A stretch of DNA of 64,000 nt from Sphaerochaeta halotolerans (GTDB lineage: Bacteria > Spirochaetota > Spirochaetia > Sphaerochaetales > Sphaerochaetaceae), in the NCBI RefSeq assembly GCF_003429665.1, contig NZ_QUWK01000004.1, positions 1-64,000 on the forward strand. Direction: 5' to 3'. A program made the position numbers and the translations under genes. Shown piece after piece: positions 1 to 64,000 of the stretch. Numbering within the stretch: position 1 is the stretch's first letter; the number at the start of each line of letters is the position of its first letter. A model generated the notes under the pieces. That model had not been told where the DNA came from. It did not search any database and was given only the letters and a program-made list of their open reading frames with translations.

Positions 1-64
1 ATAGTGAGTATTTTCGAACAGTACCAGAATAGGGAATTCCCACTACCATTTTATCCAATTTCTC

Positions 65-613
65 TTGACAAAACACATCATCAGCGACGGCGCGACCTGG
101 ATACGGAACCTCAAGGAGGAGTTCTTCCCCGACGCCCAGCAGATCCTGGATCTCTACCATGCCATAGAGAACATCCACAGCTTCGCCCGGTACCGTTTCA
201 ACAACGACGAGAGCCGTGCCGTCCCGTGGGCGCAGCAGATGTCGGCGCTGCTCAAGGATGGACAATACCGCAGGGTGATCGACGAAGTGGCCTCCTACAA
301 AGGCAAAACGATTCCGAATGTGGTGAACCTGTATACGTATCTGACCAACAACATCGGGAACATCGACTACAAGAAATATCGCGATGAGGGCCTGTATGTC
401 GGCAGCGGCGCGATCGAGAGCAGCAACAAGACGGTGCTCCAGCGTCGGCTGAAGCAGGCGGGTATGCGCTGGGACGCGGCCACCGCGCAGAACATGGTCA
501 CTCTCAGGGCGAAAGCCGCCTCCGGGAAATGGATCGAGGAGGTCGAGCATTATATCTCGGACTTCTTTGCGAACCTGGACTACAAGGATCTTAAGACGCT
601 CCCCAGGTTCTGA
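65..613 (+). pseudogene. transposase remnant, C-terminal half (ISKra4-like)
   Basis: This is the 3' part of an insertion-sequence transposase. What is seen: an open frame of about 180 residues with a DGATWI segment, then a LYHAIENIHSF-like stretch, and near residues 115-135 a GSGAIESSNK...LKQAGMRW block. Known: DGA.W, a tyrosine-histidine block and GSG.E...GMRW are arranged this way in ISKra4-type DDE transposases, which are much longer. The frame is closed by a stop at 5-7, so the N-terminal half is missing. The first codon (TTG at 65) is only where the frame becomes readable and is not a credible start. Base composition is clearly richer in GC than the genes that follow, as expected for imported DNA. 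No terminal inverted repeats were recognised. The family assignment is from motif memory only. Confidence 0.65.
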
Positions 614-702
614 GGTTGTTTACATATTTACCCATAAAACCTATCTATACCCTCAATGGCCTCGGAAATTACCACCCGTATGCAGATTCTGATTTTTATT
701 TT

Positions 703-859
703 ATTCCCCAACGGAGCGAGAGGAAAGGAATCAGCATGATGGTTCCTCTCCCGAGCGAGTGCCGGGAAAGCAAGGTGAGATACCCCGTCCCTTGGGGCGG
801 AAAAGGAGGCAACGCCTCCTGAGTCCAGGGCTTGCCCTGGGATATTGATACCTTTCATT
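703..859 (+). repeat. interspersed multi-hairpin repeat, copy A
   Basis: First of four near-identical copies of a 157-bp element (others at 4721, 21533 and 53715). It runs from ATTCCCCAACGGAGCGAG to TTGATACCTTTCATT. Inside are several consecutive self-complementary segments: GAGAGGAA pairing with TTCCTCTC, TCCCG with CGGGA, CCGTCCC with GGGGCGG, GGAGGC with GCCTCC and CCAGGGC with GCCCTGG. The reverse strand is open through the element and would encode a similar peptide in three copies, but this follows from sequence identity and is not evidence of a gene. It sits between the transposase remnant and the broken HD gene. Confidence 0.85.
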
Positions 860-881
860 GAAGAAGTGTTACATTAAGGCG

Positions 882-1285
882 ATAGAAGACTTGCTCGCGA
901 ACAGAAAGGTCGGATCCATGGCTAGCATTAGGCATCATCAGGCATCTCCCCTGAGCCATTCCTTGGTGATATCACAGGCTTCATGGTATCTAGCAGATGC
1001 CTTCGGCTTGGACAAGGAGTCATGTGCTAGGGGGCTCCCCTGCACGATTTCTTCCTGTATGATTGGAGAAGAGAGAACCATCCCCGCCATGCCATGAGGC
1101 ATGCAGGGATTGCACTTGAGAATACTCGAATGTATTTTGAGATAGAAATAAGATGGAAAAGGATATACTATATGATTCATATGTAGCCCCTTTCAAACAT
1201 CTTCTACCGCTATCAAAAGTCTTTGTTGGTCAGTATGGTTGGCTCATCAAAGGATCTGGTTTCCGTGTTAAAACTCCCTAAGTGA
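882..1285 (+). pseudogene. HD-domain phosphohydrolase, broken
   Basis: A decayed gene that can be read across two frames. From about 882 to 1030 the frame gives IEDLLANRKV, then an RHHQASPLSHSL segment and LGLDKESCARG. Near 1031-1040 the frame shifts. It continues as LHDFFLYDWRRE, then RHAGIALENTRMYF, then IHM, a TAG stop at 1184-1186, then PLSNIFYRYQKSLLVSMV, ending at a TGA at 1283. This order (HH...HS.VS, LLHDFFLYDW, RHP..ALENA, HMWPL, Y.ESL.VS..D) matches a known family of bacterial HD-domain phosphohydrolases; the TAG stands where that family has a tryptophan codon (TGG). The likely start position is ATA at 882, so the start codon also appears lost. There are at least two clear lesions and it is not functional. 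Confidence 0.78.
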
Positions 1286-1353
1286 GATTGCATCAAGATG
1301 GATTGCTGTATGAAACGTAGACATCCAAATATCCAATCAAAAAAGGACAGGGA

Positions 1354-2454
1354 ATGGGTAACATAATTGATTATGTCAAATTGGCAAAGGATAGCTTTGA
1401 TTCAAGGCCTTTCTGCGAAGTCGACAGTCTCGTATTGTCACAATTCGCGTATCTACGATTCAACGGATTTGTGCCTGGAATCTCTTCACTGTATGGTTCT
1501 ATCAGTGTACGGGAGCTCATGGAACAGGATAATTTGGAGTCGCTTTTCCTGGACGTTCGTGATAAGAGGAACAATCGAAAGCTGTTGTCGGCTCTTGCCG
1601 ATAGCCCAAGATTCCAAGATATAAGGATGACCTGGTACGTGGAACATACAGATCCAGTTCAGGAAAAGCAGTTTTCTGCAATTACGTTTCTGATTGGTGA
1701 GGGGATAGCATACGTTGCCTTCCGAGGAACTGATTCAACATTCGTGGGATGGAAAGAAGACTTCAATATGGCATTCCTTAATCCAGTTCCTTCCCAAGAG
1801 GAAGGTGTAAAATACCTGAACAGGTTCGTTGGAAGCCCATATCGGACTATGCTTGTTGGAGGGCACTCAAAAGGAGGCAATATCGCCGTGTATGCCTCAA
1901 TGTATTGTGAACAAAGCATTCAGGATAGGATACATGTTATATTCAGTCATGATGGCCCAGGATTCACTGACGATATTTTCCTCAGCGAAAACTATGCGAA
2001 AACGAAATATAAAATCAGAAAGACGTTGCCGCAGTCTTCTTTGATAGGGATGCTCCTACAACAACAGGAGGAATTCAAGGTAGTCAAAAGCAATCGATTT
2101 TGGATTATGCAACATGATCCCTTTTCCTGGCTGGTCAATGGTGTCGATTTTCAATATGCAGACAATCTGAAGGGAAATGCTTCCTATTTCAACAGGGTCT
2201 TGAATAAATGGGTATCATCGTTTGACAAGGAACAAAGGGAAGTCTTTGTGGATTCTCTTTATCATGTCATAAAATCCACAAATGCAAAAACCTTCAAAGA
2301 CCTGTTGCTCAATAAAAAAGGGAAAATATTTGCCGCAGTATATGCCATCAAGGACATCGATGAAGACACAAGACGATTTATATTGAAGACTCTCGGCTCT
2401 CTCTTTGTTTTATTGGTTCGTGAATTTGATAAACATGGATCATGGAAACCTTGA
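1354..2454 (+). CDS. DUF2974 (Mbeg1-like) lipase-fold protein
   Basis: A predicted cytoplasmic alpha/beta-hydrolase-like protein of 366 residues. Visible features are an AYVAFRGTD stretch near residue 125, typical of lipase class 3 folds, and a GGHSKGGN nucleophile elbow near residue 168 that contains the G-H-S-K-G form of GxSxG. Members of the DUF2974/Mbeg1-like family have this length and these two motifs; their substrates are not established. No signal peptide is seen. The start is ATG at 1354 with a purine-rich GGACAGGGA just upstream. It stands alone: decayed DNA lies upstream and the convergent RNase R gene downstream. The family call is fairly secure; a lipase activity is only an inference. 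Confidence 0.8.
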   Translation: MGNIIDYVKLAKDSFDSRPFCEVDSLVLSQFAYLRFNGFVPGISSLYGSISVRELMEQDNLESLFLDVRDKRNNRKLLSALADSPRFQDIRMTWYVEHTDPVQEKQFSAITFLIGEGIAYVAFRGTDSTFVGWKEDFNMAFLNPVPSQEEGVKYLNRFVGSPYRTMLVGGHSKGGNIAVYASMYCEQSIQDRIHVIFSHDGPGFTDDIFLSENYAKTKYKIRKTLPQSSLIGMLLQQQEEFKVVKSNRFWIMQHDPFSWLVNGVDFQYADNLKGNASYFNRVLNKWVSSFDKEQREVFVDSLYHVIKSTNAKTFKDLLLNKKGKIFAAVYAIKDIDEDTRRFILKTLGSLFVLLVREFDKHGSWKP

Positions 2455-2585
2455 TTGTGTTGTATGTAAGGCGTAATCCCATTTCGATTTCGGATACACC
2501 TTGACTTGCACTACTCTGAAAACCCTCGCGTAGAGCAATGCCATGGTTTCTGACATTCTCATACTCCTCTGTCCTTTCTGAGAGG

Positions 2586-4586
2586 TCATACAAGAGAGAA
2601 GTCGGCTCGTTTCTCCTCTTTGGATACACTTTTGATCTTGATGGTAACCGCGTCCCCCATGCGATAGACTTTTCCAGTCTTTCGCCCGGTGAGTGTGAAT
2701 TCCTCTTTATCAAAATCGTAGTGGTCTCCTTTGAGCTCAGAGATATGCACCAACCCCTCAATGACATAGTGAGACAACTCCACGAACATTCCAAAGCTCG
2801 CTATACCGGAGATGATCCCATCGTATGTCTCTCCTACCTTTGATGAGAGGAATTCCATCGATTTAATCTTGATGAATTCACGTTCAGCCTGGGTTGCCCT
2901 GATCTCCCGCTCTGAGCAGTGTGTACAGATTGATTCTAGCTTCGTAGACAAGGTTGCCGTTTCGGATTTTGCAATTCCCTTTTTATTGTTCTCCTTGCTT
3001 GCATAGTATTTCAACAGCCGATGCACCACCAAATCGGGATACCTTCTAATCGGAGAGGTGAAATGGGTGTAGGCGTCAAAAGCCAAGCCAAAATGGCCTT
3101 TGTTCTTTGTGCTGTAATATGCTTTTGTCATAGATCTGAGAGCAACTTTCTCGATAAAGTATTTTTCGTCAAGGTTTTCGACAATATCGAGTATTTTCCT
3201 GTAGTCATCTGATTCAACTTCCTTGTCAAGTTGGTATTTCAAGCCCAATCGCTCAAGAAGTGCAAGAAAGCTTTGTATTGACTGCTTATCGGGCTTTTCA
3301 TGGACCCTATAGACAAATGGCTTCTGGTTCTTATTGGTATCTTGCTTTGCAATATGGTTAGCAACAGTACGGTTGGCAACAAGCATGAACTCCTCAATCA
3401 ACCGGTTTGACTCAATTCTTTCTCGTGGCTTAATAGCATAGGGAACTCCCTGCTCGTCAAGAGAGATTGCCGCCTCAGAGATGTCAAAATCAATGGAACC
3501 CATTTCTTCCCTCGCTCTGCGAAGAACAAGAGAGAGCATTTGCATAAGATGAATAGTCTTAGCATGTGCATGCTTCTTCCCTTTGATTATTGCTTCCACC
3601 TCTTCATAGGTAAAACGCTCTGCACTCCTGATAATGGTCTCTTTGATCCGATACGTCTGCACAATGCCTCGGGAATCGATTTCCATGATCACCGAGAAAG
3701 CAAGGCGGTCAGTGTGTGGTTTGAGGCTGCAAAGATCATTGGAAAGCCGCTCAGGAAGCATGGGAATTACGTTATTTACAAAATAGACAGAAGTCCCTCG
3801 TTCATATGCTTCTTTATCTATGGCTGACCCCTCACTTACATAGTGGGAGACATCGGCAATATGTACTCCCAGTTCAAAACGACCGTTTTCCAATTGTGTG
3901 AGGGAGATAGCATCATCAAAATCCTTTGCAGATTCCGGGTCAATGGTAAAACAGGGTATCAATCGATAGTCCTCACGTTTTTTCAATTCAGTTTGTAGGT
4001 CAAATTCGGGAAGCTTGGAAAGTTCCTTGTTTACTTGTGTTGGAAATGGAATCGTCAAATTGTTGTTTCGGGCAACCATAAGGAGATCCATCTCCTTGTT
4101 TTCCGGCTTTCCAAGGATATCAATGATGGTTCCTGTAACAGTATGGTCATCTTCCTTCCACCCAGTCCTCTTTATCACCACAAACTCACCATTCTTTGGC
4201 ATTCTCCCTATCTTTGGGGAAGATAAGGAATCCTTCGGAATAATGATTGGATTGTTGTACCGTTCATCGCTCGGAATGACTAACCCGCCTTCCTTGCTTC
4301 TTTTAAAAACACCAATGATCTCTTTTTCCTGTAATTTGAGGATTTTGACAATTCTACCTTCAGGATTCTTCTTTGGTATCTTTTTCAGTATTTCAGCAGA
4401 AACATAGTCTCCATCCATAGCATTCAGCATATGTTCCAACGGAATAAAGATATCAGTTCCTTTCTTGACGAGTACGAAACCGAATCCCTTTGCATGAACG
4501 GAAAGGTATCCCTTAATCATTTTCCCTTGTGTTTTTTGTTTCTTGGTTGGATTCCCGCTGGTTTTTTTGTCTGTCTTTTTAGGCAC
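2586..4586 (-). CDS. rnr: ribonuclease R (RNB-family 3'-5' exoribonuclease)
   Basis: A processive 3'-5' exoribonuclease that degrades structured RNA in the cytoplasm. The 666 residues show a lysine-rich N-terminus, an OB-fold cold-shock-like region (GYLSVHAKGFGFV near residue 27), the RNB catalytic core with DPESAKDFDDAIS near 215 (the metal-binding aspartates), the RNB signature region with FTSPIRRYPDLVVHR near 530, and a C-terminal S1 domain (GIISGIASFGMFVEL). The protein is somewhat shorter than the roughly 700-800 residues of many RNase R proteins, with a short basic tail. The start is GTG, with AAGGAG 8 nt upstream. It converges with the upstream lipase-like gene and stands alone. RNase II is a less likely alternative given the cold-shock plus S1 layout. 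Confidence 0.93.
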   Translation of the reverse strand: MPKKTDKKTSGNPTKKQKTQGKMIKGYLSVHAKGFGFVLVKKGTDIFIPLEHMLNAMDGDYVSAEILKKIPKKNPEGRIVKILKLQEKEIIGVFKRSKEGGLVIPSDERYNNPIIIPKDSLSSPKIGRMPKNGEFVVIKRTGWKEDDHTVTGTIIDILGKPENKEMDLLMVARNNNLTIPFPTQVNKELSKLPEFDLQTELKKREDYRLIPCFTIDPESAKDFDDAISLTQLENGRFELGVHIADVSHYVSEGSAIDKEAYERGTSVYFVNNVIPMLPERLSNDLCSLKPHTDRLAFSVIMEIDSRGIVQTYRIKETIIRSAERFTYEEVEAIIKGKKHAHAKTIHLMQMLSLVLRRAREEMGSIDFDISEAAISLDEQGVPYAIKPRERIESNRLIEEFMLVANRTVANHIAKQDTNKNQKPFVYRVHEKPDKQSIQSFLALLERLGLKYQLDKEVESDDYRKILDIVENLDEKYFIEKVALRSMTKAYYSTKNKGHFGLAFDAYTHFTSPIRRYPDLVVHRLLKYYASKENNKKGIAKSETATLSTKLESICTHCSEREIRATQAEREFIKIKSMEFLSSKVGETYDGIISGIASFGMFVELSHYVIEGLVHISELKGDHYDFDKEEFTLTGRKTGKVYRMGDAVTIKIKSVSKEEKRADFSLV

Positions 4587-4720
4587 GGTATCTACTCCTT
4601 GGTTCTAATCAGAAGTGGAGAAAGCTCATTACTATTCTTGGCTGAATCATTCTCCTATCAATCGGTTTCCCCTCTGTGCATTGTAGCATGTAAAAACTGA
4701 TGTATCATACCATTCGTTTC

Positions 4721-4877
4721 ATTCCCCAACGGAGCGAGAGGAAAGGAATCAGCAGGAAGGTTCCTCTCCCGAGAGAGTGCCGGGAAAGCAAGGTGAGATA
4801 CCCCGTCCCTTGAGGCGGAAAATGAGGCAACGCCTCCTGAGTCCAGGGCTTGCCCTGGGGTATTGATACCTTTCATT
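4721..4877 (+). repeat. interspersed multi-hairpin repeat, copy B
   Basis: Second copy of the 157-bp element, in the same orientation as copy A and of the same length. It differs by scattered substitutions (for example GAGAGAGTGC for GAGCGAGTGC, TTGAGGCGG for TTGGGGCGG and AATGAGGC for AAGGAGGC); the last two weaken hairpins 3 and 4. It lies between the start of the divergent RNase R gene and the dioxygenase gene, about 165 bp upstream of the latter. Confidence 0.85.
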
Positions 4878-5043
4878 GCGCCAGCATTACAGCAAGGAGT
4901 CCCTCCACGTCCTCCTTCGTTTTTTTGTTCAGAGAATTCTTTCTTGGAGCTGTGTTTCTTCAGCAACAGGGGATGATCCCCTAGTAATTTGCTATCCTTT
5001 TACGAGCTCATGGTGTATACTTGCAGAAAACGGGAGGATGTGG

Positions 5044-5811
5044 ATGAAAGCTAAGATTGTCTATTTTTCTCACGGTGGGGGACCACTTCCCCTCTTGGGA
5101 GACCCTTCACATAGAGCGATGATACGCTTTATGAAACAGCTTGGCAACGTTTTGCCACGACCCAAGTCAATTGTAGTCGTTAGTGCGCATTGGGAGGAGG
5201 AAAAGCCAACACTTATCGCATCTCCAACTCCTTGGTTGCTATATGACTATTATGGTTTCCCTAAAGAAGCGTATGAGATAACCTATCCAGCTCTTGGCAA
5301 TCCAGATCTTGCCAAGAGCATTGCAACTCTACTAGGGGATGCTGTGCTGAGTGAAACACGTGGGTTCGACCATGGAATGTTTATTCCACTCAGTCTGATG
5401 TATCCAGAAGCCTCCATTCCAACCATACAACTCTCACTTCTTTCTTCCCTCTCAGCTGCAGATCACTGGAATCTTGGAGAGAAGCTCAGACCTTTGCTTG
5501 ATGAAGACATTCTTTTTATAGGCTCTGGATTTTCGTTTCATAACATTCGGCAATTTTGGAAAGGAGATGACGAACAGAACAATGCATTTCAGAACTTTCT
5601 TATTGATACATGCAGTACCGATAAGCCTATTGAGAGTAGAAAACAGGCATTGATACACTGGGAGAATGCCCCCTATGCCAGGTATTGCCACCCACGTGAG
5701 GAGCATCTGCTTCCTCTTCTTGTTTGCCAGTCACTTGCGCAAGGGACTGCTGAGTTGATTTTTGATGACAAGATCCTCGAACGCAGGGCGGTTGCGTTCC
5801 TCTGGAGTTGA
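5044..5811 (+). CDS. LigB/DODA-type extradiol ring-cleavage dioxygenase
   Basis: A class III extradiol dioxygenase homologue of about 255 residues, a family of non-haem iron enzymes that open catechol rings. Visible motifs: FSHGGGPLPLLG at the N-terminus with a metal-binding histidine, VVVSAHWEE near residue 55, GFDHGMFIPL near residue 110 and GSGFSFHNIRQFW near residue 165, the order found in the 4,5-DOPA dioxygenase group. The frame stays open upstream to 4876, but ATG at 5044 fits best because GGGAGG at 5032-5037 lies 6 nt before it. An ATG at 5038 would touch the Shine-Dalgarno. Repeat copy B and a GGGGAT/ATCCCC hairpin near 4960 lie upstream. The true substrate is unknown. Confidence 0.88.
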   Translation: MKAKIVYFSHGGGPLPLLGDPSHRAMIRFMKQLGNVLPRPKSIVVVSAHWEEEKPTLIASPTPWLLYDYYGFPKEAYEITYPALGNPDLAKSIATLLGDAVLSETRGFDHGMFIPLSLMYPEASIPTIQLSLLSSLSAADHWNLGEKLRPLLDEDILFIGSGFSFHNIRQFWKGDDEQNNAFQNFLIDTCSTDKPIESRKQALIHWENAPYARYCHPREEHLLPLLVCQSLAQGTAELIFDDKILERRAVAFLWS

Positions 5812-5895
5812 TTATACTCGGTATTATGAGGATTCTATCTCTTTCTTTTTTGTCTGTTTGCCGGTACTATGCAAGCAAGATGAGGAGCAAAACCA

Positions 5896-6216
5896 ATGAA
5901 TGAAATTATCGTAACTGACGACAACTTCAAAGAGGAAATACTCCAGGCGGATAAGCTGGTGTTGGTGGATTTCTGGGCCCCTTGGTGTGGTCCATGCAAA
6001 ATGATTGGACCTGCGGTATCACAGCTGGCGCAGAAGTATGCTGATACACTGAAAGTAGCGAAAGTGAACGTGGACGAAGCAGAAAGCCTTGCAAACATGT
6101 TCAATGTAAATTCGATTCCTACCTTGATGCTTTTCAAGGATGGAGAGGTAGTTGACCAGAGAATGGGTGCAGCCTCCCTGTCCGTCATTGAAGGATTCGT
6201 AAAACAACATCTGTAG
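5896..6216 (+). CDS. trxA: thioredoxin
   Basis: A small cytoplasmic disulfide reductant of 106 residues, normal for the family. The active site WAPWCGPCK is at about residues 29-37, the cis-proline loop (SIPTLMLFKDG) near residue 75, and the conserved DEAESLA segment lies between them. The start is ATG at 5896 with GAGGAGC 8 nt upstream. It follows the dioxygenase gene by about 85 bp. No thioredoxin reductase is in the window. The identification is firm. Confidence 0.96.
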   Translation: MNEIIVTDDNFKEEILQADKLVLVDFWAPWCGPCKMIGPAVSQLAQKYADTLKVAKVNVDEAESLANMFNVNSIPTLMLFKDGEVVDQRMGAASLSVIEGFVKQHL

Positions 6217-6220
6217 GAGA

Positions 6221-6238
6221 TGGGGAGGCTACTCCCCA
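6221..6238 (+). terminator. hairpin between trxA and the convergent lipoprotein gene
   Basis: TGGGGAG and CTCCCCA form a 7-bp stem around a 4-nt loop exactly between the two convergent stop codons. There is no U-run on either side, so it is at best a weak or factor-assisted terminator. Confidence 0.45.
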
Positions 6239-6239
6239 A

Positions 6240-7190
6240 TCAATCCTCGTAGTGTTCCTCTGAGTTCTTTGTTCCGAATGATGCGTTACGTGTAGCGCAG
6301 ATATACCAATCGTCCAAGCTGTTGGTATCTCTCAGTTGTTCCCTGCATATGCTTCTCGTGGCAGTGCTGTCAGTACTGTTGATGGATGCATTGGCCTCCT
6401 TGCTGTTCCAATGCCCTGCCTCTGCAATGAGCTGAGCTTGTCCAAGGAGCGCTTTTGAACCGAACCCGTCATAGGTTTGCGTGGTATGGTTCCCCCAGAT
6501 AACAGCGTCAAGCAGTGGTGCATCCCATTGAGGGCTTATGGCAAGCGTCAAGCATCCATTGTTTGCGCTCAATCCAGCTAGGTTTTCTGAGCAATAGGTC
6601 CCTGATGCTATTTCCCCCTTGGAAAAAGCAATCACAAGGTAGTCGCCTCGTTCCACCCACAGCTCAGGAAAGATGATTCGGTCGGTGTACTCCTGTTCTG
6701 TCCCTGCGTAGATGGTGATTCCCCCAAGATTGCCTCTGTTCGTTACATATAATTCCACACGGTCAGGGTTGCTTTCGCTTCCCTTGGTGGATATCTCGTT
6801 GATCAAGAGGGAAGGGGGATTGGTGTTCTTTGCCCAAAGCAAGAGGGAGAAACTGATACTATTCCCTCGTAGATCCTCAGCCCTTCCCTGTAAGGGTAGT
6901 CCCTCACTCAGGCTCATCGCATCCTTGAATGCAATAACCAGGGAAGCCTTTGTAACCTGCTTGCTTGCAACTTGATTTCCCTTTGCTTGGAGTTGGATTG
7001 TATCTTGATTGATGGGTTCATCAAAGACAAGCAGTGCAGATTGACGGTCGAGAGAACTGATTTTCAGTAAAGTGGGCGGTGTGCTGTCTACTGAACTAAG
7101 CAAATTGACAGGGGTAGGCCCTTGATGGTCGCAGCCACAACCAATACAGAGCTGAATGGTCAGGAGTATGGCAAGTACAATGTATCTCAT
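6240..7190 (-). CDS. lamin-tail-domain putative lipoprotein
   Basis: A predicted exported protein of about 316 residues. It begins with a hydrophobic signal segment (MRYIVLAILLTIQL) followed by C-I-G-C-G-C, a loose spirochaete-type lipobox. Next comes an Ig-like region containing SALLVFDEPI. The middle has SLLINEISTKG, then DRVELYVTNRG and ERGDYLVIAFSKGE, the pattern of the lamin-tail domain found in many secreted bacterial proteins. The start is ATG at 7190 with GGAGG two bases before it; an upstream in-frame extension would run into argH and lacks a signal peptide. The C-terminus repeats short motifs around SINSTDSTATRSICR. Its function is unknown; surface anchoring is an inference. Confidence 0.72.
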   Translation of the reverse strand: MRYIVLAILLTIQLCIGCGCDHQGPTPVNLLSSVDSTPPTLLKISSLDRQSALLVFDEPINQDTIQLQAKGNQVASKQVTKASLVIAFKDAMSLSEGLPLQGRAEDLRGNSISFSLLLWAKNTNPPSLLINEISTKGSESNPDRVELYVTNRGNLGGITIYAGTEQEYTDRIIFPELWVERGDYLVIAFSKGEIASGTYCSENLAGLSANNGCLTLAISPQWDAPLLDAVIWGNHTTQTYDGFGSKALLGQAQLIAEAGHWNSKEANASINSTDSTATRSICREQLRDTNSLDDWYICATRNASFGTKNSEEHYED

Positions 7191-7282
7191 ATCCTCCAAG
7201 TCATGAATGATGCGTCTTTGCTTCAATTGACAGGCATCGGGATAGCCAATAGACTTTCCACATTCATGGAGGCTGAACACAT

Positions 7283-8656
7283 ATGTCCAAGCTTTGGCAG
7301 AAAGATTATTCACTCGATTCCTTGATGGAGGAATTTACCGTAAGCAACGATTACATTCTGGACCAGCAACTGGTTATCGCCGATTGTCTAGGTTCCATCG
7401 CCCATGCACGAGGATTACACCAAATAGGAATCCTGGATGCAGAGGAACTTGCTTCCCTGGAAGCGGGTTTGAAAAGAATCATTGTCCTTAAACAAGAAGA
7501 TTCATTTGCCATTACCAAGGAGCATGAAGATTGCCATACGGCTATTGAGGGTTTCTTGACCGATGAATATGGGGAAGTAGGGAAGAAGATTCATACTGGT
7601 CGGAGCAGAAATGACCAGGTGCAGACAGCCTTGCGGATTTGGATGCGAGAATTCACCATCAAGCTTTGCAAGGCTACCGGAGACCTCTGTGAGACACTGC
7701 TCTCCTTTGCCGAGAAGCATGCAGAAGTTCCCATGCCGGGGCGTACCCATATGCAGATTGCCATGCCTTCATCCATTGGCCTTTGGGCAGCAAGCTATGC
7801 AGAGGAGCTCTATGATGAGGCACAGCATCTGATGCATCTCTCTTGGTTGTTCGACCAGAGTCCCCTTGGCTCTGCTGCCAGTTACGGCGTACCGTTGCCT
7901 CTGGACAGACAATTCACCGGGGAGCAGATGGGATTCACCCGTGTTCAGAACAATGTTTTGTATGCGAACAACAGTAGAGGGAAGTTTGAGGCAATGCTCC
8001 TTGATGGTTGTGATTACATTGCGCTTACCCTGAGCAAGCTTGCCCAGGATTTGATCCTGTTCACCCTTCCTGAGTTTGGCTATTTCTCACTTCCCAAAGA
8101 ACTGTGCACGGGTTCATCCATCATGCCACAGAAGAAGAATCCTGATGGACTTGAACTTGCAAGAAGTCGCTCCTCAGTGGTATCGAGCTGTGCAGCACGG
8201 GTCAAATCCATTATTAGGAGCCTTCCTTCTGGATACAACCGGGACTTCCAAGATACCAAGGAACCGCTGTTGACTGGAACAAAAGGCACGTGGCAGTTGG
8301 TACAGATCTTCCAAAGGATGATTGAAGGATTGCAAGTGAACGAAGAAGCCTTGATTGCAGGATGCACACCAGAGCTCTATGCTACTGATGTGGTTTTGCA
8401 GGGAGTGCTTGATGGCAAGAATTTCCGTGATACCTACAAGGATGTTGGGTTGCATCTGGAGCAAGTCCGTAAAGCTGACCCAGTGCAGACCATTAAGAAC
8501 AGGAGCAGTATTGGAACCACAGGCAACCTGGGTTTGGATGAAGACCAGTTCTTCGTCTCTCTGATGAAAACTGGTTGTGATGAGGTACTTGCCAGTTATG
8601 CCGAAGTGTACCAGAAACTCAGTGGTCTGGAAGGTGTAGAGACAGTCCTGTACTAG
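7283..8656 (+). CDS. argH: argininosuccinate lyase
   Basis: Splits argininosuccinate into arginine and fumarate, the last step of arginine synthesis; the enzyme is a cytoplasmic tetramer. The 457 residues match the family length. Visible motifs are HTGRSRNDQV near residue 105, GRTHMQIAMPSS near 155 and the fumarase/aspartase signature GSSIMPQKKNPD near 275, which includes the catalytic serine loop. The start is ATG at 7283, with GGAGG about 10 nt upstream. It is divergent from the lipoprotein gene and followed by a strong bidirectional terminator, so it is likely monocistronic. No argG or other arg gene is in the window. Confidence 0.95.
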   Translation: MSKLWQKDYSLDSLMEEFTVSNDYILDQQLVIADCLGSIAHARGLHQIGILDAEELASLEAGLKRIIVLKQEDSFAITKEHEDCHTAIEGFLTDEYGEVGKKIHTGRSRNDQVQTALRIWMREFTIKLCKATGDLCETLLSFAEKHAEVPMPGRTHMQIAMPSSIGLWAASYAEELYDEAQHLMHLSWLFDQSPLGSAASYGVPLPLDRQFTGEQMGFTRVQNNVLYANNSRGKFEAMLLDGCDYIALTLSKLAQDLILFTLPEFGYFSLPKELCTGSSIMPQKKNPDGLELARSRSSVVSSCAARVKSIIRSLPSGYNRDFQDTKEPLLTGTKGTWQLVQIFQRMIEGLQVNEEALIAGCTPELYATDVVLQGVLDGKNFRDTYKDVGLHLEQVRKADPVQTIKNRSSIGTTGNLGLDEDQFFVSLMKTGCDEVLASYAEVYQKLSGLEGVETVLY

Positions 8657-8676
8657 AATGCCAAATGAGAATAGAC

Positions 8677-8709
8677 AAGAAGAAAGGACCTAGCAGGTCC
8701 TTTCTTCTT
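8677..8709 (+). terminator. bidirectional intrinsic terminator
   Basis: A perfect 14-bp inverted repeat, AAGAAGAAAGGACC and GGTCCTTTCTTCTT, around a TAGCA loop lies between the convergent argH and Na/phosphate transporter genes. The arms are T-rich on the 3' side in both directions, so it can serve both. Confidence 0.85.
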
Positions 8710-8724
8710 GGTAGTGAGAGGTAT

Positions 8725-10464
8725 TTACAGGTTTGAAACGCTCATTTCAGTATGTTTTTGCAGCATGGGAGTGTGCTTGACCGCCTGATGGTAGGCTTCT
8801 GCAATATTGGTGCAGTAGTCACCAATGTGCTCCAGATGTCTGATCTTCTCCAGGAGCAAGAGTTCCACACGTACGTCAGCCTTTCCTCCGCTTAGTCGTT
8901 CCTGGACAGCCTGGCTCAGCCTGTTACGGTAGCTGTTAATCTGTTCCTCATATTCATTTGCCATCTGCATTTCAGCTTTGGTAAGGGTCTTGTCCATACG
9001 GTCTCGGACATAATCAAGGAAGTCCTGAACAATCTGCTGATACGTTTTGAGGTCCTTGTCAGTCTCCTCGTCGAATACCCAACCTTGAGCAAATCTTCGC
9101 TGGCTGAGCATGGTCAGGTTGAAACAGCTGTCGGTTACCGATTCCAACTCATCCATAACCCTGATAAGACAGTTGAGGGAGGAAGCATTAGTGGGGGTTT
9201 GGGAATCTTGCAAGAGGTGTACGCAGAAGTCAGAGAGTTGTTCCTGCATCTGATCGGCGTACTCCTCATCCTTTTTCATTGCCTGGACATCGCTTTCCAT
9301 ATTCGCATTTGGATTGTTGAACATACCGCGGTAACGAGTGAGCATATTACAAGCAAGGTTTGCCATCTTCTTGATTTCATCACGGATTGCCAGCATATAT
9401 ATTTCAGGACTGTCGATGAAGATACCACCGATGTATTTGAAGTGGTAGGTTCCTTCATCGTACTCAGCCTTTGCAGGCACCAAGCGTTTGATGAGTTTGG
9501 CATATTGGGAAACAAAGGGGAAGAAGATGATGGTGTTTATTACATTGAACACCGTGTGGAACATGGCAAGGAAGAGTGGAAGCTGGCTGCTGAGCGCTGT
9601 TCCTGAGAGGGCGAAGATGTTACCAGGGGTAATCCAATTCACAAACGTCAAGAGAGGGTGGAAGAGAATCAAGGAGATCAAACTTCCAAATACGTTGAAA
9701 ATGATGTGAGCCCACGCAGCCCGTTTTGCAGTTGTACTGGTACCGATGGAGGCGAGATACGCCGTGATGGTTGTTCCAATATTGGAACCCAAGATCATAG
9801 CAGCTGCGGCCGAAACTCCAAGCCAACCATTGTATGCCATGGTAAGGGTCATTGCCATGGCAGCTGAGGAAGACTGGACTACCATCGTAATAAGTGTTCC
9901 TATGATAATACAGAGAATATTGACCCAGAGTGTATCGTTGTTGATTGCGGAAAGGAAAGCCAATGTATCCACATTCCCGGTAATGTCCGGGATTGAGTGG
10001 CTCATGAAATTCAATCCAAGGAACAGAATTCCGAATCCTAGCAACACGTCAGCAATATCACGGTGCTGTGCTTTTTTGCTGAACATCAGCGGACCGGCAA
10101 AGGCGATGGAAATGAGTGCCAGAACGGTAATGTCAACCTTGAACCCCAATAATGCCACCAACCAGCCGGTAAAGGTGGTACCGATATTGGCACCGAGGAT
10201 GACTCCGATGGCTTGGGTGAGCCCCATCAGTCCTGCATTGACAAAGCTGACTACCATAACCGTGGTTGCTGAGGAACTTTGGATTATGACAGTAATAAGC
10301 ATACCGGTGAGTATGGAAACAAACCGATTCTTTGTCATGAGGTTAAGGACTGCCTTCATCTTGTCACCGGCAGTTTTCTGGAGACCTTCACTGAGGAGTT
10401 TTATCCCAAACAGGAATAGACCCAAGCTGCCGACAATTTGGAAAAGCATCATAATAGTTTTCAT
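8725..10464 (-). CDS. Na/Pi cotransporter family protein with C-terminal PhoU-like region
   Basis: An inner-membrane sodium-phosphate symporter homologue of about 579 residues. The N-terminal two thirds hold two inverted Na/Pi repeats with the QSSSA motif (IIQSSSATTVMVVSF near residue 60 and MVVQSSSAAMAMTL near 175) and several hydrophobic helices. From about residue 330 the protein is soluble and helical, resembling the PhoU-like domain found in this family (EEYADQMQEQL, LEKIRHLEHIGDYC). The start is uncertain: ATG at 10464 begins directly before the first helix, while an in-frame ATG at 10560 adds 32 atypical residues; neither has a good Shine-Dalgarno. It may export or import phosphate. 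It diverges from prs. Confidence 0.88.
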   Translation of the reverse strand: MKTIMMLFQIVGSLGLFLFGIKLLSEGLQKTAGDKMKAVLNLMTKNRFVSILTGMLITVIIQSSSATTVMVVSFVNAGLMGLTQAIGVILGANIGTTFTGWLVALLGFKVDITVLALISIAFAGPLMFSKKAQHRDIADVLLGFGILFLGLNFMSHSIPDITGNVDTLAFLSAINNDTLWVNILCIIIGTLITMVVQSSSAAMAMTLTMAYNGWLGVSAAAAMILGSNIGTTITAYLASIGTSTTAKRAAWAHIIFNVFGSLISLILFHPLLTFVNWITPGNIFALSGTALSSQLPLFLAMFHTVFNVINTIIFFPFVSQYAKLIKRLVPAKAEYDEGTYHFKYIGGIFIDSPEIYMLAIRDEIKKMANLACNMLTRYRGMFNNPNANMESDVQAMKKDEEYADQMQEQLSDFCVHLLQDSQTPTNASSLNCLIRVMDELESVTDSCFNLTMLSQRRFAQGWVFDEETDKDLKTYQQIVQDFLDYVRDRMDKTLTKAEMQMANEYEEQINSYRNRLSQAVQERLSGGKADVRVELLLLEKIRHLEHIGDYCTNIAEAYHQAVKHTPMLQKHTEMSVSNL

Positions 10465-10566
10465 ATCAGTGATACCGTACCAATTTTTAGTCTCCTTGGT
10501 AAAGTAGAACCCGTTCGATTGAAAAAAAATCGTATCATCGTAGCTATGCTCCAATCCCATAATGGA

Positions 10567-10595
10567 TTGAACTTTCAGCAGTGTTGTTGTATGGT
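10567..10595 (+). promoter_or_regulatory. predicted prs promoter, leaderless
   Basis: TTGAAC at 10567-10572, a 17-nt spacer, then TATGGT at 10590-10595, followed by 6 nt and the prs ATG at 10602. No Shine-Dalgarno is present. Transcription would begin at or next to the A of the start codon. Confidence 0.6.
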
Positions 10596-10601
10596 TCAGC
10601 C

Positions 10602-11906
10602 ATGAGCATCATCAAACCCCACAAGCTTGGAATTATCTCAGGCCCAGGTTCGGAATATTTTACGGGAAAGGTGGTAAAACACCTCCGTCGTCTCTATTTG
10701 GAACGGTATGAAAAACTGTCCAGCGCATTGGCTAAACGACATGACATGAGTGAAGATGAGATTCTCAAGACTGTCACGTTGATGGATGACTTGAACAACA
10801 AGCGAATACCCAGAAGCAAATGCCCAACGACGTTTCAGTGTCCTGATTTTACCATCAAGGTGAAGTATACCAAGTTCGCGAATGGGGAAGAAAAAGCAGA
10901 GATTCTAGATGCAGTTAGGGGTTTGAGAGTCTTCATTGTATATGATGTCTCCAACTTGGAACCCGTGAAAGTTGCTGGCTCTAATGAGCCGGTCAGCCTC
11001 TCAGTCAATGACCACCTGATGTTCCTTTTTACGACGATTAATGCACTCCAACTTGCAGGGGCAGAGAGTGTTACTTTGGTACTCCCAACCTATCCCTATT
11101 CACGGCAACACAAGAAAGGTGCTCGTGAGGCGCTCACGGCCGCCATGTTCGGCCATATGTGTGAAATGCTTGGAGTCGAGCGAATCATCACGTTGGATAT
11201 CCATAGCCGGGAGATTGAGAACAGCTTTTCAAAGCTCCATCTGGAAAATCTACATGCTTCTTATCAGGTCTTGATTGCACTTCGTAAGATCATTGATTTC
11301 AGTGACCCTGATCTCGTTGTGGTTGCACCCGATACGGGAGCAATCAGCAGAAACAAATTCTATGCCCAAGCATTGCACCGCCCGTTGGCAATGCTGTACA
11401 AGGAACGCGATTACTCCATCGTAAGTCGTGATGCAAAACACTCCAATATCAAGAGCATCAACCTGCTCGGTGATGTGAAAGGCAAGACCGTACTGATTGC
11501 TGATGATATGCTTGCGACCGGTGGAACCATGATTATCGCTATGCGTGAATTGATGAACCTTGGTGCGAAAAGGATTATTTGTATGGTAAGCCTCCCGTTC
11601 TTCAATGCAGGAGCTGTTGAAGATTTTGATCTAGCCTATAAAGAAGGGATTTTTTATCGGATCATCGGCACCAATTCAGTGTTCCATGGGAGGGATCTCC
11701 TTGATAAAGAATGGTATGTGCAAGCGGATATCACTGAGTTGTTTGCTCGCGTCATCAGCCGGTTGCACCATGGCCGTTCCATCAGCCCATTGCTTGACAA
11801 CCGCAAATTCATCCAGATTCTTATCGATAACACGCAGGCTCAGGCTCAAGCCCAGGCTCAAGAGCCAAAACCAGGGGCTAGCGCTACCGACCCGGAGGGC
11901 AAGTAG
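10602..11906 (+). CDS. prs: ribose-phosphate pyrophosphokinase, long form
   Basis: Makes PRPP from ribose 5-phosphate and ATP, feeding purine, pyrimidine, histidine and NAD synthesis. The 434 residues exceed the usual length of about 315. Recognisable parts are PTYPYSRQHKKGAREALTA near residue 165 (the flexible catalytic loop region), ITLDIHSREIENSF near 200, VVVAPDTGAISR near 240 and the PRPP loop VLIADDMLATGGTM near 300. Extra sequence is present near the N-terminus (an SKCPTTFQCP stretch) and at the C-terminus, where a CAGGCT-type hexamer gives QAQAQAQAQ before EPKPGAS. The start is ATG at 10602, fitted by the promoter. The overall family call is firm; the extended form is, from memory, typical of spirochaetes. 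Confidence 0.9.
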   Translation: MSIIKPHKLGIISGPGSEYFTGKVVKHLRRLYLERYEKLSSALAKRHDMSEDEILKTVTLMDDLNNKRIPRSKCPTTFQCPDFTIKVKYTKFANGEEKAEILDAVRGLRVFIVYDVSNLEPVKVAGSNEPVSLSVNDHLMFLFTTINALQLAGAESVTLVLPTYPYSRQHKKGAREALTAAMFGHMCEMLGVERIITLDIHSREIENSFSKLHLENLHASYQVLIALRKIIDFSDPDLVVVAPDTGAISRNKFYAQALHRPLAMLYKERDYSIVSRDAKHSNIKSINLLGDVKGKTVLIADDMLATGGTMIIAMRELMNLGAKRIICMVSLPFFNAGAVEDFDLAYKEGIFYRIIGTNSVFHGRDLLDKEWYVQADITELFARVISRLHHGRSISPLLDNRKFIQILIDNTQAQAQAQAQEPKPGASATDPEGK

Positions 11907-11999
11907 TTCTTGCTTTCCGGGTTACCCCTACCTCCCACTATCTGATCGTTCATCAGTAGGTGAGTTGTACTTTTATTTATATCATCTGGAGTTATTAAT

Positions 12000-13196
12000 A
12001 TGCACATGTCACATAGAATCTCAGCTTTTCAATGTTCCCCTATCCGCCGGCTCTCTCCATACGCTCGGGATGCAGTCAATCGCGGAATCAAGGTATATCA
12101 TTTGAATATCGGACAACCCGATATAAAGACCCCACGACAGGTCATTGAAGCAGTTCATAACTACGACGAAAGTATTATTGCCTATGGTAATAGTGAGGGA
12201 AGGCAGGAGCTACGTGAAGCATTGCCTGACTATTATGCAAAGTATGGCCTCAATGTAGATGCTGAGGATATTCTCATCACCACTGGAGGCAGTGAAGCCC
12301 TGCAATTTGCCTTCATGACGCTTTGTGATCCTTATGATGAGATTATCATCCCAGAGCCGTATTATACCAATGTTTCCTCTTTTGCTCATTCAGCGATGGT
12401 TGATTTGGTTCCGGTCACCAGCACTATGGAAGAATCGTTTTCTCTTCCCGATATCAGTGAATTTGAGAAGCGGATTTCTCGTAAAACTGGGGCAATCCTG
12501 TTGTGCAGCCCAAATAATCCCACCGGCTATGTCTATACGAAGGATGAGTTGTTGCAACTTCTGAATCTCTGCAAGCAGTACGATATCTTCTTGATTGTAG
12601 ATGAGGTGTATCGTGAGTTCTGCTATGACGGAAAGGAGTTTACCAGTGTGCTCTCTTTTGAGGAGTTCAGTGACCGGGTCATCTGTGTCGACAGTTTCTC
12701 TAAACGATACAGCATGTGTGGTGCTCGAATCGGTGCCTTGGTCAGTAAGAATAAGGAAGTCTTGGAAAATGCACTCAAGCTTTCCCAAGCTCGCTTGTGT
12801 CCTCCTGACATTGAACAGGTGGCAGCCCTTGCTGCATTGAATACCGATGACTCCTATCTCCGTGAAGTTACAATTGAATATGAAAAAAGACGGGATTTCA
12901 TTGTTGATGCTTTACAGAAAATCGATGGAGTGAAGGTAAGCAACCCAAAGGGTGCCTTCTATTTGGTGGCGGAACTCCCTGTGGATGACGCAGAGTCATT
13001 TGCTACATTTATGCTTCGTGATTTTGATTTGAACGAAGAGACTGTGATGCTTGCCCCCTGTGAGGATTTCTATGTGACCAAAGGCTTGGGGCACCGACAG
13101 GTGAGGATTGCCTATGTGCTCAATACCGATGATCTAAAGAGGGCAGTAGCCTGCATTGAAGCAGGCTTGGCTGCATATCAATCTACTCACCGATGA
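12000..13196 (+). CDS. class I/II PLP-dependent aminotransferase (aspartate aminotransferase-like)
   Basis: A cytoplasmic pyridoxal-phosphate aminotransferase of 398 residues. Visible elements: [11 protein letters not shown] near residue 35, [12 protein letters not shown] near 95, [13 protein letters not shown] near 165 (substrate carboxylate and PLP contacts), IVDEVYREF near 200 and [16 protein letters not shown] near 235, where the lysine binds PLP. This matches the aspartate/aromatic aminotransferase subgroup; the exact amino acid cannot be set from sequence. The start is ATG at 12000 with CTGGAG 7 nt upstream. It overlaps the convergent yjbQ by 14 bp at the stops. Confidence 0.9.
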
Positions 13197-13602
13197 TCTT
13201 GATGAGGACATGCTTGTCTCGCATGCCATCAAAGTCATAGTAGAAAATCTCTTCCCAAGACCCGAAATCGAGCTTTCCTCCTGTAATTGCAATGACCACC
13301 TCTCGCCCCATGATGGATCGCTTCAGGTGGCCATCTGCATTATGCTCCTTTTCAGTGTTGTGTTTGTACTGCTCATAGGGCAGTTCAGGGGCCAACTTTT
13401 CTAGCCAAATCTCGAAATCTTCATGCAACCCCGTTTCCACGGCATTGATGAACACGCTGCTGGTGATGTTCATTGCGTTGACTAACACCAGTCCTTCTCT
13501 AATTCCGCACTCATCAACTGCTTCTTGTACAGCCTCAGTAATGTTGACGAGTCCACGCCGTTTGTTGAGGTGAAACCAGAGTTCCTTTCGATAGGTCATC
13601 AT
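13183..13602 (-). CDS. YjbQ family (UPF0047) protein
   Basis: A protein of 139 residues of the YjbQ/UPF0047 family. Known: members have been reported to have thiamine-phosphate synthase side activity, but the physiological role is unsettled. Motifs seen are [17 protein letters not shown] near residue 40 and [24 protein letters not shown] near 75, with the conserved histidines, then [21 protein letters not shown] near 110. The start is ATG at 13602: GAGGAGG lies 5 nt upstream, whereas the frame could extend to 13668 with no ribosome site. It converges with the aminotransferase gene. Confidence 0.88.
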
Positions 13603-13640
13603 AGGCGCCTCCTCTTGCATGTTCAGTATACCACCATTAG

Positions 13641-13669
13641 TTGCAGAGCTGAAGCTTTGAAGATACACT
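13641..13669 (+). promoter_or_regulatory. predicted promoter of the EamA gene, very short leader
   Basis: TTGCAG at 13641-13646, a 17-nt spacer, TACACT at 13664-13669, then 10 nt to the ATG at 13680. No Shine-Dalgarno is present; the 5' leader would be only a few bases. Confidence 0.5.
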
Positions 13670-13679
13670 GCCAGCCAGT

Positions 13680-14582
13680 ATGGAAAAAACTGTTGTTGTG
13701 TTGCCGAGGGCTCGGATACTAGGCCATATTGCTGTGATCAGTACCATGACCTTCTGGGCGGTTACCTTTGTATCGACCAAATTGCTTTTGGTCGCCTTTA
13801 CTCCTGCCCAAATCCTGATGGTTCGCTCACTTCTTGGGTTGACCCTTCTCTTTGCAATAAACCACAGAAGGGTGGGGTATACCTCAATCAAGGATCGAGC
13901 ACTGGTTGCAGCAGCTGGAATGATGGGAATCTTCCTGTATTACTATCTGGAGAATACTGCCCTGGTCTATACCAGTGCAAGCAATGTAGGGGTGATTGTT
14001 GCGACTGCTCCGTTCTTTACCCTCCTGGCAACGCATTTTTTCTTGAAGGAAGATTCCCTGAAGAAAAACTACTTTGTAGGGTTTGCCATCTCCATGGTGG
14101 GAATCATCTTACTGACTGTTGGGGATGGGACCTCTCTGGATATCAACCCTTTTGGAGATTTCCTCGCATTGCTGGCAATTATGATGTGGGGACTCTATAC
14201 TGTACTCACGCGTTTGGTAGCACGAAGAGGATACTCGAATCTTCTTGTCACCAGGGATATGTTTTTCTATGCGCTCATCATCCAGGTGGTGGTATTGCTT
14301 ATAGAAGGTAAGTCGTTTGACTTTCAGGCAGCCATATCTGCTCCCTATCTCTATCATCTATTGTTCCTCGGTTGTATTGCTTCAGCATTCTGTTTTGTCT
14401 CTTGGAATTATGGTTTGCGTACCATTGGAGTGGTCAAGAGTTCGTTCTATCTCTATTTGAGTCCGATTATAACCATTGTGTTTGCTTCCTTGGTACTAGG
14501 GGAGATCTTTACCACCATTGATGCCATCGGCACTGCATTCACATTGGCAGGTCTCTTGATCAGTGAATACCGAAGACGATAA
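13680..14582 (+). CDS. EamA/DMT family transporter
   Basis: A drug/metabolite-superfamily inner-membrane protein of 300 residues with about ten hydrophobic helices in two EamA repeats, typical size. Characteristic features are an N-terminal [14 protein letters not shown] helix, [27 protein letters not shown] near residue 100 ending the first repeat, and [15 protein letters not shown] near 260 in the second. The substrate cannot be inferred; many members export amino acids or other metabolites. The stop lies 40 bp before the radical SAM gene, which is probably cotranscribed. The start ATG fits the predicted promoter. Confidence 0.87.
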
Positions 14583-14622
14583 ACACTTGCAAAACTACTA
14601 TACTGATGTTACCTTACGGGGT

Positions 14623-15795
14623 ATGGATACACAAAGCAAGTTGGATATCTTGAGTCGTGATGCCCAGTATGATCTTAGCTGTGCCTGTGGGACCAAAAAT
14701 CCCAATGAGCACCGTAAACGGGATAACACGGGCAGTGGTTGGCTCTATCCCACAACAACTGCCAGTGGAGGGCCGGGGATTGTTCTCAAGACCCTGTTGG
14801 GCAATCGATGTGTCAATGACTGCAAGTATTGTCCACTGAGAACAGGTCAAGATTTTCGCCCTGTTGCACTATCTCCTTCAGAGATGGCTTCCTTCTTCTA
14901 TGATTTTCAGGCAAAACGACCCCTACTTGGGTTGTTTCTTTCCAGTGCTGTCATGGGAGATGCAGGAGGGACCATGGAAATGCTGGTTTCAACTGCCAAA
15001 ATCTTGAGAAACCGTTACCACTACAAGGGCTATATCCATTTGAAAGTTATCCCAGGATCCACCAAGGAAAGCATTGATGAAGCTCTCAAGTATGCCAGTG
15101 CTCTTTCCCTAAATATTGAAACACCAGGGGAACATCATTTTTCCAAACTCACAGATGCCAAAAACTATGTGCAGGATATTCTGGAGCCGCTCAAGTATAT
15201 TGCAAGTCAAACAGCAAGAGGGAGCCAATATCAACGAGTTCATACTTCCAGTCAGTTCATAGTTGGAGCCAGTAATGAGTTGGATAAGGAAATCTTGTTC
15301 TATACAAGTCGGATGTACAAGGAACTGCATGTGGGACGGCTCTATTTCAGTGCATACCAACGAGGCTTGGGGGATTCTTCCCTTCCCGGAGAGCAGGTTG
15401 CCGCCCCGAAGCAAGCACAGCTGGAGCTGTTCGATGGCCTTCCTTCCATTCCTCTACAGGACCAAGGGCTGTTGACTCGTGAACACCGTCTTTACCAAGC
15501 CGATTGGCTCTTGCGGAAATATGGGTTCAATTTTGAAGAATTATCCTTTGGACAGGAGGGGAATCTCAGCCTTGATGATGATCCAAAACTTGCTTGGGCA
15601 AAAGCAAATATAGATTTCTATCCCCTGTCGATCAAGCGAGCACCAAAGGAAGCCTTGCTCAGGGTTCCTGGCTTAGGCCCCACCTATGTGAATCGCATCA
15701 TTGATAAACGACGCAATACTCCTATCTCGTGTCTTGAGGATTTGCATCTTCCTTTCTCAACCCTCGAAAAAGCTCGTCCATTTATCACCATGTAA
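14623..15795 (+). CDS. radical SAM protein of the putative DNA modification/repair family, with C-terminal HhH
   Basis: A 390-residue radical SAM enzyme. CVNDCKYC near residue 67 is the CxxxCxxC motif for the 4Fe-4S cluster and S-adenosylmethionine. The N-terminus (KLDILSRDAQYDLSC) and the GLFLSSAVMGDAGGTMEML and KVIPGSTKESIDEAL segments match a family annotated as putative DNA modification/repair radical SAM proteins. The last 60 residues contain LLRVPGLGPTYVNRII, a helix-hairpin-helix of the ComEA type that binds DNA backbone. The start is ATG at 14623; a GTG at 14563 inside the previous gene would add 20 residues not typical of the family. Its real substrate is unknown. The usual neighbour of this family, a uracil-DNA-glycosylase-like DUF4130 protein, is not adjacent. 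Confidence 0.85.
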   Translation: MDTQSKLDILSRDAQYDLSCACGTKNPNEHRKRDNTGSGWLYPTTTASGGPGIVLKTLLGNRCVNDCKYCPLRTGQDFRPVALSPSEMASFFYDFQAKRPLLGLFLSSAVMGDAGGTMEMLVSTAKILRNRYHYKGYIHLKVIPGSTKESIDEALKYASALSLNIETPGEHHFSKLTDAKNYVQDILEPLKYIASQTARGSQYQRVHTSSQFIVGASNELDKEILFYTSRMYKELHVGRLYFSAYQRGLGDSSLPGEQVAAPKQAQLELFDGLPSIPLQDQGLLTREHRLYQADWLLRKYGFNFEELSFGQEGNLSLDDDPKLAWAKANIDFYPLSIKRAPKEALLRVPGLGPTYVNRIIDKRRNTPISCLEDLHLPFSTLEKARPFITM

Positions 15796-15804
15796 AGAAA
15801 GGTC

Positions 15805-15833
15805 TTGTTGTCAGTTGTACAAATCCCTACAAT
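15805..15833 (+). promoter_or_regulatory. predicted promoter of the MFS gene, leaderless
   Basis: TTGTTG at 15805-15810 (weak), a 17-nt spacer, TACAAT at 15828-15833, 6 nt, then ATG at 15840. There is no Shine-Dalgarno. Confidence 0.5.
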
Positions 15834-15839
15834 GCATCC

Positions 15840-17000
15840 ATGGTCAGTCTCTATACATCTTTCTTTTTTGTTTTTGCCATTATGGCAGTGTTCAATCCCT
15901 ACTTGCAGGTGATGATCAGAAACCTTGGGTACTCACATGACATGGTGGGGTTACTTCTCGCTGTTTTTGAGACTGCCGGAATTGTGGGGCCTTTGTTGAT
16001 TGCCCGTCATGTTGACAATCGTGGATCAAGCAAGAACACGATACTCTTCTGTACTGGTATGTCTGCCTTGGGTGTAACGTTATTGATGGTTTCCACTTCT
16101 ATTTGGATGACCATGTTTGCATTGACCATACTGGCCTTTTTCCTTCGATCCTTGATTCCCATAATCGATAGTTATGCTAATAACCGATTACATGGTGATG
16201 CGCAGAAATATGCAGTACTGAGAAGCGGTGGAACAATTGGGTTTGTACTTTTCTCGTTGTTGTTGGCAGTGACACATCGGCCTGATCTCACCAGCAACAG
16301 CAATATTGGTTTTCATGTTTTAGGGACATTTTTGCTTTTTATGTTTCCTGTGTTGGCTTGGAAGAAGGAGCCAAAACGACCGAAAATTCCACATGATGAC
16401 TCAACCCAAGCTGAGGGTAAGTGGTACGACCTTGCTTTTATCGTTGGATTGGTGATTATTGGTTTGAACAGGATGAGCATGTCCTCCATAGCCAGTTTCT
16501 TTTCCTTGTATCTGGTGGAAGAGTTGGGGATTAATGCAATCAGCCTGATGAATGCAATCGCATCGGGTAGTGAGTTTGGCGCCTTGATTCTTGCAGGGTA
16601 TCTCCTACAAAGAAAAAAGGTACTTCCTGTCCAGCTGTTGATGATCAGCAGTGGTGCAATGGTGGTCCGTCTGCTTATATATGCGATGGTACCAACTTTT
16701 GGTGGTGTATTGGTTGCTCAGTTTCTTCACAGCCTTTGTTATGGGTTTTTTCATCCGGCAGCAATCTTTTTAGTTGCTCGTAGGGTGCGGCGTTCACACA
16801 GGACGCTCGGTATGTCGATGTATGTTTCGCTTGGTATAGGATTACCTACGGTACTAGGATCGAGTCTGGGTGGTCTTATCGTTGAACAGTTTGGATATCG
16901 TGCTCTTTTCATGGATTATTCCTTGTTTGCTCTAGCATCAGTTGTAGTAGGTCTTGCTAGTTATAAGCTCATGACTTCAAAGACACTCGAAACGATATGA
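15840..17000 (+). CDS. MFS transporter (MFS_1-like)
   Basis: An inner-membrane major-facilitator transporter of 386 residues with about twelve hydrophobic helices. It starts inside the first helix (SLYTSFFFVFAIMAVFNPYL), has a GLLLAVFETAGIVGPLLIARHVDNRG loop between helices 2 and 3 (the A-like motif) and a central hydrophilic loop near residues 180-195. The pattern resembles the nucleoside/sugar-type MFS_1-like group; the substrate is unknown. ATG at 15840 has no ribosome site but fits a promoter ending 6 nt upstream. The gene lies about 45 bp after the radical SAM gene. Confidence 0.85.
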   Translation: MVSLYTSFFFVFAIMAVFNPYLQVMIRNLGYSHDMVGLLLAVFETAGIVGPLLIARHVDNRGSSKNTILFCTGMSALGVTLLMVSTSIWMTMFALTILAFFLRSLIPIIDSYANNRLHGDAQKYAVLRSGGTIGFVLFSLLLAVTHRPDLTSNSNIGFHVLGTFLLFMFPVLAWKKEPKRPKIPHDDSTQAEGKWYDLAFIVGLVIIGLNRMSMSSIASFFSLYLVEELGINAISLMNAIASGSEFGALILAGYLLQRKKVLPVQLLMISSGAMVVRLLIYAMVPTFGGVLVAQFLHSLCYGFFHPAAIFLVARRVRRSHRTLGMSMYVSLGIGLPTVLGSSLGGLIVEQFGYRALFMDYSLFALASVVVGLASYKLMTSKTLETI

Positions 17001-17079
17001 TTTGGTTGTACGAACATGGGGAGCGAAGTTTGAATGAGAGAGAAAGGTGTGGTATGCTCTACTACGAGGAGAGTCAACA

Positions 17080-20058
17080 GTGAAAACCAGTGAGGGTTGG
17101 GATTTACTTTCCATTGGTGAGATTCCGACTGAGAAGGTGCAGAAGAATCTCAAGGAAATCTCCGTTTTTCTTTCCAATGATATCCGGAATATCAAGAATA
17201 TCGTTTTCCAATACCACCCGTTGGAGGTGGTGAAATTTGCATACTGGGAACAGCATAGAATCTTGAGGAAGAAAAACTCTGACCTTTTCACACAGCAGGC
17301 TGCCTTCCGTCTGGTTGCCTATCTTTCGAGTCTGCTTCCATACTGGAAGAGGCCATATGAACAAGATAGGGAGCTTAAGTCGAAGGATTGGAAACGTGTA
17401 ACTCAACTATTTGATGATCTCTGCAAGAAAACTATTCGCTATGTTGACAACTATACTTTGCTGTTGCGCAACCAAGGTATGTTTGCTTCTGATGAGGAGA
17501 TGCTAACTTTTCAGGAAGAAGCGAGTGATTTCTGTCTTCCCCCGATTCCAGAACAGGATTTATTACAGCAGAAATTAACTGCATTGCGATATCAATTGCA
17601 ACCATTCAATGCTCTGGTTAATCAAGTATTCCCGGCAAAGCTGGATGGACTGCTCTCTGCATTTCTGCACTTGTCTAAACAAGCTTTCGAAGGGATTGAT
17701 TCCTTGCTTGAGGATAATGCAACCTTCAAGCAAGCGAGTATGTTGCAACTTGAGGTACTCAAGAGTCGTGGTGAGCGTGTTGATGACTTGGAATCGGTCA
17801 TGAACAGAATTATCAAAGAACAGGGATGGGAGTCATGGGTTGAGAGCATCGTTGACCGTCGTGACAAGTTTCTCCTTTTTGATGTGCTTGGTGATGCAAC
17901 TCTCAATGAGCGAGATGCGTATTTGCTCTCTGATGCTCTTGCTTCAAAAGACTATGAGGAGGCGAGCCATTTACTGAGCGACGGATTGGAGAGTGATGAG
18001 TGCCCATTTATCCGCTTAGATGCTTCCTACTACTGCTTTGTTGGTCATTCCTTGCTCGATAAGGCGTATGGCTATATCAAGCGCGCTGTCTGCACGCAGG
18101 ATGAAGAACTGGCGAGACAATGGAATAGTATCGAGTCTGAAAAGCGGAGTCTGGTGCCGGTTACTTTCTTTACTGGGATGTTGGGCACGCTGAATTATAC
18201 TTCTCATGTAGATTACCAGGATGGATATCTTGATGCACTCTACGAAAATGAAGAGAAACAGGTTGTAGTGCAAGTTCCTTCTAGCCATGGAGAGGAAATC
18301 GATGGCAATCCGTTCCATGATTCAGAGCAATATGTCCACAATCTACAGAAAACCCTCAAGGCGAGTAATCTTGCACAAGCACACCCTGCAATCGCTGTAA
18401 TCATAGATACCAAGCACCCTACGCTCTATCCCTTGGAAGTTCAGGAAGGGGTGCTGAGACTTTCTTTCTTGCAACTAGCAAACCTTGCATCTAGCTGGGA
18501 AGGTGTTACAGAACTCAAGGAGTTGTTGGGTCTTTCCCCTTTTGCAGGGGTTCATCGTCATGAGGATGCAGAAGAAGAGGACCTTCTTCCCCCAGAAGAT
18601 GATATTCCTCCAGAAGATGATATTCCCTTTACAGGTGCATCGTACTTCACCGAAGGAGATGCCTCTGAATCTAACGAGAGCGAATCTGATGAGAATGAAA
18701 CAGCAGGTGATATTGTTACACAAAGTGAGCAGCCAAGTCTTTTTGATCTTGATGAGGAGGATGTGTTCAATTCTTCCAGAGATACTAACCAAGAAAATGA
18801 GAATGATGAGTATGAGATGGAAGCCTATTGCATCATTGATGATGCTTCATACTCGAATGATATAGAGTATGAAGATGCTGATTTTCTGAATACTGCAAAT
18901 GCGGACATGGAAGATGAGGCCGAGGAAGACAGCGAGATGTTCCATGCGAGCTATACGAGTGATGAAGATGATGAGCATGATTTTGAAGCTATGCTTATGG
19001 AAGAGGAAGATGAGCATAATTTTAAAAATATGCTTATGGAAGAAGATGATGATTTCCTGATTACTGCAAATGCGGACATGGAAGAGGAGGCTGAAGAAGG
19101 CAGCGAGATGTTCCATGCGAGTTATACGAGTGATGAAGATGATAAGCATAATCTTGAAGATATGCTTAAGGGGGAAGATGATGATGAGGACGAAGGTCCG
19201 GCCAACCCCTTCTCCTTTTTTGGACATCTCTCAAATATCGTAAAAGGTGTGGATGACGGACTAACACCAACGGAAGAAGAAACTCCCGTGGAGAAAGAAA
19301 CTCCTGTGGAGAAAGAAACTCCCGTGGAGAAAGAAACTCCCGTGGAGGAAGATGCTCCCGTGGAAGAAGAGAAACCCTTTCACCCTGATAATCGGCTTGC
19401 TCTCCCTCCTGAATATAATAAATACGAGAAAGTGAGTCCTAAATCATCGGAAGCAGAAGAAGAGAATGCTGAGAATCTGGCAACAGGTATCCCTCGTTTC
19501 TTGCTTGCAGATACCATTGCCAAGACCGTAGAAAAACCACAACCTCAAAGAAAACCGGAACAAAAACTGGAACTTTCAGGTTTTCAGCAGGAAAAGGTTA
19601 CAAGTACTGTGGATGGTAATCTACCTTCTACTCTGAAGGAAATCTTGGAGCGGTTGAGCCCTGAATGGGAGACAGAGAATCCCTTCGTATCATTCTGCAA
19701 GCAAGCTGAACCACAACTCTTGATGGGCACTGCTGGTTTGATTGAACAAGCAAGGCAGTCACAACTGAGTGACAAGAAAGACAAAATGTTCACCATACCT
19801 GGGTTCGACATAACTGTGTTCCTGATGGCTGAGAAAGGAGACGCTCTACGTGCTTGGGATCGAAAAGAGAATATTGGAGCTATCATGTATATGCAAAACA
19901 AAACCACTTGGAATGTTCTCTATCTAGGATACAATGTAAGTGGAAAACTGTTGCAGGCAGAAGAGCAATCCATACGCTATGAAGATTTTTCCCAATCCGA
20001 TTGGAAATATGCAGTTAATTTGGGTGATAGAATCCTTGAGAAGAAGCGAATGAGATGA
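17080..20058 (+). CDS. large acidic repeat-containing protein, unknown function
   Basis: I do not recognise this 992-residue protein. Residues 1-490 look globular and helical with no signal peptide or membrane segment. From about 490 to 830 it is very rich in Glu and Asp: a PPEDDI duplication, a 57-residue duplication containing TANADMEDEAEEDSEMFHA, then six TPVEKE-type hexapeptides. A proline/lysine linker follows, and a final 150-residue domain (LSPEWETENPFVSFCKQ onward) looks globular. The start is GTG at 17080 because GAGGAGAG lies 6 nt upstream; the frame could extend to 17047 without such a site. It overlaps the next gene by ATGA, so it is translationally coupled to the inositol phosphatase family gene. 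It is likely cytoplasmic and possibly a scaffold or binding protein. Confidence 0.75.
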   Translation: MKTSEGWDLLSIGEIPTEKVQKNLKEISVFLSNDIRNIKNIVFQYHPLEVVKFAYWEQHRILRKKNSDLFTQQAAFRLVAYLSSLLPYWKRPYEQDRELKSKDWKRVTQLFDDLCKKTIRYVDNYTLLLRNQGMFASDEEMLTFQEEASDFCLPPIPEQDLLQQKLTALRYQLQPFNALVNQVFPAKLDGLLSAFLHLSKQAFEGIDSLLEDNATFKQASMLQLEVLKSRGERVDDLESVMNRIIKEQGWESWVESIVDRRDKFLLFDVLGDATLNERDAYLLSDALASKDYEEASHLLSDGLESDECPFIRLDASYYCFVGHSLLDKAYGYIKRAVCTQDEELARQWNSIESEKRSLVPVTFFTGMLGTLNYTSHVDYQDGYLDALYENEEKQVVVQVPSSHGEEIDGNPFHDSEQYVHNLQKTLKASNLAQAHPAIAVIIDTKHPTLYPLEVQEGVLRLSFLQLANLASSWEGVTELKELLGLSPFAGVHRHEDAEEEDLLPPEDDIPPEDDIPFTGASYFTEGDASESNESESDENETAGDIVTQSEQPSLFDLDEEDVFNSSRDTNQENENDEYEMEAYCIIDDASYSNDIEYEDADFLNTANADMEDEAEEDSEMFHASYTSDEDDEHDFEAMLMEEEDEHNFKNMLMEEDDDFLITANADMEEEAEEGSEMFHASYTSDEDDKHNLEDMLKGEDDDEDEGPANPFSFFGHLSNIVKGVDDGLTPTEEETPVEKETPVEKETPVEKETPVEEDAPVEEEKPFHPDNRLALPPEYNKYEKVSPKSSEAEEENAENLATGIPRFLLADTIAKTVEKPQPQRKPEQKLELSGFQQEKVTSTVDGNLPSTLKEILERLSPEWETENPFVSFCKQAEPQLLMGTAGLIEQARQSQLSDKKDKMFTIPGFDITVFLMAEKGDALRAWDRKENIGAIMYMQNKTTWNVLYLGYNVSGKLLQAEEQSIRYEDFSQSDWKYAVNLGDRILEKKRMR
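18874..19200 (+). repeat. 57-codon tandem duplication inside the acidic protein
   Basis: TACTGCAAATGCGGACATG recurs 171 bp apart (18891 and 19062), together with the flanking GAGATGTTCCATGCGAG stretch, giving two imperfect copies of a 57-residue acidic unit. The first unit also holds a shorter duplication of ATGCTTATGGAAGA. Confidence 0.85.
19264..19371 (+). repeat. 18-bp tandem repeat coding TPVEKE
   Basis: Six consecutive 18-bp units of the type ACTCCCGTGGAGAAAGAA; units 2-4 are almost identical, while the first and the last two are diverged (TPTEEE, then TPVEED and APVEEE). They code a Thr/Ala-Pro-Val-Glu hexapeptide ladder. Unit number is likely to vary between strains. Confidence 0.9.
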
Positions 20059-20852
20059 ACCAAGAAAAACATATTGCACACCACCTTGATATTGCACTAC
20101 AGGCAGCCAAATCAGTTGGGCCACTGGTGTTGAAAGCAGGAGTGGCAAGACATATTTCCGTAAGAAGCAAACACGAGAATGATTTTGTTACTGAGACAGA
20201 TCAAGCAGCGGAACAGCATATCATTGGGGTACTCAAAACGTATTTCCCTGATGATGCGATTTTTGGGGAAGAGAGCGGTAAAACCGGGAATCATGAAATG
20301 GGCCGTTGGGTTATCGATCCTATAGATGGTACAACCAATTTCTTTCGCTCTATTCCGAATTACACCATCAGTATTGCTTGGGAATTGGAACCTTTTAAAC
20401 CCTTGGTGGGGGTGGTATACAATCCAAGGCAACAAGAACTGTTTTGGGCGAGCAAGAGCCATGGGGCTTTCCTGAATGGGCAACCAATCAGGGTGAGTGA
20501 TATTGATGATGTCTCCAAAGCTTTGATGGTTTGTGTGCCTCCTCATCGTCATCATGAATTAGCAGATGAATTCTTTGAAACCTCAAAAAGAATCTTTTTA
20601 GCTACGAGTGACTTTCGGTCCCTTGGCTCCTGTGCTCTAGAGCTCTCCTACATTGCAGCAGGAAGGCTTGATGGGTATTTTGAACGATGTCTAGGTTATT
20701 ATGATCTTGCAGCAGGGATGCTTATCGTAAAGGAAGCAGGAGGCAAAGTGGAGAGTGCTGATCCTAGGCAACCATTTACCGATGAGAGGTGTGATCTTGT
20801 TGCTTCAAATGGCTTGATACAAGATTGGATTTTGCATATGGTGCATGCATGA
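20055..20852 (+). CDS. suhB: inositol monophosphatase family protein
   Basis: A Mg-dependent phosphatase of the IMPase/FIG superfamily, 265 residues, normal length. Motifs: GEESGK near residue 72 (metal-binding Glu), WVIDPIDGTTNF near 88-99 (the DPIDGT metal site), GVVYNPRQQELFWASKSHGAFLNG near 120-145 and YYDLAAGMLIVKEAGG near 215-230. It could act on inositol phosphates, other sugar phosphates or 3'-phosphoadenosine phosphate; sequence does not decide. Its ATG overlaps the stop of the acidic-protein gene (ATGA), and its own stop overlaps the next start in the same way, so the three genes form a coupled operon. The symbol is used in the family sense. Confidence 0.88.
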   Translation: MNQEKHIAHHLDIALQAAKSVGPLVLKAGVARHISVRSKHENDFVTETDQAAEQHIIGVLKTYFPDDAIFGEESGKTGNHEMGRWVIDPIDGTTNFFRSIPNYTISIAWELEPFKPLVGVVYNPRQQELFWASKSHGAFLNGQPIRVSDIDDVSKALMVCVPPHRHHELADEFFETSKRIFLATSDFRSLGSCALELSYIAAGRLDGYFERCLGYYDLAAGMLIVKEAGGKVESADPRQPFTDERCDLVASNGLIQDWILHMVHA

Positions 20853-21493
20853 ACTTCAAACTTGCTATTTTTGATCTTGACGGTACACTCATGAACACCT
20901 CTCCAGGAATATTCGCATCGGCTAATGCAGCGATGGAAAAGCTGGGTTTTCCCCCAGAACATGATGTGAACCAGCTGAGTAAATTTATCGGACCTCCCAT
21001 CACGCAGTGTTTTGTCGAAGTGTACAACCTAGAACCCTCCCTGATAGATGAAGCAATCTCTCTCTATCGAGTGGAATATGATACCCATGGACGTTTTAAC
21101 GCGCACCCATACCCAGGCATCCCTCAGCTTTTATCTACCTTGAAAAATCGTGGCTATTTGCTTGCAGTAGGGACCTTGAAATATGAAAAACTCGCAAAAC
21201 AAATGTTGGAACATTTCAATCTTGATGGATATTTCGACTCAATCAGGGGAGCAGATCTGGATTCAACGCTCTCAAAAGCAGATATTGTCAACAAAGTACT
21301 CAAGGACCTCGCAGTAGAAGCAAAGGATGCAGTGCTTATTGGGGATACTTATCATGACCAGAAAGGTGCGATGGATGCTAATGTTCCCTTCATTGCAGTG
21401 GATTGGGGTTTCGGGTTCCCCAAGGGTCATCCGAAGGACGAGACCACTTTTGCAGTCGTTCGGAGCCCTGAAGAGCTTCTTACAATGCTATAA
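20849..21493 (+). CDS. HAD-superfamily hydrolase, phosphoglycolate phosphatase-like
   Basis: A cytoplasmic phosphatase of 214 residues. Motif I is FDLDGTLMN near residue 7; the cap is helical; motif II is VGTLKYEKL near 108, where the usual Ser/Thr is threonine; motif III and IV are lysine 145 (SKADIV) and VLIGDTYHDQKGA near 165. It resembles the Gph/PgmB-like group; the substrate is unknown. ATG at 20849 overlaps the preceding stop by the ATGA arrangement; an earlier in-frame start would lie deep in the preceding gene. The interspersed repeat copy C follows the stop by 40 bp. Confidence 0.88.
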   Translation: MNFKLAIFDLDGTLMNTSPGIFASANAAMEKLGFPPEHDVNQLSKFIGPPITQCFVEVYNLEPSLIDEAISLYRVEYDTHGRFNAHPYPGIPQLLSTLKNRGYLLAVGTLKYEKLAKQMLEHFNLDGYFDSIRGADLDSTLSKADIVNKVLKDLAVEAKDAVLIGDTYHDQKGAMDANVPFIAVDWGFGFPKGHPKDETTFAVVRSPEELLTML

Positions 21494-21532
21494 GAGAAAG
21501 AGTTTCCATCCCTATGCAATGCATTTCTTCTT

Positions 21533-21689
21533 ATTCCCCAACGGAGCGAGAGGAAAGGAATCAGCATGATGGTTCCTCTCTGGAGCGAGTGCAGGGAAAG
21601 CAAGGTAAGATACCCCGTCCCTTGGGGCGGAAAAGGAGGCAACGCCTCCTGAGTCCAGGGCTTGCCCTGGGGTATTGATACCTTTCATT
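21533..21689 (+). repeat. interspersed multi-hairpin repeat, copy C
   Basis: Third copy, 157 bp, same orientation. It differs from copy A at TCTGGAGCGAGTGCAGGGA (TCCCGAGCGAGTGCCGGGA in A) and GGTAAGATA, while the GGAGGC/GCCTCC and CCAGGGC/GCCCTGG hairpins are intact. It lies between the HAD gene and ridA, 88 bp upstream of the ridA start. Confidence 0.88.
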
Positions 21690-21776
21690 ATATGATACGC
21701 TGTGTTGGTCAGTAGTATTATCCACATGGATACGACTGAAAACCAATTCATGTATAGAAAGAGGAGAATATACAGT

Positions 21777-22172
21777 ATGATGTTTCAATTGGAAAAAACT
21801 CAAGTTTCCACCGCTAATGCTCCTGCAGCAATAGGCCCATACAGTCAGGCTGTTGTTGCCGGTCCTTTCGTTTTTACCAGCGGACAGCTTCCTGTCGACC
21901 CGAAAACCAACGAACTGGTTGGTGGAGATGCAGCAAATCAGGCTAAACAGGTTTTTGAGAACCTGAAGGCCGTGCTCGCAGAAGCTGGCACCGATCTTTC
22001 CAAGGTTGTCAAAGCAACTGTGTTCTTGAAAAATATGGATGACTTCGGTGCCGTCAATGAAGTCTATGCCTCCTATTTTGAAGAAGGAATCCTTCCTGCT
22101 CGTTCAGCAGTTCAGGTTGCAAAGCTTCCCAAGGATGTCTCCGTAGAAATTGAAATGATTGCCTTGGTATAA
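21777..22172 (+). CDS. ridA: RidA family reactive imine/enamine deaminase
   Basis: Hydrolyses reactive 2-aminoacrylate-type enamines formed by PLP enzymes; a cytoplasmic trimer. The 131 residues are the normal size. Visible are AIGPYSQAVVAGPFVFTSGQ near residues 14-33, the conserved arginine in the ARSAVQVAKLP segment near residue 105, and VEIEMIAL at the C-terminus. GAGGAG lies 10 nt before ATG 21777; ATG at 21780 is the next codon and is also possible. It is followed 14 bp later by gcvT, so the two are cotranscribed. Confidence 0.93.
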   Translation: MMFQLEKTQVSTANAPAAIGPYSQAVVAGPFVFTSGQLPVDPKTNELVGGDAANQAKQVFENLKAVLAEAGTDLSKVVKATVFLKNMDDFGAVNEVYASYFEEGILPARSAVQVAKLPKDVSVEIEMIALV

Positions 22173-22186
22173 GTAAAGGAAAAACC

Positions 22187-23305
22187 ATGAAACGCACACC
22201 ACTGTATCAGCGATATAAAAACTATCCAGGGGTCAAGTTGATTGACTTTGGGGGTTGGGAATTGCCTGTGCAATTTGAGACGGGCATCCTAGGAGAGCAT
22301 GACGCTGTACGAAATCGTGCGGGACTTTTTGATGTTTCCCACATGGGGGAGTGCAATGTAAGTGGGGAGACAGCAGCCTCCTATCTTGAGTATCTTTGCA
22401 CAAACTCCATCAGTGACATGCAGGTAGGCCAGTGTCGCTACACACTGATGTGCTATCCTAATGGAACGGTGGTGGATGACTTGCTCATCTACCGTCGCTC
22501 CGATATCTCTTTCATGGTTGTTATGAATGCATCCAATATTGAGAAAGACCTCCAATGGATCAAAGAAGGCAATCCAAGATCGGGAGCGTGCCCGATGGTA
22601 CAAGATATTTCTGATGCAACGGTCCAATTGGCTTTGCAGGGTCCTCTCTCCTCCCAGATTCTTGCTACGTTGGTACCTGACTGCGACACCATACAAACCT
22701 TCCACTTTAGAAGCCAGTGTGAAGTAGGGGAGGTAATGACTCTCATCAGCAGGACTGGCTATACCGGAGAAGATGGGTATGAACTGTACTGTGCTGCAGA
22801 GGATGGCCCGCTCCTTTGGGATATACTCTTGGAAGCAGGCAAGTCCTTTGGCCTTATCTGCTGTGGCCTCGGTAGTCGCGATACCTTGCGCATGGAGGCA
22901 AAACTCCCGTTGTATGGGCATGAGATTAGTGACAGCATCACACCATTAGAAGCCAATCTCTCCAACTTTGTAAAACTCGAAAAGACAGATTTCTGTGGAA
23001 AGGATGCTTTGCTCAAACAGAAAGAAGCAGGCGTACCCAGAAGTCTGAGAGGTATTGAGATGGTGGAAAAAGCAGTTCCACGTAGTGGATACCGGGTTTT
23101 TCTTGGAGATGAGGATATTGGGTATGTTACCAGTGGGACGAAGAGTCCTACCTTGGGTATTTTCTGTGCATATGTTCTCATAAAGCGAGAAACTGGACTC
23201 AAGTTCGGTGATACCGTGGATATTGAAATACACGGGCAACGTAAAAAGGCGAAGTTGGTGAAGACGCCTTTCTACAAGCATGGAGTGAAAAACAGTCAAT
23301 TATAA
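22187..23305 (+). CDS. gcvT: glycine cleavage T protein (aminomethyltransferase) homologue
   Basis: A tetrahydrofolate-dependent aminomethyltransferase of 372 residues. It has PLYQRYKNYPGVKLIDFGGWELPVQF at the start, AGLFDVSHMGE near residue 45, SRTGYTGEDGYELYC near 188-202 and the C-terminal barrel with TSGTKSPTLG near 323. These are the features of authentic GcvT rather than of YgfZ. AAGGA precedes ATG 22187. No gcvH or gcvP is in the window, so it either works with genes elsewhere or on another methyl transfer. Its stop overlaps the start of the next gene by one base. Confidence 0.9.
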   Translation: MKRTPLYQRYKNYPGVKLIDFGGWELPVQFETGILGEHDAVRNRAGLFDVSHMGECNVSGETAASYLEYLCTNSISDMQVGQCRYTLMCYPNGTVVDDLLIYRRSDISFMVVMNASNIEKDLQWIKEGNPRSGACPMVQDISDATVQLALQGPLSSQILATLVPDCDTIQTFHFRSQCEVGEVMTLISRTGYTGEDGYELYCAAEDGPLLWDILLEAGKSFGLICCGLGSRDTLRMEAKLPLYGHEISDSITPLEANLSNFVKLEKTDFCGKDALLKQKEAGVPRSLRGIEMVEKAVPRSGYRVFLGDEDIGYVTSGTKSPTLGIFCAYVLIKRETGLKFGDTVDIEIHGQRKKAKLVKTPFYKHGVKNSQL

Positions 23306-24609
23306 TGAAACGCATCCAGAATTATGCACCTGAAGGGTTCATCGCACTCGATAATTCCGCATTAATCTATCCTCCTACTGAGGCTGTGTTCAATGCGAAT
23401 ACGTTTCGTGTTTCCATGGATTTTTCTTTCTCCATCAAAAAAGCGATTCTGGAGCAGGCATTACATGACCTTCTCTACCGATGTTCCTACGCCAAAATTC
23501 GTTTGCACACCGGTTTTTTCTGGTACTATCTTTCTCCCAATGATGCGGATCCTATCGTACATAAAGAGGGGAGTTATCCCAGTGGAAGGTTTGCGTTCAA
23601 GGAGAACAACGGTTATCTATTCAAGGTGCTTTACAGTGAGCATCGTATAGCCTTGGAATGTTTTCATGCACTTACAGACGGCTCTGGTGCAATGGCTTAC
23701 CTGAAGCTGTTGATTGAGCGATATTGCCACCATGCAGGAATGCCACAAGTGGAATTCTCTGGCGGATTGAATTACCGAGTACGGCCTGCAAAACAGGAAT
23801 TCAGTGATCCATTTCAACATCTCTATGATAAACAGATACCATCGTATCCAGCGATCAGCAAGGCGTATCATCGCAAGGGAAACGGACCGTTTGATGACCG
23901 GGTAAAGGTAATCAGTGCAACCATTGCGACCGATCAGATCAAGAAACGAGCAAAACAGCGATCGCTTACCATAGGTGAATACCTTTCAACCGTCTACCTC
24001 TACAGTTTGCAGCGACTACAGCTTGAGGAAGTTCCTAACCAGAAGCAGCGCAAGCCTATACGCCTATCCGTCCCAATGAACCTAAGAAGAATATTTGGGT
24101 ATGACACGATGAGGAACTTTACCCTGTTTGCTGTCGTCGGTATCGAGCCAGCTTTGGGATTCTACGAGTTTGATGAGATTGCCACTGAAGTTCATCTACA
24201 GATGGCCCAAGCGCAATCCAAGAAACGATTATTAAGCCAGATCAAGCGGAATGTCTCAGGGGAGAGAAATCCTTTTATACGATTCGCTCCAACTGCCCTT
24301 AAAAACCCACTGTTCAAATTGCTTTCCGATTTTCTTGGAGATGACCAATATAGCGGAGTGATCACAAATCTTGGGTATGTTGCACTTCCTCCTCAGCTGG
24401 AGAGTCAAGTCGTACGATGTGATTTCCATCTAAGCCCTGGGTTGTTGAACAAAATAAGCTTGGCTGTCATTGGCTATCTTGATAGGATTGTGGTGAATTT
24501 CAATAGTTTCTATGCAACAGATACCTCCTTGGAGCGACTCTTTTGTACCTTCTTGGTGGAAGATGGCATCCAAGTCGAAATTGCGACCAACAGGGAAGAT
24601 ACGAGGTAA
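23305..24609 (+). CDS. condensation-fold acyltransferase (alcohol acetyltransferase-like)
   Basis: A 434-residue protein with the fold of HxxxD acyltransferases. The key motif is HALTDGSGAMAYLK near residue 117, where His and Asp fit the HxxxDG catalytic signature; earlier AFKENNGYLFKVLYS and later RLSVPMNLRRIFGYDTMRNF and GVITNLGYVALP match conserved regions of the alcohol acetyltransferase/condensation family. The acyl acceptor is unknown. It begins at the base where gcvT ends (TAATG), indicating translational coupling, and is followed 8 bp later by the zinc-ribbon membrane protein. The pairing of these two suggests a joint lipid or surface function, which is an inference. Confidence 0.75.
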   Translation: MKRIQNYAPEGFIALDNSALIYPPTEAVFNANTFRVSMDFSFSIKKAILEQALHDLLYRCSYAKIRLHTGFFWYYLSPNDADPIVHKEGSYPSGRFAFKENNGYLFKVLYSEHRIALECFHALTDGSGAMAYLKLLIERYCHHAGMPQVEFSGGLNYRVRPAKQEFSDPFQHLYDKQIPSYPAISKAYHRKGNGPFDDRVKVISATIATDQIKKRAKQRSLTIGEYLSTVYLYSLQRLQLEEVPNQKQRKPIRLSVPMNLRRIFGYDTMRNFTLFAVVGIEPALGFYEFDEIATEVHLQMAQAQSKKRLLSQIKRNVSGERNPFIRFAPTALKNPLFKLLSDFLGDDQYSGVITNLGYVALPPQLESQVVRCDFHLSPGLLNKISLAVIGYLDRIVVNFNSFYATDTSLERLFCTFLVEDGIQVEIATNREDTR

Positions 24610-24617
24610 TACAAACC

Positions 24618-25505
24618 ATGGCATATTGCGTACGATGTGGAGTAAAATTATCCAGTGGAACGAAGACTTGCCCCCTATGTGGAACAGAGGTACAACTTCC
24701 TCCAGGAATGGAAGAAACTTCCAGTGATCCTCTTTTCGCCAAAGAGTTGCCCCCAGAGGGAACTCACGGTATTACCAAAGCAAGGAAAGGCTTGATTGAA
24801 TTAATTATAGCTCTTTTTGCAGTCAGTGAGATTACCGTTGGGCTTTCCCTCTTTTTTTCCGATGCTTTGGCGTATGGATTCATACCCTTATTCTGTATCG
24901 CTATGGCTACCGTTAGCTTGGTATCCATTGTTCTAGCCAAACCCCGATATGTGCATCACGCAAGCTGGCAGAGCTTGATTGTTGCGCTCTTGTTACTGGG
25001 GCTCGATGGGGCTGATTTTGTTTGGAGTTGGTCGCTCATTGCAGTCGGTGGGATAGTGATATTCTGGATGTATGGGGTGTTCCCTTGGAGCAGATGGGCA
25101 AAGAAGCATGTGAAGGGTGGTATTGCATTAAGCGTACTGTCCACGGTGTTCTACCTAGCATTAATCAACCTGGTGGTCTCTGGTGCCCTTACTTGGTTCC
25201 TTCCTGTAGCGGTTCCCACACTGCTTGCGTTGTTGCTGGGTACCCTTTTGTTTTTTCTCTGGTTTTCCAACCGGAAGGGGAATAGAATCCCCATCGCCGA
25301 TATTGTGCTTGGATCAATGGTCGTTCTTTTCAGTTCCAGTGCAGTGTTTGATGGCTCACTCGCAAGGTATCAGACAGGAGCAATCTCCCTTCGCTGGGCG
25401 AGCAGCCTTTTGGTAACAGCACTAGTGATTTTGTTGTTTATGGTTGCAGTCTCGCTCTCTCTCCGTCTTAGGAGATATTTTACCAGCCATAACAGACATG
25501 ACTAA
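24618..25505 (+). CDS. zinc-ribbon membrane protein (DUF6320-like)
   Basis: A 295-residue membrane protein. It starts with a zinc ribbon (CVRCGVKL..., CPLCGTEV, residues 4-23), followed by a short acidic linker, and then roughly eight hydrophobic helices in pairs. From memory this arrangement matches DUF6320-type proteins, which occur beside alcohol acetyltransferase-like genes in other bacteria; I could not confirm this. ATG at 24618 is chosen because it begins the ribbon and sits 8 bp after the previous stop; an upstream frame lies in the acyltransferase. The stop overlaps the convergent ybaK by 4 bp. Function unknown. Confidence 0.68.
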   Translation: MAYCVRCGVKLSSGTKTCPLCGTEVQLPPGMEETSSDPLFAKELPPEGTHGITKARKGLIELIIALFAVSEITVGLSLFFSDALAYGFIPLFCIAMATVSLVSIVLAKPRYVHHASWQSLIVALLLLGLDGADFVWSWSLIAVGGIVIFWMYGVFPWSRWAKKHVKGGIALSVLSTVFYLALINLVVSGALTWFLPVAVPTLLALLLGTLLFFLWFSNRKGNRIPIADIVLGSMVVLFSSSAVFDGSLARYQTGAISLRWASSLLVTALVILLFMVAVSLSLRLRRYFTSHNRHD

Positions 25506-25969
25506 GTAAAGTCTGCAAACTTCCCTTGGGTGGCCGATACAAGATCCTCGGGTTTGATTTTCAACTGTAACCCGCGAACCCCTGCACTAACATGGATGTA
25601 CGGTTCCGCTTGGGCTACTTCCTCGATGAATGTAGGGAATTGTTTCTTCATTCCCAAGGGGCTGCATCCTCCGCGAATATAGCCTGTGACAGATTGAAGC
25701 CGGTCGAGCTTCAATAGATCAATATCCTTGCTCCCCGTCAAAGCCTTCACCTTCTTTAGGCTGACAGAGAAATCTGCAGGAAGGCAACATACGAAGATTT
25801 GTTTCTCATTATCTTCCAGCACGATGGTCTTGAATACTTGGGAAGGTTCCAATCCAGCAACCTCACTCGCATGAACTGCATCGAGATGCTCCTCATCCCA
25901 GGAGTATGCTACCACCTCATAGGGAATACCCTGGGCTTCCAGAATTCGCATCGCATTGGTCTTTTTCAT
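25502..25969 (-). CDS. ybaK: YbaK/EbsC-type aminoacyl-tRNA deacylase
   Basis: A trans-editing factor that hydrolyses misacylated Cys-tRNA(Pro), 155 residues, normal size. The sequence has NAMRILEAQGIPYEVVAY at the N-terminus, VFKTIVLEDNEKQIFVCCLPADFSVSLKKV near residues 55-85 with the conserved lysine, and GYIRGGCSPLGMKKQFPTFIEE near 108-130. Start at ATG 25969; a longer frame would cross a terminator. There is no Shine-Dalgarno, but a promoter whose -10 ends 6 nt before the ATG fits a leaderless message. It lies just downstream of the terminator of the ABC operon. Confidence 0.9.
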   Translation of the reverse strand: MKKTNAMRILEAQGIPYEVVAYSWDEEHLDAVHASEVAGLEPSQVFKTIVLEDNEKQIFVCCLPADFSVSLKKVKALTGSKDIDLLKLDRLQSVTGYIRGGCSPLGMKKQFPTFIEEVAQAEPYIHVSAGVRGLQLKIKPEDLVSATQGKFADFT

Positions 25970-25975
25970 ATGAAT

Positions 25976-26004
25976 ATCGTAATGAGTTGAAACCCGGTAT
26001 GCAA
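25976..26004 (-). promoter_or_regulatory. predicted ybaK promoter, leaderless
   Basis: On the minus strand: TTGCAT (25999-26004), a 17-nt spacer, TACGAT (25976-25981), 6 nt, then ATG at 25969. Confidence 0.55.
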
Positions 26005-26009
26005 GCATG

Positions 26010-26033
26010 TAAAAGGGGACCCTAAGGTCCCCT
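26010..26033 (-). terminator. intrinsic terminator of the nucleoside ABC operon
   Basis: AGGGGACC and GGTCCCCT form an 8-bp stem with a 4-nt loop, followed on the minus strand by TTTT. It lies 25 bp past the stop of the last permease gene. Confidence 0.8.
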
Positions 26034-26058
26034 CTTGTAGATAGAATCCCCTGCATAG

Positions 26059-27030
26059 TTATTTGTCATCGATTGCAAATGACGTCCCCAAGGCAGAAGG
26101 AGATGCGAACGAGCCTTTTTTCTTCTGATTGATGATCGTCATGGTTGCCAATGCAACAAGTGTGATCAAATAGGGTGAGAATCCAAGGAACTGGCTGGGA
26201 ATGACCATTTTCAGTCCAGCAGCTTGTAAGCTGAACTGCAAACTGGTTATACCACCGAAGACCAGTGTTCCAATCACCACTCGAGCGGGGTTCCAGGTTG
26301 AGAAGATGACCAAGGCAATGACAATCCAACCTTTACCACCTGTCATGCCTTCATTCCAGCTTGGGGTGAAACTCAATGAGAGACATGCACCACCAAGACC
26401 TGCAAGCATTCCACCGATGACAGTGTATATATAGCGGATCTTGGAAACCGAAATACCCATAGAAGCAGCAGTTCTTGGATTTTCTCCTACAGCCCGGACC
26501 ACCATGCCATGCTTGGTCTTGTACATGAAGAACCAGGCAAAGGGGATCAGGAGGTAGAGGGCATAGGTAAGCAAGCTTACATCAAAGAGAGCTCCAAGGA
26601 TTGGGATATCGCTCAAGAAGGGGATGGCAATGTTGCTGAACTTGCTAGGGATGTTCATGCCGGTGAGGTTATAGCCGTTGGAAGCAGGACCAAGCCGTTC
26701 TCCCAGGAAGTTGGCAAGTCCGGTGCCGAACATGGTGATGGCAAGCCCAGCAGGAACTTGGTTCGCCCGCATCGTAATGCAGAGAAATGCATGGATGAGA
26801 CTGAAAAATCCCCCCACCAGCATCGCCATCATCAATGCGAGATACAGATTTCCTGTATTGAATGCTGTGGTGAAGCCAGCGAGCGCTCCCATGAGCATGA
26901 TACCTTCCATACCAAGGTTCAGTATTCCTGTTTTCTGGGTATAAACTTCTCCCAATGTAGCGTAGGCAAGGGAGGTCCCCATGGCCAGTGTTGCCGCTAG
27001 TAGTTTCGTGATGAAATCAAGCATGTTCAT
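26059..27030 (-). CDS. ABC permease subunit (BMP-type nucleoside importer), second permease
   Basis: Membrane subunit of an importer of the branched-chain/nucleoside permease family, 323 residues with about eight helices. Typical signatures are YTQKTGILNLGMEGIMLMGALAGF near residues 30-53 and GISVSKIRYIYTVIGGMLAGLGGACLSL near 195-220, followed by GKGWIVIALVIFSTWNP near 235. Paired with the other permease and a double-domain ATPase, this matches the four-part nucleoside import systems built on BMP/PnrA-type binding proteins. It overlaps the upstream permease gene by 4 bp and ends at an intrinsic terminator. Confidence 0.9.
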   Translation of the reverse strand: MNMLDFITKLLAATLAMGTSLAYATLGEVYTQKTGILNLGMEGIMLMGALAGFTTAFNTGNLYLALMMAMLVGGFFSLIHAFLCITMRANQVPAGLAITMFGTGLANFLGERLGPASNGYNLTGMNIPSKFSNIAIPFLSDIPILGALFDVSLLTYALYLLIPFAWFFMYKTKHGMVVRAVGENPRTAASMGISVSKIRYIYTVIGGMLAGLGGACLSLSFTPSWNEGMTGGKGWIVIALVIFSTWNPARVVIGTLVFGGITSLQFSLQAAGLKMVIPSQFLGFSPYLITLVALATMTIINQKKKGSFASPSALGTSFAIDDK

Positions 27031-28094
27031 GCGGTAACCTCCTTACGGTTTTTGATCACGAGCAAACGATACTCGATGAAAATATTGCCAGCCAACAACG
27101 GAATGAGTATCAAGCCTTGCAGAACAGCACCCATAGCATTGGGCAACTTCATAGTCATCTGTAAGGCATCACTGCCCGTTTCAAGAGCGGCCATAATGAC
27201 TGAGACGATGATGGATATAAACGGATTGAGACCGCTCATCCATGCAATGATGATACCGGTAAATCCGTATCCGGCATCAACTCCCTTGGTCAACTGGTGC
27301 GTCACCGCTGCTGCATCAATTACTCCTGCCAAACCAGCGATTGCCCCACTAAGCAGCATTGCAAGGATAATATTCTTTTTGATTGAAACACCCTGGCACT
27401 CTGCTGCTCGTTTGTTCTTGCCAATCATATTCAGCTCGAACCCCCAACGTGTCTTATACAAGACGAACCAGAGAATTCCCACAAGAATCAGGGCTATGAA
27501 GATACCTCCATGTACTCGCCCCCAAATTCTGGGAAGCCATGCTTCTTTGGGATACAGTACGGTACCCATATTTCCTCGAGGAGCCTTCCACGCATCGAAA
27601 TAGAGGTATTCAGCAAAGCCGATGATGATGTAGTTCATCATCAAGGTGGTGAGCGTTTCATCAACACTCCACTGTGCTTTCAACACACCGGGAATGCCGC
27701 CCCATATGGCACCGAATAAAATACCAACAAGCATACCTACAGGAAGCAGTAGGGCACTCGGGAGGAAAGTCCAGAATTGCATTACCCAGGTAATACCGAT
27801 GACACCACCGACATACTGTCCCTCAGCTCCGATGTTCCAGAACTTCAAACGGAAAGCAATTCCTACAGCAAGCCCACAAAGGAGCAAGGGAATGGACTTC
27901 ACCAGGGTGTATTGTAACTTTGTCTGGCTACCGAAAGCACCCTTGATCATGGCCGCATAGGCTTGAAACGGATTGGCATCAGAGATCAGTAAGACGATGG
28001 CTCCCAGAATAAAGGATACCAGCAGGCTGGCTACAGGAACGAGCACCGCCATCCTGGTGGATCGGCTGTCGCGCTTCTCCAAGCGGAATTTCAT
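27027..28094 (-). CDS. ABC permease subunit (BMP-type nucleoside importer), first permease
   Basis: The partner permease, 355 residues, longer at the N-terminus, with about nine helices. It has PLLLCGLAVGIAFRLKFWNIGAEGQYVGG near residue 75, the WSVDETLTTLMMNYI segment near 140 and KNIILAMLLSGAIAGLAGVIDAAA near 240, all typical of the family. It overlaps the ATPase stop and the next permease start by 4 bp each, so stoichiometric coupled translation is likely. Substrate specificity comes from the binding protein gene upstream in the operon. Confidence 0.9.
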   Translation of the reverse strand: MKFRLEKRDSRSTRMAVLVPVASLLVSFILGAIVLLISDANPFQAYAAMIKGAFGSQTKLQYTLVKSIPLLLCGLAVGIAFRLKFWNIGAEGQYVGGVIGITWVMQFWTFLPSALLLPVGMLVGILFGAIWGGIPGVLKAQWSVDETLTTLMMNYIIIGFAEYLYFDAWKAPRGNMGTVLYPKEAWLPRIWGRVHGGIFIALILVGILWFVLYKTRWGFELNMIGKNKRAAECQGVSIKKNIILAMLLSGAIAGLAGVIDAAAVTHQLTKGVDAGYGFTGIIIAWMSGLNPFISIIVSVIMAALETGSDALQMTMKLPNAMGAVLQGLILIPLLAGNIFIEYRLLVIKNRKEVTA

Positions 28095-29632
28095 ATATCC
28101 CTCCTTTCGACACCTGCCATCAACATGCCAAGTTCCTCGGTTTTTGCATCCTTTGCATCCACGATGTCCATAATTCTCCCTTCAAACATAACTGCAATCT
28201 TGTCTGCAACCATCAACAGTTCTTCCAGTTCCTCACTTACCAGCAAGACTGCACACCCTTTGTCGCGTTGTTTGATCAGATTTTGGCGGACAGCTTCTGT
28301 GGCACCAACATCAAGTCCCCGAGATGGGTACACTGCTATAAGGATGCCCCCACAGGCATCTATCTCCCGTGCGAGTATTGTTTTCTGGATATTCCCTCCA
28401 CTTAGGAACTTTACCGATGTGTCCTGGTTGGGAGTCTTGATGGTAAATAGTTCGATGAGGTGATCTGCAAATTTTCTGACCAATCCCCGTTTGATTATGT
28501 TGTGTGAAGAAAGTTCTGCAGTGCGATACTTCTTCATGGAAAGATTGTCGCCTACACTCATATCTCCGACCACTCCCATACTACCGCGGTCGGCTGGAAT
28601 ATGGCTTACCCCTGCTTTGATGACTTGCAAAGGAGTCTTGTTCGTCATATCCTTCCCATTGAGGAAAATGGTTCCCCCATTGACTTTCAGTAGCCCTGTG
28701 ATGGCTTCAGTCAACTGTTGCTGACCATTGCCAGCAACACCGGCAATACCGAGAATTTCTCCACCGCGAATTGAGAAAGAGATGTTATCAAGAATTGGTT
28801 TCCCACCCCCAACCGGCAGTACCAATAAATCTTTCACTTCTACCTTGATGTCCCCAGGATTGTACGGGCCACGTTCCAGGGAGAATAATATATCGCGACC
28901 AACCATCATATTTGCCAAGTCCTGTACCCGTTTAATCGATTTGGTAGGACAGACGGACACACTCTTTCCTCGTCTCAGCACTTGGACGGTGTGGCTGAAT
29001 TCCATCACCTCATCCATTTTGTGGGTAATGAATATGGCACTCTTGCCTTCAGTGAGCATTTTTTTCAAGATTTCATTCAAATCCCTTGCTTCCCCGGGAG
29101 TCAACACTGCTGTAGGTTCATCGAGAATAAGAATGTCGGCCCCTCGGTAGAGCAATTTCAATATTTCTACACGTTGTTGTTCTCCAACCGAAAGATCTTG
29201 AATTATCTTATCTGGATAGACCTGTAAGCCATAACGCTTGCTCAGTTCCGTAATCTTTTCATGTATTTCTGCCATGGGAGGGACAAAAGGAAGGTCCTTC
29301 ATGCCCAGGACAATATTCTCTGCTACACTCATGTTCCCTACCAGCATGAATTCCTGGTGGATCATACCTATTCCAAGGGCCATTGAATCCTGAGGGGAGT
29401 TGATCTCTGCCAGCTTTCCCTTCACATAAATTTCCCCGCTGTCGGCTTGGTACAGTCCGACCAACATATTCATTAGAGTACTTTTGCCGGCTCCATTCTC
29501 ACCGAGCAAGGCGAGAATTTCTCCCCGGTGCAAGGTTAGGTTCACTTGGTCGTTTGCCAGAACTCCAGGGAAGTGTTTGGTTATATTGACCATTCGCACG
29601 ACGGGTGTTTCGTCGGTGGTTAATTCACTCAT
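28091..29632 (-). CDS. ABC transporter ATP-binding protein, two nucleotide-binding domains
   Basis: A 513-residue fused double ATPase as in ribose and nucleoside importers. Domain 1: Walker A LLGENGAGKST near residue 42, signature LSVGEQQRVEILK near 145, Walker B ILILDEPTAVLTPGEA near 165. Domain 2, from about 265: a degenerate Walker A (GVAGNGQQQLTEA), signature LSGGNIQKTILAREI near 410, and a Walker B region that reads GGILIAVYPSRGLDVGAT, lacking the usual DEPT. Such asymmetry is common in these fused ATPases. It is separated from the binding-protein gene by a 10-bp-stem hairpin. Confidence 0.92.
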   Translation of the reverse strand: MSELTTDETPVVRMVNITKHFPGVLANDQVNLTLHRGEILALLGENGAGKSTLMNMLVGLYQADSGEIYVKGKLAEINSPQDSMALGIGMIHQEFMLVGNMSVAENIVLGMKDLPFVPPMAEIHEKITELSKRYGLQVYPDKIIQDLSVGEQQRVEILKLLYRGADILILDEPTAVLTPGEARDLNEILKKMLTEGKSAIFITHKMDEVMEFSHTVQVLRRGKSVSVCPTKSIKRVQDLANMMVGRDILFSLERGPYNPGDIKVEVKDLLVLPVGGGKPILDNISFSIRGGEILGIAGVAGNGQQQLTEAITGLLKVNGGTIFLNGKDMTNKTPLQVIKAGVSHIPADRGSMGVVGDMSVGDNLSMKKYRTAELSSHNIIKRGLVRKFADHLIELFTIKTPNQDTSVKFLSGGNIQKTILAREIDACGGILIAVYPSRGLDVGATEAVRQNLIKQRDKGCAVLLVSEELEELLMVADKIAVMFEGRIMDIVDAKDAKTEELGMLMAGVERRDI

Positions 29633-29687
29633 ATTCTATCCACTTACGTTTGCCTTAGAGATAAGGCAAGAAAAGTCTTGAATCAAG

Positions 29688-29713
29688 TAGGGGCGGGTAG
29701 CAGCCCGCCCCTA
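29688..29713 (-). terminator. intercistronic hairpin between binding-protein and ATPase genes
   Basis: TAGGGGCGGG and CCCGCCCCTA form a perfect 10-bp GC-rich stem around a TAGCAG loop, 20 nt past the binding-protein stop. There is no U-run after it on the minus strand, so it is more likely an mRNA-stabilising or attenuating hairpin than a full terminator. A second smaller hairpin, TTGCCTT/AAGGCAA, lies at 29650-29669. Confidence 0.65.
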
Positions 29714-29733
29714 TCCAAAAGGAAATGCAATGA

Positions 29734-30825
29734 TCAGACGCTACCGATGACGCCTTCAACAAACCAGTCCATGGTAAGCATCGCATCGTCACTCATCTTC
29801 TCGCCTGCTTTCTGACGAACAGCACCGGTGTTATCCTTTAGCTCGCCCCAGAATACATCCCATTCACCATTACGAATCGTATCTTGGACAGCCATGACCT
29901 CATCAACTACAGCCTTGGGTACCAATGGGGAAATAGGGGAAAGATGAATCATCTCATCCTCGAGACCACCCCAGTAGCTCTGGCTCTTCCATGTGCCATC
30001 AAGAACACTCTGGACAGCAGGAATCATGTAATTGCCCCAGTTCCACATCGGAGAGACCAATATTTTGTCATCACCAACAATCTTGCGGAAGTCAGCGTTG
30101 TAACCAATTGCATACTTGCCGCGTTCGATTGCTGCCTTTGCAGGCTCAGTGGTATCCTGGTGCTGTGCAATGACATCACAACCCTGGTCGAGAAGAGCAA
30201 CTGCGCCCTGGCGCTCAAGGGAAGGGTCAAACCAGGTATTGGTCCAAACAACAGTGACGGTTGCCTTTGGATTGACAGCACGTGCACCAAGGGTGAATGC
30301 GTTGATTCCACGTACAACCTCTGGAGTGTTGTATGCAGCTACATAGCCAATCTTTCCGGAAGGAGACATCTCAGCAGCGATCATACCGGAGAGGTAGCGC
30401 ATCTGATACATTCTTCCGAAATAGTTGGACATGTTGTCAGCAGAGAGGTAGCCGGAGCAGTGCTCGAAGTAGACATCTGGGTATCTCTCAGCAACATTGA
30501 GCATGTACTGCTGGTAATTGTAGGAGTTTGCAAAAATAATTTTGCATCCTTCGTCAATAAGGCTCTCCATGACACGTTCGCTACTTTCATTCTCAGGAAC
30601 ACCTTCCATGCGGATAACTTCTATCTTGTCTCCAAAATACTCTTCCATGGCAATGGTGCCCTGGTCATGCATGTAGGAATACCCCATATCTCCAGGGGGG
30701 CTGATGTAGATGACACCTACTTTCAGGGGTTCATCTTCACTGGTGGCGGTCTCTTTTGCTCCCTGTGCAAAAACAAAGGAAGTGGCCAACAGCATGATCA
30801 ACAGTAAGACAATGCTCTTTTTCAT
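29734..30825 (-). CDS. BMP family ABC transporter substrate-binding protein
   Basis: The periplasmic binding protein of the importer, 363 residues. It begins with a signal peptide (MKKSIVLLLIMLLATSFVFA followed by QGAKE) that ends in AxA without a lipobox cysteine. The mature part has LKVGVIYISPPGDMGYSYMHDQG, then GYVAAYNTPEVVRGINAFTLGA near residue 170 and VIAQHQDTTEPAKAA near 215, typical of the BMP/PnrA/Med family that binds nucleosides. Start ATG 30825 has GGAGAG 6 nt upstream; a longer frame has no ribosome site. It is first in the operon behind a consensus promoter. Confidence 0.92.
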   Translation of the reverse strand: MKKSIVLLLIMLLATSFVFAQGAKETATSEDEPLKVGVIYISPPGDMGYSYMHDQGTIAMEEYFGDKIEVIRMEGVPENESSERVMESLIDEGCKIIFANSYNYQQYMLNVAERYPDVYFEHCSGYLSADNMSNYFGRMYQMRYLSGMIAAEMSPSGKIGYVAAYNTPEVVRGINAFTLGARAVNPKATVTVVWTNTWFDPSLERQGAVALLDQGCDVIAQHQDTTEPAKAAIERGKYAIGYNADFRKIVGDDKILVSPMWNWGNYMIPAVQSVLDGTWKSQSYWGGLEDEMIHLSPISPLVPKAVVDEVMAVQDTIRNGEWDVFWGELKDNTGAVRQKAGEKMSDDAMLTMDWFVEGVIGSV

Positions 30826-30891
30826 GTTTCTCTCCTTACAAAAGATTGCGTGATGTCGTTGATGGTACTCGAAGGACCACAACTATTACAA

Positions 30892-30920
30892 ATTATACGG
30901 GACGTTTTTCCTGCTGTCAA
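30892..30920 (-). promoter_or_regulatory. consensus sigma70 promoter of the nucleoside importer operon
   Basis: On the minus strand: TTGACA (30915-30920), exactly 17 nt, TATAAT (30892-30897). Both hexamers are perfect. The 5' leader would be about 60 nt and carries a normal Shine-Dalgarno. Confidence 0.9.
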
Positions 30921-30929
30921 AACAATATT

Positions 30930-31310
30930 GAGAAACCTTTAGCGATGGAATACGCAGTTAGCATAGTAAAATTCTAGGTAAATTAAAAAATGTCTTTGGA
31001 AAAGTTAATTTTACCGAAATATATATATTTTTATAATATTGTGCAAAAAACAGGTCGTTGGAAAGGTTTTATGTTGCAAAGAAAGAGAAATGTTGCATAC
31101 TGGTGTAAAAAGTGAATAAGAGAAGACAATTTAGGCTACCTTCTAGATATATTGTGCAACAAAATGACAGTCAAATTCACTCAGAATTGGGATACAAACA
31201 GAACCTTCAGGAAGCCAAATGAGACTTGTGTCACACTACTGCAAGTGATAGGATGAATCGACTGGCTTTTCCAAAATGTATGTTTCGTACTAGTAATGAA
31301 GGATTATTGC
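30930..31310 (+). other. AT-rich intergenic region upstream of the polysaccharide export genes
   Basis: No gene is seen in this stretch. It is strikingly AT-rich around 31000-31050. An 11-bp direct repeat, ATATTGTGCAA, occurs at 31036 and 31149. A weak promoter-like pair is TTGCAA with CATACT around 31074-31102. It probably carries the promoter and regulatory sites of the wza/wzc-like pair. Confidence 0.4.
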
Positions 31311-32900
31311 ATGAACAGAACTCGAGCACACGTTGTATTTGTACTCATCATTTTGCTGTGTTCCGCACTCCCCTTGAGTGCAGAGGAAGCAGGTTTGGTT
31401 ATCCGAAGTCCATTGTTCGGGCCTCAAGTGAAAACATCCACCAGTGTGGAAAATCTGGAAGTCCAGTCCTTTTCAGCACAGCTTGGTCTACTTGCGCAGC
31501 CCCCTGTATATAATGAGGAACAACGTCTGCTGAGCGCCGTGAGCAATGGCTCCTATCCTGTTACACCAGGAGATGCATTCAGATTGGTCTATTTAGATGG
31601 AATGAAAAGTGTAACGGTAGATCTGCAGGTGGACGAATCGAGTAGTGTTGCTATCCCAGGTCTTGGTTCCATTGATGGAAAAGGCAAAACCTTCGCACAG
31701 GTAAGAAAAGCCATCTATGACATGGTGCGTACCTACTACAGCTATTCCAATCCACAGCTTGTGTTCATACGCACAGGGTCCTTCATGGTTTCGGTGGTTG
31801 GGGAGGTTGTTGGAACCAGAGTGGTACCAGCTTGGGGGCTCACCCGTCTCTCTGAAGTACTGCAAAATGCAACCCCTTATGCTTCAACGAGGAATGTCCG
31901 TATCCGTCATGCAGATGGTAGTGAAGAAGCGTTTGACCTGTATATGGCGTTACGTGAAGGTGTTTTGGAGCAGGATCCACTTCTGAGAAGTGGGGATGTC
32001 ATTACCCTCGACCGCTGTGAAAAACTGGTAATGTTGAGTGGCCGGGTCTATGAGCAAGGTTCCTACCAGCTCCTGAAGTCAGATCGCTTGGAAGATCTTC
32101 TGACTACTTATGGAGGAGGGCTGCTTTCATCAGCAGATGTGCAAAACATCAGGATTCAGCGGTATAATCCCGAAAGCGGTGCTTGGTATGTACAATATGT
32201 CAATTTACTCGAACAACCTGACTATGCGCTCTCCCATCTTGACCAGGTTATCGTGGATGCACAGCAACCAACGCTCCAGACGGTAACCGTCGAGGGAGCG
32301 GTTTCCTCCAGCGAAGTGTATGATTCTCTCTCTACAACAGCTCTGGTTGGGTATCCTTCTGGAAGGATTTTCTATCAGTACTATCCTGGAGAGAGCATGA
32401 AGCAAATGCTTACCTCTCTCGCTTCCCGTTTTCTTACGGTAAGTGATTTGGAAGGGGCTTACCTGCTTCGTTCCGGTAAGAAGATCCCACTCAATATCCA
32501 AAGAATACTCTACGGGGAAGATGAGAATCAGTCGATGCAGCTGGAAACCGGCGATACACTCTTGATTCCCTTCACCCAGCGGTTGGTAACAGTGAGTGGT
32601 GGAGTGGTTCGTCCTGGAGTGTTTGCATATGTTCCGGACAAGACAGTGAATTACTATCTTTCCCTAGCCGGGGGACTGAGTGACGATGCTGCCTACCCGA
32701 CAGATATTAAGATACAAGGTCCTGATGGTAAGACATTGGCGTTGGAAGAAAATATTCCACCTGAAACCACCATTGCAGTGGCAAAAGAGACGTTGGCCAG
32801 GGACATTGCTCCTACGGTCGCCATCATAGGCTTGGTGAGTTCCATCCTTGGAATTATCGCCACGGTTGTGAACATTATCTTGGATTCCAAGAGCCTGTAG
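31311..32900 (+). CDS. polysaccharide export protein with SLBB domains (Wza-like)
   Basis: A secreted 529-residue protein of the polysaccharide biosynthesis/export family. It opens with a signal peptide (VVFVLIILLCSALPLSAEE). Residues about 75-160 form the PES domain (PGDAFRLVYLDG, IPGLGSIDGKGKTFAQVRKAI); later SLBB-like units include SGRVYEQGSYQL and VSGGVVRPGVFAYVP. The end is hydrophobic (TVAIIGLVSSILGIIATVVNIIL), suggesting membrane anchoring. Start ATG 31311 has AAGGA 7 nt upstream. With the downstream autokinase it forms an export pair for a surface polysaccharide; no glycosyltransferases are nearby. Confidence 0.85.
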   Translation: MNRTRAHVVFVLIILLCSALPLSAEEAGLVIRSPLFGPQVKTSTSVENLEVQSFSAQLGLLAQPPVYNEEQRLLSAVSNGSYPVTPGDAFRLVYLDGMKSVTVDLQVDESSSVAIPGLGSIDGKGKTFAQVRKAIYDMVRTYYSYSNPQLVFIRTGSFMVSVVGEVVGTRVVPAWGLTRLSEVLQNATPYASTRNVRIRHADGSEEAFDLYMALREGVLEQDPLLRSGDVITLDRCEKLVMLSGRVYEQGSYQLLKSDRLEDLLTTYGGGLLSSADVQNIRIQRYNPESGAWYVQYVNLLEQPDYALSHLDQVIVDAQQPTLQTVTVEGAVSSSEVYDSLSTTALVGYPSGRIFYQYYPGESMKQMLTSLASRFLTVSDLEGAYLLRSGKKIPLNIQRILYGEDENQSMQLETGDTLLIPFTQRLVTVSGGVVRPGVFAYVPDKTVNYYLSLAGGLSDDAAYPTDIKIQGPDGKTLALEENIPPETTIAVAKETLARDIAPTVAIIGLVSSILGIIATVVNIILDSKSL

Positions 32901-32909
32901 GAGATGCAG

Positions 32910-35468
32910 ATGAGTCAGCAGGAAGAATATGCACAGTCAACAAGTCCCTTTGATGCTGGAGAAGAGGGCATTTCCATAGCAGAGTTGCTTCACATATTTC
33001 ACAAGCGATTGCGTTGGTTCTTTGTAGGCTTTATCCTAGTTGTAGCACTAGCCCTCGGTTATTTGCAGATTGCTATACCTCAATACGAGTCAGAAGTTTC
33101 TGTTTTGGTTGATCCTATCCAGACATCTTCCTCTTTCGAGTCCTTGATGGATATGTCAGCCTCGAGCACGAAGATTGCTACAGAAGTTGAGTTGATTACC
33201 AGTCGGAGCAACATTGATTATGCACTCAGTACTTTGGATTTGTCACAGTACAAGAATGCAGATGGATTTGATTATCGTGATAAACTCGTATTGGGCAATC
33301 TGAAAGAGAGAATTGCTGTAACTACGGTGAAGGATACCAACATTGTAAGAATCAAGATCACCGATGAAAACCCTGTCTTCGCACGTGATTTTGCCAATGC
33401 CCTCGCTTCAAGTTATGATACGCTGTTAACCGGTATTGCTAAGAACTCAAAAACCGCACAACGTGAATTTATTGAGTCTCAGATTCCTATCAACGACCGT
33501 GCTCTCTCCGCAGCAGGCGATGCCTTGGGTGACTTCAGGGAAAATAGTGACATCATTCAACTCACCGACAAGAGTTCTATGTTGGTTGAACAGATTTCCT
33601 ACTATACCCAGCGTCTGGAACCGTTGAAACTGCAGTTGCGAGAAGCGATGGTGTTTCTTGATTCATACAATGAAGGCCTCACCCAGGCTGGTGTTACAGG
33701 TGTGCTATCCCTTGATGATGTACGCAGGGATCCTGTAATTGCTGAAAAATTGAATGACCTTGCTGCCTGGAAAACAGAATTGACGATGTATGAGTCCTTG
33801 GGCAATTCTTCAGCACCCCAGACTCAGGTCTCCATGCCAATGGATGCTTCCTCTCGTACCTATGTGATTAGCAGTGCCATGAACCAATTGAACAAGGATC
33901 TGCTAGACCGCGTTTCTCTGCTTACCCGATCCTACGGGAATGAAAGCTATACCCAGGCCATTGTACAAGCGCTCACCACCGAAGTGGGCATACAGGTCTT
34001 GGAAGAGCGGGGAGAGGTCTTTATCTCCGAGCTTTCCCAACTACCTGTCTTGGAGCGGCGTCTCTCAGAGTTGCAACGGGATGTGCAAATCTATGAAGCC
34101 ATCGGTTTGAAACTCCGGGAGATGTTGGAAGAAGTCAAGCTGGTCGAAGCGTCGGTCAGCGGTAATGTAACCGTGGTTGATGAGGCTATCCTTCCTCGCA
34201 ATCCTGTCAGTCCAAATAGAGTATTGATTTTGGCTGTTGCGTTATTGTTGGGTGCAGCCTTTGGCCTCTTGCTCACCCTGGCCATTGAGGCCTTGGATGT
34301 ATCCATCCAGACAGAGCAACAAATTCAGAAGATAGTGGGCAAGGATGTGCCTCTCTTGGGATGGATTCCTATGATGAAGGTCTCAAACCTGGATTTGTAT
34401 CCTACCCTTATTGTGTATAATGATCCGCTTTCCTTTGAATCAGAACGGTTCAAGCTGGTTGCGAACATGCTATACAACCGTAGTGAAAAACATGTTTTTT
34501 CCATCACATCCTGTTCCATGGCTGAAGGAAAGAGTACCATCATTGGGAATATTGCCGTTGCCTTGGCTCAGATGGGTAGCAAGGTGCTCATCATTGATGG
34601 AGACCTTCGTCTTCCCAGCATGGAACGGTATTTCCACCTGAAACACCGCGAAGTGGGATTGGTGGATTATGTTACCAAGAATGCCACTCTTGAAGCGTGC
34701 ATCCTGAAACCAATTGAAAAGGTTCCCGGCCTGCATCTGTTGCCTCCAGGAAATGCTCCCTTGGTTCATGCTGGCATTTTTTCCAACCCGCGGTATACTC
34801 GCCTGATAAGCTATCTGGAGAGTGTGTATGACTTTGTCATTATTGACGCCCCTCCGTTGGACTCGGCGAGTGAGTTGCTCTCCATCAGCAAACATGTCGA
34901 CGGATTGATTATCACTGTCCGTGCCGGTATTACCAGCAAGGGCTCTCTCTTTGATTTGATCAGCAGCTTGAGAACGGCAAATGTTCCCATCAGTGGTGTT
35001 GTGTTCAACGGTGTGGTTCCTGGTTCGGTTGGAACCGGGTACCGATATGGTTACGGCTATGGGTACGGCAAGGGATACGGGTATAGCTCCTATGCGTCAC
35101 GATACAGCGCCATGGGCAGTAGTGGAACACTGAAAAAACGTCGCAAGCACCAAGTACGTAAACGTTCCAATGGGTGGTATCGTAAAATGTACAAGCGTGA
35201 TGTGAAGAATCGTGGTAAGCTTTCGCAAGAGCAGTTTGATGCGGTGCTTGCCTTCGGTCCTGATTCTCCTTACGCTACCATTGCAGATTGGGTGGAAGCT
35301 GAACGTGAAAATGGGAAGACAAAACCCAATGAGACGAGGCAGACGGAGGTTCCCTCTGCAAAACAAGAGGATCCTCGTCCCTCTTCAGACCCAGTAGAGC
35401 AGGACCTTGCAAGTCTTCGGGATATAGAAAATGATGCTGATGCAGCTGGTAAGAAAAGAGAGGACTAA
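32910..35468 (+). CDS. polysaccharide copolymerase with fused BY-type tyrosine autokinase (Wzc-like)
   Basis: An 852-residue inner-membrane protein that controls polysaccharide chain length. A Wzz domain with one helix near residue 35 (FFVGFILVVALALGYLQIA) is followed by a periplasmic coiled-coil-rich part and a second helix near 435 (VLILAVALLLGAAFGLLLTLAI). The cytoplasmic kinase has Walker A SMAEGKSTIIGNIA near 535, Walker A' VLIIDGDLRLPS near 555 and Walker B FVIIDAPP near 645. The tail has a tyrosine ladder (YRYGYGYGYGKGYGYSSY), the usual autophosphorylation cluster, then a basic and an acidic stretch. ATG 32910 is preferred since AGGAG lies 6 nt upstream; ATG 32904 touches it. Confidence 0.9.
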   Translation: MSQQEEYAQSTSPFDAGEEGISIAELLHIFHKRLRWFFVGFILVVALALGYLQIAIPQYESEVSVLVDPIQTSSSFESLMDMSASSTKIATEVELITSRSNIDYALSTLDLSQYKNADGFDYRDKLVLGNLKERIAVTTVKDTNIVRIKITDENPVFARDFANALASSYDTLLTGIAKNSKTAQREFIESQIPINDRALSAAGDALGDFRENSDIIQLTDKSSMLVEQISYYTQRLEPLKLQLREAMVFLDSYNEGLTQAGVTGVLSLDDVRRDPVIAEKLNDLAAWKTELTMYESLGNSSAPQTQVSMPMDASSRTYVISSAMNQLNKDLLDRVSLLTRSYGNESYTQAIVQALTTEVGIQVLEERGEVFISELSQLPVLERRLSELQRDVQIYEAIGLKLREMLEEVKLVEASVSGNVTVVDEAILPRNPVSPNRVLILAVALLLGAAFGLLLTLAIEALDVSIQTEQQIQKIVGKDVPLLGWIPMMKVSNLDLYPTLIVYNDPLSFESERFKLVANMLYNRSEKHVFSITSCSMAEGKSTIIGNIAVALAQMGSKVLIIDGDLRLPSMERYFHLKHREVGLVDYVTKNATLEACILKPIEKVPGLHLLPPGNAPLVHAGIFSNPRYTRLISYLESVYDFVIIDAPPLDSASELLSISKHVDGLIITVRAGITSKGSLFDLISSLRTANVPISGVVFNGVVPGSVGTGYRYGYGYGYGKGYGYSSYASRYSAMGSSGTLKKRRKHQVRKRSNGWYRKMYKRDVKNRGKLSQEQFDAVLAFGPDSPYATIADWVEAERENGKTKPNETRQTEVPSAKQEDPRPSSDPVEQDLASLRDIENDADAAGKKRED

Positions 35469-35471
35469 CCC

Positions 35472-35500
35472 TAGACAGAGCGTCAACTCTCTGCTATGGT
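35472..35500 (+). promoter_or_regulatory. predicted promoter of the pyrimidine operon
   Basis: TAGACA at 35472-35477, 17 nt, TATGGT at 35495-35500. Transcription would start near 35507 and give a leader of about 135 nt before pyrBI. Confidence 0.6.
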
Positions 35501-35527
35501 TTTCAGAAGAAAAGAAGGAGGGATTCC

Positions 35528-35611
35528 ATGGGCAAGAAACGAGACAGTATAGTGTGTAACACTCTGGAATGGGAATTCCTTCAATATAGTGCAGTGAAGA
35601 GTCGGTCGTAG
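35528..35611 (+). CDS. pyr operon leader peptide
   Basis: A 27-codon open frame with its own strong Shine-Dalgarno (GGAGGG, 35517-35522, 5 nt before ATG). It starts MGKKRDSIV and ends AVKSRS. Its TAG stop (35609-35611) lies in the loop of the terminator hairpin at 35597-35622. A ribosome that reaches the stop would cover the terminator stem. In enterobacteria the pyrBI leader works this way: slow transcription at low UTP lets the ribosome keep up and block termination. A small hairpin, AGTGT/ACACT (35551-35563), and another, GGAAT/ATTCC with a GGGA loop (35566-35578), precede the terminator and could act as pause sites. The coding frame is seen; the mechanism is inferred. Confidence 0.7.
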   Translation: MGKKRDSIVCNTLEWEFLQYSAVKSRS

Positions 35612-35628
35612 GGCCGGCTTTTTTTTTT
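35597..35628 (+). terminator. attenuator terminator upstream of pyrBI
   Basis: GTCGGTC (35601-35607) pairs with GGCCGGC (35612-35618), extended by AAGA with the first T residues, followed by ten T residues (35619-35628). It ends 12 nt before the pyrBI ATG, so it must be read through for the operon to be expressed. The stem contains G-U pairs. Confidence 0.85.
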
Positions 35629-35640
35629 GAAGGAGTCAAG

Positions 35641-37242
35641 ATGGAAAAACAGAATGTATTTGCAGGACGATCGTTATGTGTTATTGAGGATTTTTCCAGA
35701 GAAGAGCGTATGTATCTCTTCAACCAAGTGCGTCATCTGAAACAGGCAATGGAACAGAGGGATCAAACCAAGCTCCATCCATTCAGGATTGATGATAGGG
35801 ATTTCGGTATCTATGAAGTGTTCCTGGAAGACAGCACCAGAACCAAAGAGTCCTTCAAGAATGCTGCAAATTTCCACCATGCTAAAGTCTCTGAGCTCAA
35901 CAGTGACAGTTCTTCCTTCAATAAAGGTGAAAGTTATGCAGATACCTTCAATACACTCAGTGGGTATGAAAACACCATTTTCATCATACGAAGCAAGGTC
36001 GAGGGTGTAACCAGGCATCTGGAGGAGGCCTGTGCCGCCTATGCAGAACGCAATACATTGTATCGCAAACCCGTGTTCATCAATGCCGGGGATGGAAAGC
36101 ATGAACATCCTACCCAGGAGTTGCTTGATGAGTTCACCTTTCTGGAGGACAACCAATGGAGCAATAAGGCGTTGCATCTTGCCTTGGTCGGTGATCTCTT
36201 CCACGGCCGGACCGTGCATTCAAAAGCTGATGGCTTGAAAATCTTCAAACAGGTTAAGGTGGATTTGATAGCTCCAATAGAGCTGGCAATGCCGGAAGTC
36301 TACGTCAACCGCATGGTGGAAAATGGCTATCAGGTTCGTATCTTCGCTTCCATTGAAGAGTACCTCGAGCAACCTGATGTGGCATCCCAGTGGTACTTCA
36401 CCCGACCTCAGTTGGAGCGTATGGGAGACAGAATTCTCCAACGACAGGAAGAACTTCGGCGCTCCATCACATTTCGTGAAGAATTCTTGCCCAAGATCAA
36501 GGAGGGAACTACCTTCTACCACCCACTTCCACGGCACAAACTAACTCCTACCATCCCAACCTTCCTTGATGACACTCCGCTCAATGGATGGGAACGACAA
36601 TCGATCAACGGTATGTATGTAAGAATTGTCCTGTTGTCACTGCTTGCAGGAAAGATTGGAAGTGATTTTATTCCAGCTGAAAAGAAAGCAGTCCAAGAGA
36701 GTGAGGATTATATTACCGAGGTAGATCTGCAGTCACGCATAGTGAAGGAGAAACGGGTGAGTGAAGGAGTTCAACCAATCCGTAATGGTCTGGTTATAGA
36801 CCACATTCTCAAGGGTGATCACCCGAGCGAAATCAGGAGACATATGAGACTGATCAGCAGTGTGCTCGGCCTTGATGCATACAAAGGTGGGGAGTGGGTA
36901 AGTACAAGTGGTCAGGAAGGCGTCTACAAAGGCATCATTTTCCGACCAGGGGAATATAGTCTTGATCGAAAGCAACTCAAACGGTTGAGTGCAGTGGCAC
37001 CGGGTTGTACCTTGAACCTGATCAAGGATGGAAGGGTAATGAACAAATTCCGCTTGCATCTTCCCCCCCGGATCTACAACTTTGAGGATCTTGCTTGCAC
37101 CAATGAAGCATGCATTTCCCATCCCGGCCAGGGTGAGGGAGTTCCTGCGATGTTCCATCGAACAAAAGACAATACCTTTGTCTGTGCATACTGCAACAAG
37201 ACACACACCTTCAAGGAAATCTGGAAGCGTGGAAATAAATAA
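35641..37242 (+). CDS. pyrBI: aspartate carbamoyltransferase, catalytic and regulatory chains fused
   Basis: Forms carbamoyl-aspartate, the committed step of pyrimidine synthesis. Residues about 1-340 are the catalytic chain: EDSTRTKESFKNAA near 61 (carbamoyl-phosphate loop), NAGDGKHEHPTQELLDEF near 145 and HPLPRHK near 294. From about 375 a regulatory chain follows: NGLVIDHILKG, an allosteric domain, and a zinc domain with C-x4-C (CTNEAC) and C-x2-C (CAYC). Separate genes are the rule in enterobacteria; fused PyrBI is known from Thermotoga and some others. Start ATG 35641 with AAGGAG 5 nt upstream. It is first in the operon, after the attenuator. Confidence 0.94.
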   Translation: MEKQNVFAGRSLCVIEDFSREERMYLFNQVRHLKQAMEQRDQTKLHPFRIDDRDFGIYEVFLEDSTRTKESFKNAANFHHAKVSELNSDSSSFNKGESYADTFNTLSGYENTIFIIRSKVEGVTRHLEEACAAYAERNTLYRKPVFINAGDGKHEHPTQELLDEFTFLEDNQWSNKALHLALVGDLFHGRTVHSKADGLKIFKQVKVDLIAPIELAMPEVYVNRMVENGYQVRIFASIEEYLEQPDVASQWYFTRPQLERMGDRILQRQEELRRSITFREEFLPKIKEGTTFYHPLPRHKLTPTIPTFLDDTPLNGWERQSINGMYVRIVLLSLLAGKIGSDFIPAEKKAVQESEDYITEVDLQSRIVKEKRVSEGVQPIRNGLVIDHILKGDHPSEIRRHMRLISSVLGLDAYKGGEWVSTSGQEGVYKGIIFRPGEYSLDRKQLKRLSAVAPGCTLNLIKDGRVMNKFRLHLPPRIYNFEDLACTNEACISHPGQGEGVPAMFHRTKDNTFVCAYCNKTHTFKEIWKRGNK

Positions 37243-37259
37243 GGTACACTGGAGAGACC

Positions 37260-37958
37260 ATGAAACATATTGAAGCTATAACAAACCATTATGGGCCCAT
37301 TTTAGCAAAGAAAGCCTTGGAACTTGGGGCAATCCGACTCCAAGTACAGGATCCATTCACTTGGGCGAGCGGCTACCGCATGCCAATCTACAATGACAAT
37401 AGGAGGCTGCTTTCCGAGAGTGGTGCAAGGAAGCTGGTCAGTGAAGCATTTGCCGCCATGCTGGAAAGTCTTGATTATGATCCAGATACCATTGCAGGAA
37501 CAGCTACTGCCGGCATTCCTCATGCAACCACACTTGCTGACAGACTTGCGAAGCCAATGAGTTACGTTCGAAGTTCTGGCAAGGACCATGGCCTAGGACA
37601 GCAGATAGAGGGCCTCGGGTTGGGAGGAACCTATGAAGGTGCAAAGGTGCTCCTTATCGAGGATCTGATCTCCACAGGTGGGTCTTCCATCAAAGCAGTG
37701 CAGGCGATTACCAAGGCCCAAGGTGTGTGTCCCTATACCTTTGCAATCTTCACCTATGGATTTGCCGCCGCACAGGAAGCCTTTGCCGCCTTGGACCCAG
37801 CTTGCAAGGCTTTTACCATTCTAGATTATGATGTAATGGTTGCAAGCGCCAAGGAAACAGGTTATGTGAACAGTGAGGAGGCCAGGCTGCTTACATTATG
37901 GAGGGAAGACCCCTTCGGCTGGGGTGAAAAACAGGGATTTCCCAAAGTAGACCGGTAA
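37260..37958 (+). CDS. pyrE: orotate phosphoribosyltransferase
   Basis: Joins orotate with PRPP to give OMP. The 232 residues match bacterial PyrE. Seen: FTWASGYRMPIYNDNRRL near residue 34, GTATAGIPHATTLADRL near 81, SYVRSSGKDHGLGQQIEG near 101 with conserved lysine and histidine, and the PRPP loop VLLIEDLISTGGSSI near 130. It lies 17 bp after pyrBI and 13 bp before pyrF. An ATG start at 37260 with GGAGAG-like bases upstream is consistent. Confidence 0.95.
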   Translation: MKHIEAITNHYGPILAKKALELGAIRLQVQDPFTWASGYRMPIYNDNRRLLSESGARKLVSEAFAAMLESLDYDPDTIAGTATAGIPHATTLADRLAKPMSYVRSSGKDHGLGQQIEGLGLGGTYEGAKVLLIEDLISTGGSSIKAVQAITKAQGVCPYTFAIFTYGFAAAQEAFAALDPACKAFTILDYDVMVASAKETGYVNSEEARLLTLWREDPFGWGEKQGFPKVDR

Positions 37959-37971
37959 GGAGAGGGTAAGC

Positions 37972-38850
37972 GTGAGGTATCAAACATTATTGAAAGAGAG
38001 TGCAAAGAATACTGGGAATGTTGCTTGTATGGGATTGGATCCAATTCTGGAATCCCTTCCTGTCTCCAGCGGGAACCTCCGCACTGACCTGAACAGTTTC
38101 TTTCAGCAGTTGTTTCGGAGAATGAATCTTGCCGGTTTGATTCCAGCAGCTTTCAAGCCGAACCTTGGTTACTACCAGAGTCTTGACCGACCACGTGATG
38201 AAGATTTTTCCGGGAGTGCTGCTCTTGCCGATGTTTTGGATATGCTGGAGAGTTTTTTTCCAGGCATTCCTGTCATTCTTGACAGCAAGCGAGGAGATAT
38301 TGCCCGAAGCAGCATGAACTACGCCAGGGAAGCGTTTGAAGCATGGCAAGTCGATGCCGTGACTGTAGCTCCCTATATGGGAAGTGACTCGGTAGAGCCT
38401 TTCCTCAGGTTCCCTGAAAAAGGCGCATACCTGCTCAATCGTACCAGCAACCCTGGTGGAAAGGATCTGCAAAATCTGCTTGTTGTGAAGGAAGGCGAGA
38501 ACAGTCGTCCACTTTACCTCGAGGTGGCTAGCCAAATTGCAGCCTACAACCAGAAGTCGGGAAGTGTAGGGGCCGTGGTTGGAGCCACCAATCTGCAGGA
38601 GTTGGAAGCTATTGCCGCTTTCTATCACGATCAGGCTGTTCCCTTGCTTATCCCTGGTGTCGGAAACCAAGGGGGCTCAGCTGGGGAAGTTATGGCAATC
38701 CTGAAAAGAGCAGGGTATCCGGTAGAACTTGCCAGAATAAACAGCAGCAGCGCGTTGACCCATCCCTGGAAAAACAAAGGGGTTCCCGAAGATTGGCTTG
38801 ATCTCTGCATGAAAAATATTCGCTTTCTGCTTGAGGAGACTTCCCTATGA
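37972..38850 (+). CDS. pyrF: orotidine 5'-phosphate decarboxylase (type 2)
   Basis: Converts OMP to UMP. The 292 residues fit the longer type 2 (PyrF/UMPS-like) group. FKPNLGYYQ near residue 61, VILDSKRGDIARSSMNYA near 101 (the catalytic D-x-K-x2-D), VDAVTVAPYMGSDSVEPF near 127 and IPGVGNQGG near 224 are visible. The start is GTG at 37972, with GGAGAGG about 6 nt upstream. The stop overlaps the next start by 4 bp (ATGA), so it is coupled to pyrDK. Confidence 0.94.
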   Translation: MRYQTLLKESAKNTGNVACMGLDPILESLPVSSGNLRTDLNSFFQQLFRRMNLAGLIPAAFKPNLGYYQSLDRPRDEDFSGSAALADVLDMLESFFPGIPVILDSKRGDIARSSMNYAREAFEAWQVDAVTVAPYMGSDSVEPFLRFPEKGAYLLNRTSNPGGKDLQNLLVVKEGENSRPLYLEVASQIAAYNQKSGSVGAVVGATNLQELEAIAAFYHDQAVPLLIPGVGNQGGSAGEVMAILKRAGYPVELARINSSSALTHPWKNKGVPEDWLDLCMKNIRFLLEETSL

Positions 38851-40577
38851 AGGATGTGATGGAACTACTGGTAAACCGACACCTTAATCCAGAAGCCCCT
38901 GTCCTCTTGACAACAGTGAGTGGTGTTGCATCCACAAAACCTCGGTTGATCACCTACTTTGACAGCAAGGTATCTGCTATCAGCATTATTACAACCAAGA
39001 GCTTCCAAGTGGAAGTGAATCCAGGGAACCGTGAACCGGTGATTTGTGAGACCTCAGTAGGAAACTTTGGGAACTCAGTTGGTTTGCGCAACCCTGGAAT
39101 GGAACAAGCGCTGTATGAGATTGGAAAACTTAGGAAAGAGCACACCTTCTCCAGCTACCTCAATGTCTCCCTCTCTGCAAATAGCGTAGAAGATTTCATT
39201 ACCTTGGTGAAAGCTTTTGATGAGGTGGCCGATCTGGTGGAGTTGAACTTCTCCTGTCCCCACGCATCGGCGGGATATGGTGCATCAATCGGCTGTGACC
39301 AGAACATTGCCGCAGAATATGTACGATTGATCAAGGAAGCAACCAAGGAGTGTAAAGCCCCCTTGTTTGTAAAACTCACTCCAAATGTTGATGACATCGG
39401 TGTGATAGCAAAAGCGGTGATGGATGGTGGTGCCGATGGTCTGGTTGCAATCAATACGGTTGGCCCGATTGTCCATAAAGATCCAGGTTCAGGGTTTCCT
39501 ATATTGCAGAACAGGCTTGGGGGAAAGGGTGGAAGCAGCGGGCACCATATCTATGAGCGCGCGCTTTCAGCCATCAAGGAGATCCGGGAAGCCTGTGGGG
39601 AGGCCATTCCTCTCATCGGAATGGGAGGCGTGAGCACCGGTGCAGAAGCTGCAGCCTTGATAGCCTCTGGAGCTGATGCAGTCGGTATTGGTTCAGCCCT
39701 TGGTACTGTGGACCAAAAGGTATGGCCTGAATACCTCTCTTCTGTGAAGCGTGAGGCCGAAGCAATAATACGCGGTGAGGATTCCGTCAAAGAGCAATCT
39801 ACCACCTACATTATCAAGCATCGACAGATGGCGTATGAGAAACATCAGGTAATCAAGCGTGAGCAGTACGGCAAGGATACCTGTATCATTACCCTGGATG
39901 GAACGCTTGACTGCAAGGCAGGACAATTTGCGTTTCTATGGATTCCTTCCATCGGGGAAAAACCGTTTTCCGTTGCTCATAACAAACCACTGACGTTCAT
40001 TGTCAAGAACCGTGGGCCATTTTCAGCTGATCTTTGTGGTTTGCAGGTGGGTGATGAGGTCTTTGTACGGGGCCTCTATGGTGCGCAGCTGAACAATGAG
40101 ATAACTAAGAAAGCGCTCTTGTTGGGTGGAGGTACCGGGGTGGCCGTCCTTCCCAGTCTAGCTGAACAATTGAGAAGGCAAGGAACGGAAATGGACATCC
40201 TTGTCGGAACCAGCGAAACCGTGGAAGGAAAAGCCCTGCTGGAAGAGGAGCTCTTTACTTATGGAGCATTTACCTGTATTGCTGATGAGGGGAGGCCAGG
40301 TAGGGTATTGGACCTTCTGGACAGCATTTCACTGGATGATGACCAAGCCTGCTACCTTGTAGGTCCTGAGGTATTCATGGCCATCGCCTGCCGCAAATTG
40401 TTGGGTAGGGGAATTAAGGAACAAAATCTATACCTGTCGATGGAAAGGACCACGCTCTGTGGAATAGGAATGTGTGGGGAGTGTGCCTGTGGTGACCGCC
40501 TCACCTGCAGATGGGGCACATTCATGCAGTACGACTATTTGGCGAAAGAGGCGCCTGAATTGATTGCCTATGATTGA
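38847..40577 (+). CDS. pyrDK: dihydroorotate dehydrogenase B, catalytic and electron-transfer subunits fused
   Basis: A 576-residue single-chain form of the NAD-linked dihydroorotate dehydrogenase. Residues 1-310 are PyrD class 1B: NPGNREPVICETSVGNFGNS, the active-site region VELNFSCPHASAG near 130 with the catalytic cysteine, FVKLTPNVDDI near 175 and LIGMGGVSTGAEAAALIASGADAVGIG near 255. Residues from about 330 are PyrK: an FAD region (GQFAFLWIP, KPFSVAHN), LLLGGGTGVAVLPSLAEQL near 425 and a 2Fe-2S cluster motif, C-x4-C-x2-C then C (CGIGMCGEC, RLTC), near 535. These are usually two genes. There is no internal stop or start site at the junction. Coupled to pyrF and overlapping pyrC by 8 bp. 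Confidence 0.92.
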   Translation: MKDVMELLVNRHLNPEAPVLLTTVSGVASTKPRLITYFDSKVSAISIITTKSFQVEVNPGNREPVICETSVGNFGNSVGLRNPGMEQALYEIGKLRKEHTFSSYLNVSLSANSVEDFITLVKAFDEVADLVELNFSCPHASAGYGASIGCDQNIAAEYVRLIKEATKECKAPLFVKLTPNVDDIGVIAKAVMDGGADGLVAINTVGPIVHKDPGSGFPILQNRLGGKGGSSGHHIYERALSAIKEIREACGEAIPLIGMGGVSTGAEAAALIASGADAVGIGSALGTVDQKVWPEYLSSVKREAEAIIRGEDSVKEQSTTYIIKHRQMAYEKHQVIKREQYGKDTCIITLDGTLDCKAGQFAFLWIPSIGEKPFSVAHNKPLTFIVKNRGPFSADLCGLQVGDEVFVRGLYGAQLNNEITKKALLLGGGTGVAVLPSLAEQLRRQGTEMDILVGTSETVEGKALLEEELFTYGAFTCIADEGRPGRVLDLLDSISLDDDQACYLVGPEVFMAIACRKLLGRGIKEQNLYLSMERTTLCGIGMCGECACGDRLTCRWGTFMQYDYLAKEAPELIAYD

Positions 40578-41616
40578 CCCTCATGTACATCTCCGTGATT
40601 GGAAAGAAAAAGAGAAGGAAACCCTAGCCCATGGGTTGGCTGTTGCTCTCTCATGTGGAATTGATGAGGTATTCGACATGCCGAATACCCAACCAACCCT
40701 AACAGAACGAAATACTGTTCTGAAACGGCTCAAGGATGCTGAACAGTGTGGTATTGGCGTCCACTATCATCTCTATGCTGGGCTGACATCTTCTCCCGAG
40801 CAGATTGGAGCAATGGTCTCTCTTGTCCAGGAACTTTTTCCACGAGTAGTAGGACTCAAGATGTTTGCCTCTCACTCGACCGGCAATATGGGACTTGTGC
40901 AGGAAAAGGAACAAGCGTTGGTGTATCGTACCTTGAGCGATTGTGGATATGAAGGAGTGGTTGCCCTACACTGTGAAAAAGAATCCCTGTTGCATCCTGA
41001 GCTGTATAATACCACTGACTTTTCCAGCCATAGCCTTGCAAGGCCTGTGTGTGCAGAGGTGAAAAGTGTCTCAGATCAGCTCCGTATTGCCCAGGAGGAA
41101 GGGTTCAAGGGACACCTGCACTTCTGCCACCTTAGTAGTATTGAGGCTCTCCATGAAATTGAGAAAGCCCGGTCTCAGGGGGTTCGTGTCAGCTGTGCGG
41201 TCACTCCTCATCATGCGCTCCTTTCCAGTGATGACGCAAAAGACCGTTCGCTGTATGCAAAGATGAATCCTCCGCTTCGCAGTGAGACTGAACGTAGTGC
41301 TCTCTTTGCTGCTTTGTTGGGAGGAAGAATTGACTGGATAGAGAGCGATCATGCTCCGCATACACTTCACGATAAAGAAGCAGGGGCAAGTGGCATTCCC
41401 GGCTTCAGTGGAATCCTGCTTTTGGTCAAGGAATTGCTTGAACAAGGCGCAACAGCACCCTTGTTGCAGAAGCTGTTGGGCAGGAGGGTGCAAGAGGTGT
41501 TTCACCTCCCCTGTCGAGAAATCTTCATTCCAGCGTATGATGACCTGGAATCACTCTCTACCAAAAGTGCAGACGAGTATCCCTGGGACAGTTACCGGAA
41601 CTTGCGATTGCGTTAA
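40570..41616 (+). CDS. pyrC: dihydroorotase
   Basis: Cyclises carbamoyl-aspartate to dihydroorotate. The 348 residues belong to the amidohydrolase family: MIDPHVHLRDW at the N-terminus has the HxH zinc ligands; AGLTSSPEQ near residue 74, VALHCEKES near 138, GHLHFCHLSS near 180 and ESDHAPHTLHDK near 258 supply the other histidines and the catalytic aspartate. The start is ATG at 40570, beginning exactly at the conserved MIDPHVH; a TTG at 40564 is less likely. Last gene of the pyrimidine operon; carAB is not in the window. Confidence 0.93.
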   Translation: MIDPHVHLRDWKEKEKETLAHGLAVALSCGIDEVFDMPNTQPTLTERNTVLKRLKDAEQCGIGVHYHLYAGLTSSPEQIGAMVSLVQELFPRVVGLKMFASHSTGNMGLVQEKEQALVYRTLSDCGYEGVVALHCEKESLLHPELYNTTDFSSHSLARPVCAEVKSVSDQLRIAQEEGFKGHLHFCHLSSIEALHEIEKARSQGVRVSCAVTPHHALLSSDDAKDRSLYAKMNPPLRSETERSALFAALLGGRIDWIESDHAPHTLHDKEAGASGIPGFSGILLLVKELLEQGATAPLLQKLLGRRVQEVFHLPCREIFIPAYDDLESLSTKSADEYPWDSYRNLRLR

Positions 41617-41636
41617 GAAAAACCCTCCTGTATACT
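41608..41636 (+). promoter_or_regulatory. predicted promoter of the following orphan gene
   Basis: TTGCGT at 41608-41613, 17 nt, TATACT at 41631-41636. The start point near 41643 would leave only the GGGAGGG Shine-Dalgarno and 4 nt before TTG 41657. CCCTCC at 41623-41628 is complementary to that Shine-Dalgarno and could mask it in read-through transcripts from pyrC. Confidence 0.5.
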
Positions 41637-41656
41637 AATGCAACCGGGAGGGAATT

Positions 41657-43144
41657 TTGATCGATTTACGGAGACATTCAAGTAGGCATCTAGAGACGAA
41701 ACTCATCCTACCAATTCCAGAGACGAGAAAGTATGAACGGGAAATTCACTACTATCTATTCTCGCCTCCCCAGCTGTATGTAAATCGCTCTATGTACAGT
41801 GAAGAACATATTCTCCACAAATTTCAAAGTCATGGTAGATACTCCTCTCCTGAAATAACATTGGAAGAGTTGCTCGATGATGGGAATTCACTCAGTCCTC
41901 TCTCCATTCTCAAGCAGTACACCCAGGAACTCTTGATTGATCTGAATGCAGTACAGGAGCGAAACGTAATCCATGAATTGCAGACAGTGGTGAACTCAGT
42001 ACGCCATGAGACAAAGGCATGTCTGAAGGATTGCAAGGACATGGTGAAACTCGGCATGCATGACGATCTGAATGCAACATTGATGAACTGGCACGAAAGC
42101 GCTTCGGCTCTTCTAAAAATTCTCAGAGGTATGATTTCTGAAATCCAGAAAAAAGTGGACCCTGAGAGTCGTCTGTTTCTTGCCTACCTCTGGACGGATG
42201 AGGCAGTGAGTCTGATTTGTGAGAAACATGCCATTGATCTTTATATGGCTTCAGCCTCGATGGGAAATGAGGAAGATAAGCAGATACTTGGTAAGTTGAT
42301 GCAGTTTTCCCGTGATGAACTGGAATACCGTAGCAAAATGGAGTATCCAAGCGGAAGCACCAATGCAGAGACAGTACAATATAGGAAGGCAGTATTGAAG
42401 AAGTGGACACAGTCCAGTCTCTACCTCGTTCCCAATATATCCAAATGGCCGAAGCGAGTTTCAGAGATTCTTGCAGGAATTGCTGCTGCTGTTGCAATGG
42501 CCTTTGCACTATTGACAACCATATTTGCGGAAGAAACATTCATCAAGAATTCCTTGCAGTGGGCGCTGATAGTCATCATCGGTTATGTATTCAAGGATAG
42601 AATCAAGGAATGGCTCAGGCTCTTCTTCAATGCAGTCCTGCCAAAGATGATGGCCGATGAGATTTCCTCTTTTCTTTCCCCAAAGACCAACAAGAAGATA
42701 TGTTCAAGTAGGATCAAGCTCAAGATTACCAATCCTGATGAAATACCCGCTCCTGTGAGAGAGATTCGTAGGGATAAGAACAATCCTTTCAGGGATATGC
42801 TCCCCCAAGAGGATGTCATCCATTATGTTCGTAATTTGACCATGCATCCACTATCCAAACAGGGTATGGCTCGTGACCGGTTTCCCCGAGAGAACCACTT
42901 TACCTTGGTTACAAGGATACGGCTTGATGATTTTCTGAAAGAGATGGATGATCCCAATGACGTGGTATTCAGAATGGACCCAGATGCAGATGAACTGGAT
43001 CAGCTAAACAGTGAACGTGTGTACCATCTGCATCTGGTCATGCGAGAATATTCAAAAAAAGAGGGCTTGGAACTCTACACTCACTATACGGTGGTTCTGA
43101 ACAAGAGCGGAATTGTCCGCCTTGAACAGATGCCGCTCTCCTAG
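41657..43144 (+). CDS. membrane protein of unknown function
   Basis: I do not recognise this 495-residue protein. Residues 1-270 are hydrophilic and helical. Two hydrophobic segments follow near 278-300 (SEILAGIAAAVAMAFALLT) and 305-330 (LQWALIVIIGYVF), then a basic stretch and a soluble C-terminal half that ends in beta-like sequence (YTHYTVVLNKSGIVRLEQM). No signal peptide is seen. The topology suggests a helical hairpin in the inner membrane with both ends in the cytoplasm. The start is TTG at 41657 with GGGAGGG just upstream. The stop overlaps the convergent HD gene by 4 bp. Confidence 0.7.
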   Translation: MIDLRRHSSRHLETKLILPIPETRKYEREIHYYLFSPPQLYVNRSMYSEEHILHKFQSHGRYSSPEITLEELLDDGNSLSPLSILKQYTQELLIDLNAVQERNVIHELQTVVNSVRHETKACLKDCKDMVKLGMHDDLNATLMNWHESASALLKILRGMISEIQKKVDPESRLFLAYLWTDEAVSLICEKHAIDLYMASASMGNEEDKQILGKLMQFSRDELEYRSKMEYPSGSTNAETVQYRKAVLKKWTQSSLYLVPNISKWPKRVSEILAGIAAAVAMAFALLTTIFAEETFIKNSLQWALIVIIGYVFKDRIKEWLRLFFNAVLPKMMADEISSFLSPKTNKKICSSRIKLKITNPDEIPAPVREIRRDKNNPFRDMLPQEDVIHYVRNLTMHPLSKQGMARDRFPRENHFTLVTRIRLDDFLKEMDDPNDVVFRMDPDADELDQLNSERVYHLHLVMREYSKKEGLELYTHYTVVLNKSGIVRLEQMPLS

Positions 43145-43692
43145 AGGCCGATCTTGGTGGCGGCCCCAGCCATTGCTTCTATGGTGAGCGAAATGATGTG
43201 ATTCATCTCGATGCCGAGCTTTTCTGCACCTTGGGAAATAAGGTCTCGGTTTACTCCAGCCGCGAACGTTTTGCTCGTCCATTTTTTCTTCACCGACTTC
43301 ACACTCATTCCTTCCATTTTCAGAGGACGCATCAGGGCAGTTGCATACACCAGACCGGTTAACTCGTCAATGGTGTAGAGAACCTTCTCCATGAAATGTT
43401 CCGGCTCAATCGTGCTGCAGATGCCATACCCATGGCTGCAGACAGCCCTGATAAACGCATCGTCAACGTCAATTTCCTGCAATAATTCTGGAGCTTTCTG
43501 GCAGTGCTCCTCGGGGAACATACCATAGTCTATATCATGAAGGAGTCCAACCAGTGACCAGTACTCCTCATCATACCCATACTCCTTCGCGAATCGCCGC
43601 ATCGTCTCCTCAACTGAATAGGCATGGTAAACCAGTGCTTCATTAGGATTGTATTTTCTCAGCAATGCATCAGCTTCTTCTCGTGTAACCAT
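43141..43692 (-). CDS. HD-domain hydrolase
   Basis: An HD-superfamily metal-dependent phosphohydrolase of 183 residues. The metal site is formed by VYHAYSVEETM near residue 21, GLLHDIDYGMFPEEHC near 48-63 (HD) and AVCSHGYG near 83; an IDELTGLVYATALMRP helix follows. The substrate is unknown. Two adjacent ATG codons could start it: 43692 is 6 nt from GGAGG and 43695 only 3 nt, so 43692 is preferred. It diverges from the corA leader. Confidence 0.82.
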   Translation of the reverse strand: MVTREEADALLRKYNPNEALVYHAYSVEETMRRFAKEYGYDEEYWSLVGLLHDIDYGMFPEEHCQKAPELLQEIDVDDAFIRAVCSHGYGICSTIEPEHFMEKVLYTIDELTGLVYATALMRPLKMEGMSVKSVKKKWTSKTFAAGVNRDLISQGAEKLGIEMNHIISLTIEAMAGAATKIGL

Positions 43693-43753
43693 CATGTTCC
43701 TCCTTGTAGCGAGTATAGAATGTTTATCTTGTTTCGAAAAGAGAGAAAAAAAA

Positions 43754-43932
43754 CTGGCAACCCCTTTATTAGGCTAACGTGATTGTGGTAGTATTGCTGT
43801 GGTGCTTGCCAGACTGGTAGGCCATCTTGTTATGAGGAGGAACCCATGTCTACAGTAGACGACGGTGGCAGTATAAACCCGCTGCCTAGAAACACCCGAA
43901 CGGCGTCCTCCTATCCCCAACACAAGAAGTAA
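43754..43932 (+). promoter_or_regulatory. structured 5' leader of corA
   Basis: Two self-complementary domains lie upstream of corA. Domain 1: CTGGCAA (43754-43760) pairs with TTGCCAG (43806-43812). Domain 2: AGGAGGA (43835-43841) pairs with TCCTCCT (43906-43912), enclosing GTCTA/TAGAC (43848-43860) and GGCAG/CTGCC (43867-43886), a three-way-junction layout. The AGGAGG of domain 2 is also the Shine-Dalgarno of a 28-codon ORF. Short stretches (GTTA.TGAGG, GCTGCC..GAAA) recall the Mg-sensing M-box but the order and spacing do not match well enough to call it. Confidence 0.5.
43846..43932 (+). CDS. short upstream ORF in the corA leader
   Basis: 28 codons, ATG 43846 to TAA 43930-43932, preceded by GAGGAGG at a good distance. 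The peptide starts MSTVDDGG and is Pro/Arg-rich, with no similarity I recognise. It ends 57 nt before corA. A leader ORF (corL) controls corA in Salmonella through Rho; a similar role here is only a guess. Confidence 0.45.
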   Translation: MSTVDDGGSINPLPRNTRTASSYPQHKK

Positions 43933-43989
43933 TCATGATTCTTCCTGCAAAGGGCTGGGTATGGATGCAAACACAGCCATGGAGGAAGT

Positions 43990-45015
43990 ATGATCACCAT
44001 TAGAAAGAATCTTATAAGCCAGATTCCCGGAGAGCCCATTCAGGAGGCTCCTTACACTTGGGTCGACGCTAGGGATATCAACAGAGATGATATCACCCAG
44101 CTCGAAGAAAAATATGCCATTTCCAGCGAATTGCTCGCAGATATCATGGACCAGGACGAACAGGCCCGCATTGAACGTGAAGATGATTATATTGCGTTGA
44201 TCATGCGTCTGCCCGCCCTGGCCGATGATTGCAAGGGAATAAACCAGTATGCAGTTCCGCTTGGTATTGTACTGGTACGTGATACTGTTATCACCATCTG
44301 CCAAAGTGACAGCATCGTGCTTGAGGATTTTGCCAAGAACCGGTATCGACAATATCCGGTACAGACCGCCGAAGGATTCGTTGTAAGCATCCTCGGTCGT
44401 GCAGTGATGGTGTACATCCGTCTTCTTAAATACATCAACCGCCAGAAATCACAGGTTGAGGAACAACTGCACAAGAGTATCATGAATTATGAGTTGATTC
44501 AGTTGCTGCAGATCCAGAAATCCTTGGTCTATTTCTCCACGAGCCTGACAACCAATGAAGCATTGATGGAACGGTTGCAACGCACCCCGTATTTCCGTCT
44601 GGAAAGCGAGGATGAGAGGGATTTCCTTGAGGACGTCATTACAGACAACAAACAAGCAATCGAGATGGCGAATATTTACTCATCAATCCTGACCGGGACG
44701 ATGGATGCTTTCGCATCGGTCATCAGCAACAACATGAATGTAATCATGAAACGGTTGACCATCATTTCAATCAGCTTGATGATACCTACGTTTATCACCG
44801 GTTTCTATGGGATGAACATTGCCTTGCCCTACATGCAAAGTCCTTTTGCATGGATTGGGATTCTGGCATTCTGTGGCGCCAGTTCGATGATTGGTGGATG
44901 GGCGCTCTCTGACCGGAGGAATGCACGGCTGGTTCAGCGTTCGGTGCAAGGGTCCCGTCAGGCAGAGAAAGAATATCGTAAGAAAAAACGAAAAAAACGT
45001 GGTCTTCCTGATTGA
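43990..45015 (+). CDS. corA: CorA family magnesium/divalent cation transporter
   Basis: An inner-membrane pentameric channel for Mg or Co, 341 residues. The N-terminal 270 residues are the cytoplasmic domain (ending in a long helix with NIYSSILTGTMDAFASVISNNMNVIMK). Two C-terminal helices follow: the first ends with the hallmark YGMN motif (SLMIPTFITGFYGMNIALP), the second is FAWIGILAFCGASSMIGGWAL, then a basic tail (RKKKRKKR). The start ATG 43990 has GGAGGAAGT directly upstream. Upstream lies a structured leader with a short ORF. Confidence 0.92.
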   Translation: MITIRKNLISQIPGEPIQEAPYTWVDARDINRDDITQLEEKYAISSELLADIMDQDEQARIEREDDYIALIMRLPALADDCKGINQYAVPLGIVLVRDTVITICQSDSIVLEDFAKNRYRQYPVQTAEGFVVSILGRAVMVYIRLLKYINRQKSQVEEQLHKSIMNYELIQLLQIQKSLVYFSTSLTTNEALMERLQRTPYFRLESEDERDFLEDVITDNKQAIEMANIYSSILTGTMDAFASVISNNMNVIMKRLTIISISLMIPTFITGFYGMNIALPYMQSPFAWIGILAFCGASSMIGGWALSDRRNARLVQRSVQGSRQAEKEYRKKKRKKRGLPD

Positions 45016-45069
45016 TTCACAACCACTTGTAATGGTAGTATCCGCTCCGTTCTAGGGAGTACATCACAG

Positions 45070-45708
45070 ATGGACAGTATTGAGGAACTCATAAGAGCGT
45101 TCGAAGGAACGTATGTAGGCCAGAATATGGCCGACTTGGTCGAATTGTATTCAACCATCGAAAAACAAACAAATAATTTCTGTTCAAAGTACAGTATTGC
45201 CTGTGGAAGTGGCTGCGGTACGTGCTGTGAGCACTTTATGCCGGATATAACGGTAAGTGAAGCTCGTTTGGTTGCTGCCTATCTTCTCCTCTTCAAGAAA
45301 GATACAACTCGTATCGAAGCGGTGAATAATGCACAGGGGAATACAAGTGGACCCTGTCCTCTCTATGACCCCGACTCTCCCCATCACTGCACAGTCTATC
45401 AAGCACGACCGCTTATCTGTCGGTTGTTTGGTGCCTGCGCCAGCCAGGGAAAGGATGGAAGAGCCGTGTTCAGACGTTGTAAATACAATGGAGAACAAAC
45501 CATGCCTTTGTCTTTGACTTTTGATGAGGATGTACCGGTAATGCAAGACTATAGTTATGCACTGCGGTCGCTTGATGATGGCAACGGCAAGGTAGGGTAT
45601 CTCAGTGAAATGGTCTCTTCTTTGGTTGAGCAGTTGCGATTTCTCTCAAGTATGCTCAGTCTTGATGATACCAATCCGGATGACACCCCAACTCCCCTTG
45701 CCAGCTAG
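45070..45708 (+). CDS. YkgJ-like cysteine-cluster protein
   Basis: A cytoplasmic protein of 212 residues with the metal-binding pattern of the YkgJ/UPF0153 family: CGSGCGTCCEHF near residues 45-56, then GPCPLYDPDSPHHCTVYQARPLICRLFGAC near 97-127, with eight cysteines fit to hold zinc or an iron-sulfur cluster. The biochemical role of the family is not established. Start ATG 45070 has AGGGAG about 11 nt upstream; TTGATT-N18-TAGTAT near 45013-45042 is a possible promoter. It overlaps the convergent rlmI by 4 bp. Confidence 0.8.
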   Translation: MDSIEELIRAFEGTYVGQNMADLVELYSTIEKQTNNFCSKYSIACGSGCGTCCEHFMPDITVSEARLVAAYLLLFKKDTTRIEAVNNAQGNTSGPCPLYDPDSPHHCTVYQARPLICRLFGACASQGKDGRAVFRRCKYNGEQTMPLSLTFDEDVPVMQDYSYALRSLDDGNGKVGYLSEMVSSLVEQLRFLSSMLSLDDTNPDDTPTPLAS

Positions 45709-46931
45709 CGTATGACTCGTACCAAGTATCCGTTGAGGTATTCAGATTCTGGGAATGAAATCCTGATCGGATGGTCATGTCCTTGGCCAAGCTTCTGAAG
45801 GATCTGGATCTCTACCATAGCATCTTTTGCACTCCAGGCAAGGATCATGCGGAACTGTTCCGCACTGATGGCTGAGCTGCAGGAGAAGGTTGCAATGATA
45901 CCACCGTCCTTGATCTTCTGCATTGCCAAGCGATTCAGATCCTTGTAGGCTTTCTGGGCTCCTTCCGCTTGTGCCTTGGTCTGGGCAAGCTTGGGAGGAT
46001 CGAGAATCATGAGATCATAGTGATCCTTTTCTATATGCCGCATCTGCTCAAAGATATCACATTGGGTAATTTCGATTTTCTCCCGGCTTCCTTCTGGAAT
46101 AGTCTTGAGGTCCTGGTTGATATGGATATGGACCAATGCCTGCCTCAGGGCTTGTTCGCTCGAATCGAGGAGATCGACATGCTTTGCACCGGCTCTCAGT
46201 GCATGCAGGGTGAAAGCTCCGGTGTAGGAACATCCATCGAGTACCACAGCATCCTTTGCATACGCCTCGATAACCCGTCTGCTCTCTCGTTGATCACAAT
46301 AGAATCCACTTTTTTGCCCCTTTCCTGGAGCAACTTCATAGTAGAGATTATCTTCACGGAAACGAACGGGATCGAGTTTCTTGGATGGGGTGAAATACTG
46401 GCCATCCTGGTAGTAGACGAGGGACTCCTTGAGATGTTCAGCAGCAGTAAAGGCACTGTCTGTATTGAGAATAATCAAGGAAGGTTTGAGAAGTGATTCC
46501 AATGTCTCTACGATGAGGTCTTGAAAGTGATATGCTACACGGCTGCTGATGATGATCCTGAGCATGGTTCCGTATACATCCACTACCAAACCTGGTAGAT
46601 AATCCGCCTCTGAAAAAATGATTCGGAAGGTAGTGGTTGCCCCGGCCTTGTCCTCGAAGAACATTTTTCTGCGGAGAACACTCTGGGCGATGGTTTGTTT
46701 CCACCACCGCTCATCGATTCTCTGGTTCTCGTTCCAGGAGAGCAGGCGCAAGGGGATATGGCTTTCTTTGTCATACCAACCCCATGCAATGAATTGTCCT
46801 TCATCTGTTTCTGCTCTGGTAACCCCTGTTTCAAGGAGGGAGATGTCATTTTCGATAGCGCCGCTGAAGACCCATGGATGGTGACGGAGAAGTTGTTTTT
46901 CCTTGCCACCTTTAATTGTAATGGTTTGCAT
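45705..46931 (-). CDS. rlmI: class I rRNA methyltransferase with PUA domain (RlmI-like)
   Basis: A 23S rRNA m5C methyltransferase homologue of 408 residues. The N-terminal PUA domain has LLRHHPWVFSGAIE near residue 14. The Rossmann domain shows VLDGCSYTGAFTLHALRAGAKHVDLLDSS near 228 (SAM binding), YDLMILDPPKLAQTK near 310 (motif IV with DPP) and IATFSCSSAISAEQF near 350 with the catalytic cysteine region. Start ATG 46931 lacks a Shine-Dalgarno but sits 6 nt from a promoter -10. RlmK/L-type relatives are a less likely alternative. Confidence 0.88.
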   Translation of the reverse strand: MQTITIKGGKEKQLLRHHPWVFSGAIENDISLLETGVTRAETDEGQFIAWGWYDKESHIPLRLLSWNENQRIDERWWKQTIAQSVLRRKMFFEDKAGATTTFRIIFSEADYLPGLVVDVYGTMLRIIISSRVAYHFQDLIVETLESLLKPSLIILNTDSAFTAAEHLKESLVYYQDGQYFTPSKKLDPVRFREDNLYYEVAPGKGQKSGFYCDQRESRRVIEAYAKDAVVLDGCSYTGAFTLHALRAGAKHVDLLDSSEQALRQALVHIHINQDLKTIPEGSREKIEITQCDIFEQMRHIEKDHYDLMILDPPKLAQTKAQAEGAQKAYKDLNRLAMQKIKDGGIIATFSCSSAISAEQFRMILAWSAKDAMVEIQILQKLGQGHDHPIRISFPESEYLNGYLVRVIR

Positions 46932-46934
46932 GGG

Positions 46935-46966
46935 TACACTCTAGCGGAGTGTATCTATTTTGTCAA
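46935..46966 (-). promoter_or_regulatory. rlmI promoter with overlapping inverted repeat, leaderless
   Basis: Minus strand: TTGACA (46961-46966), 17 nt, TAGAGT (46938-46943), 6 nt, ATG at 46931. A perfect inverted repeat, TACACTC-TAGCG-GAGTGTA (46935-46953), covers the -10 and is a candidate operator. Confidence 0.6.
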
Positions 46967-46998
46967 AACATAGGGTCTTCCTTTTGTCAAAACGTTTG

Positions 46999-47028
46999 TT
47001 GACTTGCCACCTCTCTATGCTCGATAAT
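46999..47028 (+). promoter_or_regulatory. predicted gph promoter, leaderless
   Basis: TTGACT at 46999-47004, 18 nt, GATAAT at 47023-47028, 6 nt, then ATG at 47035. No Shine-Dalgarno. Confidence 0.6.
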
Positions 47029-47034
47029 GGCGAT

Positions 47035-47712
47035 ATGTTGAAACCGTTGTCCAAAGCAATACTCTTTGATATGGACGGTACCCTCATCGATACCATTGAG
47101 GATATCCGTAGTGCTTTCAATGTTGCTCTTTCCTTGGAGGGGTTGCCACCGTTCTCAGCCGCATTGGCGAAACAAGTAGTGGGACGTGGGCTCTACAATG
47201 CACTAAAGGGTGCTCTTTCCTACTATGAACATCCCGTCGATGCAGCACGGTTTGCATTCCTTTATCAATCCATGATGGATTATTATCAGGCACACTATGC
47301 TGATATGAGCCACCCCTACCAAGGAATCCTTCCTCTTCTTGATAGATTGGAATCTTCTGGGGTAGCCATTGGAATACTTTCCAACAAAGAGGATGTGCTT
47401 ACCCAAAAAATTGTCAAACAATTACTTCCCCAATTCTCTTTCGCTTCAGTGAGAGGCTTGGTAGAGGGATCTCCCAGAAAACCCGATCGGCATGCAATCG
47501 ATCTTTTTTGTAGTCAACAGGGTGTAAACGTAGGCGAACTCTGCTACATTGGGGATAGCGAAGTGGATTATCAGACTGCCCAGAATGCTGGGTGTTCTCA
47601 TATTTTGGTCTCGTGGGGATTCAGGCCAAAGGAAGAACTGCAAGCACTTCCCGGCTCTGTGGTTGTCGATACGGTGGATGAATTGGAGGATGTAATCTAT
47701 GGCGTACAATGA
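47035..47712 (+). CDS. gph: HAD hydrolase, phosphoglycolate phosphatase-like
   Basis: A cytoplasmic HAD phosphatase of 225 residues. Motif I FDMDGTLIDT is near residue 10, motif II GILSNKEDVLTQ near 113 (Ser), a conserved lysine (SPRKPDRHA) near 150 and motif IV YIGDSEVDYQTAQNAGC near 170. Closest to phosphoglycolate phosphatases; the substrate remains open. ATG at 47035 starts just before motif I and fits the promoter; an upstream in-frame extension to 46960 would overlap the promoter. The next gene starts 14 bp before its stop. Confidence 0.85.
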   Translation: MLKPLSKAILFDMDGTLIDTIEDIRSAFNVALSLEGLPPFSAALAKQVVGRGLYNALKGALSYYEHPVDAARFAFLYQSMMDYYQAHYADMSHPYQGILPLLDRLESSGVAIGILSNKEDVLTQKIVKQLLPQFSFASVRGLVEGSPRKPDRHAIDLFCSQQGVNVGELCYIGDSEVDYQTAQNAGCSHILVSWGFRPKEELQALPGSVVVDTVDELEDVIYGVQ

Positions 47713-49411
47713 GAAAGATCTGAAAAGGAAGGCTGAGGCATACTTACAGGCAGAGGACCAGGAGGTTTTTAGGAAAGCTGTAGAGCAAGAACTTGCCGAG
47801 GGAAACTGGGAAGCGTTGTACGATCGCTTTTATACCAGTCTCTCCTTTGGTACTGCAGGGATGCGTGGTGTCATTGGTGGGGGAACCAACCGCATCAACA
47901 CCTTCATGGTCTGCAAAGTTACCCAGGGATTGAGTGAGTATCTCTATGAAGCATCTAGTAATCCTTCAGTGGTCATTGCATATGACAGTCGCAATTACAG
48001 CGACCTGTTTGCGAACGAAGCAGCACTGGTACTTGCTGCAAACGGTATCTCGGTGTTTCTCTACCCTGTGCTGCACCCTGTACCGATGCTCAGTTTCGCC
48101 GTGCGCTATTTACAGACCACAGCAGGCATTGTTATTACAGCAAGTCATAATCCAGCCCAATACAACGGTTATAAAGTCTACTGGAAGGATGGTGGGCAAG
48201 TAACGCCTCCTCACGATTTTGGAATTGCAGAGCATGCCAATGCAGTGACAGCAAAGGATATCAAGAAAATAAGTGCGGAAACAGCCCGCTCTAAAGGATT
48301 GCTCGTACCTGTCCCGGAGAAAGTGGACCAAGCATACTTTCATACCGCTCTGCTGAATCTCAGGAGGCCTGCTCTGGTGCAGAACAATCCCATTACTGTG
48401 GTGTACACCCCACTGCATGGATCTGGCAATCTCCCGCTGCAACACCTGCTCTCCCAGGTCGGGATCAAATGTGTGGTAGTGGAGGAACAACAAGAGCCTG
48501 ATGGTAACTTTCCCACCGTGCCACTGCCGAATCCTGAGTACCCCGAAGCGATGAAGATGGCACTTAAGCTAGCTGAGCGTGAGAAAGCCGACATTGTATT
48601 GGGAACCGACCCTGATGCAGATCGACTGGGAATAGCCATTCCACTTTCTGCAAAAAAGGATACATATCATCTGCTTACGGGTAATCAGATAGCCGCATTG
48701 CTTGCCGATTATCTCATGGGAGCTGATGGTGAGCAACTCATGAAGAAAACCCCTCTCGTGGTAAAGAGTCTGGTTACCACTGACTTGGTGAAACGAATCG
48801 TGGAAAGCCAAGGGGGACGTTGCAAGGATGTTCTCACTGGTTTCAAGTATATTGCCGAAGAAATAGCATCCCTTGAAGGCCCGAAAGGAGAACGTGAGTA
48901 TTTCCTGTTCGGATGTGAGGAGAGCCACGGGTATTTGACGCTTCCCCAGGTACGAGACAAGGATGCAATAAGCAGTGCTTTGATAAGTGTAGAGATGATG
49001 TGCCACTGGGCAAGCAAAGGGATGACCCTCAAGGACCGACTGGATCAGATTTACGATACATGGGGTTTCTCTACCGAGGCGGTCTTTGCAAAAGATTATG
49101 TAGGAGCCACAGGGAAAGAAAAAATGACCCAGATTATGACTGGGCTGCGAAAACTTAATGTAGGCGATGCACTGGCCGGGCATACGATAACCAGCAAGCA
49201 GGATCTGCTTGATGGGAAACAGACAGAATTCCCTCCCAGTGATGTCCTCATCCTCTTCCTTGAAGGTGGAGATAAGATTGTAGTGAGACCAAGTGGAACT
49301 GAACCAAAAATCAAATATTACTTTTTCTTCACTGCAGATGGAATAGACCGGACTGAGTTCGAACAGAACTTAGGGAAACGGATAGACGCATATAAGGCGG
49401 CACTTTCGTGA
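47699..49411 (+). CDS. phosphohexomutase (phosphoglucomutase/phosphomannomutase)
   Basis: Interconverts sugar 1- and 6-phosphates; 570 residues of the alpha-D-phosphohexomutase family. FGTAGMRGVIGGGTNRIN near residue 50, the phosphoserine loop TASHNPAQYNGYKVYW near 142, the Mg loop GTDPDADRLGIA near 303, the sugar loop GCEESHGYL near 403 and the phosphate-binding loop VRPSGTEPKIKYYF near 530. The length fits the PgcA/ManB long group. ATG 47699 overlaps gph by 14 bp, and its stop overlaps the next gene (GTGA), so translation is coupled. Confidence 0.93.
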   Translation: MAYNEKDLKRKAEAYLQAEDQEVFRKAVEQELAEGNWEALYDRFYTSLSFGTAGMRGVIGGGTNRINTFMVCKVTQGLSEYLYEASSNPSVVIAYDSRNYSDLFANEAALVLAANGISVFLYPVLHPVPMLSFAVRYLQTTAGIVITASHNPAQYNGYKVYWKDGGQVTPPHDFGIAEHANAVTAKDIKKISAETARSKGLLVPVPEKVDQAYFHTALLNLRRPALVQNNPITVVYTPLHGSGNLPLQHLLSQVGIKCVVVEEQQEPDGNFPTVPLPNPEYPEAMKMALKLAEREKADIVLGTDPDADRLGIAIPLSAKKDTYHLLTGNQIAALLADYLMGADGEQLMKKTPLVVKSLVTTDLVKRIVESQGGRCKDVLTGFKYIAEEIASLEGPKGEREYFLFGCEESHGYLTLPQVRDKDAISSALISVEMMCHWASKGMTLKDRLDQIYDTWGFSTEAVFAKDYVGATGKEKMTQIMTGLRKLNVGDALAGHTITSKQDLLDGKQTEFPPSDVLILFLEGGDKIVVRPSGTEPKIKYYFFFTADGIDRTEFEQNLGKRIDAYKAALS

Positions 49412-50181
49412 TTACATGCTATTTGATACAACGACAGAACAAGGAAAACCTCACACTCTCTCCCTATCTTGATATCAATCGGGTAGGGCATTGGAGTGAA
49501 GATGAGCAGGTTGTGCTCAAAAGTAGTGGAATGCTGACCAAGAACCAGAGGGATGAAGCTTCCTATGCACTCTACGCAGCCATTGATTTCAGCGTGGATC
49601 GATGGATCCAGAACAAGCAGTACATTCCAAGGTTGTTGATCTCAGCGGCTGTATTTACAGCTTCTTACTTCTTCTTATCCCTCGTGATCAGGGACCCCGT
49701 GCCCATGGTTGATGAATTACTCATCAGTGGTGGTTTGGTACTGCTTGCATGGAACTACCTTGCAAAACGGGATACCCGTTCCTCTATTGCCCAAAGAAGG
49801 CGTTATGAATTGAAGTTGCGCTGTGGGGAGTGTGAGCAGGAAATTGACGAGCAACTGTTTGCAGTTGAAGCGTTTCTGGATGAAGCTTCATCAGAAGACT
49901 CTTTGGAGCTCTGTAATAGTCTGGCATTGGTCTCTTCCGAACCTCTAAAGCCGATTAGCTATGAGGGGTCGAATGAGACGCTTAAAGAACTTGGTGAATT
50001 ATTGGCACACTATCTTCGTATCTACAACAAGAGCCTCTACAAAACTGCAGTGAAGGTCCACAACCAACGAATGCAACGCAGAAAAAATGAACGTCTTGCT
50101 GCTCGTCTATTTCATCAAAGCATGCAGAAGCGGCTAGATATAGGGCTGCTTGCATTGTTGGTATCGCTCATGGAGCTGTAG
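49408..50181 (+). CDS. membrane protein of unknown function
   Basis: I do not recognise this 257-residue protein. A soluble N-terminal part of about 75 residues is followed by two hydrophobic segments near 78-98 (LLISAAVFTASYFFLSLVI) and 105-120 (LLISGGLVLLAWNYLA), and then a charged helical C-terminal half with a CGECEQEIDEQ segment. The layout (soluble, two helices, soluble) recalls the orphan at 41657 but no clear sequence match is seen. GTG at 49408 overlaps the stop of the mutase gene by 4 bp (GTGA). Confidence 0.65.
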   Translation: MITCYLIQRQNKENLTLSPYLDINRVGHWSEDEQVVLKSSGMLTKNQRDEASYALYAAIDFSVDRWIQNKQYIPRLLISAAVFTASYFFLSLVIRDPVPMVDELLISGGLVLLAWNYLAKRDTRSSIAQRRRYELKLRCGECEQEIDEQLFAVEAFLDEASSEDSLELCNSLALVSSEPLKPISYEGSNETLKELGELLAHYLRIYNKSLYKTAVKVHNQRMQRRKNERLAARLFHQSMQKRLDIGLLALLVSLMEL

Positions 50182-50200
50182 CTGAAGCAAAACTCAGCCT

Positions 50201-51697
50201 GTGAGGTCTTTCTCTGGTATGGAAGACCTGCTCCATCCACTAAAACTCTTACTTCCCTTGTTCACACTGGCAATCTACCTTGCCAGTTGTGGATCGTGTC
50301 TCTTCTCATATCCTCTTCAGGTGGGGCTTGTCTTAGGCTCCATGGTACTCATTGCTGCTCCTTTCTTCCCAACCCGTACAAAGAGCCTCATCGTGTTGTC
50401 TTGTTTCCTGTATTGCTTCTTCCTGTTGTTGGCCCGGGGAGTGACGAACAGTGCCATGGTCTTTGCCTTTCCACAAAACAGGATTGTGATGCTGGAAGGA
50501 AAATTGCAGGAGGACTCCTCACTTTCCCGAAGTGGTGATCAACTGCTGCGGCTCTCTTTGACGGGGTGTACTACCAAGCGTGGGTATCAGGGAAGTGCAT
50601 CAGGCGTCGTGCCGGTCTTGGTCCCTGTAGAAGCGGTTCTGGTTGCTTCTTCTGATGTCCACGTTTGGGGGCAGTGGGATGATACGGAAACAATCCTCTA
50701 TGCTGAGGGCATCCAAGTACTTGGAATCCCTCCTATTGCACTTGCACGTCGCACCCTACTTGAAGCATTGCAACGACGTTTGGAAGTAAGCATAGAGGAT
50801 GCGCAAGTACGGAGTCTTGCTTCCATGTTGCTCTTGGGGCAGTTGAGCGGTGAGTCCTTCTTGCTCAAGGATAAGGCGATCCTCTGTGGTTGTGCCCATA
50901 CCCTTGCCCTCTCTGGTATGCATTTGCATTTTTTCATCCTTCTCGCAGGGTTTTTTGGCAAGCGTCTGTTCGGCCCATTTTGGGGTAAACGGTTTGCCTG
51001 TATCTTTCCCTGCTTTTACGTGTTGGCTGTAGGGCCAAAACCTTCACTATTGCGAGCTTTGGGAATGTATATGTTTCAGTTGGTCCCACGTTCGAAACAA
51101 TTTTCCTTGCTTGTTCCCTTCTATCTTACGGGGTTTCTCCAAATATGGCTTTTCCCGTTCTCCGTGACGAGTTTTGCGTTTCTCTATAGCTATGGTGCAT
51201 TTGCCATGATTCTCTTTGGAAGAGGGCTTCCTCCCATTCCCCTGTTGAATACGACGCTTGCAATCATTGGAACCGGACCTGCCAGTATGATGCTCACAGG
51301 AACGTGGAATCCAGCAGGATTGCTGTACAGCATCCCTGCGACACTCCTGATTAATCTTGCGATGGTGTTCAGCTTGCTCACACTCGTATTTGGGTCTTGG
51401 TTTTCCTTTCCTCTAGGCATGGTCTATCAGGGAATGAATGCGTTGTTCACCCTTGGTGCTGAAAAGATCTGGATGTTGTCGTGGAATACCTATGTGCTCT
51501 TCACACTCCTTCTGTTGACCACACTTGTTGCATTTGGCTATGCTAAGCGGGTCTTGCAAACAAAACGAAGGAGAGAGTATGCGTTGGAACTTTGCCTACG
51601 ATTCGCCACATGCGATCAGCGAGCTGCTGCAGAGAGAGGGGTTGGCGATGACCAAGAAATTTGGACAGAACTTCCTGCTCTCGAGACCGGTTCGTGA
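50201..51697 (+). CDS. comEC: ComEC/Rec2-type competence channel protein, lacks metallo-beta-lactamase domain
   Basis: A multi-helix inner-membrane protein of about 498 residues. The conserved competence-domain core is RSLASMLLLGQLSGESF near residue 204 followed by CAHTLALSGMHLHFFILLAGF near 233, and later SVTSFAFLYSYGAFAMILFG. These fit the DNA-uptake channel ComEC, but the C-terminal MBL domain found in full-length ComEC is absent. Start GTG 50201 or ATG 50219; neither has a clear Shine-Dalgarno. The reading frame runs 119 bp into rsmA, and its last 40 residues look like out-of-frame sequence, so a lost stop or frameshift is possible. No other competence genes are near. Confidence 0.75.
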   Translation: MRSFSGMEDLLHPLKLLLPLFTLAIYLASCGSCLFSYPLQVGLVLGSMVLIAAPFFPTRTKSLIVLSCFLYCFFLLLARGVTNSAMVFAFPQNRIVMLEGKLQEDSSLSRSGDQLLRLSLTGCTTKRGYQGSASGVVPVLVPVEAVLVASSDVHVWGQWDDTETILYAEGIQVLGIPPIALARRTLLEALQRRLEVSIEDAQVRSLASMLLLGQLSGESFLLKDKAILCGCAHTLALSGMHLHFFILLAGFFGKRLFGPFWGKRFACIFPCFYVLAVGPKPSLLRALGMYMFQLVPRSKQFSLLVPFYLTGFLQIWLFPFSVTSFAFLYSYGAFAMILFGRGLPPIPLLNTTLAIIGTGPASMMLTGTWNPAGLLYSIPATLLINLAMVFSLLTLVFGSWFSFPLGMVYQGMNALFTLGAEKIWMLSWNTYVLFTLLLLTTLVAFGYAKRVLQTKRRREYALELCLRFATCDQRAAAERGVGDDQEIWTELPALETGS

Positions 51698-52457
51698 ACG
51701 CATCGTCTCACTCCTTGAACCTCTTGAAAACACCACGGTTTGGGAAGTTGGTCCTGGGATTGGCTCTCTGACGGCGTTGCTTCTGGAAAGGGGGGCAGTG
51801 GTAACGGCTTTTGAGATTGACCATGGGTTTTGCAGAATACTGAGAGAGCATGCCTTCGGTGAAGATCCGGCATTCCATCTTGTTGAGGGGGATGCCCTGA
51901 AGACCTTGCCAGCCACTTTCTATCAAAACGCTGCACCTGAGCGAATCTGTGGCAACCTTCCCTATAATGTAGGATCGGTTGTGATCGCAAAGATTCTGGA
52001 AGAAGGGTACCGAATCCCTCAGATGGTATTCACGTTGCAGAAAGAGGTTGTTGACCGCCTCTGTGCCTCTCCAGGTTCCAAGCTGTGGTCATCGTTTTCT
52101 CTGCTAGCCCAGATGGATTATGAGGTGACCCAGTCGTTTGTCATCAATGCTGGAGCTTTTTTCCCCACGCCGAATGTCACCAGCAGTGTGGTTCATTTCA
52201 CTTTACGCGAAGAGAGCCTGGTCAAGGATGAGCTGCGTGCGAGTTTCCTGTTGGTGATCAGGGATTTGTTTGCACAACGAAGAAAGACAGTGAGAAACAA
52301 CCTGCTTGCTGGAAAGATTGGAGCACTGTTGGGAAAGGAAGGGGTTGTCTCGATGCTTGAGGACAGTAGTGTTGAGCCATCACTGAGAGCAGAAGCTCTC
52401 TCCTGGTCACAGTTTCTTGCCCTTAGTGAGATTCTCTCCAGCTATCAAGCCAGGTGA
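51579..52457 (+). CDS. rsmA: 16S rRNA dimethyladenosine transferase
   Basis: Dimethylates two adjacent adenines near the 3' end of 16S rRNA; 292 residues, usual size. KKFGQNFLLSRPVRERI near residue 27, VWEVGPGIGSLTALLLERGA near 52 (SAM site), ICGNLPYNVGS near 123 (the N-L-P-Y catalytic motif), and VNP-type C-terminal helices (DLFAQRRKTVRNNL near 228). Start ATG 51579 with AAGGAGAG 5-6 nt upstream; the frame before it is comEC. Ends before a terminator. Confidence 0.95.
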   Translation: MRWNFAYDSPHAISELLQREGLAMTKKFGQNFLLSRPVRERIVSLLEPLENTTVWEVGPGIGSLTALLLERGAVVTAFEIDHGFCRILREHAFGEDPAFHLVEGDALKTLPATFYQNAAPERICGNLPYNVGSVVIAKILEEGYRIPQMVFTLQKEVVDRLCASPGSKLWSSFSLLAQMDYEVTQSFVINAGAFFPTPNVTSSVVHFTLREESLVKDELRASFLLVIRDLFAQRRKTVRNNLLAGKIGALLGKEGVVSMLEDSSVEPSLRAEALSWSQFLALSEILSSYQAR

Positions 52458-52568
52458 AGCGTACAGGGTAGATACATTCAGAGAAGATTCAATGGTTTTT
52501 GTGCTTTCAATCATACATTGCCTACCCGTAGAGACGAGGCAATCGTATAGAAAAGTAGGGCATGGGGT

Positions 52569-52598
52569 AAGGGCGGGAAGGAAAAACTCCCGCCCTTT
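52569..52598 (+). terminator. terminator hairpin between rsmA and pta
   Basis: AAGGGCGGGA and TCCCGCCCTT form a 10-bp stem with a 9-nt loop, placed between the convergent rsmA and pta stops. The U-run is short (TTTGTT) for the plus strand and lacking on the minus strand. Confidence 0.65.
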
Positions 52599-52606
52599 GT
52601 TGGCTG

Positions 52607-53608
52607 TTAGTTGCTTGCTGCCTGTGCAAGTGTGATTGCACTGGTCACCACGATATCCTCAATGGAGCATCCGCGGCTAAGATCGCTGATCGGTTTTGCA
52701 AATCCCTGGAGGATTGGTCCATAAGCTTCAGCTCCTGCAAGACGCTGTACCAGCTTATAGCCGATATTGCCCGCTTGAAGATCAGGGAAAATCAGCGTGT
52801 TTGCATGGCCGGCAACACTGGAGTCAGGAGCCTTGCTCTTTGCAACGCTGGGAACAATGGCTGCATCAAGCTGCAATTCACCATCGATTTGCAGATCAGG
52901 AAGGTTTTCCTTGACAATGTTGGTAGCTTCGACCACCTTGTCAACCAAATCCCCTTTTGCAGAGCCCTTGGTTGAGTAACTGAGCATGGCTACCTTCGCC
53001 TCAGTGTTGAGGAAGGTCTTGCAGGATATGGCGGAAGCTTTAGCAATTTCAGCCAACTGTTCAGCTGTTGGATTGGGGATGGTGGCGCAGTCAGCAAAGA
53101 TAAAGGAGCCATTTGCCCCATATTCACTCTTGTCAGTCGCCATAACGAAACAGGAGGATGCATATTTGATTCCTGGCTTGGTCTTGATGATCTGGAAAGC
53201 GGCAAGCAGTACGTTGCCGGTGGTGTTCTCAGCTCCAGCAACCATTGCATCAGCCTTGCCAAGACGAACCATCATGGCTCCCCAGCGCAGGGGGTCGATG
53301 ATGCTTTGATACGCTTCTTCTTCACTCATGCCTTTGTGCTTGCGAAGTTCATGGTATTCCTTTGCAAAAGCGTCACGATCTTCACTGGAGGATGGATCTA
53401 CAATGGAGATGCCCTCAAGAGAAGTTTTTACTGCTTCTGCAGCTTCTTTGACTGCATCCACTGCACCGACCAGGATAACTGATGTAGCCAGTTTCTCGTC
53501 GACAATTTTCCTTGCGGCTTGGATGGTTCTGCTCTCGGTTCCCTCAGCCAGAACAAGCTTTTTCTGGGCCTCAATTGCTTGGGCCTTCATTTTTTCTGCA
53601 AACGTCAT
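52607..53608 (-). CDS. pta: phosphate acetyltransferase
   Basis: Makes acetyl phosphate from acetyl-CoA for ATP generation in fermentation; 333 residues, the short Pta form. MVRLGKADAMVAGAENTTGNVLLAAFQII near residue 112, ASSCFVMATDKSEYGANGSFIFADCA near 150, and the C-terminal region with LIFPDLQAGNIGYKLVQRLAGAEAYGPILQG near 267-298. ATG 53608 has AAGGAG 7 nt upstream. No ackA is adjacent. Divergent from repeat copy D and tyrA. Confidence 0.94.
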   Translation of the reverse strand: MTFAEKMKAQAIEAQKKLVLAEGTESRTIQAARKIVDEKLATSVILVGAVDAVKEAAEAVKTSLEGISIVDPSSSEDRDAFAKEYHELRKHKGMSEEEAYQSIIDPLRWGAMMVRLGKADAMVAGAENTTGNVLLAAFQIIKTKPGIKYASSCFVMATDKSEYGANGSFIFADCATIPNPTAEQLAEIAKASAISCKTFLNTEAKVAMLSYSTKGSAKGDLVDKVVEATNIVKENLPDLQIDGELQLDAAIVPSVAKSKAPDSSVAGHANTLIFPDLQAGNIGYKLVQRLAGAEAYGPILQGFAKPISDLSRGCSIEDIVVTSAITLAQAASN

Positions 53609-53714
53609 GGTTATGCTCCTTGACAGGTTAGATTAGGTAGCTCCTTTTCAGTGTATCACGTTAGAATATCTTAGAGAAGGCACAACTTAGGCTTGATTGC
53701 GGTACATCCTAGCC

Positions 53715-53830
53715 TCCTCTCTGGAGCGAGTGCCGGGAAAGCAAGGTGAGATGCCCCGTCCCTTGGGGCGGAAAAGGAGGCAACGCCTCCTGAGTCCAAG
53801 GCTTGCCCTGGGGTATTGATACCCTTCATT
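53715..53830 (+). repeat. interspersed multi-hairpin repeat, copy D (5' truncated)
   Basis: Fourth copy, same orientation, lacking about 41 bp at the 5' end: the first hairpin arm and the ATTCCCCAAC start are gone. The rest is nearly identical and ends TTGATACCCTTCATT. It lies between the divergent pta and tyrA genes. Confidence 0.85.
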
Positions 53831-53845
53831 GCTTTCCAGTACAAT
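53816..53845 (+). promoter_or_regulatory. predicted tyrA promoter using the repeat end, leaderless
   Basis: TTGATA (53816-53821) lies in the 3' end of repeat copy D, then 18 nt, TACAAT (53840-53845), 7 nt, ATG at 53853. There is no Shine-Dalgarno before this start. Confidence 0.5.
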
Positions 53846-53852
53846 GCGGTTC

Positions 53853-54602
53853 ATGAAAGAGAGCATGCGTATCGGAGTATATGGAATGGGACGATTTGGT
53901 TCCTTCTGGGCAAAGGAATTAGCTGATCATGGGTTCGAGGTAATCGCCTACAGCAGACGAAATAAAAACGTTCCCCCAGGGGTTCGCCCCGGAACAGAGG
54001 AAGAAGTCCTTACCACTTCAGCCCTGTTTTTCTGTGTCTCAATCAGCTCCTTTAGGGACGTACTTGCACGTACTTCTGGAAGCATCGGGAAGGACACGGT
54101 AGTAATGGACACCTGCTCGGTTAAACTGTATCCGGCCAAAGTCATGCGAGAGTTGCTTCCTTCCTCCGTACAGAGTATTGCAACCCATCCAATGTTTGGT
54201 CCTGACTCGGGAAGGGACGGGGTTTCGGGACTTCCTTTGGTGATCTGTCCGGTCAATTGCAAGCAGGAGATACTCTCCTGGTGGGCTCATGAATTTGCTC
54301 GCTGGGGTCTCGATGTAATACGTATGAGTTGCGACCAGCACGACCGTGAGGCGGCTTGGTCACAAGGGATTACCCACTTTGTAGGGCGAACGCTCTCTGA
54401 ACTTTCCCTTGGCGATACCAAACTGGCGACCAAGGGATATAAGTCTCTCATGAGTGTGGTAGAACAGACTTGCAATGACCCCATACAACTATTCTATGAT
54501 CTGCAACGCTACAATCCGTATGCAAGGGATATGCGCATGGAGCTCAAGGGAGCACTCGATACGGTCATGGATGTCCTGAAAAAGCAGGAGGAATGTGAGT
54601 GA
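53853..54602 (+). CDS. tyrA: prephenate dehydrogenase
   Basis: An NAD(P)-linked dehydrogenase of the TyrA family, 249 residues, step towards tyrosine. The nucleotide site MRIGVYGMGRFGSFWAKEL opens the protein; ALFFCVSISSF near residue 53, MDTCSVKLYPAKVMREL near 88, IATHPMFGPDSG near 109 (the conserved substrate His-Pro) and HDREAAWSQGITHFVGRTL near 165 follow. ATG 53853 fits the predicted promoter; ATG 53865 is an alternative that begins right at MRIG. No chorismate mutase domain is fused. Its stop overlaps the mtaB start (GTGA). Confidence 0.9.
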   Translation: MKESMRIGVYGMGRFGSFWAKELADHGFEVIAYSRRNKNVPPGVRPGTEEEVLTTSALFFCVSISSFRDVLARTSGSIGKDTVVMDTCSVKLYPAKVMRELLPSSVQSIATHPMFGPDSGRDGVSGLPLVICPVNCKQEILSWWAHEFARWGLDVIRMSCDQHDREAAWSQGITHFVGRTLSELSLGDTKLATKGYKSLMSVVEQTCNDPIQLFYDLQRYNPYARDMRMELKGALDTVMDVLKKQEECE

Positions 54603-55918
54603 ATGTGTGTGTATATACCTTGGGATGTCGGCTGAACCAGTGCGAGAGTGAAGCTATTGCCGATTCTTTTTCCAAGGAAGGGTTCACTGTGGTAAGCGAG
54701 GACCAGGGTGCTGATTTGTATATTGTCAATACGTGTACGGTTACCAGCAAGGCAGAGCAGAAAGCGAGAAGGATGATCCGGAAGTTTGCCAAGACTGCTC
54801 CTACCCTTGCAACAGGTTGTTATGCCCAGGTCAATGAAGAGGAACTGAAAGCACTCAGTGACCAGGTCACTGTGGTGCCCTTGGAAAAGAAAGCGCATCT
54901 TCTCCAGCTTGCAAAGCATCTGAAGGCATCCCTGGTTTCTGGCATGAGCATGCGTGAAGGGTGTCTTTCCTTCAGTGATGGAAAGGCTTCTGTCTTTGAC
55001 TATGATGCTGCTTCTTTCTCCTACCATAGTAGAGCATATCTGAAGATTCAGGATGGGTGTGACAATAGCTGTGCGTATTGCCGCGTGCATATTGCACGAG
55101 GCAAGGCAATTAGTCTTGATCCCAATCTTGTCATCGAGCGAGTTTTGGCACTCGAGGAGGCAGGATTCCAGGAGATCATGCTAACCGGTGTGAATCTCAC
55201 CATGTATGACCACCAGAGGGATGGATTGGGTGGATTGCTTGAAACGTTGCTCTCAGTGCTTTCTGCTGATGTCAGGCTTCGTCTCAGTTCGATGGAACCC
55301 GATCACATTGATGAACGTCTGTTGCAAGCCTTGCGGGATTCACGGATGCAACCGCACTTCCACATACCGGTGCAAAGTGGGAGCGACCGGGTTCTGCAGC
55401 TTGTAGATAGACACTATACCATCGGGGAACTAGCAGCAATTCTGGGCCAACTCAAACAGGTGAAGAATGACCCATTCCTGGCGGCCGATATTATTACAGG
55501 TCTTCCTGGGGAGACAGAAGCGGATTTTGAGGAAACGAAGCAGTTCATTCTCAGCCAAGGGTTCTCAATGCTGCATGTCTTTCCCTTCTCACCCCGACCC
55601 GATACCCCGCTTTATCATGCAAAACACCGAGTGCCAGAAAAGATTCGTGATGAGCGGGCCCTTGAACTGAGAAAACTCTCAAAGCAGTTGCACGATACAT
55701 ACAAAATGCGGCAACTGGGTAAAGAGAGTGAGGTAATCCTCCAGAACAGGAAAGGGGGCTATTGGTATGGCTTGAGCGGGAACTATCTGGAAGTGAAAGT
55801 AATTGATGCTCCTCCCTTTGCAAGGGAAGGGATGTTGGTAAAGGGTCGCTTTAGTGACAAGCTACCCAACGTTGGAAAGATGGAGTTCATTTCCTATGAA
55901 ACGGCTATTCACGACTGA
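54599..55918 (+). CDS. mtaB: tRNA t6A37 methylthiotransferase (MiaB-type radical SAM)
   Basis: Converts t6A to ms2t6A at position 37 of tRNA; 439 residues. The MTTase domain starts VYTLGCRLNQCESEA near residue 6, with VNTCTVTSKAEQKARR near 42; the radical SAM motif CDNSCAYCRVHIARG is near 155-169; later HIPVQSGSDRVLQLVDRHYT and LPGETEADFEET; a TRAM-like end. The LGCRLNQxE opening is typical of MtaB. The start is GTG 54599, AGGAGG 6 nt upstream, overlapping tyrA. Confidence 0.93.
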   Translation: MNVCVYTLGCRLNQCESEAIADSFSKEGFTVVSEDQGADLYIVNTCTVTSKAEQKARRMIRKFAKTAPTLATGCYAQVNEEELKALSDQVTVVPLEKKAHLLQLAKHLKASLVSGMSMREGCLSFSDGKASVFDYDAASFSYHSRAYLKIQDGCDNSCAYCRVHIARGKAISLDPNLVIERVLALEEAGFQEIMLTGVNLTMYDHQRDGLGGLLETLLSVLSADVRLRLSSMEPDHIDERLLQALRDSRMQPHFHIPVQSGSDRVLQLVDRHYTIGELAAILGQLKQVKNDPFLAADIITGLPGETEADFEETKQFILSQGFSMLHVFPFSPRPDTPLYHAKHRVPEKIRDERALELRKLSKQLHDTYKMRQLGKESEVILQNRKGGYWYGLSGNYLEVKVIDAPPFAREGMLVKGRFSDKLPNVGKMEFISYETAIHD

Positions 55919-56465
55919 ACGTCTTGATGCATATATCATCTCGAGCTCACTGGCAGGACCCTACCTTGCATATGAGAAGAGAAACCGGGAGTTGTTTCGT
56001 CCCTACTCAATTCCCCAAAAGGAGAGCTACTACACCCTAGGCTCGTTTCAAAATGTCTCGGACCGTCAGTACGCCCTCTATGAAGAACACAGAATGCTTC
56101 CCTTGCTTTTTTTTGCGAAGGATACACGAAAGCATGTCATAGCCCTGGTGAGTTTGAATCAATTGGTATGGGGGCCCTTTCGCTCAGGGAAGCTTAGCTA
56201 TAGTGTGGATGGGGACAAACTGCGCCAAGGATATGGTTCAGAAGCGGTATTGGGTGTCATTGCTTACGCATTTGAACAACTTGGAGTGCATCGTATCGAG
56301 GCACATATTCAGAAGGAAAACAGTGCCAGTCTCGCTTTTGCAGAGCATCTGGGATTCCAAGTTGAGGGGACGGCAAAAGGATATCTGTACAGGGATGGAG
56401 CATGGATAGACCATCTACGTCTGTCCCTGCTTAACGATGAATTGGATATTCGCTCCCTCAGCTAG
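55896..56465 (+). CDS. GNAT family N-acetyltransferase (RimJ/RimL-like)
   Basis: 189 residues. The GNAT core is seen in KLSYSVDGDKLRQGYGSEAVLGVIAYAF near 98-125 (acetyl-CoA pyrophosphate loop RQGYGSEA) and HRIEAHIQKENSASLAFAEHLGFQVEG near 130-155, the RimJ/RimL pattern acting on protein N-termini or small amines; the target is unknown. The start is ATG 55896, 23 bp inside mtaB. It converges with cysE, overlapping by 8 bp. Confidence 0.85.
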   Translation: MKRLFTTERLDAYIISSSLAGPYLAYEKRNRELFRPYSIPQKESYYTLGSFQNVSDRQYALYEEHRMLPLLFFAKDTRKHVIALVSLNQLVWGPFRSGKLSYSVDGDKLRQGYGSEAVLGVIAYAFEQLGVHRIEAHIQKENSASLAFAEHLGFQVEGTAKGYLYRDGAWIDHLRLSLLNDELDIRSLS

Positions 56466-57378
56466 GGCGATTTCTGAGTTCCCTCACTGTAATCTTGGGT
56501 TCCTGGATAGTGACCATTGTATTGGGGGCAACAGACTCCTTGATCCATACGTTGGATCCTATCACTGCATTCTTCCCAATCGTTATATCCCCCAGGATGG
56601 TTGCATTGGAATAGATGGTGACATTGTCCTCAATCGAGGGGTGTCTTTTAGCGCCCCTGATCAAGCTGCCGCAGGCGTCCTTGGGAAAGCTCAATGCCCC
56701 CAGGGTAACTCCTTGGTAGAGCTTTACATTATTGCCAATGACCGTGGTCTCCCCGATTACCACACCAGTGCCGTGGTCGATGAAGAACGAAGCTCCAATC
56801 TCTGCACCGGGGTGGATGTCAATGCCGGTTTCCTTGTGTGCATACTCATTGAACATGCGAGGGATCAAGGGGACATCCATTTTGAACAGTTCATGTGCAA
56901 TACGGTGGATGGTGAGTGTCTTGATGCATGGGTAGGAGAGGATGACCTCCCTGATATTTCTTGCTGCGGGATCGCCATCGAAGGCTGCCTTTGCATCCAT
57001 CTTTAGTTTTATACGAATTTCCGGCAACAATGCACACAGTTGCCCGATCGCAGTATCGGCCTTCTTATGTGCATCACATTCATCAAGAGATGGGTCGTCG
57101 TATCGAAACGCAAGTAACAACTGGCTCTTCAGCTGTGAACATACATCCTGCATCTGTGCTCTCAGGATTTCTTGTAGCCCGAGTTCAGCGCGGTCACGTC
57201 CACAGCGGCCAGGGAACATCAGTTCAAGAAACTCGTTGGAAATTTCTCCGATGGAAAGCATCTGTGGTAGTGGTTTCAAGCCATGAAAATTGGCATCTCC
57301 AGCGACACGGTCGAAGGTCCTGTAGAATGCCTCTATATAGGATGAAGCATCAAATTGTTGGTCTTTGCACTGTTCCAT
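56458..57378 (-). CDS. cysE: serine O-acetyltransferase
   Basis: Makes O-acetylserine, the carbon skeleton of cysteine. 306 residues: an N-terminal helical domain of about 160 residues, then left-handed beta-helix hexapeptides: GIDIHPGAEIGASFFIDHGTGVVIGETTVIG near 180, with the catalytic aspartate and histidine (IDHGTG), and SNATILGDITIGKNAVIGSNVWIKE near 255. The long N-terminal domain fits the SatA/EpsC-like class. ATG 57378 lacks a Shine-Dalgarno but fits a promoter with -10 6 nt upstream; the frame could run on into bioY, which is unlikely. Confidence 0.92.
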   Translation of the reverse strand: MEQCKDQQFDASSYIEAFYRTFDRVAGDANFHGLKPLPQMLSIGEISNEFLELMFPGRCGRDRAELGLQEILRAQMQDVCSQLKSQLLLAFRYDDPSLDECDAHKKADTAIGQLCALLPEIRIKLKMDAKAAFDGDPAARNIREVILSYPCIKTLTIHRIAHELFKMDVPLIPRMFNEYAHKETGIDIHPGAEIGASFFIDHGTGVVIGETTVIGNNVKLYQGVTLGALSFPKDACGSLIRGAKRHPSIEDNVTIYSNATILGDITIGKNAVIGSNVWIKESVAPNTMVTIQEPKITVRELRNRPS

Positions 57379-57384
57379 ACGCCT

Positions 57385-57414
57385 ACCATACGGCTCTTGC
57401 AGACTTTTATGCAA
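57385..57414 (-). promoter_or_regulatory. predicted cysE promoter, leaderless
   Basis: Minus strand: TTGCAT (57409-57414), 18 nt, TATGGT (57385-57390), 6 nt, ATG 57378. The -35 overlaps the last codons of bioY, so cysE can be expressed apart from bioY. Confidence 0.55.
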
Positions 57415-57961
57415 GCACTTGGCCGAGAAACTGATCAATCCTTGTATGCAATGTTCCAGCAAGATGTGTCGCAATAGCCAGTTTTAGCAAGTCTCCAATG
57501 ATAAAGGGGAGCATGCCTGCCTGCAGTGCTACCTTCCAGGAGAGATTCCCAACAAGTTTTAGGTAGGGAACTCCTGCAAGGTAGATTATCATGGTGGCCC
57601 CGAGTCCAAAGATGATGCACAGCAGACGGTACCTCCCTGGATGTTCTTCTTTGTTGCGATACCTACCTGCAAGACCTGCAAGGAATGCAGCAGGAAGCAA
57701 GCCGAAGAGAAACCCTCCCGTGGGGCCTAACAAGATTCCCAGGCCTCCACCACTACTGAATACAGGCAGCCCGATAGCGCCCAACAACAAATAGATTGCC
57801 GTGCTGGCCATCCCCACAGCCGGTCCTCCCAGGAATCCCGCGAGCAGGACAAAGAGCGTCTGCAGTGTGATGGGTACAGGAGGAAGCGGAAACCTGAGAT
57901 AGGCTCCAACGATGATCAAGGCACTAAAGAGAGAGGTGAGCAGTAATCGTCTTTGTTGCAT
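57407..57961 (-). CDS. bioY: biotin transporter BioY
   Basis: The substrate-binding membrane subunit of an ECF-type biotin importer, 184 residues with about six helices. FPLPPVPITLQTLFVLLAGFLGGPAVGMAS near residues 25-55, GLPVFSSGGGLGILLGPTGGFLFGL near 68-92 and the C-terminal IGDLLKLAIATHLAGTL are typical. No ecfA/ecfT is nearby, so it acts alone or with shared subunits. Start ATG 57961 begins at the first helix and lacks a Shine-Dalgarno. Divergent from birA across a palindromic site. Confidence 0.92.
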   Translation of the reverse strand: MQQRRLLLTSLFSALIIVGAYLRFPLPPVPITLQTLFVLLAGFLGGPAVGMASTAIYLLLGAIGLPVFSSGGGLGILLGPTGGFLFGLLPAAFLAGLAGRYRNKEEHPGRYRLLCIIFGLGATMIIYLAGVPYLKLVGNLSWKVALQAGMLPFIIGDLLKLAIATHLAGTLHTRIDQFLGQVLA

Positions 57962-57967
57962 GGGTGG

Positions 57968-58037
57968 AGCATACCACGGCTCGGTTTTAATTGTAAACAG
58001 AAGATAGGTTGACAATTGGGGAGCAGCACACTACCAT
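57968..58037. promoter_or_regulatory. divergent bioY/birA promoters with a BirA-like operator
   Basis: AATTGTAAAC (57989-57998) and GTTGACAATT (58008-58017) form an inverted repeat with one mismatch and a 9-nt spacer; the arms resemble BirA half-sites (TTGTAAAC/GTTTACAA). Each arm carries a -35: TTTACA for bioY (18 nt to TATGCT at 57968-57973) and TTGACA for birA (17 nt to TACCAT at 58032-58037). The -10s end 6 and 7 nt before the two start codons. Confidence 0.65.
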
Positions 58038-58044
58038 CGGTCGC

Positions 58045-59007
58045 ATGAATCATGCACAAACGTTGCTTAAGATACTTTCTGCCAATCGGTCTTGTTATCA
58101 CAGTGGACAACAGCTTGCTGGTGAGATGGGGGTGAGTCGTACGGCTGTTTGGAAAGCCATGGAGACCTTGCGTAACCAAGGCCATAGCATCGAGGGAATT
58201 CCCAATCGGGGATATCGCCTGCTTACTTCCACTCTTCTCTATTCAAAAGAACGTTTGGAATCCCTGTTGCCATCCTGGGAACTCCATCTGTTTGATTCAA
58301 TCGATTCAACCAACCGGTATGCAAAGTCTCTGGAATCCAAGAAAGCCCTGGTGCTTGCGTGTCATCAGAGCGAGGGGAGGGGAAGGCTCTCAAGGAGTTT
58401 TTACAGCCCACAGGGAGGCCTGTATCTCAGTCTGTTGTTCCCTGCTACCTTCCCCCTCTCTGATGCTTCTCTGATCACCAGTGCTGCTGCGGTAGCTGTC
58501 AGCGAAGCAATCGAGGAGAAGTGTGGAAAATATTGCAGAATCAAATGGGTAAACGACCTGTTTTATGAGAACCGAAAAGTCTGTGGTATCCTTACAGAAG
58601 GTGTGTTGGGCGTGGAAAGTGGTCGCCTTACTGCAGTGGTTGTCGGTATCGGTCTCAATCTTTTCACCAAGCGGGAATCATTCCAAGGTTCGCTCAAGAC
58701 AATTGCCACCTCGCTCTACGATGGACAGGACTCCCTTCCTTCTGATTTCTCTGTGGATGACCTTGTAGCGTGTATCGTACAAACGTTGGAAGCTTCTCTG
58801 GATACCTTGGGGGAGCGTTCCTTCCTTGCTGCCTACAGAGAAAGGTCCCTTGTGCTCGGTCATGAGGTACGTGTACTCTCTGGTGCTGCTGAGTATGTGG
58901 CAAAAGCAGTTGCAATCGATGATGAAGCCCATCTGGTGGTTGAGGATGCCTTTGGGCATCAGAGGGTTCTCTCCAGTGGGGAAGTCAGTATCCACCTTGA
59001 AGTCTGA
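58045..59007 (+). CDS. birA: bifunctional biotin ligase / repressor
   Basis: Attaches biotin to carrier proteins and represses biotin genes. 320 residues: N-terminal winged helix (LAGEMGVSRTAVWKAMETLRNQG near 22-44), catalytic domain with FDSIDSTNRYAKSL near 83, HQSEGRGRLSRSFYSPQGGLYLS near 105 (the biotinyl-5'-AMP loop GRGR), IKWVNDLFYENRKVCGILTE near 163 (KWPND-like, here KWVND) and GIGLNL near 197, then a small C-terminal SH3-like domain. The DNA-binding domain makes it a class II BirA and predicts control of the palindrome between it and bioY. ATG 58045 has no Shine-Dalgarno. Confidence 0.94.
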   Translation: MNHAQTLLKILSANRSCYHSGQQLAGEMGVSRTAVWKAMETLRNQGHSIEGIPNRGYRLLTSTLLYSKERLESLLPSWELHLFDSIDSTNRYAKSLESKKALVLACHQSEGRGRLSRSFYSPQGGLYLSLLFPATFPLSDASLITSAAAVAVSEAIEEKCGKYCRIKWVNDLFYENRKVCGILTEGVLGVESGRLTAVVVGIGLNLFTKRESFQGSLKTIATSLYDGQDSLPSDFSVDDLVACIVQTLEASLDTLGERSFLAAYRERSLVLGHEVRVLSGAAEYVAKAVAIDDEAHLVVEDAFGHQRVLSSGEVSIHLEV

Positions 59008-59026
59008 CTTTGGTTTGTTGTATAGT
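58997..59026 (+). promoter_or_regulatory. predicted argS promoter
   Basis: TTGAAG at 58997-59002, 18 nt, TATAGT at 59021-59026. It overlaps the end of birA. The leader to ATG 59050 is about 17 nt and has AAGGA. Confidence 0.6.
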
Positions 59027-59049
59027 CATGAGCTACAAGGAATGAAATA

Positions 59050-60816
59050 ATGCTAGAAGCGGTACGTGAAACTTGGAAGAATCTTATAGAACAGCAATTG
59101 CACCTCTATGCTACAGAGGTGTTGGGAGATGTGCCCGAGTTGCCAGCCTTGGCAGTACAGAGCCCTCCGAAACCTGAGCTTGGCGATCTTGCTTTCCCTC
59201 TCTTTGCCTATGCAAAGGTATTGCGGACAGCTCCTCCCAAGCTGGCATCTGAACTCAAAACCCGAATTGAAAAGCTTGATGATCGTCCCTCTGGAGAGAT
59301 TCTCTTGAGTGGTCCCTACTTGAATGTCCGTATCGACATGGGGGGTGTTGCAACTGCTCTCTCTTCTCGTATCGCACAAGAGAAGGAGCACTATGGCAGC
59401 AGTGATGCGCTCAAGGGCAAGAAGGTCACCATTGAATTCAGCTGTCCCAATACCAACAAGCCCCTTCATCTGGGGCATATGCGCAATGACAGTCTTGGAG
59501 AAAGTGTAGCAGCCATCCTGAAAGCCAATGGTGCTGAGGTTCGTAAGGTAAATCTCATCAATAATCGTGGGGTACATATCTGCAAGTCAATGCTTGCATA
59601 CCAAAAGTTTGGGAACGGAGAAACCCCCGAGTCCAGCGGGATAAAGGGTGACCATCTGGTCGGCAAGTACTATGTCAAGTTTGCCGATTGGGCAAAAGAG
59701 GACCCCACCGCTGAGCAACAAGCCCAGGAGATGTTGCAGAAGTGGGAGAGGGGAGACCAGGAGGTGATGGCGCTTTGGGAGAAGATGAACGGATGGACAC
59801 TCCAAGGCCTTGCTGAAAGCTATGAGAAGATGGGAATCAGTTTTGATGCCTATTACTATGAGTCTGAGACGTACAAATACGGTAAGGATGAGATTCTCAA
59901 GGGACTTGAGAAAGGAGTCTTCTACCAGGAAGAGGATGGGTCGGTCTGGGTGGATCTTGAACCGATCAAGCTGGATAAAAAGGTCCTCCTCAGAAAGGAC
60001 GGAACCAGCTTGTACATGACCCAGGATGTGGGCACAGCAATCATGCGTCACAAGGATTGGCCCTTTGATTCCTTGATCTACGTTGTGGCCAGTGAGCAAC
60101 GATACCACTTCATGGTGCTCTTTTATGTGTTGCAGCTACTGGGGTACTCCTGGGCAGATGACTTGCGCCACCTTTCCTACGGAATGGTGAACCTACCCGA
60201 CGGAAAGATGAAAAGCCGTGAGGGAACAGTCGTTGATGCTGATGAGCTGGTGGATACCCTCACCTCGCTTGCACGCAACGAGATTCGTGCGAAAGAGCGT
60301 GAGGAACTTGTTGATGATGTGGAAAAGACCAGCAGTGCCATTGCCCTCGGTGCATTGAACTACTACCTGCTGCAAGTTTCCCCGACCAAGGATATGATTT
60401 TCAATCCGGCCGAATCGATCTCCTTCAACGGCAATACCGGTCCCTACCTTCAGTATATGGGAGCAAGAATCTCCAGCATGCTCAGGAAGTACCAGGATGA
60501 TGAATATGCCGATTGTCATGCAATGGAATTCGACGGCAGTTTGTTGACCCTTCCTGACGAGCGGGAACTTATCAAACAGCTTGCGCGCTATGGGGAGGTG
60601 GTTGAGAGGGCAGGTAGTGCCTATGATCCTTCGGTTGTCTGCAGTTATCTCTATGACATCTCGAAGCTTTTCAGTCGTTGGTATCACGACAATCCAGTTT
60701 TAAAGGCTTCCTCAAGGCCCTTGGTTCGTTCCCGTATTGAGCTGGTAAGCATGGTCTTGCAGGTAATCAAGAACGCATTCAGCCTAATTGGGGTTCCCTT
60801 CCTCTCCTCCATGTGA
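59050..60816 (+). CDS. argS: arginyl-tRNA synthetase
   Basis: Charges tRNA(Arg). 588 residues, normal class I ArgRS. The N-terminal additional domain is followed by FSCPNTNKPLHLGHMRNDSLGES near 139 (HIGH-like HLGH), the catalytic insert with YKYGKDEILKGLEKG near 275, MVNLPDGKMKSREGT near 380 (KMSK-like KMKSR) and a helical anticodon-binding domain ending in IKNAFSLIGV. Start ATG 59050, AAGGA 9 nt upstream. Confidence 0.95.
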   Translation: MLEAVRETWKNLIEQQLHLYATEVLGDVPELPALAVQSPPKPELGDLAFPLFAYAKVLRTAPPKLASELKTRIEKLDDRPSGEILLSGPYLNVRIDMGGVATALSSRIAQEKEHYGSSDALKGKKVTIEFSCPNTNKPLHLGHMRNDSLGESVAAILKANGAEVRKVNLINNRGVHICKSMLAYQKFGNGETPESSGIKGDHLVGKYYVKFADWAKEDPTAEQQAQEMLQKWERGDQEVMALWEKMNGWTLQGLAESYEKMGISFDAYYYESETYKYGKDEILKGLEKGVFYQEEDGSVWVDLEPIKLDKKVLLRKDGTSLYMTQDVGTAIMRHKDWPFDSLIYVVASEQRYHFMVLFYVLQLLGYSWADDLRHLSYGMVNLPDGKMKSREGTVVDADELVDTLTSLARNEIRAKEREELVDDVEKTSSAIALGALNYYLLQVSPTKDMIFNPAESISFNGNTGPYLQYMGARISSMLRKYQDDEYADCHAMEFDGSLLTLPDERELIKQLARYGEVVERAGSAYDPSVVCSYLYDISKLFSRWYHDNPVLKASSRPLVRSRIELVSMVLQVIKNAFSLIGVPFLSSM

Positions 60817-60818
60817 TG

Positions 60819-61394
60819 TCACTGTATGCTGTAGAGTGAGCAGAAACGGTTGATGAATCGCTCTTCTTCCCATTCGATGTCAGGATCGTCGTCCAGAAGT
60901 ATCCTGTAAAGGAAACGCTGGACGACGCTGCTGAAACTCTGGATTGCAAGATCCAAATCCTCTATATCCAAGCGACCACTGTTGCTCAGGCTCTCCAAGA
61001 GAATGCTGCTCTGGCCGATGAGCATCTCGTCCAGTGTCCGTTTGATGCTTGCGGCTTCCTTGTGGGTAAGCGCTTCACTCTCTATGATACGGTAGAAGGA
61101 CCGCATTACCTCATCTTCATACATATGGTGCCAGTGTGCCATGGCCCTATTCAGCACCTCGCTCGCACTCCCGTCCAGACTGATGGTACCTTTCTGTTTG
61201 TAGGCGAGTGTATTGCAGTAGGAAAAGAGTTCGGAAACCAATGCCTCCCTACTCTGGAAATGGTGGAAGATTGCAGCCTTGCTGATGTTGTTCTGCTTTG
61301 CAAGCAAGCTGAGAGAGACTGCATCCAAGCCTAACTGAGACCCCAGGTTTAAGAGGGATAAGATAAGTTGTTGTTTCATAGTAGTAGTATGCAT
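60819..61394 (-). CDS. TetR family transcriptional regulator
   Basis: 191 residues with an N-terminal helix-turn-helix (LLAKQNNISKAAIFHHFQSREALVSELF near residues 25-52) and an all-helical ligand domain. The effector is unknown; no transporter or enzyme target is adjacent, argS and rplU being housekeeping. ATG 61394 (MHTTTMKQQ) is placed 5 nt from a -10; ATG 61379 is an alternative. A palindrome in its promoter suggests autoregulation. Confidence 0.85.
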   Translation of the reverse strand: MHTTTMKQQLILSLLNLGSQLGLDAVSLSLLAKQNNISKAAIFHHFQSREALVSELFSYCNTLAYKQKGTISLDGSASEVLNRAMAHWHHMYEDEVMRSFYRIIESEALTHKEAASIKRTLDEMLIGQSSILLESLSNSGRLDIEDLDLAIQSFSSVVQRFLYRILLDDDPDIEWEEERFINRFCSLYSIQ

Positions 61395-61399
61395 ACTGA

Positions 61400-61429
61400 A
61401 TACTAACCTATCGGTCGGTAATATTTCAA
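61400..61429 (-). promoter_or_regulatory. tetR promoter with candidate operator
   Basis: Minus strand: TTGAAA (61424-61429), 18 nt, TAGTAT (61400-61405), 5 nt, ATG 61394. The spacer holds ACCTATCGGTCGGT (61406-61419), an imperfect palindrome of the type bound by TetR-family regulators. Confidence 0.5.
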
Positions 61430-61472
61430 TGCCTTTTTCTTTGTTTTTCAATCAATTATGGCAAAAAAGTTG

Positions 61473-61501
61473 TTGCAACTGGTTCGTATATTTGGTATAA
61501 G
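61473..61501 (+). promoter_or_regulatory. predicted promoter of rplU-rpmA-obgE
   Basis: TTGCAA at 61473-61478, 17 nt, TATAAG at 61496-61501, giving a leader of about 30 nt to rplU. Confidence 0.7.
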
Positions 61502-61538
61502 AAACAAGCACAAATTAAATTGAAGGATGAATATCGAC

Positions 61539-61853
61539 ATGTACGCACTTGTAGAGATTCTCGGAAAGCAGTACAAGGCCGTCGAAGGTGAGACAGTCCA
61601 GGTTGATTATATCAGCCAGAATGAGGCCGGTTCCTCCCTTGAGTATGCCACCGTTCTTGCCGTTGTGGATGAGAACAATGCAACGTTTGGCACCCCCTAT
61701 GTAGCAGATGCAGTTGTGAAAGCAACGCTCGTCGAGCATATTAAGGGTGACAAGATCAGAGTGTTCAAGAAAAAGCGCCGAAAGGGCTATACAAGAACCC
61801 AGGGGCACCGTCAGCGGTACTCCCTGATCACAATTGACAAGATCATTGCATAA
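61539..61853 (+). CDS. rplU: 50S ribosomal protein L21
   Basis: 104 residues, normal. MYALVEILGKQYKAVEGETVQVDYI opens the protein as in other L21; VKATLVEHIKGDKIRVFKKKRRKGYTRTQGHRQRYSLITI is the conserved RNA-binding end. ATG 61539 begins at the family start; GAAGGA lies 11 nt upstream. ATG 61527 would add four residues and overlap that site. Followed by rpmA 12 bp later. Confidence 0.95.
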   Translation: MYALVEILGKQYKAVEGETVQVDYISQNEAGSSLEYATVLAVVDENNATFGTPYVADAVVKATLVEHIKGDKIRVFKKKRRKGYTRTQGHRQRYSLITIDKIIA

Positions 61854-61865
61854 GGAGGGCGAAAG

Positions 61866-62117
61866 ATGGCACATAAGAAAGGTGGCGGTAGTTCCCGCAA
61901 TGGTCGCGACTCCAATGCCCAGAGACTGGGTGTGAAGCGCTTTGGTGGACAGTTGGTCAAGGCAGGTGAAATCCTTGTTCGTCAGCATGGGACTAAGTTC
62001 CATCCTGGTGAGAATGTAGGCCTCGGTTCCGATTATACGTTGTTTGCTAAAGCTGAAGGTACCGTGCTGTTTCACAGTCGGAAGAACCGGAAGTACATCA
62101 GCATCGTAACTGAGTAA
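61866..62117 (+). CDS. rpmA: 50S ribosomal protein L27
   Basis: 83 residues. [28 protein letters not shown] at the start and IVRQ-like [26 protein letters not shown] are typical of L27. It starts with mature MAHKKG, without the N-terminal extension cleaved in Firmicutes. AAGGAGGGC lies just upstream. Part of the rplU-rpmA-obgE operon. Confidence 0.97.
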
Positions 62118-62142
62118 GTAAAAAGTAGAAGAAAACGAGATA

Positions 62143-63219
62143 ATGTTTGGATTTTCAGACGAAACCTATCTTGATGTTGCCTCCGGAAACGGGGGCAACG
62201 GTTGTGTATCCTTCCGAAGGGAAAAATATGTTCCCAAGGGAGGCCCTGATGGCGGCGACGGCGGCCGTGGTGGGGATGTGGTATTCGTCGTCAAACATAA
62301 TCTGAGAACCTTGGCCCATCTCAAATTGGTACGCACCTACCGTGCGGAGAATGGAAAGAACGGCCAAGGAGATCGTTGTTATGGACGCGATGGTGCAGAT
62401 ATAGAGATACCTGTTCCTCCAGGAACGGTGATCAAGGATGCCCAGACTGGGGAGATTCTCAAGGATCTGACCGACGAGGAGCGGTGGGTATTTCTCAAGG
62501 GTGGCAGGGGAGGCCAAGGCAATTGGCACTTCCGTACCGCCACGAGGCAGGCACCCCGTTTTGCCCAACCAGGGGAGAAGGGGGAGGAGCTGCGAGTTGG
62601 TGTTGAATTGCTTGTCATAGCCGACATCGGCTTTGTAGGCTTTCCCAATGCAGGTAAGTCCAGCTTGTTGAATATTCTGACCAATGCCCGTACCAAGGTG
62701 GCAGGGTATCCCTTTACCACCAAGATTCCTCAGTTGGGAATGATGCGATACGATGAACATGATATTGTGTTGGCCGACATACCAGGTTTGATAGAAGGAG
62801 CTAGTAAAGGCTCTGGAATGGGGATCAAGTTTCTCAGGCACATCAGCAGAACCAAAGGACTGGCTTTTCTCATTGATCTAAGTGATGAGCGATATCTTGA
62901 TGCCTATGATATACTATGCAAGGAACTGGAGGCGTTCGAACCTGAACTGTTGAAAAAGCATCAGGTAATCATCGGAACAAAGACTGATGAACCAGGAACT
63001 GGACCGCATCTGGAAGAACTGAAGCAGAAGTATGCAGACAAAGAGGTTATCGGCCTCTGTGTGTATCTGGATCAAGGAGTTGATGACGTTAAGCATGCAT
63101 TCATCCGGATGGTAGAGAGGCAGGAATCAGCAAAAGAAGTATCTGTTGCTGACGAAGGTGGTTTTACTACTACCGTTGATCATGATGCTTATTATCCAGA
63201 GGAACTGAAAGAGCTATAG
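62143..63219 (+). CDS. obgE: Obg GTPase
   Basis: A ribosome-associated GTPase, 358 residues. The glycine-rich Obg domain (ASGNGGNGCVSFRREKYVPKGGPDGGDGGRGGDV) fills residues 1-158; the G domain has FVGFPNAGKSSLLN near 165 (P-loop), ADIPGLIEGAS near 209 (G3), TKTD near 285 (NKxD-like) and a short C-terminus. This order of rplU-rpmA-obgE is conserved widely. The Shine-Dalgarno is weak (AGAAGAAAACGAG). Confidence 0.95.
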   Translation: MFGFSDETYLDVASGNGGNGCVSFRREKYVPKGGPDGGDGGRGGDVVFVVKHNLRTLAHLKLVRTYRAENGKNGQGDRCYGRDGADIEIPVPPGTVIKDAQTGEILKDLTDEERWVFLKGGRGGQGNWHFRTATRQAPRFAQPGEKGEELRVGVELLVIADIGFVGFPNAGKSSLLNILTNARTKVAGYPFTTKIPQLGMMRYDEHDIVLADIPGLIEGASKGSGMGIKFLRHISRTKGLAFLIDLSDERYLDAYDILCKELEAFEPELLKKHQVIIGTKTDEPGTGPHLEELKQKYADKEVIGLCVYLDQGVDDVKHAFIRMVERQESAKEVSVADEGGFTTTVDHDAYYPEELKEL

Positions 63220-63228
63220 GAGGAGACC

Positions 63229-63867
63229 TTGGCAGAAGCAGTACCCACTGCCCTTGTGGGAGGCAGTTTTGACCCGGTTCATCTCGGCCATCTGCACTTG
63301 GTACATACGGTGGCTTCCTCCACCTCATATAGACGATTTATCTTTGTCCCGGTAGCCCGGAACAACTTCAAGCGGGATGCTAATCTGGCTTCAGCTGAGC
63401 ATAGGATGCGAATGCTCAACTTGGGTTTCGCTGCCTACCCGAGACTTTATCCTCAAGATCCTGATATGGAATTTATCGTTGACGACTGCGAGGTAAATCG
63501 TGGTGGAATATCCTACACCTATGATACCGTTAAGCACCTCTATCTCAAGTACAACATCAAGGGACGGCTTGCAGTGGTCATGGGTGATGATTTGCTCGGC
63601 AATCTGCAGCAATGGCATGCCTATGAGGATCTCAAGGAGTTGGTGACTTTTGTTGTCATAAAGCGAGAGGGGGAAAACACTCCCTTCAGTGATCTCGCAG
63701 CAGATCTTGTGTATCTAGAGAATCCATGTGTTGAAGACAGTTCAACGCAGATACGGGAGGGGGTACGGATGCTCGGTGCAGAGGATTCACTACCCAAAGA
63801 TATTGCAACATTGATGCCTGAGGAGGTAGCTCACTATGTCGAGTCATTTCGACTCTACCGCACTTGA
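63229..63867 (+). CDS. nadD: nicotinate-nucleotide adenylyltransferase
   Basis: Forms deamido-NAD; 212 residues. ALVGGSFDPVHLGHLHLVHTV near residues 9-29 has the nucleotidyltransferase HxGH motif; FVPVARNNFKRD near 44 replaces the usual NxPHK loop; YTYDTVKHL near 96; MGDDLLGNLQQWHAYEDL near 118; STQIREGV near 172 is the ISSTxIR-like signature. The start is TTG 63229 with AGGAGGAG 3-6 nt upstream. It overlaps yqeK by 32 bp. Confidence 0.92.
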   Translation: MAEAVPTALVGGSFDPVHLGHLHLVHTVASSTSYRRFIFVPVARNNFKRDANLASAEHRMRMLNLGFAAYPRLYPQDPDMEFIVDDCEVNRGGISYTYDTVKHLYLKYNIKGRLAVVMGDDLLGNLQQWHAYEDLKELVTFVVIKREGENTPFSDLAADLVYLENPCVEDSSTQIREGVRMLGAEDSLPKDIATLMPEEVAHYVESFRLYRT

Positions 63868-64000
63868 GCAAGAGCTTGCAAAGATTTTACCTCCCCAGCG
63901 ATATCAGCATAGTGTAGCTGTGGGTGAGACCTGTGTGCGTCTACAGCATCAATACCAGGAGAAATTTGATGAGCAAGAGCTCTATCAATGTGGTTTGATG
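63836..64000 (+). CDS. yqeK: YqeK-like HD-domain phosphohydrolase, start only
   Basis: The first 55 codons, cut by the window end. ATG 63836 follows AGGAGGT by 8 nt. The frame reads LAKILPPQRYQHSVAVGETC near residues 15-34, matching the HSVxV opening of YqeK proteins, which hydrolyse diadenosine tetraphosphate and commonly follow nadD. The catalytic HD lies beyond the window. Confidence 0.75.
   Translation, partial: MSSHFDSTALEQELAKILPPQRYQHSVAVGETCVRLQHQYQEKFDEQELYQCGLM

Follow-up and report, generated by a model that had tools for sequence, protein, structure and literature searches.

The pyrimidine biosynthesis genes of Sphaerochaeta halotolerans were analyzed in a window of 64,000 nucleotides (positions 1 to 64,000 of contig NZ_QUWK01000004.1), to which all coordinates refer. 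Five ORFs in the order pyrBI-pyrE-pyrF-pyrDK-pyrC form an operon, and its control elements are located within 170 bp 5′ of pyrBI. The following features were identified:

35472–35500, + strand: promoter with the −35-like hexamer TAGACA, a 17-nt spacer and TATGGT with a TG extension (from the sequence; spacing conserved in congeners)
35517–35527, + strand: leader Shine-Dalgarno (SD) region GGAGGGAUUCC, 5′ arm of a predicted SD-sequestering helix
35528–35611, + strand: leader ORF of 27 codons, from the ATG at 35528 to the TAG at 35609–35611, with the stop codon in the terminator loop
35572–35582, + strand: anti-SD tract GGAAUUCCUUC, 3′ arm of the SD-sequestering helix (predicted fold; covariation by swap test)
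35596–35628, + strand: intrinsic terminator with a 12-pair stem, the loop GTAG and T10 (from the sequence; conserved before pyrBI across families)
35629–35635, + strand: pyrBI Shine-Dalgarno sequence GAAGGAG (from the sequence)
35641–37242, + strand: pyrBI, fused catalytic and regulatory chains of aspartate carbamoyltransferase (NF009916, 820.7 bits, cut-off 800; PF01948 and PF02748 present)
37260–37958, + strand: pyrE, orotate phosphoribosyltransferase (TIGR00336, 109.1 bits, cut-off 106.8)
37972–38850, + strand: pyrF, orotidine-5′-phosphate decarboxylase (TIGR02127, over the cut-off)
38847–40577, + strand: pyrD-pyrK fusion, dihydroorotate dehydrogenase and electron-transfer part (PF01180; NF000796 at residues 342–566, below the cut-off)
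40564–41616, + strand: pyrC-like dihydroorotase (best match TIGR00857, 217.8 bits, below the cut-off)

The −35-like hexamer was read at 35472–35477 and the extended −10 element as TGC-TATGGT, with its hexamer at 35495–35500. The core of the strong leader SD, GGAGG, is found at 35517–35521, and the ORF behind it encodes the peptide MGKKRDSIVCNTLEWEFLQYSAVKSRS. In the terminator, 35596–35607 pairs with 35612–35623; the loop GTAG (35608–35611) includes the leader stop codon TAG, and the T10 tract covers 35619–35628. A first-pass annotation of this DNA had described the promoter, the leader ORF with its SD, the U10 terminator and the stop codon in the loop, and direct reading found all of their coordinates correct. 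The five-gene pyr operon that it had proposed was borne out by profile search, which assigned the five ORFs to pyr families; pyrD/K and pyrC matched the expected families across the greater part of their length, though under some of the curated cut-offs. The gene upstream of the operon (32904–35468) encodes a polysaccharide protein of the Wzz/tyrosine-kinase-like type whose tail is glycine- and tyrosine-rich.

The promoter pattern T[AG]GACA-17-(TG)N-TANNNT was scored by script in 20 of 23 Sphaerochaeta congeners. For two of these 20 the script gave an earlier false site; inspection by eye shows the motif in both of them as well as in the other three congeners.

A strict scan of the 64-kb window for a second strong intrinsic terminator comparable to that before pyrBI found none on either strand, which suggests that such terminators are rare in the S. 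halotolerans genome. The pyrBI upstream regions of about 100 genomes of the class and of 80 named loci were compared. In these two overlapping sets, 159 of 187 spirochaete loci (E. coli control excluded) have a terminator directly 5′ of pyrBI, and they come from about a dozen families. Loci without it belong mostly to distant families, to split pyrB genes, to part of family f11 or to truncated contigs; in the distant families the pyrBI identity is at most about 54% and the gene is often located behind another one. In f34 and in some members of f17 and f11, the terminator is present without a convincing leader ORF.

Leader ORF and terminator are both kept in all Sphaerochaeta congeners with an intact upstream region. 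The first-pass annotation had named the loss of either one in close relatives as evidence against an attenuator; such a loss was looked for and both elements were found to be retained. The comparison of leaders across relatives that it had recommended revealed that ORF, stop position and terminator are maintained and that the peptide drifts. Judged from these sequences, the attenuator appears to be a class-wide element and not an oddity of one genome.

For the analysis of leader translation, a qualifying ORF was defined by an ATG or GTG start, an SD score of at least 5 and a frame open to the hairpin. Such an ORF was found in 30 of 56 non-redundant leaders, compared to 2.0 expected from dinucleotide shuffling; redundancy and kinship among the leaders were reduced by a k-mer filter only. 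The frame that begins at the start codon with the strongest SD runs without a stop codon to at most 15 nt from the hairpin in 59 of 59 non-redundant leaders (expectation from shuffling, 19.5), whereas the other two frames do so in 10 and 19 of them. These 59 are the leaders in which a start could be picked; the other 19 of the total of 78 were left out because no start codon within range had a strong enough SD. At the hairpin, 44 of the 78 non-redundant pyr leaders have a leader-type ORF, compared to 1 of 31 control terminators taken from related genomes and from the rest of the window.

The stop codon is located no more than 15 nt before the hairpin in 31 of the 59 leaders, inside the hairpin in 15 and beyond it in 13. 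In E. coli, termination is suppressed if the distance of the stop codon from the terminator is at most a few to about 27 nt, and this dependence is steep for pyrBI (PMC4824070). The spirochaete stop positions fall in this range, where an E. coli ribosome blocks a terminator.

In four clades, the synonymous fraction differed little from that expected under neutrality (0.21 observed and 0.25 expected at random, 0.17 and 0.20, 0.14 and 0.13, 0.31 and 0.21), so that purifying selection on the leader peptide was not detected in these small samples. A frame that is kept around a drifting peptide would agree with a leader in which the act of translation alone counts. The leaders of f22 and f26 (L088–L091, L036), with weak SDs, have the peptide stretch KKPD/KKPE in common, unlike the drifting peptides found elsewhere; this stretch was possibly selected or transferred. 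Many Sphaerochaeta leaders (35528–35548 in the window), as well as L033 of another family, start with a basic run such as RKRYR or KKR.

The 133-nt leader folds better than its dinucleotide shuffles (z −2.9, 1/200). The first-pass annotation had placed two small hairpins in this region. Both can be drawn (AGTGTGTAACACT and GGAATGGGAATTCC), whereas the fold computed for the leader of the window is different and consists of an 11-bp helix between 35517–35527 and 35572–35582, together with the terminator. According to folding prediction, the helix appears once RNA polymerase (RNAP) has transcribed to about 35580. It would sequester the leader SD.

In a MAFFT alignment of all Sphaerochaeta leaders the SD arms were out of register, and pair counting was therefore replaced by a swap test. 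The average energy of the duplex between SD and tract was −15.6 kcal/mol, compared to −12.7 kcal/mol for swapped partners (59 non-redundant leaders; z −7.5, 0 of 20,000 permutations). This effect was also found within Sphaerochaeta alone (9 leaders, z −3.4, p = 0.0005) and persisted when Sphaerochaeta was removed (50 leaders). The pairing was stronger than in shuffles that preserve purines and pyrimidines (t −8.1). Purine-pyrimidine composition as its cause is ruled out by these class-preserving shuffles and by the partner swapping. The mean pairing probability of the SD was 0.70, compared to 0.43 in shuffled leaders. The pairing between SD and tract covaries across the spirochaete leaders. 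Apart from the terminator, the helix, which was absent from the first-pass annotation, has the strongest support of the RNA structures in the leader. It ends before the terminator with a median gap of 13 nt and is predicted to coexist with it. Since the helix lies upstream and does not compete with the terminator, its simplest role would be to close the leader to late ribosomes. In this model the SD pairing probably serves the first ribosome as a gate or loading window. The covarying SD pairing is a new part, missing from the textbook model.

In the published pyrBI mechanism, RNAP outruns the ribosome and terminates when UTP is abundant, whereas low UTP leads to pausing (PMC10135430). The T content at positions −30 to −1 of the hairpin was found to be 0.42 in the pyr leaders and 0.28 in the control terminators (p = 3e-8), which fits UTP-sensitive pausing. 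Most of this signal is contributed by genera outside Sphaerochaeta, and sister genera carry a U-rich tract. The leader of the window is U-poor (19 of 89 nt, 21%); the 40 nt that begin at 35508 contain 3 U and the 49 nt after them contain 16. Of the pyrBI-type logic assumed in the first-pass annotation, the design of leader peptide and terminator in a spirochaete pyr operon holds, but the leader of the window contains neither a U-run nor a U-rich pause tract. Since the Sphaerochaeta leaders are U-poor, a UTP sensor is not evident in that genus. UTP is likely to be the signal for the clade, a reading that is not extended to the leader of the window.

The best reading of the locus is a ribosome-gated transcription attenuator with the mode of action of E. 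coli pyrBI, and we regard this as probable on the basis of the comparative sequence data. ORF, stop position, terminator and the covarying SD pairing are maintained while the peptide drifts. RNAP would start near 35507, expose the ribosome site of the leader and then transcribe the 27-codon ORF. A ribosome that loads at once and follows closely would reach the stop codon inside the hairpin, or, in relatives, a stop just before or past it, and would block the hairpin, so that RNAP reads through into pyrBI-E-F-DK-C. If RNAP is ahead, 35572–35582 would pair with the SD at 35517–35527 and close the leader to ribosomes; the terminator would then form and the operon would be off. Since the proximity of the ribosome would decide whether the hairpin forms, the speed of RNAP relative to the arrival of the ribosome would be the switch. 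A shortage of pyrimidine nucleotides, most likely of UTP, would switch the operon on by slowing RNAP over the 3′ part of the leader, which contains U.

An extension of this attenuator is proposed only tentatively, namely that the pyrimidine-rich tract that slows RNAP doubles as the anti-SD of the leader and acts as a gate for ribosome loading. The time that RNAP needs to make the tract would then set the time available for loading, and one element would therefore be both UTP sensor and shut-off.

The attenuator could also be ribosome-gated and respond to translation itself, i.e., to charged arginine or other tRNAs, to ribosome supply or to growth rate. In Sphaerochaeta, where the leaders are U-poor and many of them start with M-x-(K/R)-(K/R)-R, the basic codons near the start (RKRYR, KKR) would serve as the sensor; in addition, arginine shares carbamoyl phosphate with the pyrimidine pathway. 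However, no amino acid is strongly enriched compared to shuffled leaders (the highest values are 3.6 standard units for D and 1.9 for R), several congeners have no basic run, and the leader lacks the alternative helix that amino-acid attenuators require to compete with the terminator. A signal from translation itself is therefore considered unlikely. An attenuator specific for one amino acid was rejected, since there is no control-codon run and no competing antiterminator and the peptide varies across relatives.

It is very unlikely that terminator formation is decided by a ligand of the leader RNA, be it a PyrR-like protein or a small molecule as in a riboswitch, which would make the ORF incidental. 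The leader does contain a terminator, as in PyrR-controlled operons, but a profile search for PyrR in the 99.99% complete S. halotolerans genome gave a best match of 21 bits (cut-off 138), and the gene is regarded as absent. The leader has no Rfam match at the gathering threshold or at the permissive one (E up to 1), and the absence of a PyrR-binding loop reported by the first-pass annotation agrees with this. Moreover, the ORF is far more open than by chance, and no conserved aptamer-like block was seen besides the SD helix and the terminator. PyrR control and the known RNA families were thus rejected for lack of a PyrR gene and of an Rfam match. Hardly credible is a terminator that merely insulates pyr from the upstream polysaccharide gene, which ends at 35468, with an ORF that boosts pyrB translation by re-initiation, as leader ORFs close to genes can do (PMC4833913), because the stop positions follow the hairpin and not the pyrB start and the conserved promoter upstream of the terminator means that the operon's own transcripts must pass it.

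PyrR is present in two other families of the class. In one of these, a distant family (G043, C153:28924-30535), the PyrR gene is located directly beside pyrB, and pyr control therefore differs between families of the class. Among the carA loci that could be read at the offset expected, none showed a leader like that of pyrBI. Upstream of carA, several Sphaerochaeta congeners (L197, L198, L192–L195) carry three or four TGTTGCATAA-like repeats about 30 nt apart, which look like operator boxes.

As far as the searchable papers show, the known cases of pyrBI attenuation by coupled translation are from enteric bacteria. The literature searched contained no account of a spirochaete attenuator of this type; subscription papers were outside this search and the novelty is therefore provisional. 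An attenuator of this kind across the class would show that a deep-branching phylum makes regulatory use of transcription-translation coupling, and it would offer repressor-free pyrimidine control where PyrR is absent. The leaders form a natural series, from U-rich to U-poor and with the stop codon before, in or after the hairpin, by which UTP pausing and ribosome gating could be separated. The covarying SD pairing would add a testable part to the textbook attenuator model.

Compared to known systems, the spirochaete leader shares the terminator in a pyr leader with the Bacillus-type PyrR attenuators, but there is neither a PyrR gene nor a match to a PyrR-binding RNA, and the leader is translated instead. 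With the trp and his leader-peptide attenuators it has coupled leader translation and termination in common; it differs from them in having no control-codon run and no antiterminator that competes with the terminator. A leader ribosome site that is closed by a downstream segment has also been described for the E. coli trp leader.

The arrangement is most similar to E. coli pyrBI with its leader pyrL, which likewise has a promoter, a leader ORF with a strong SD and a terminator just before pyrB, and in which a close ribosome prevents termination. The U-rich tract before the E. coli hairpin is common to the sister spirochaete genera, whereas the leader of the window is U-poor, unlike both. The leader ORF of the window has 27 codons and its stop in the terminator loop, whereas E. 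coli pyrL has 44 codons and runs through the terminator. In Sphaerochaeta, pyrB and pyrI are fused and followed by pyrE, pyrF, pyrDK and pyrC in one operon, which is different from E. coli. The SD of E. coli K-12 pyrL is predicted to pair with its own U-rich tract with a probability of 0.999; this is a single sequence, and its pairing does not beat shuffles (z −1.3). A loading gate of the kind proposed here may exist unnoticed in E. coli pyrBI, too.
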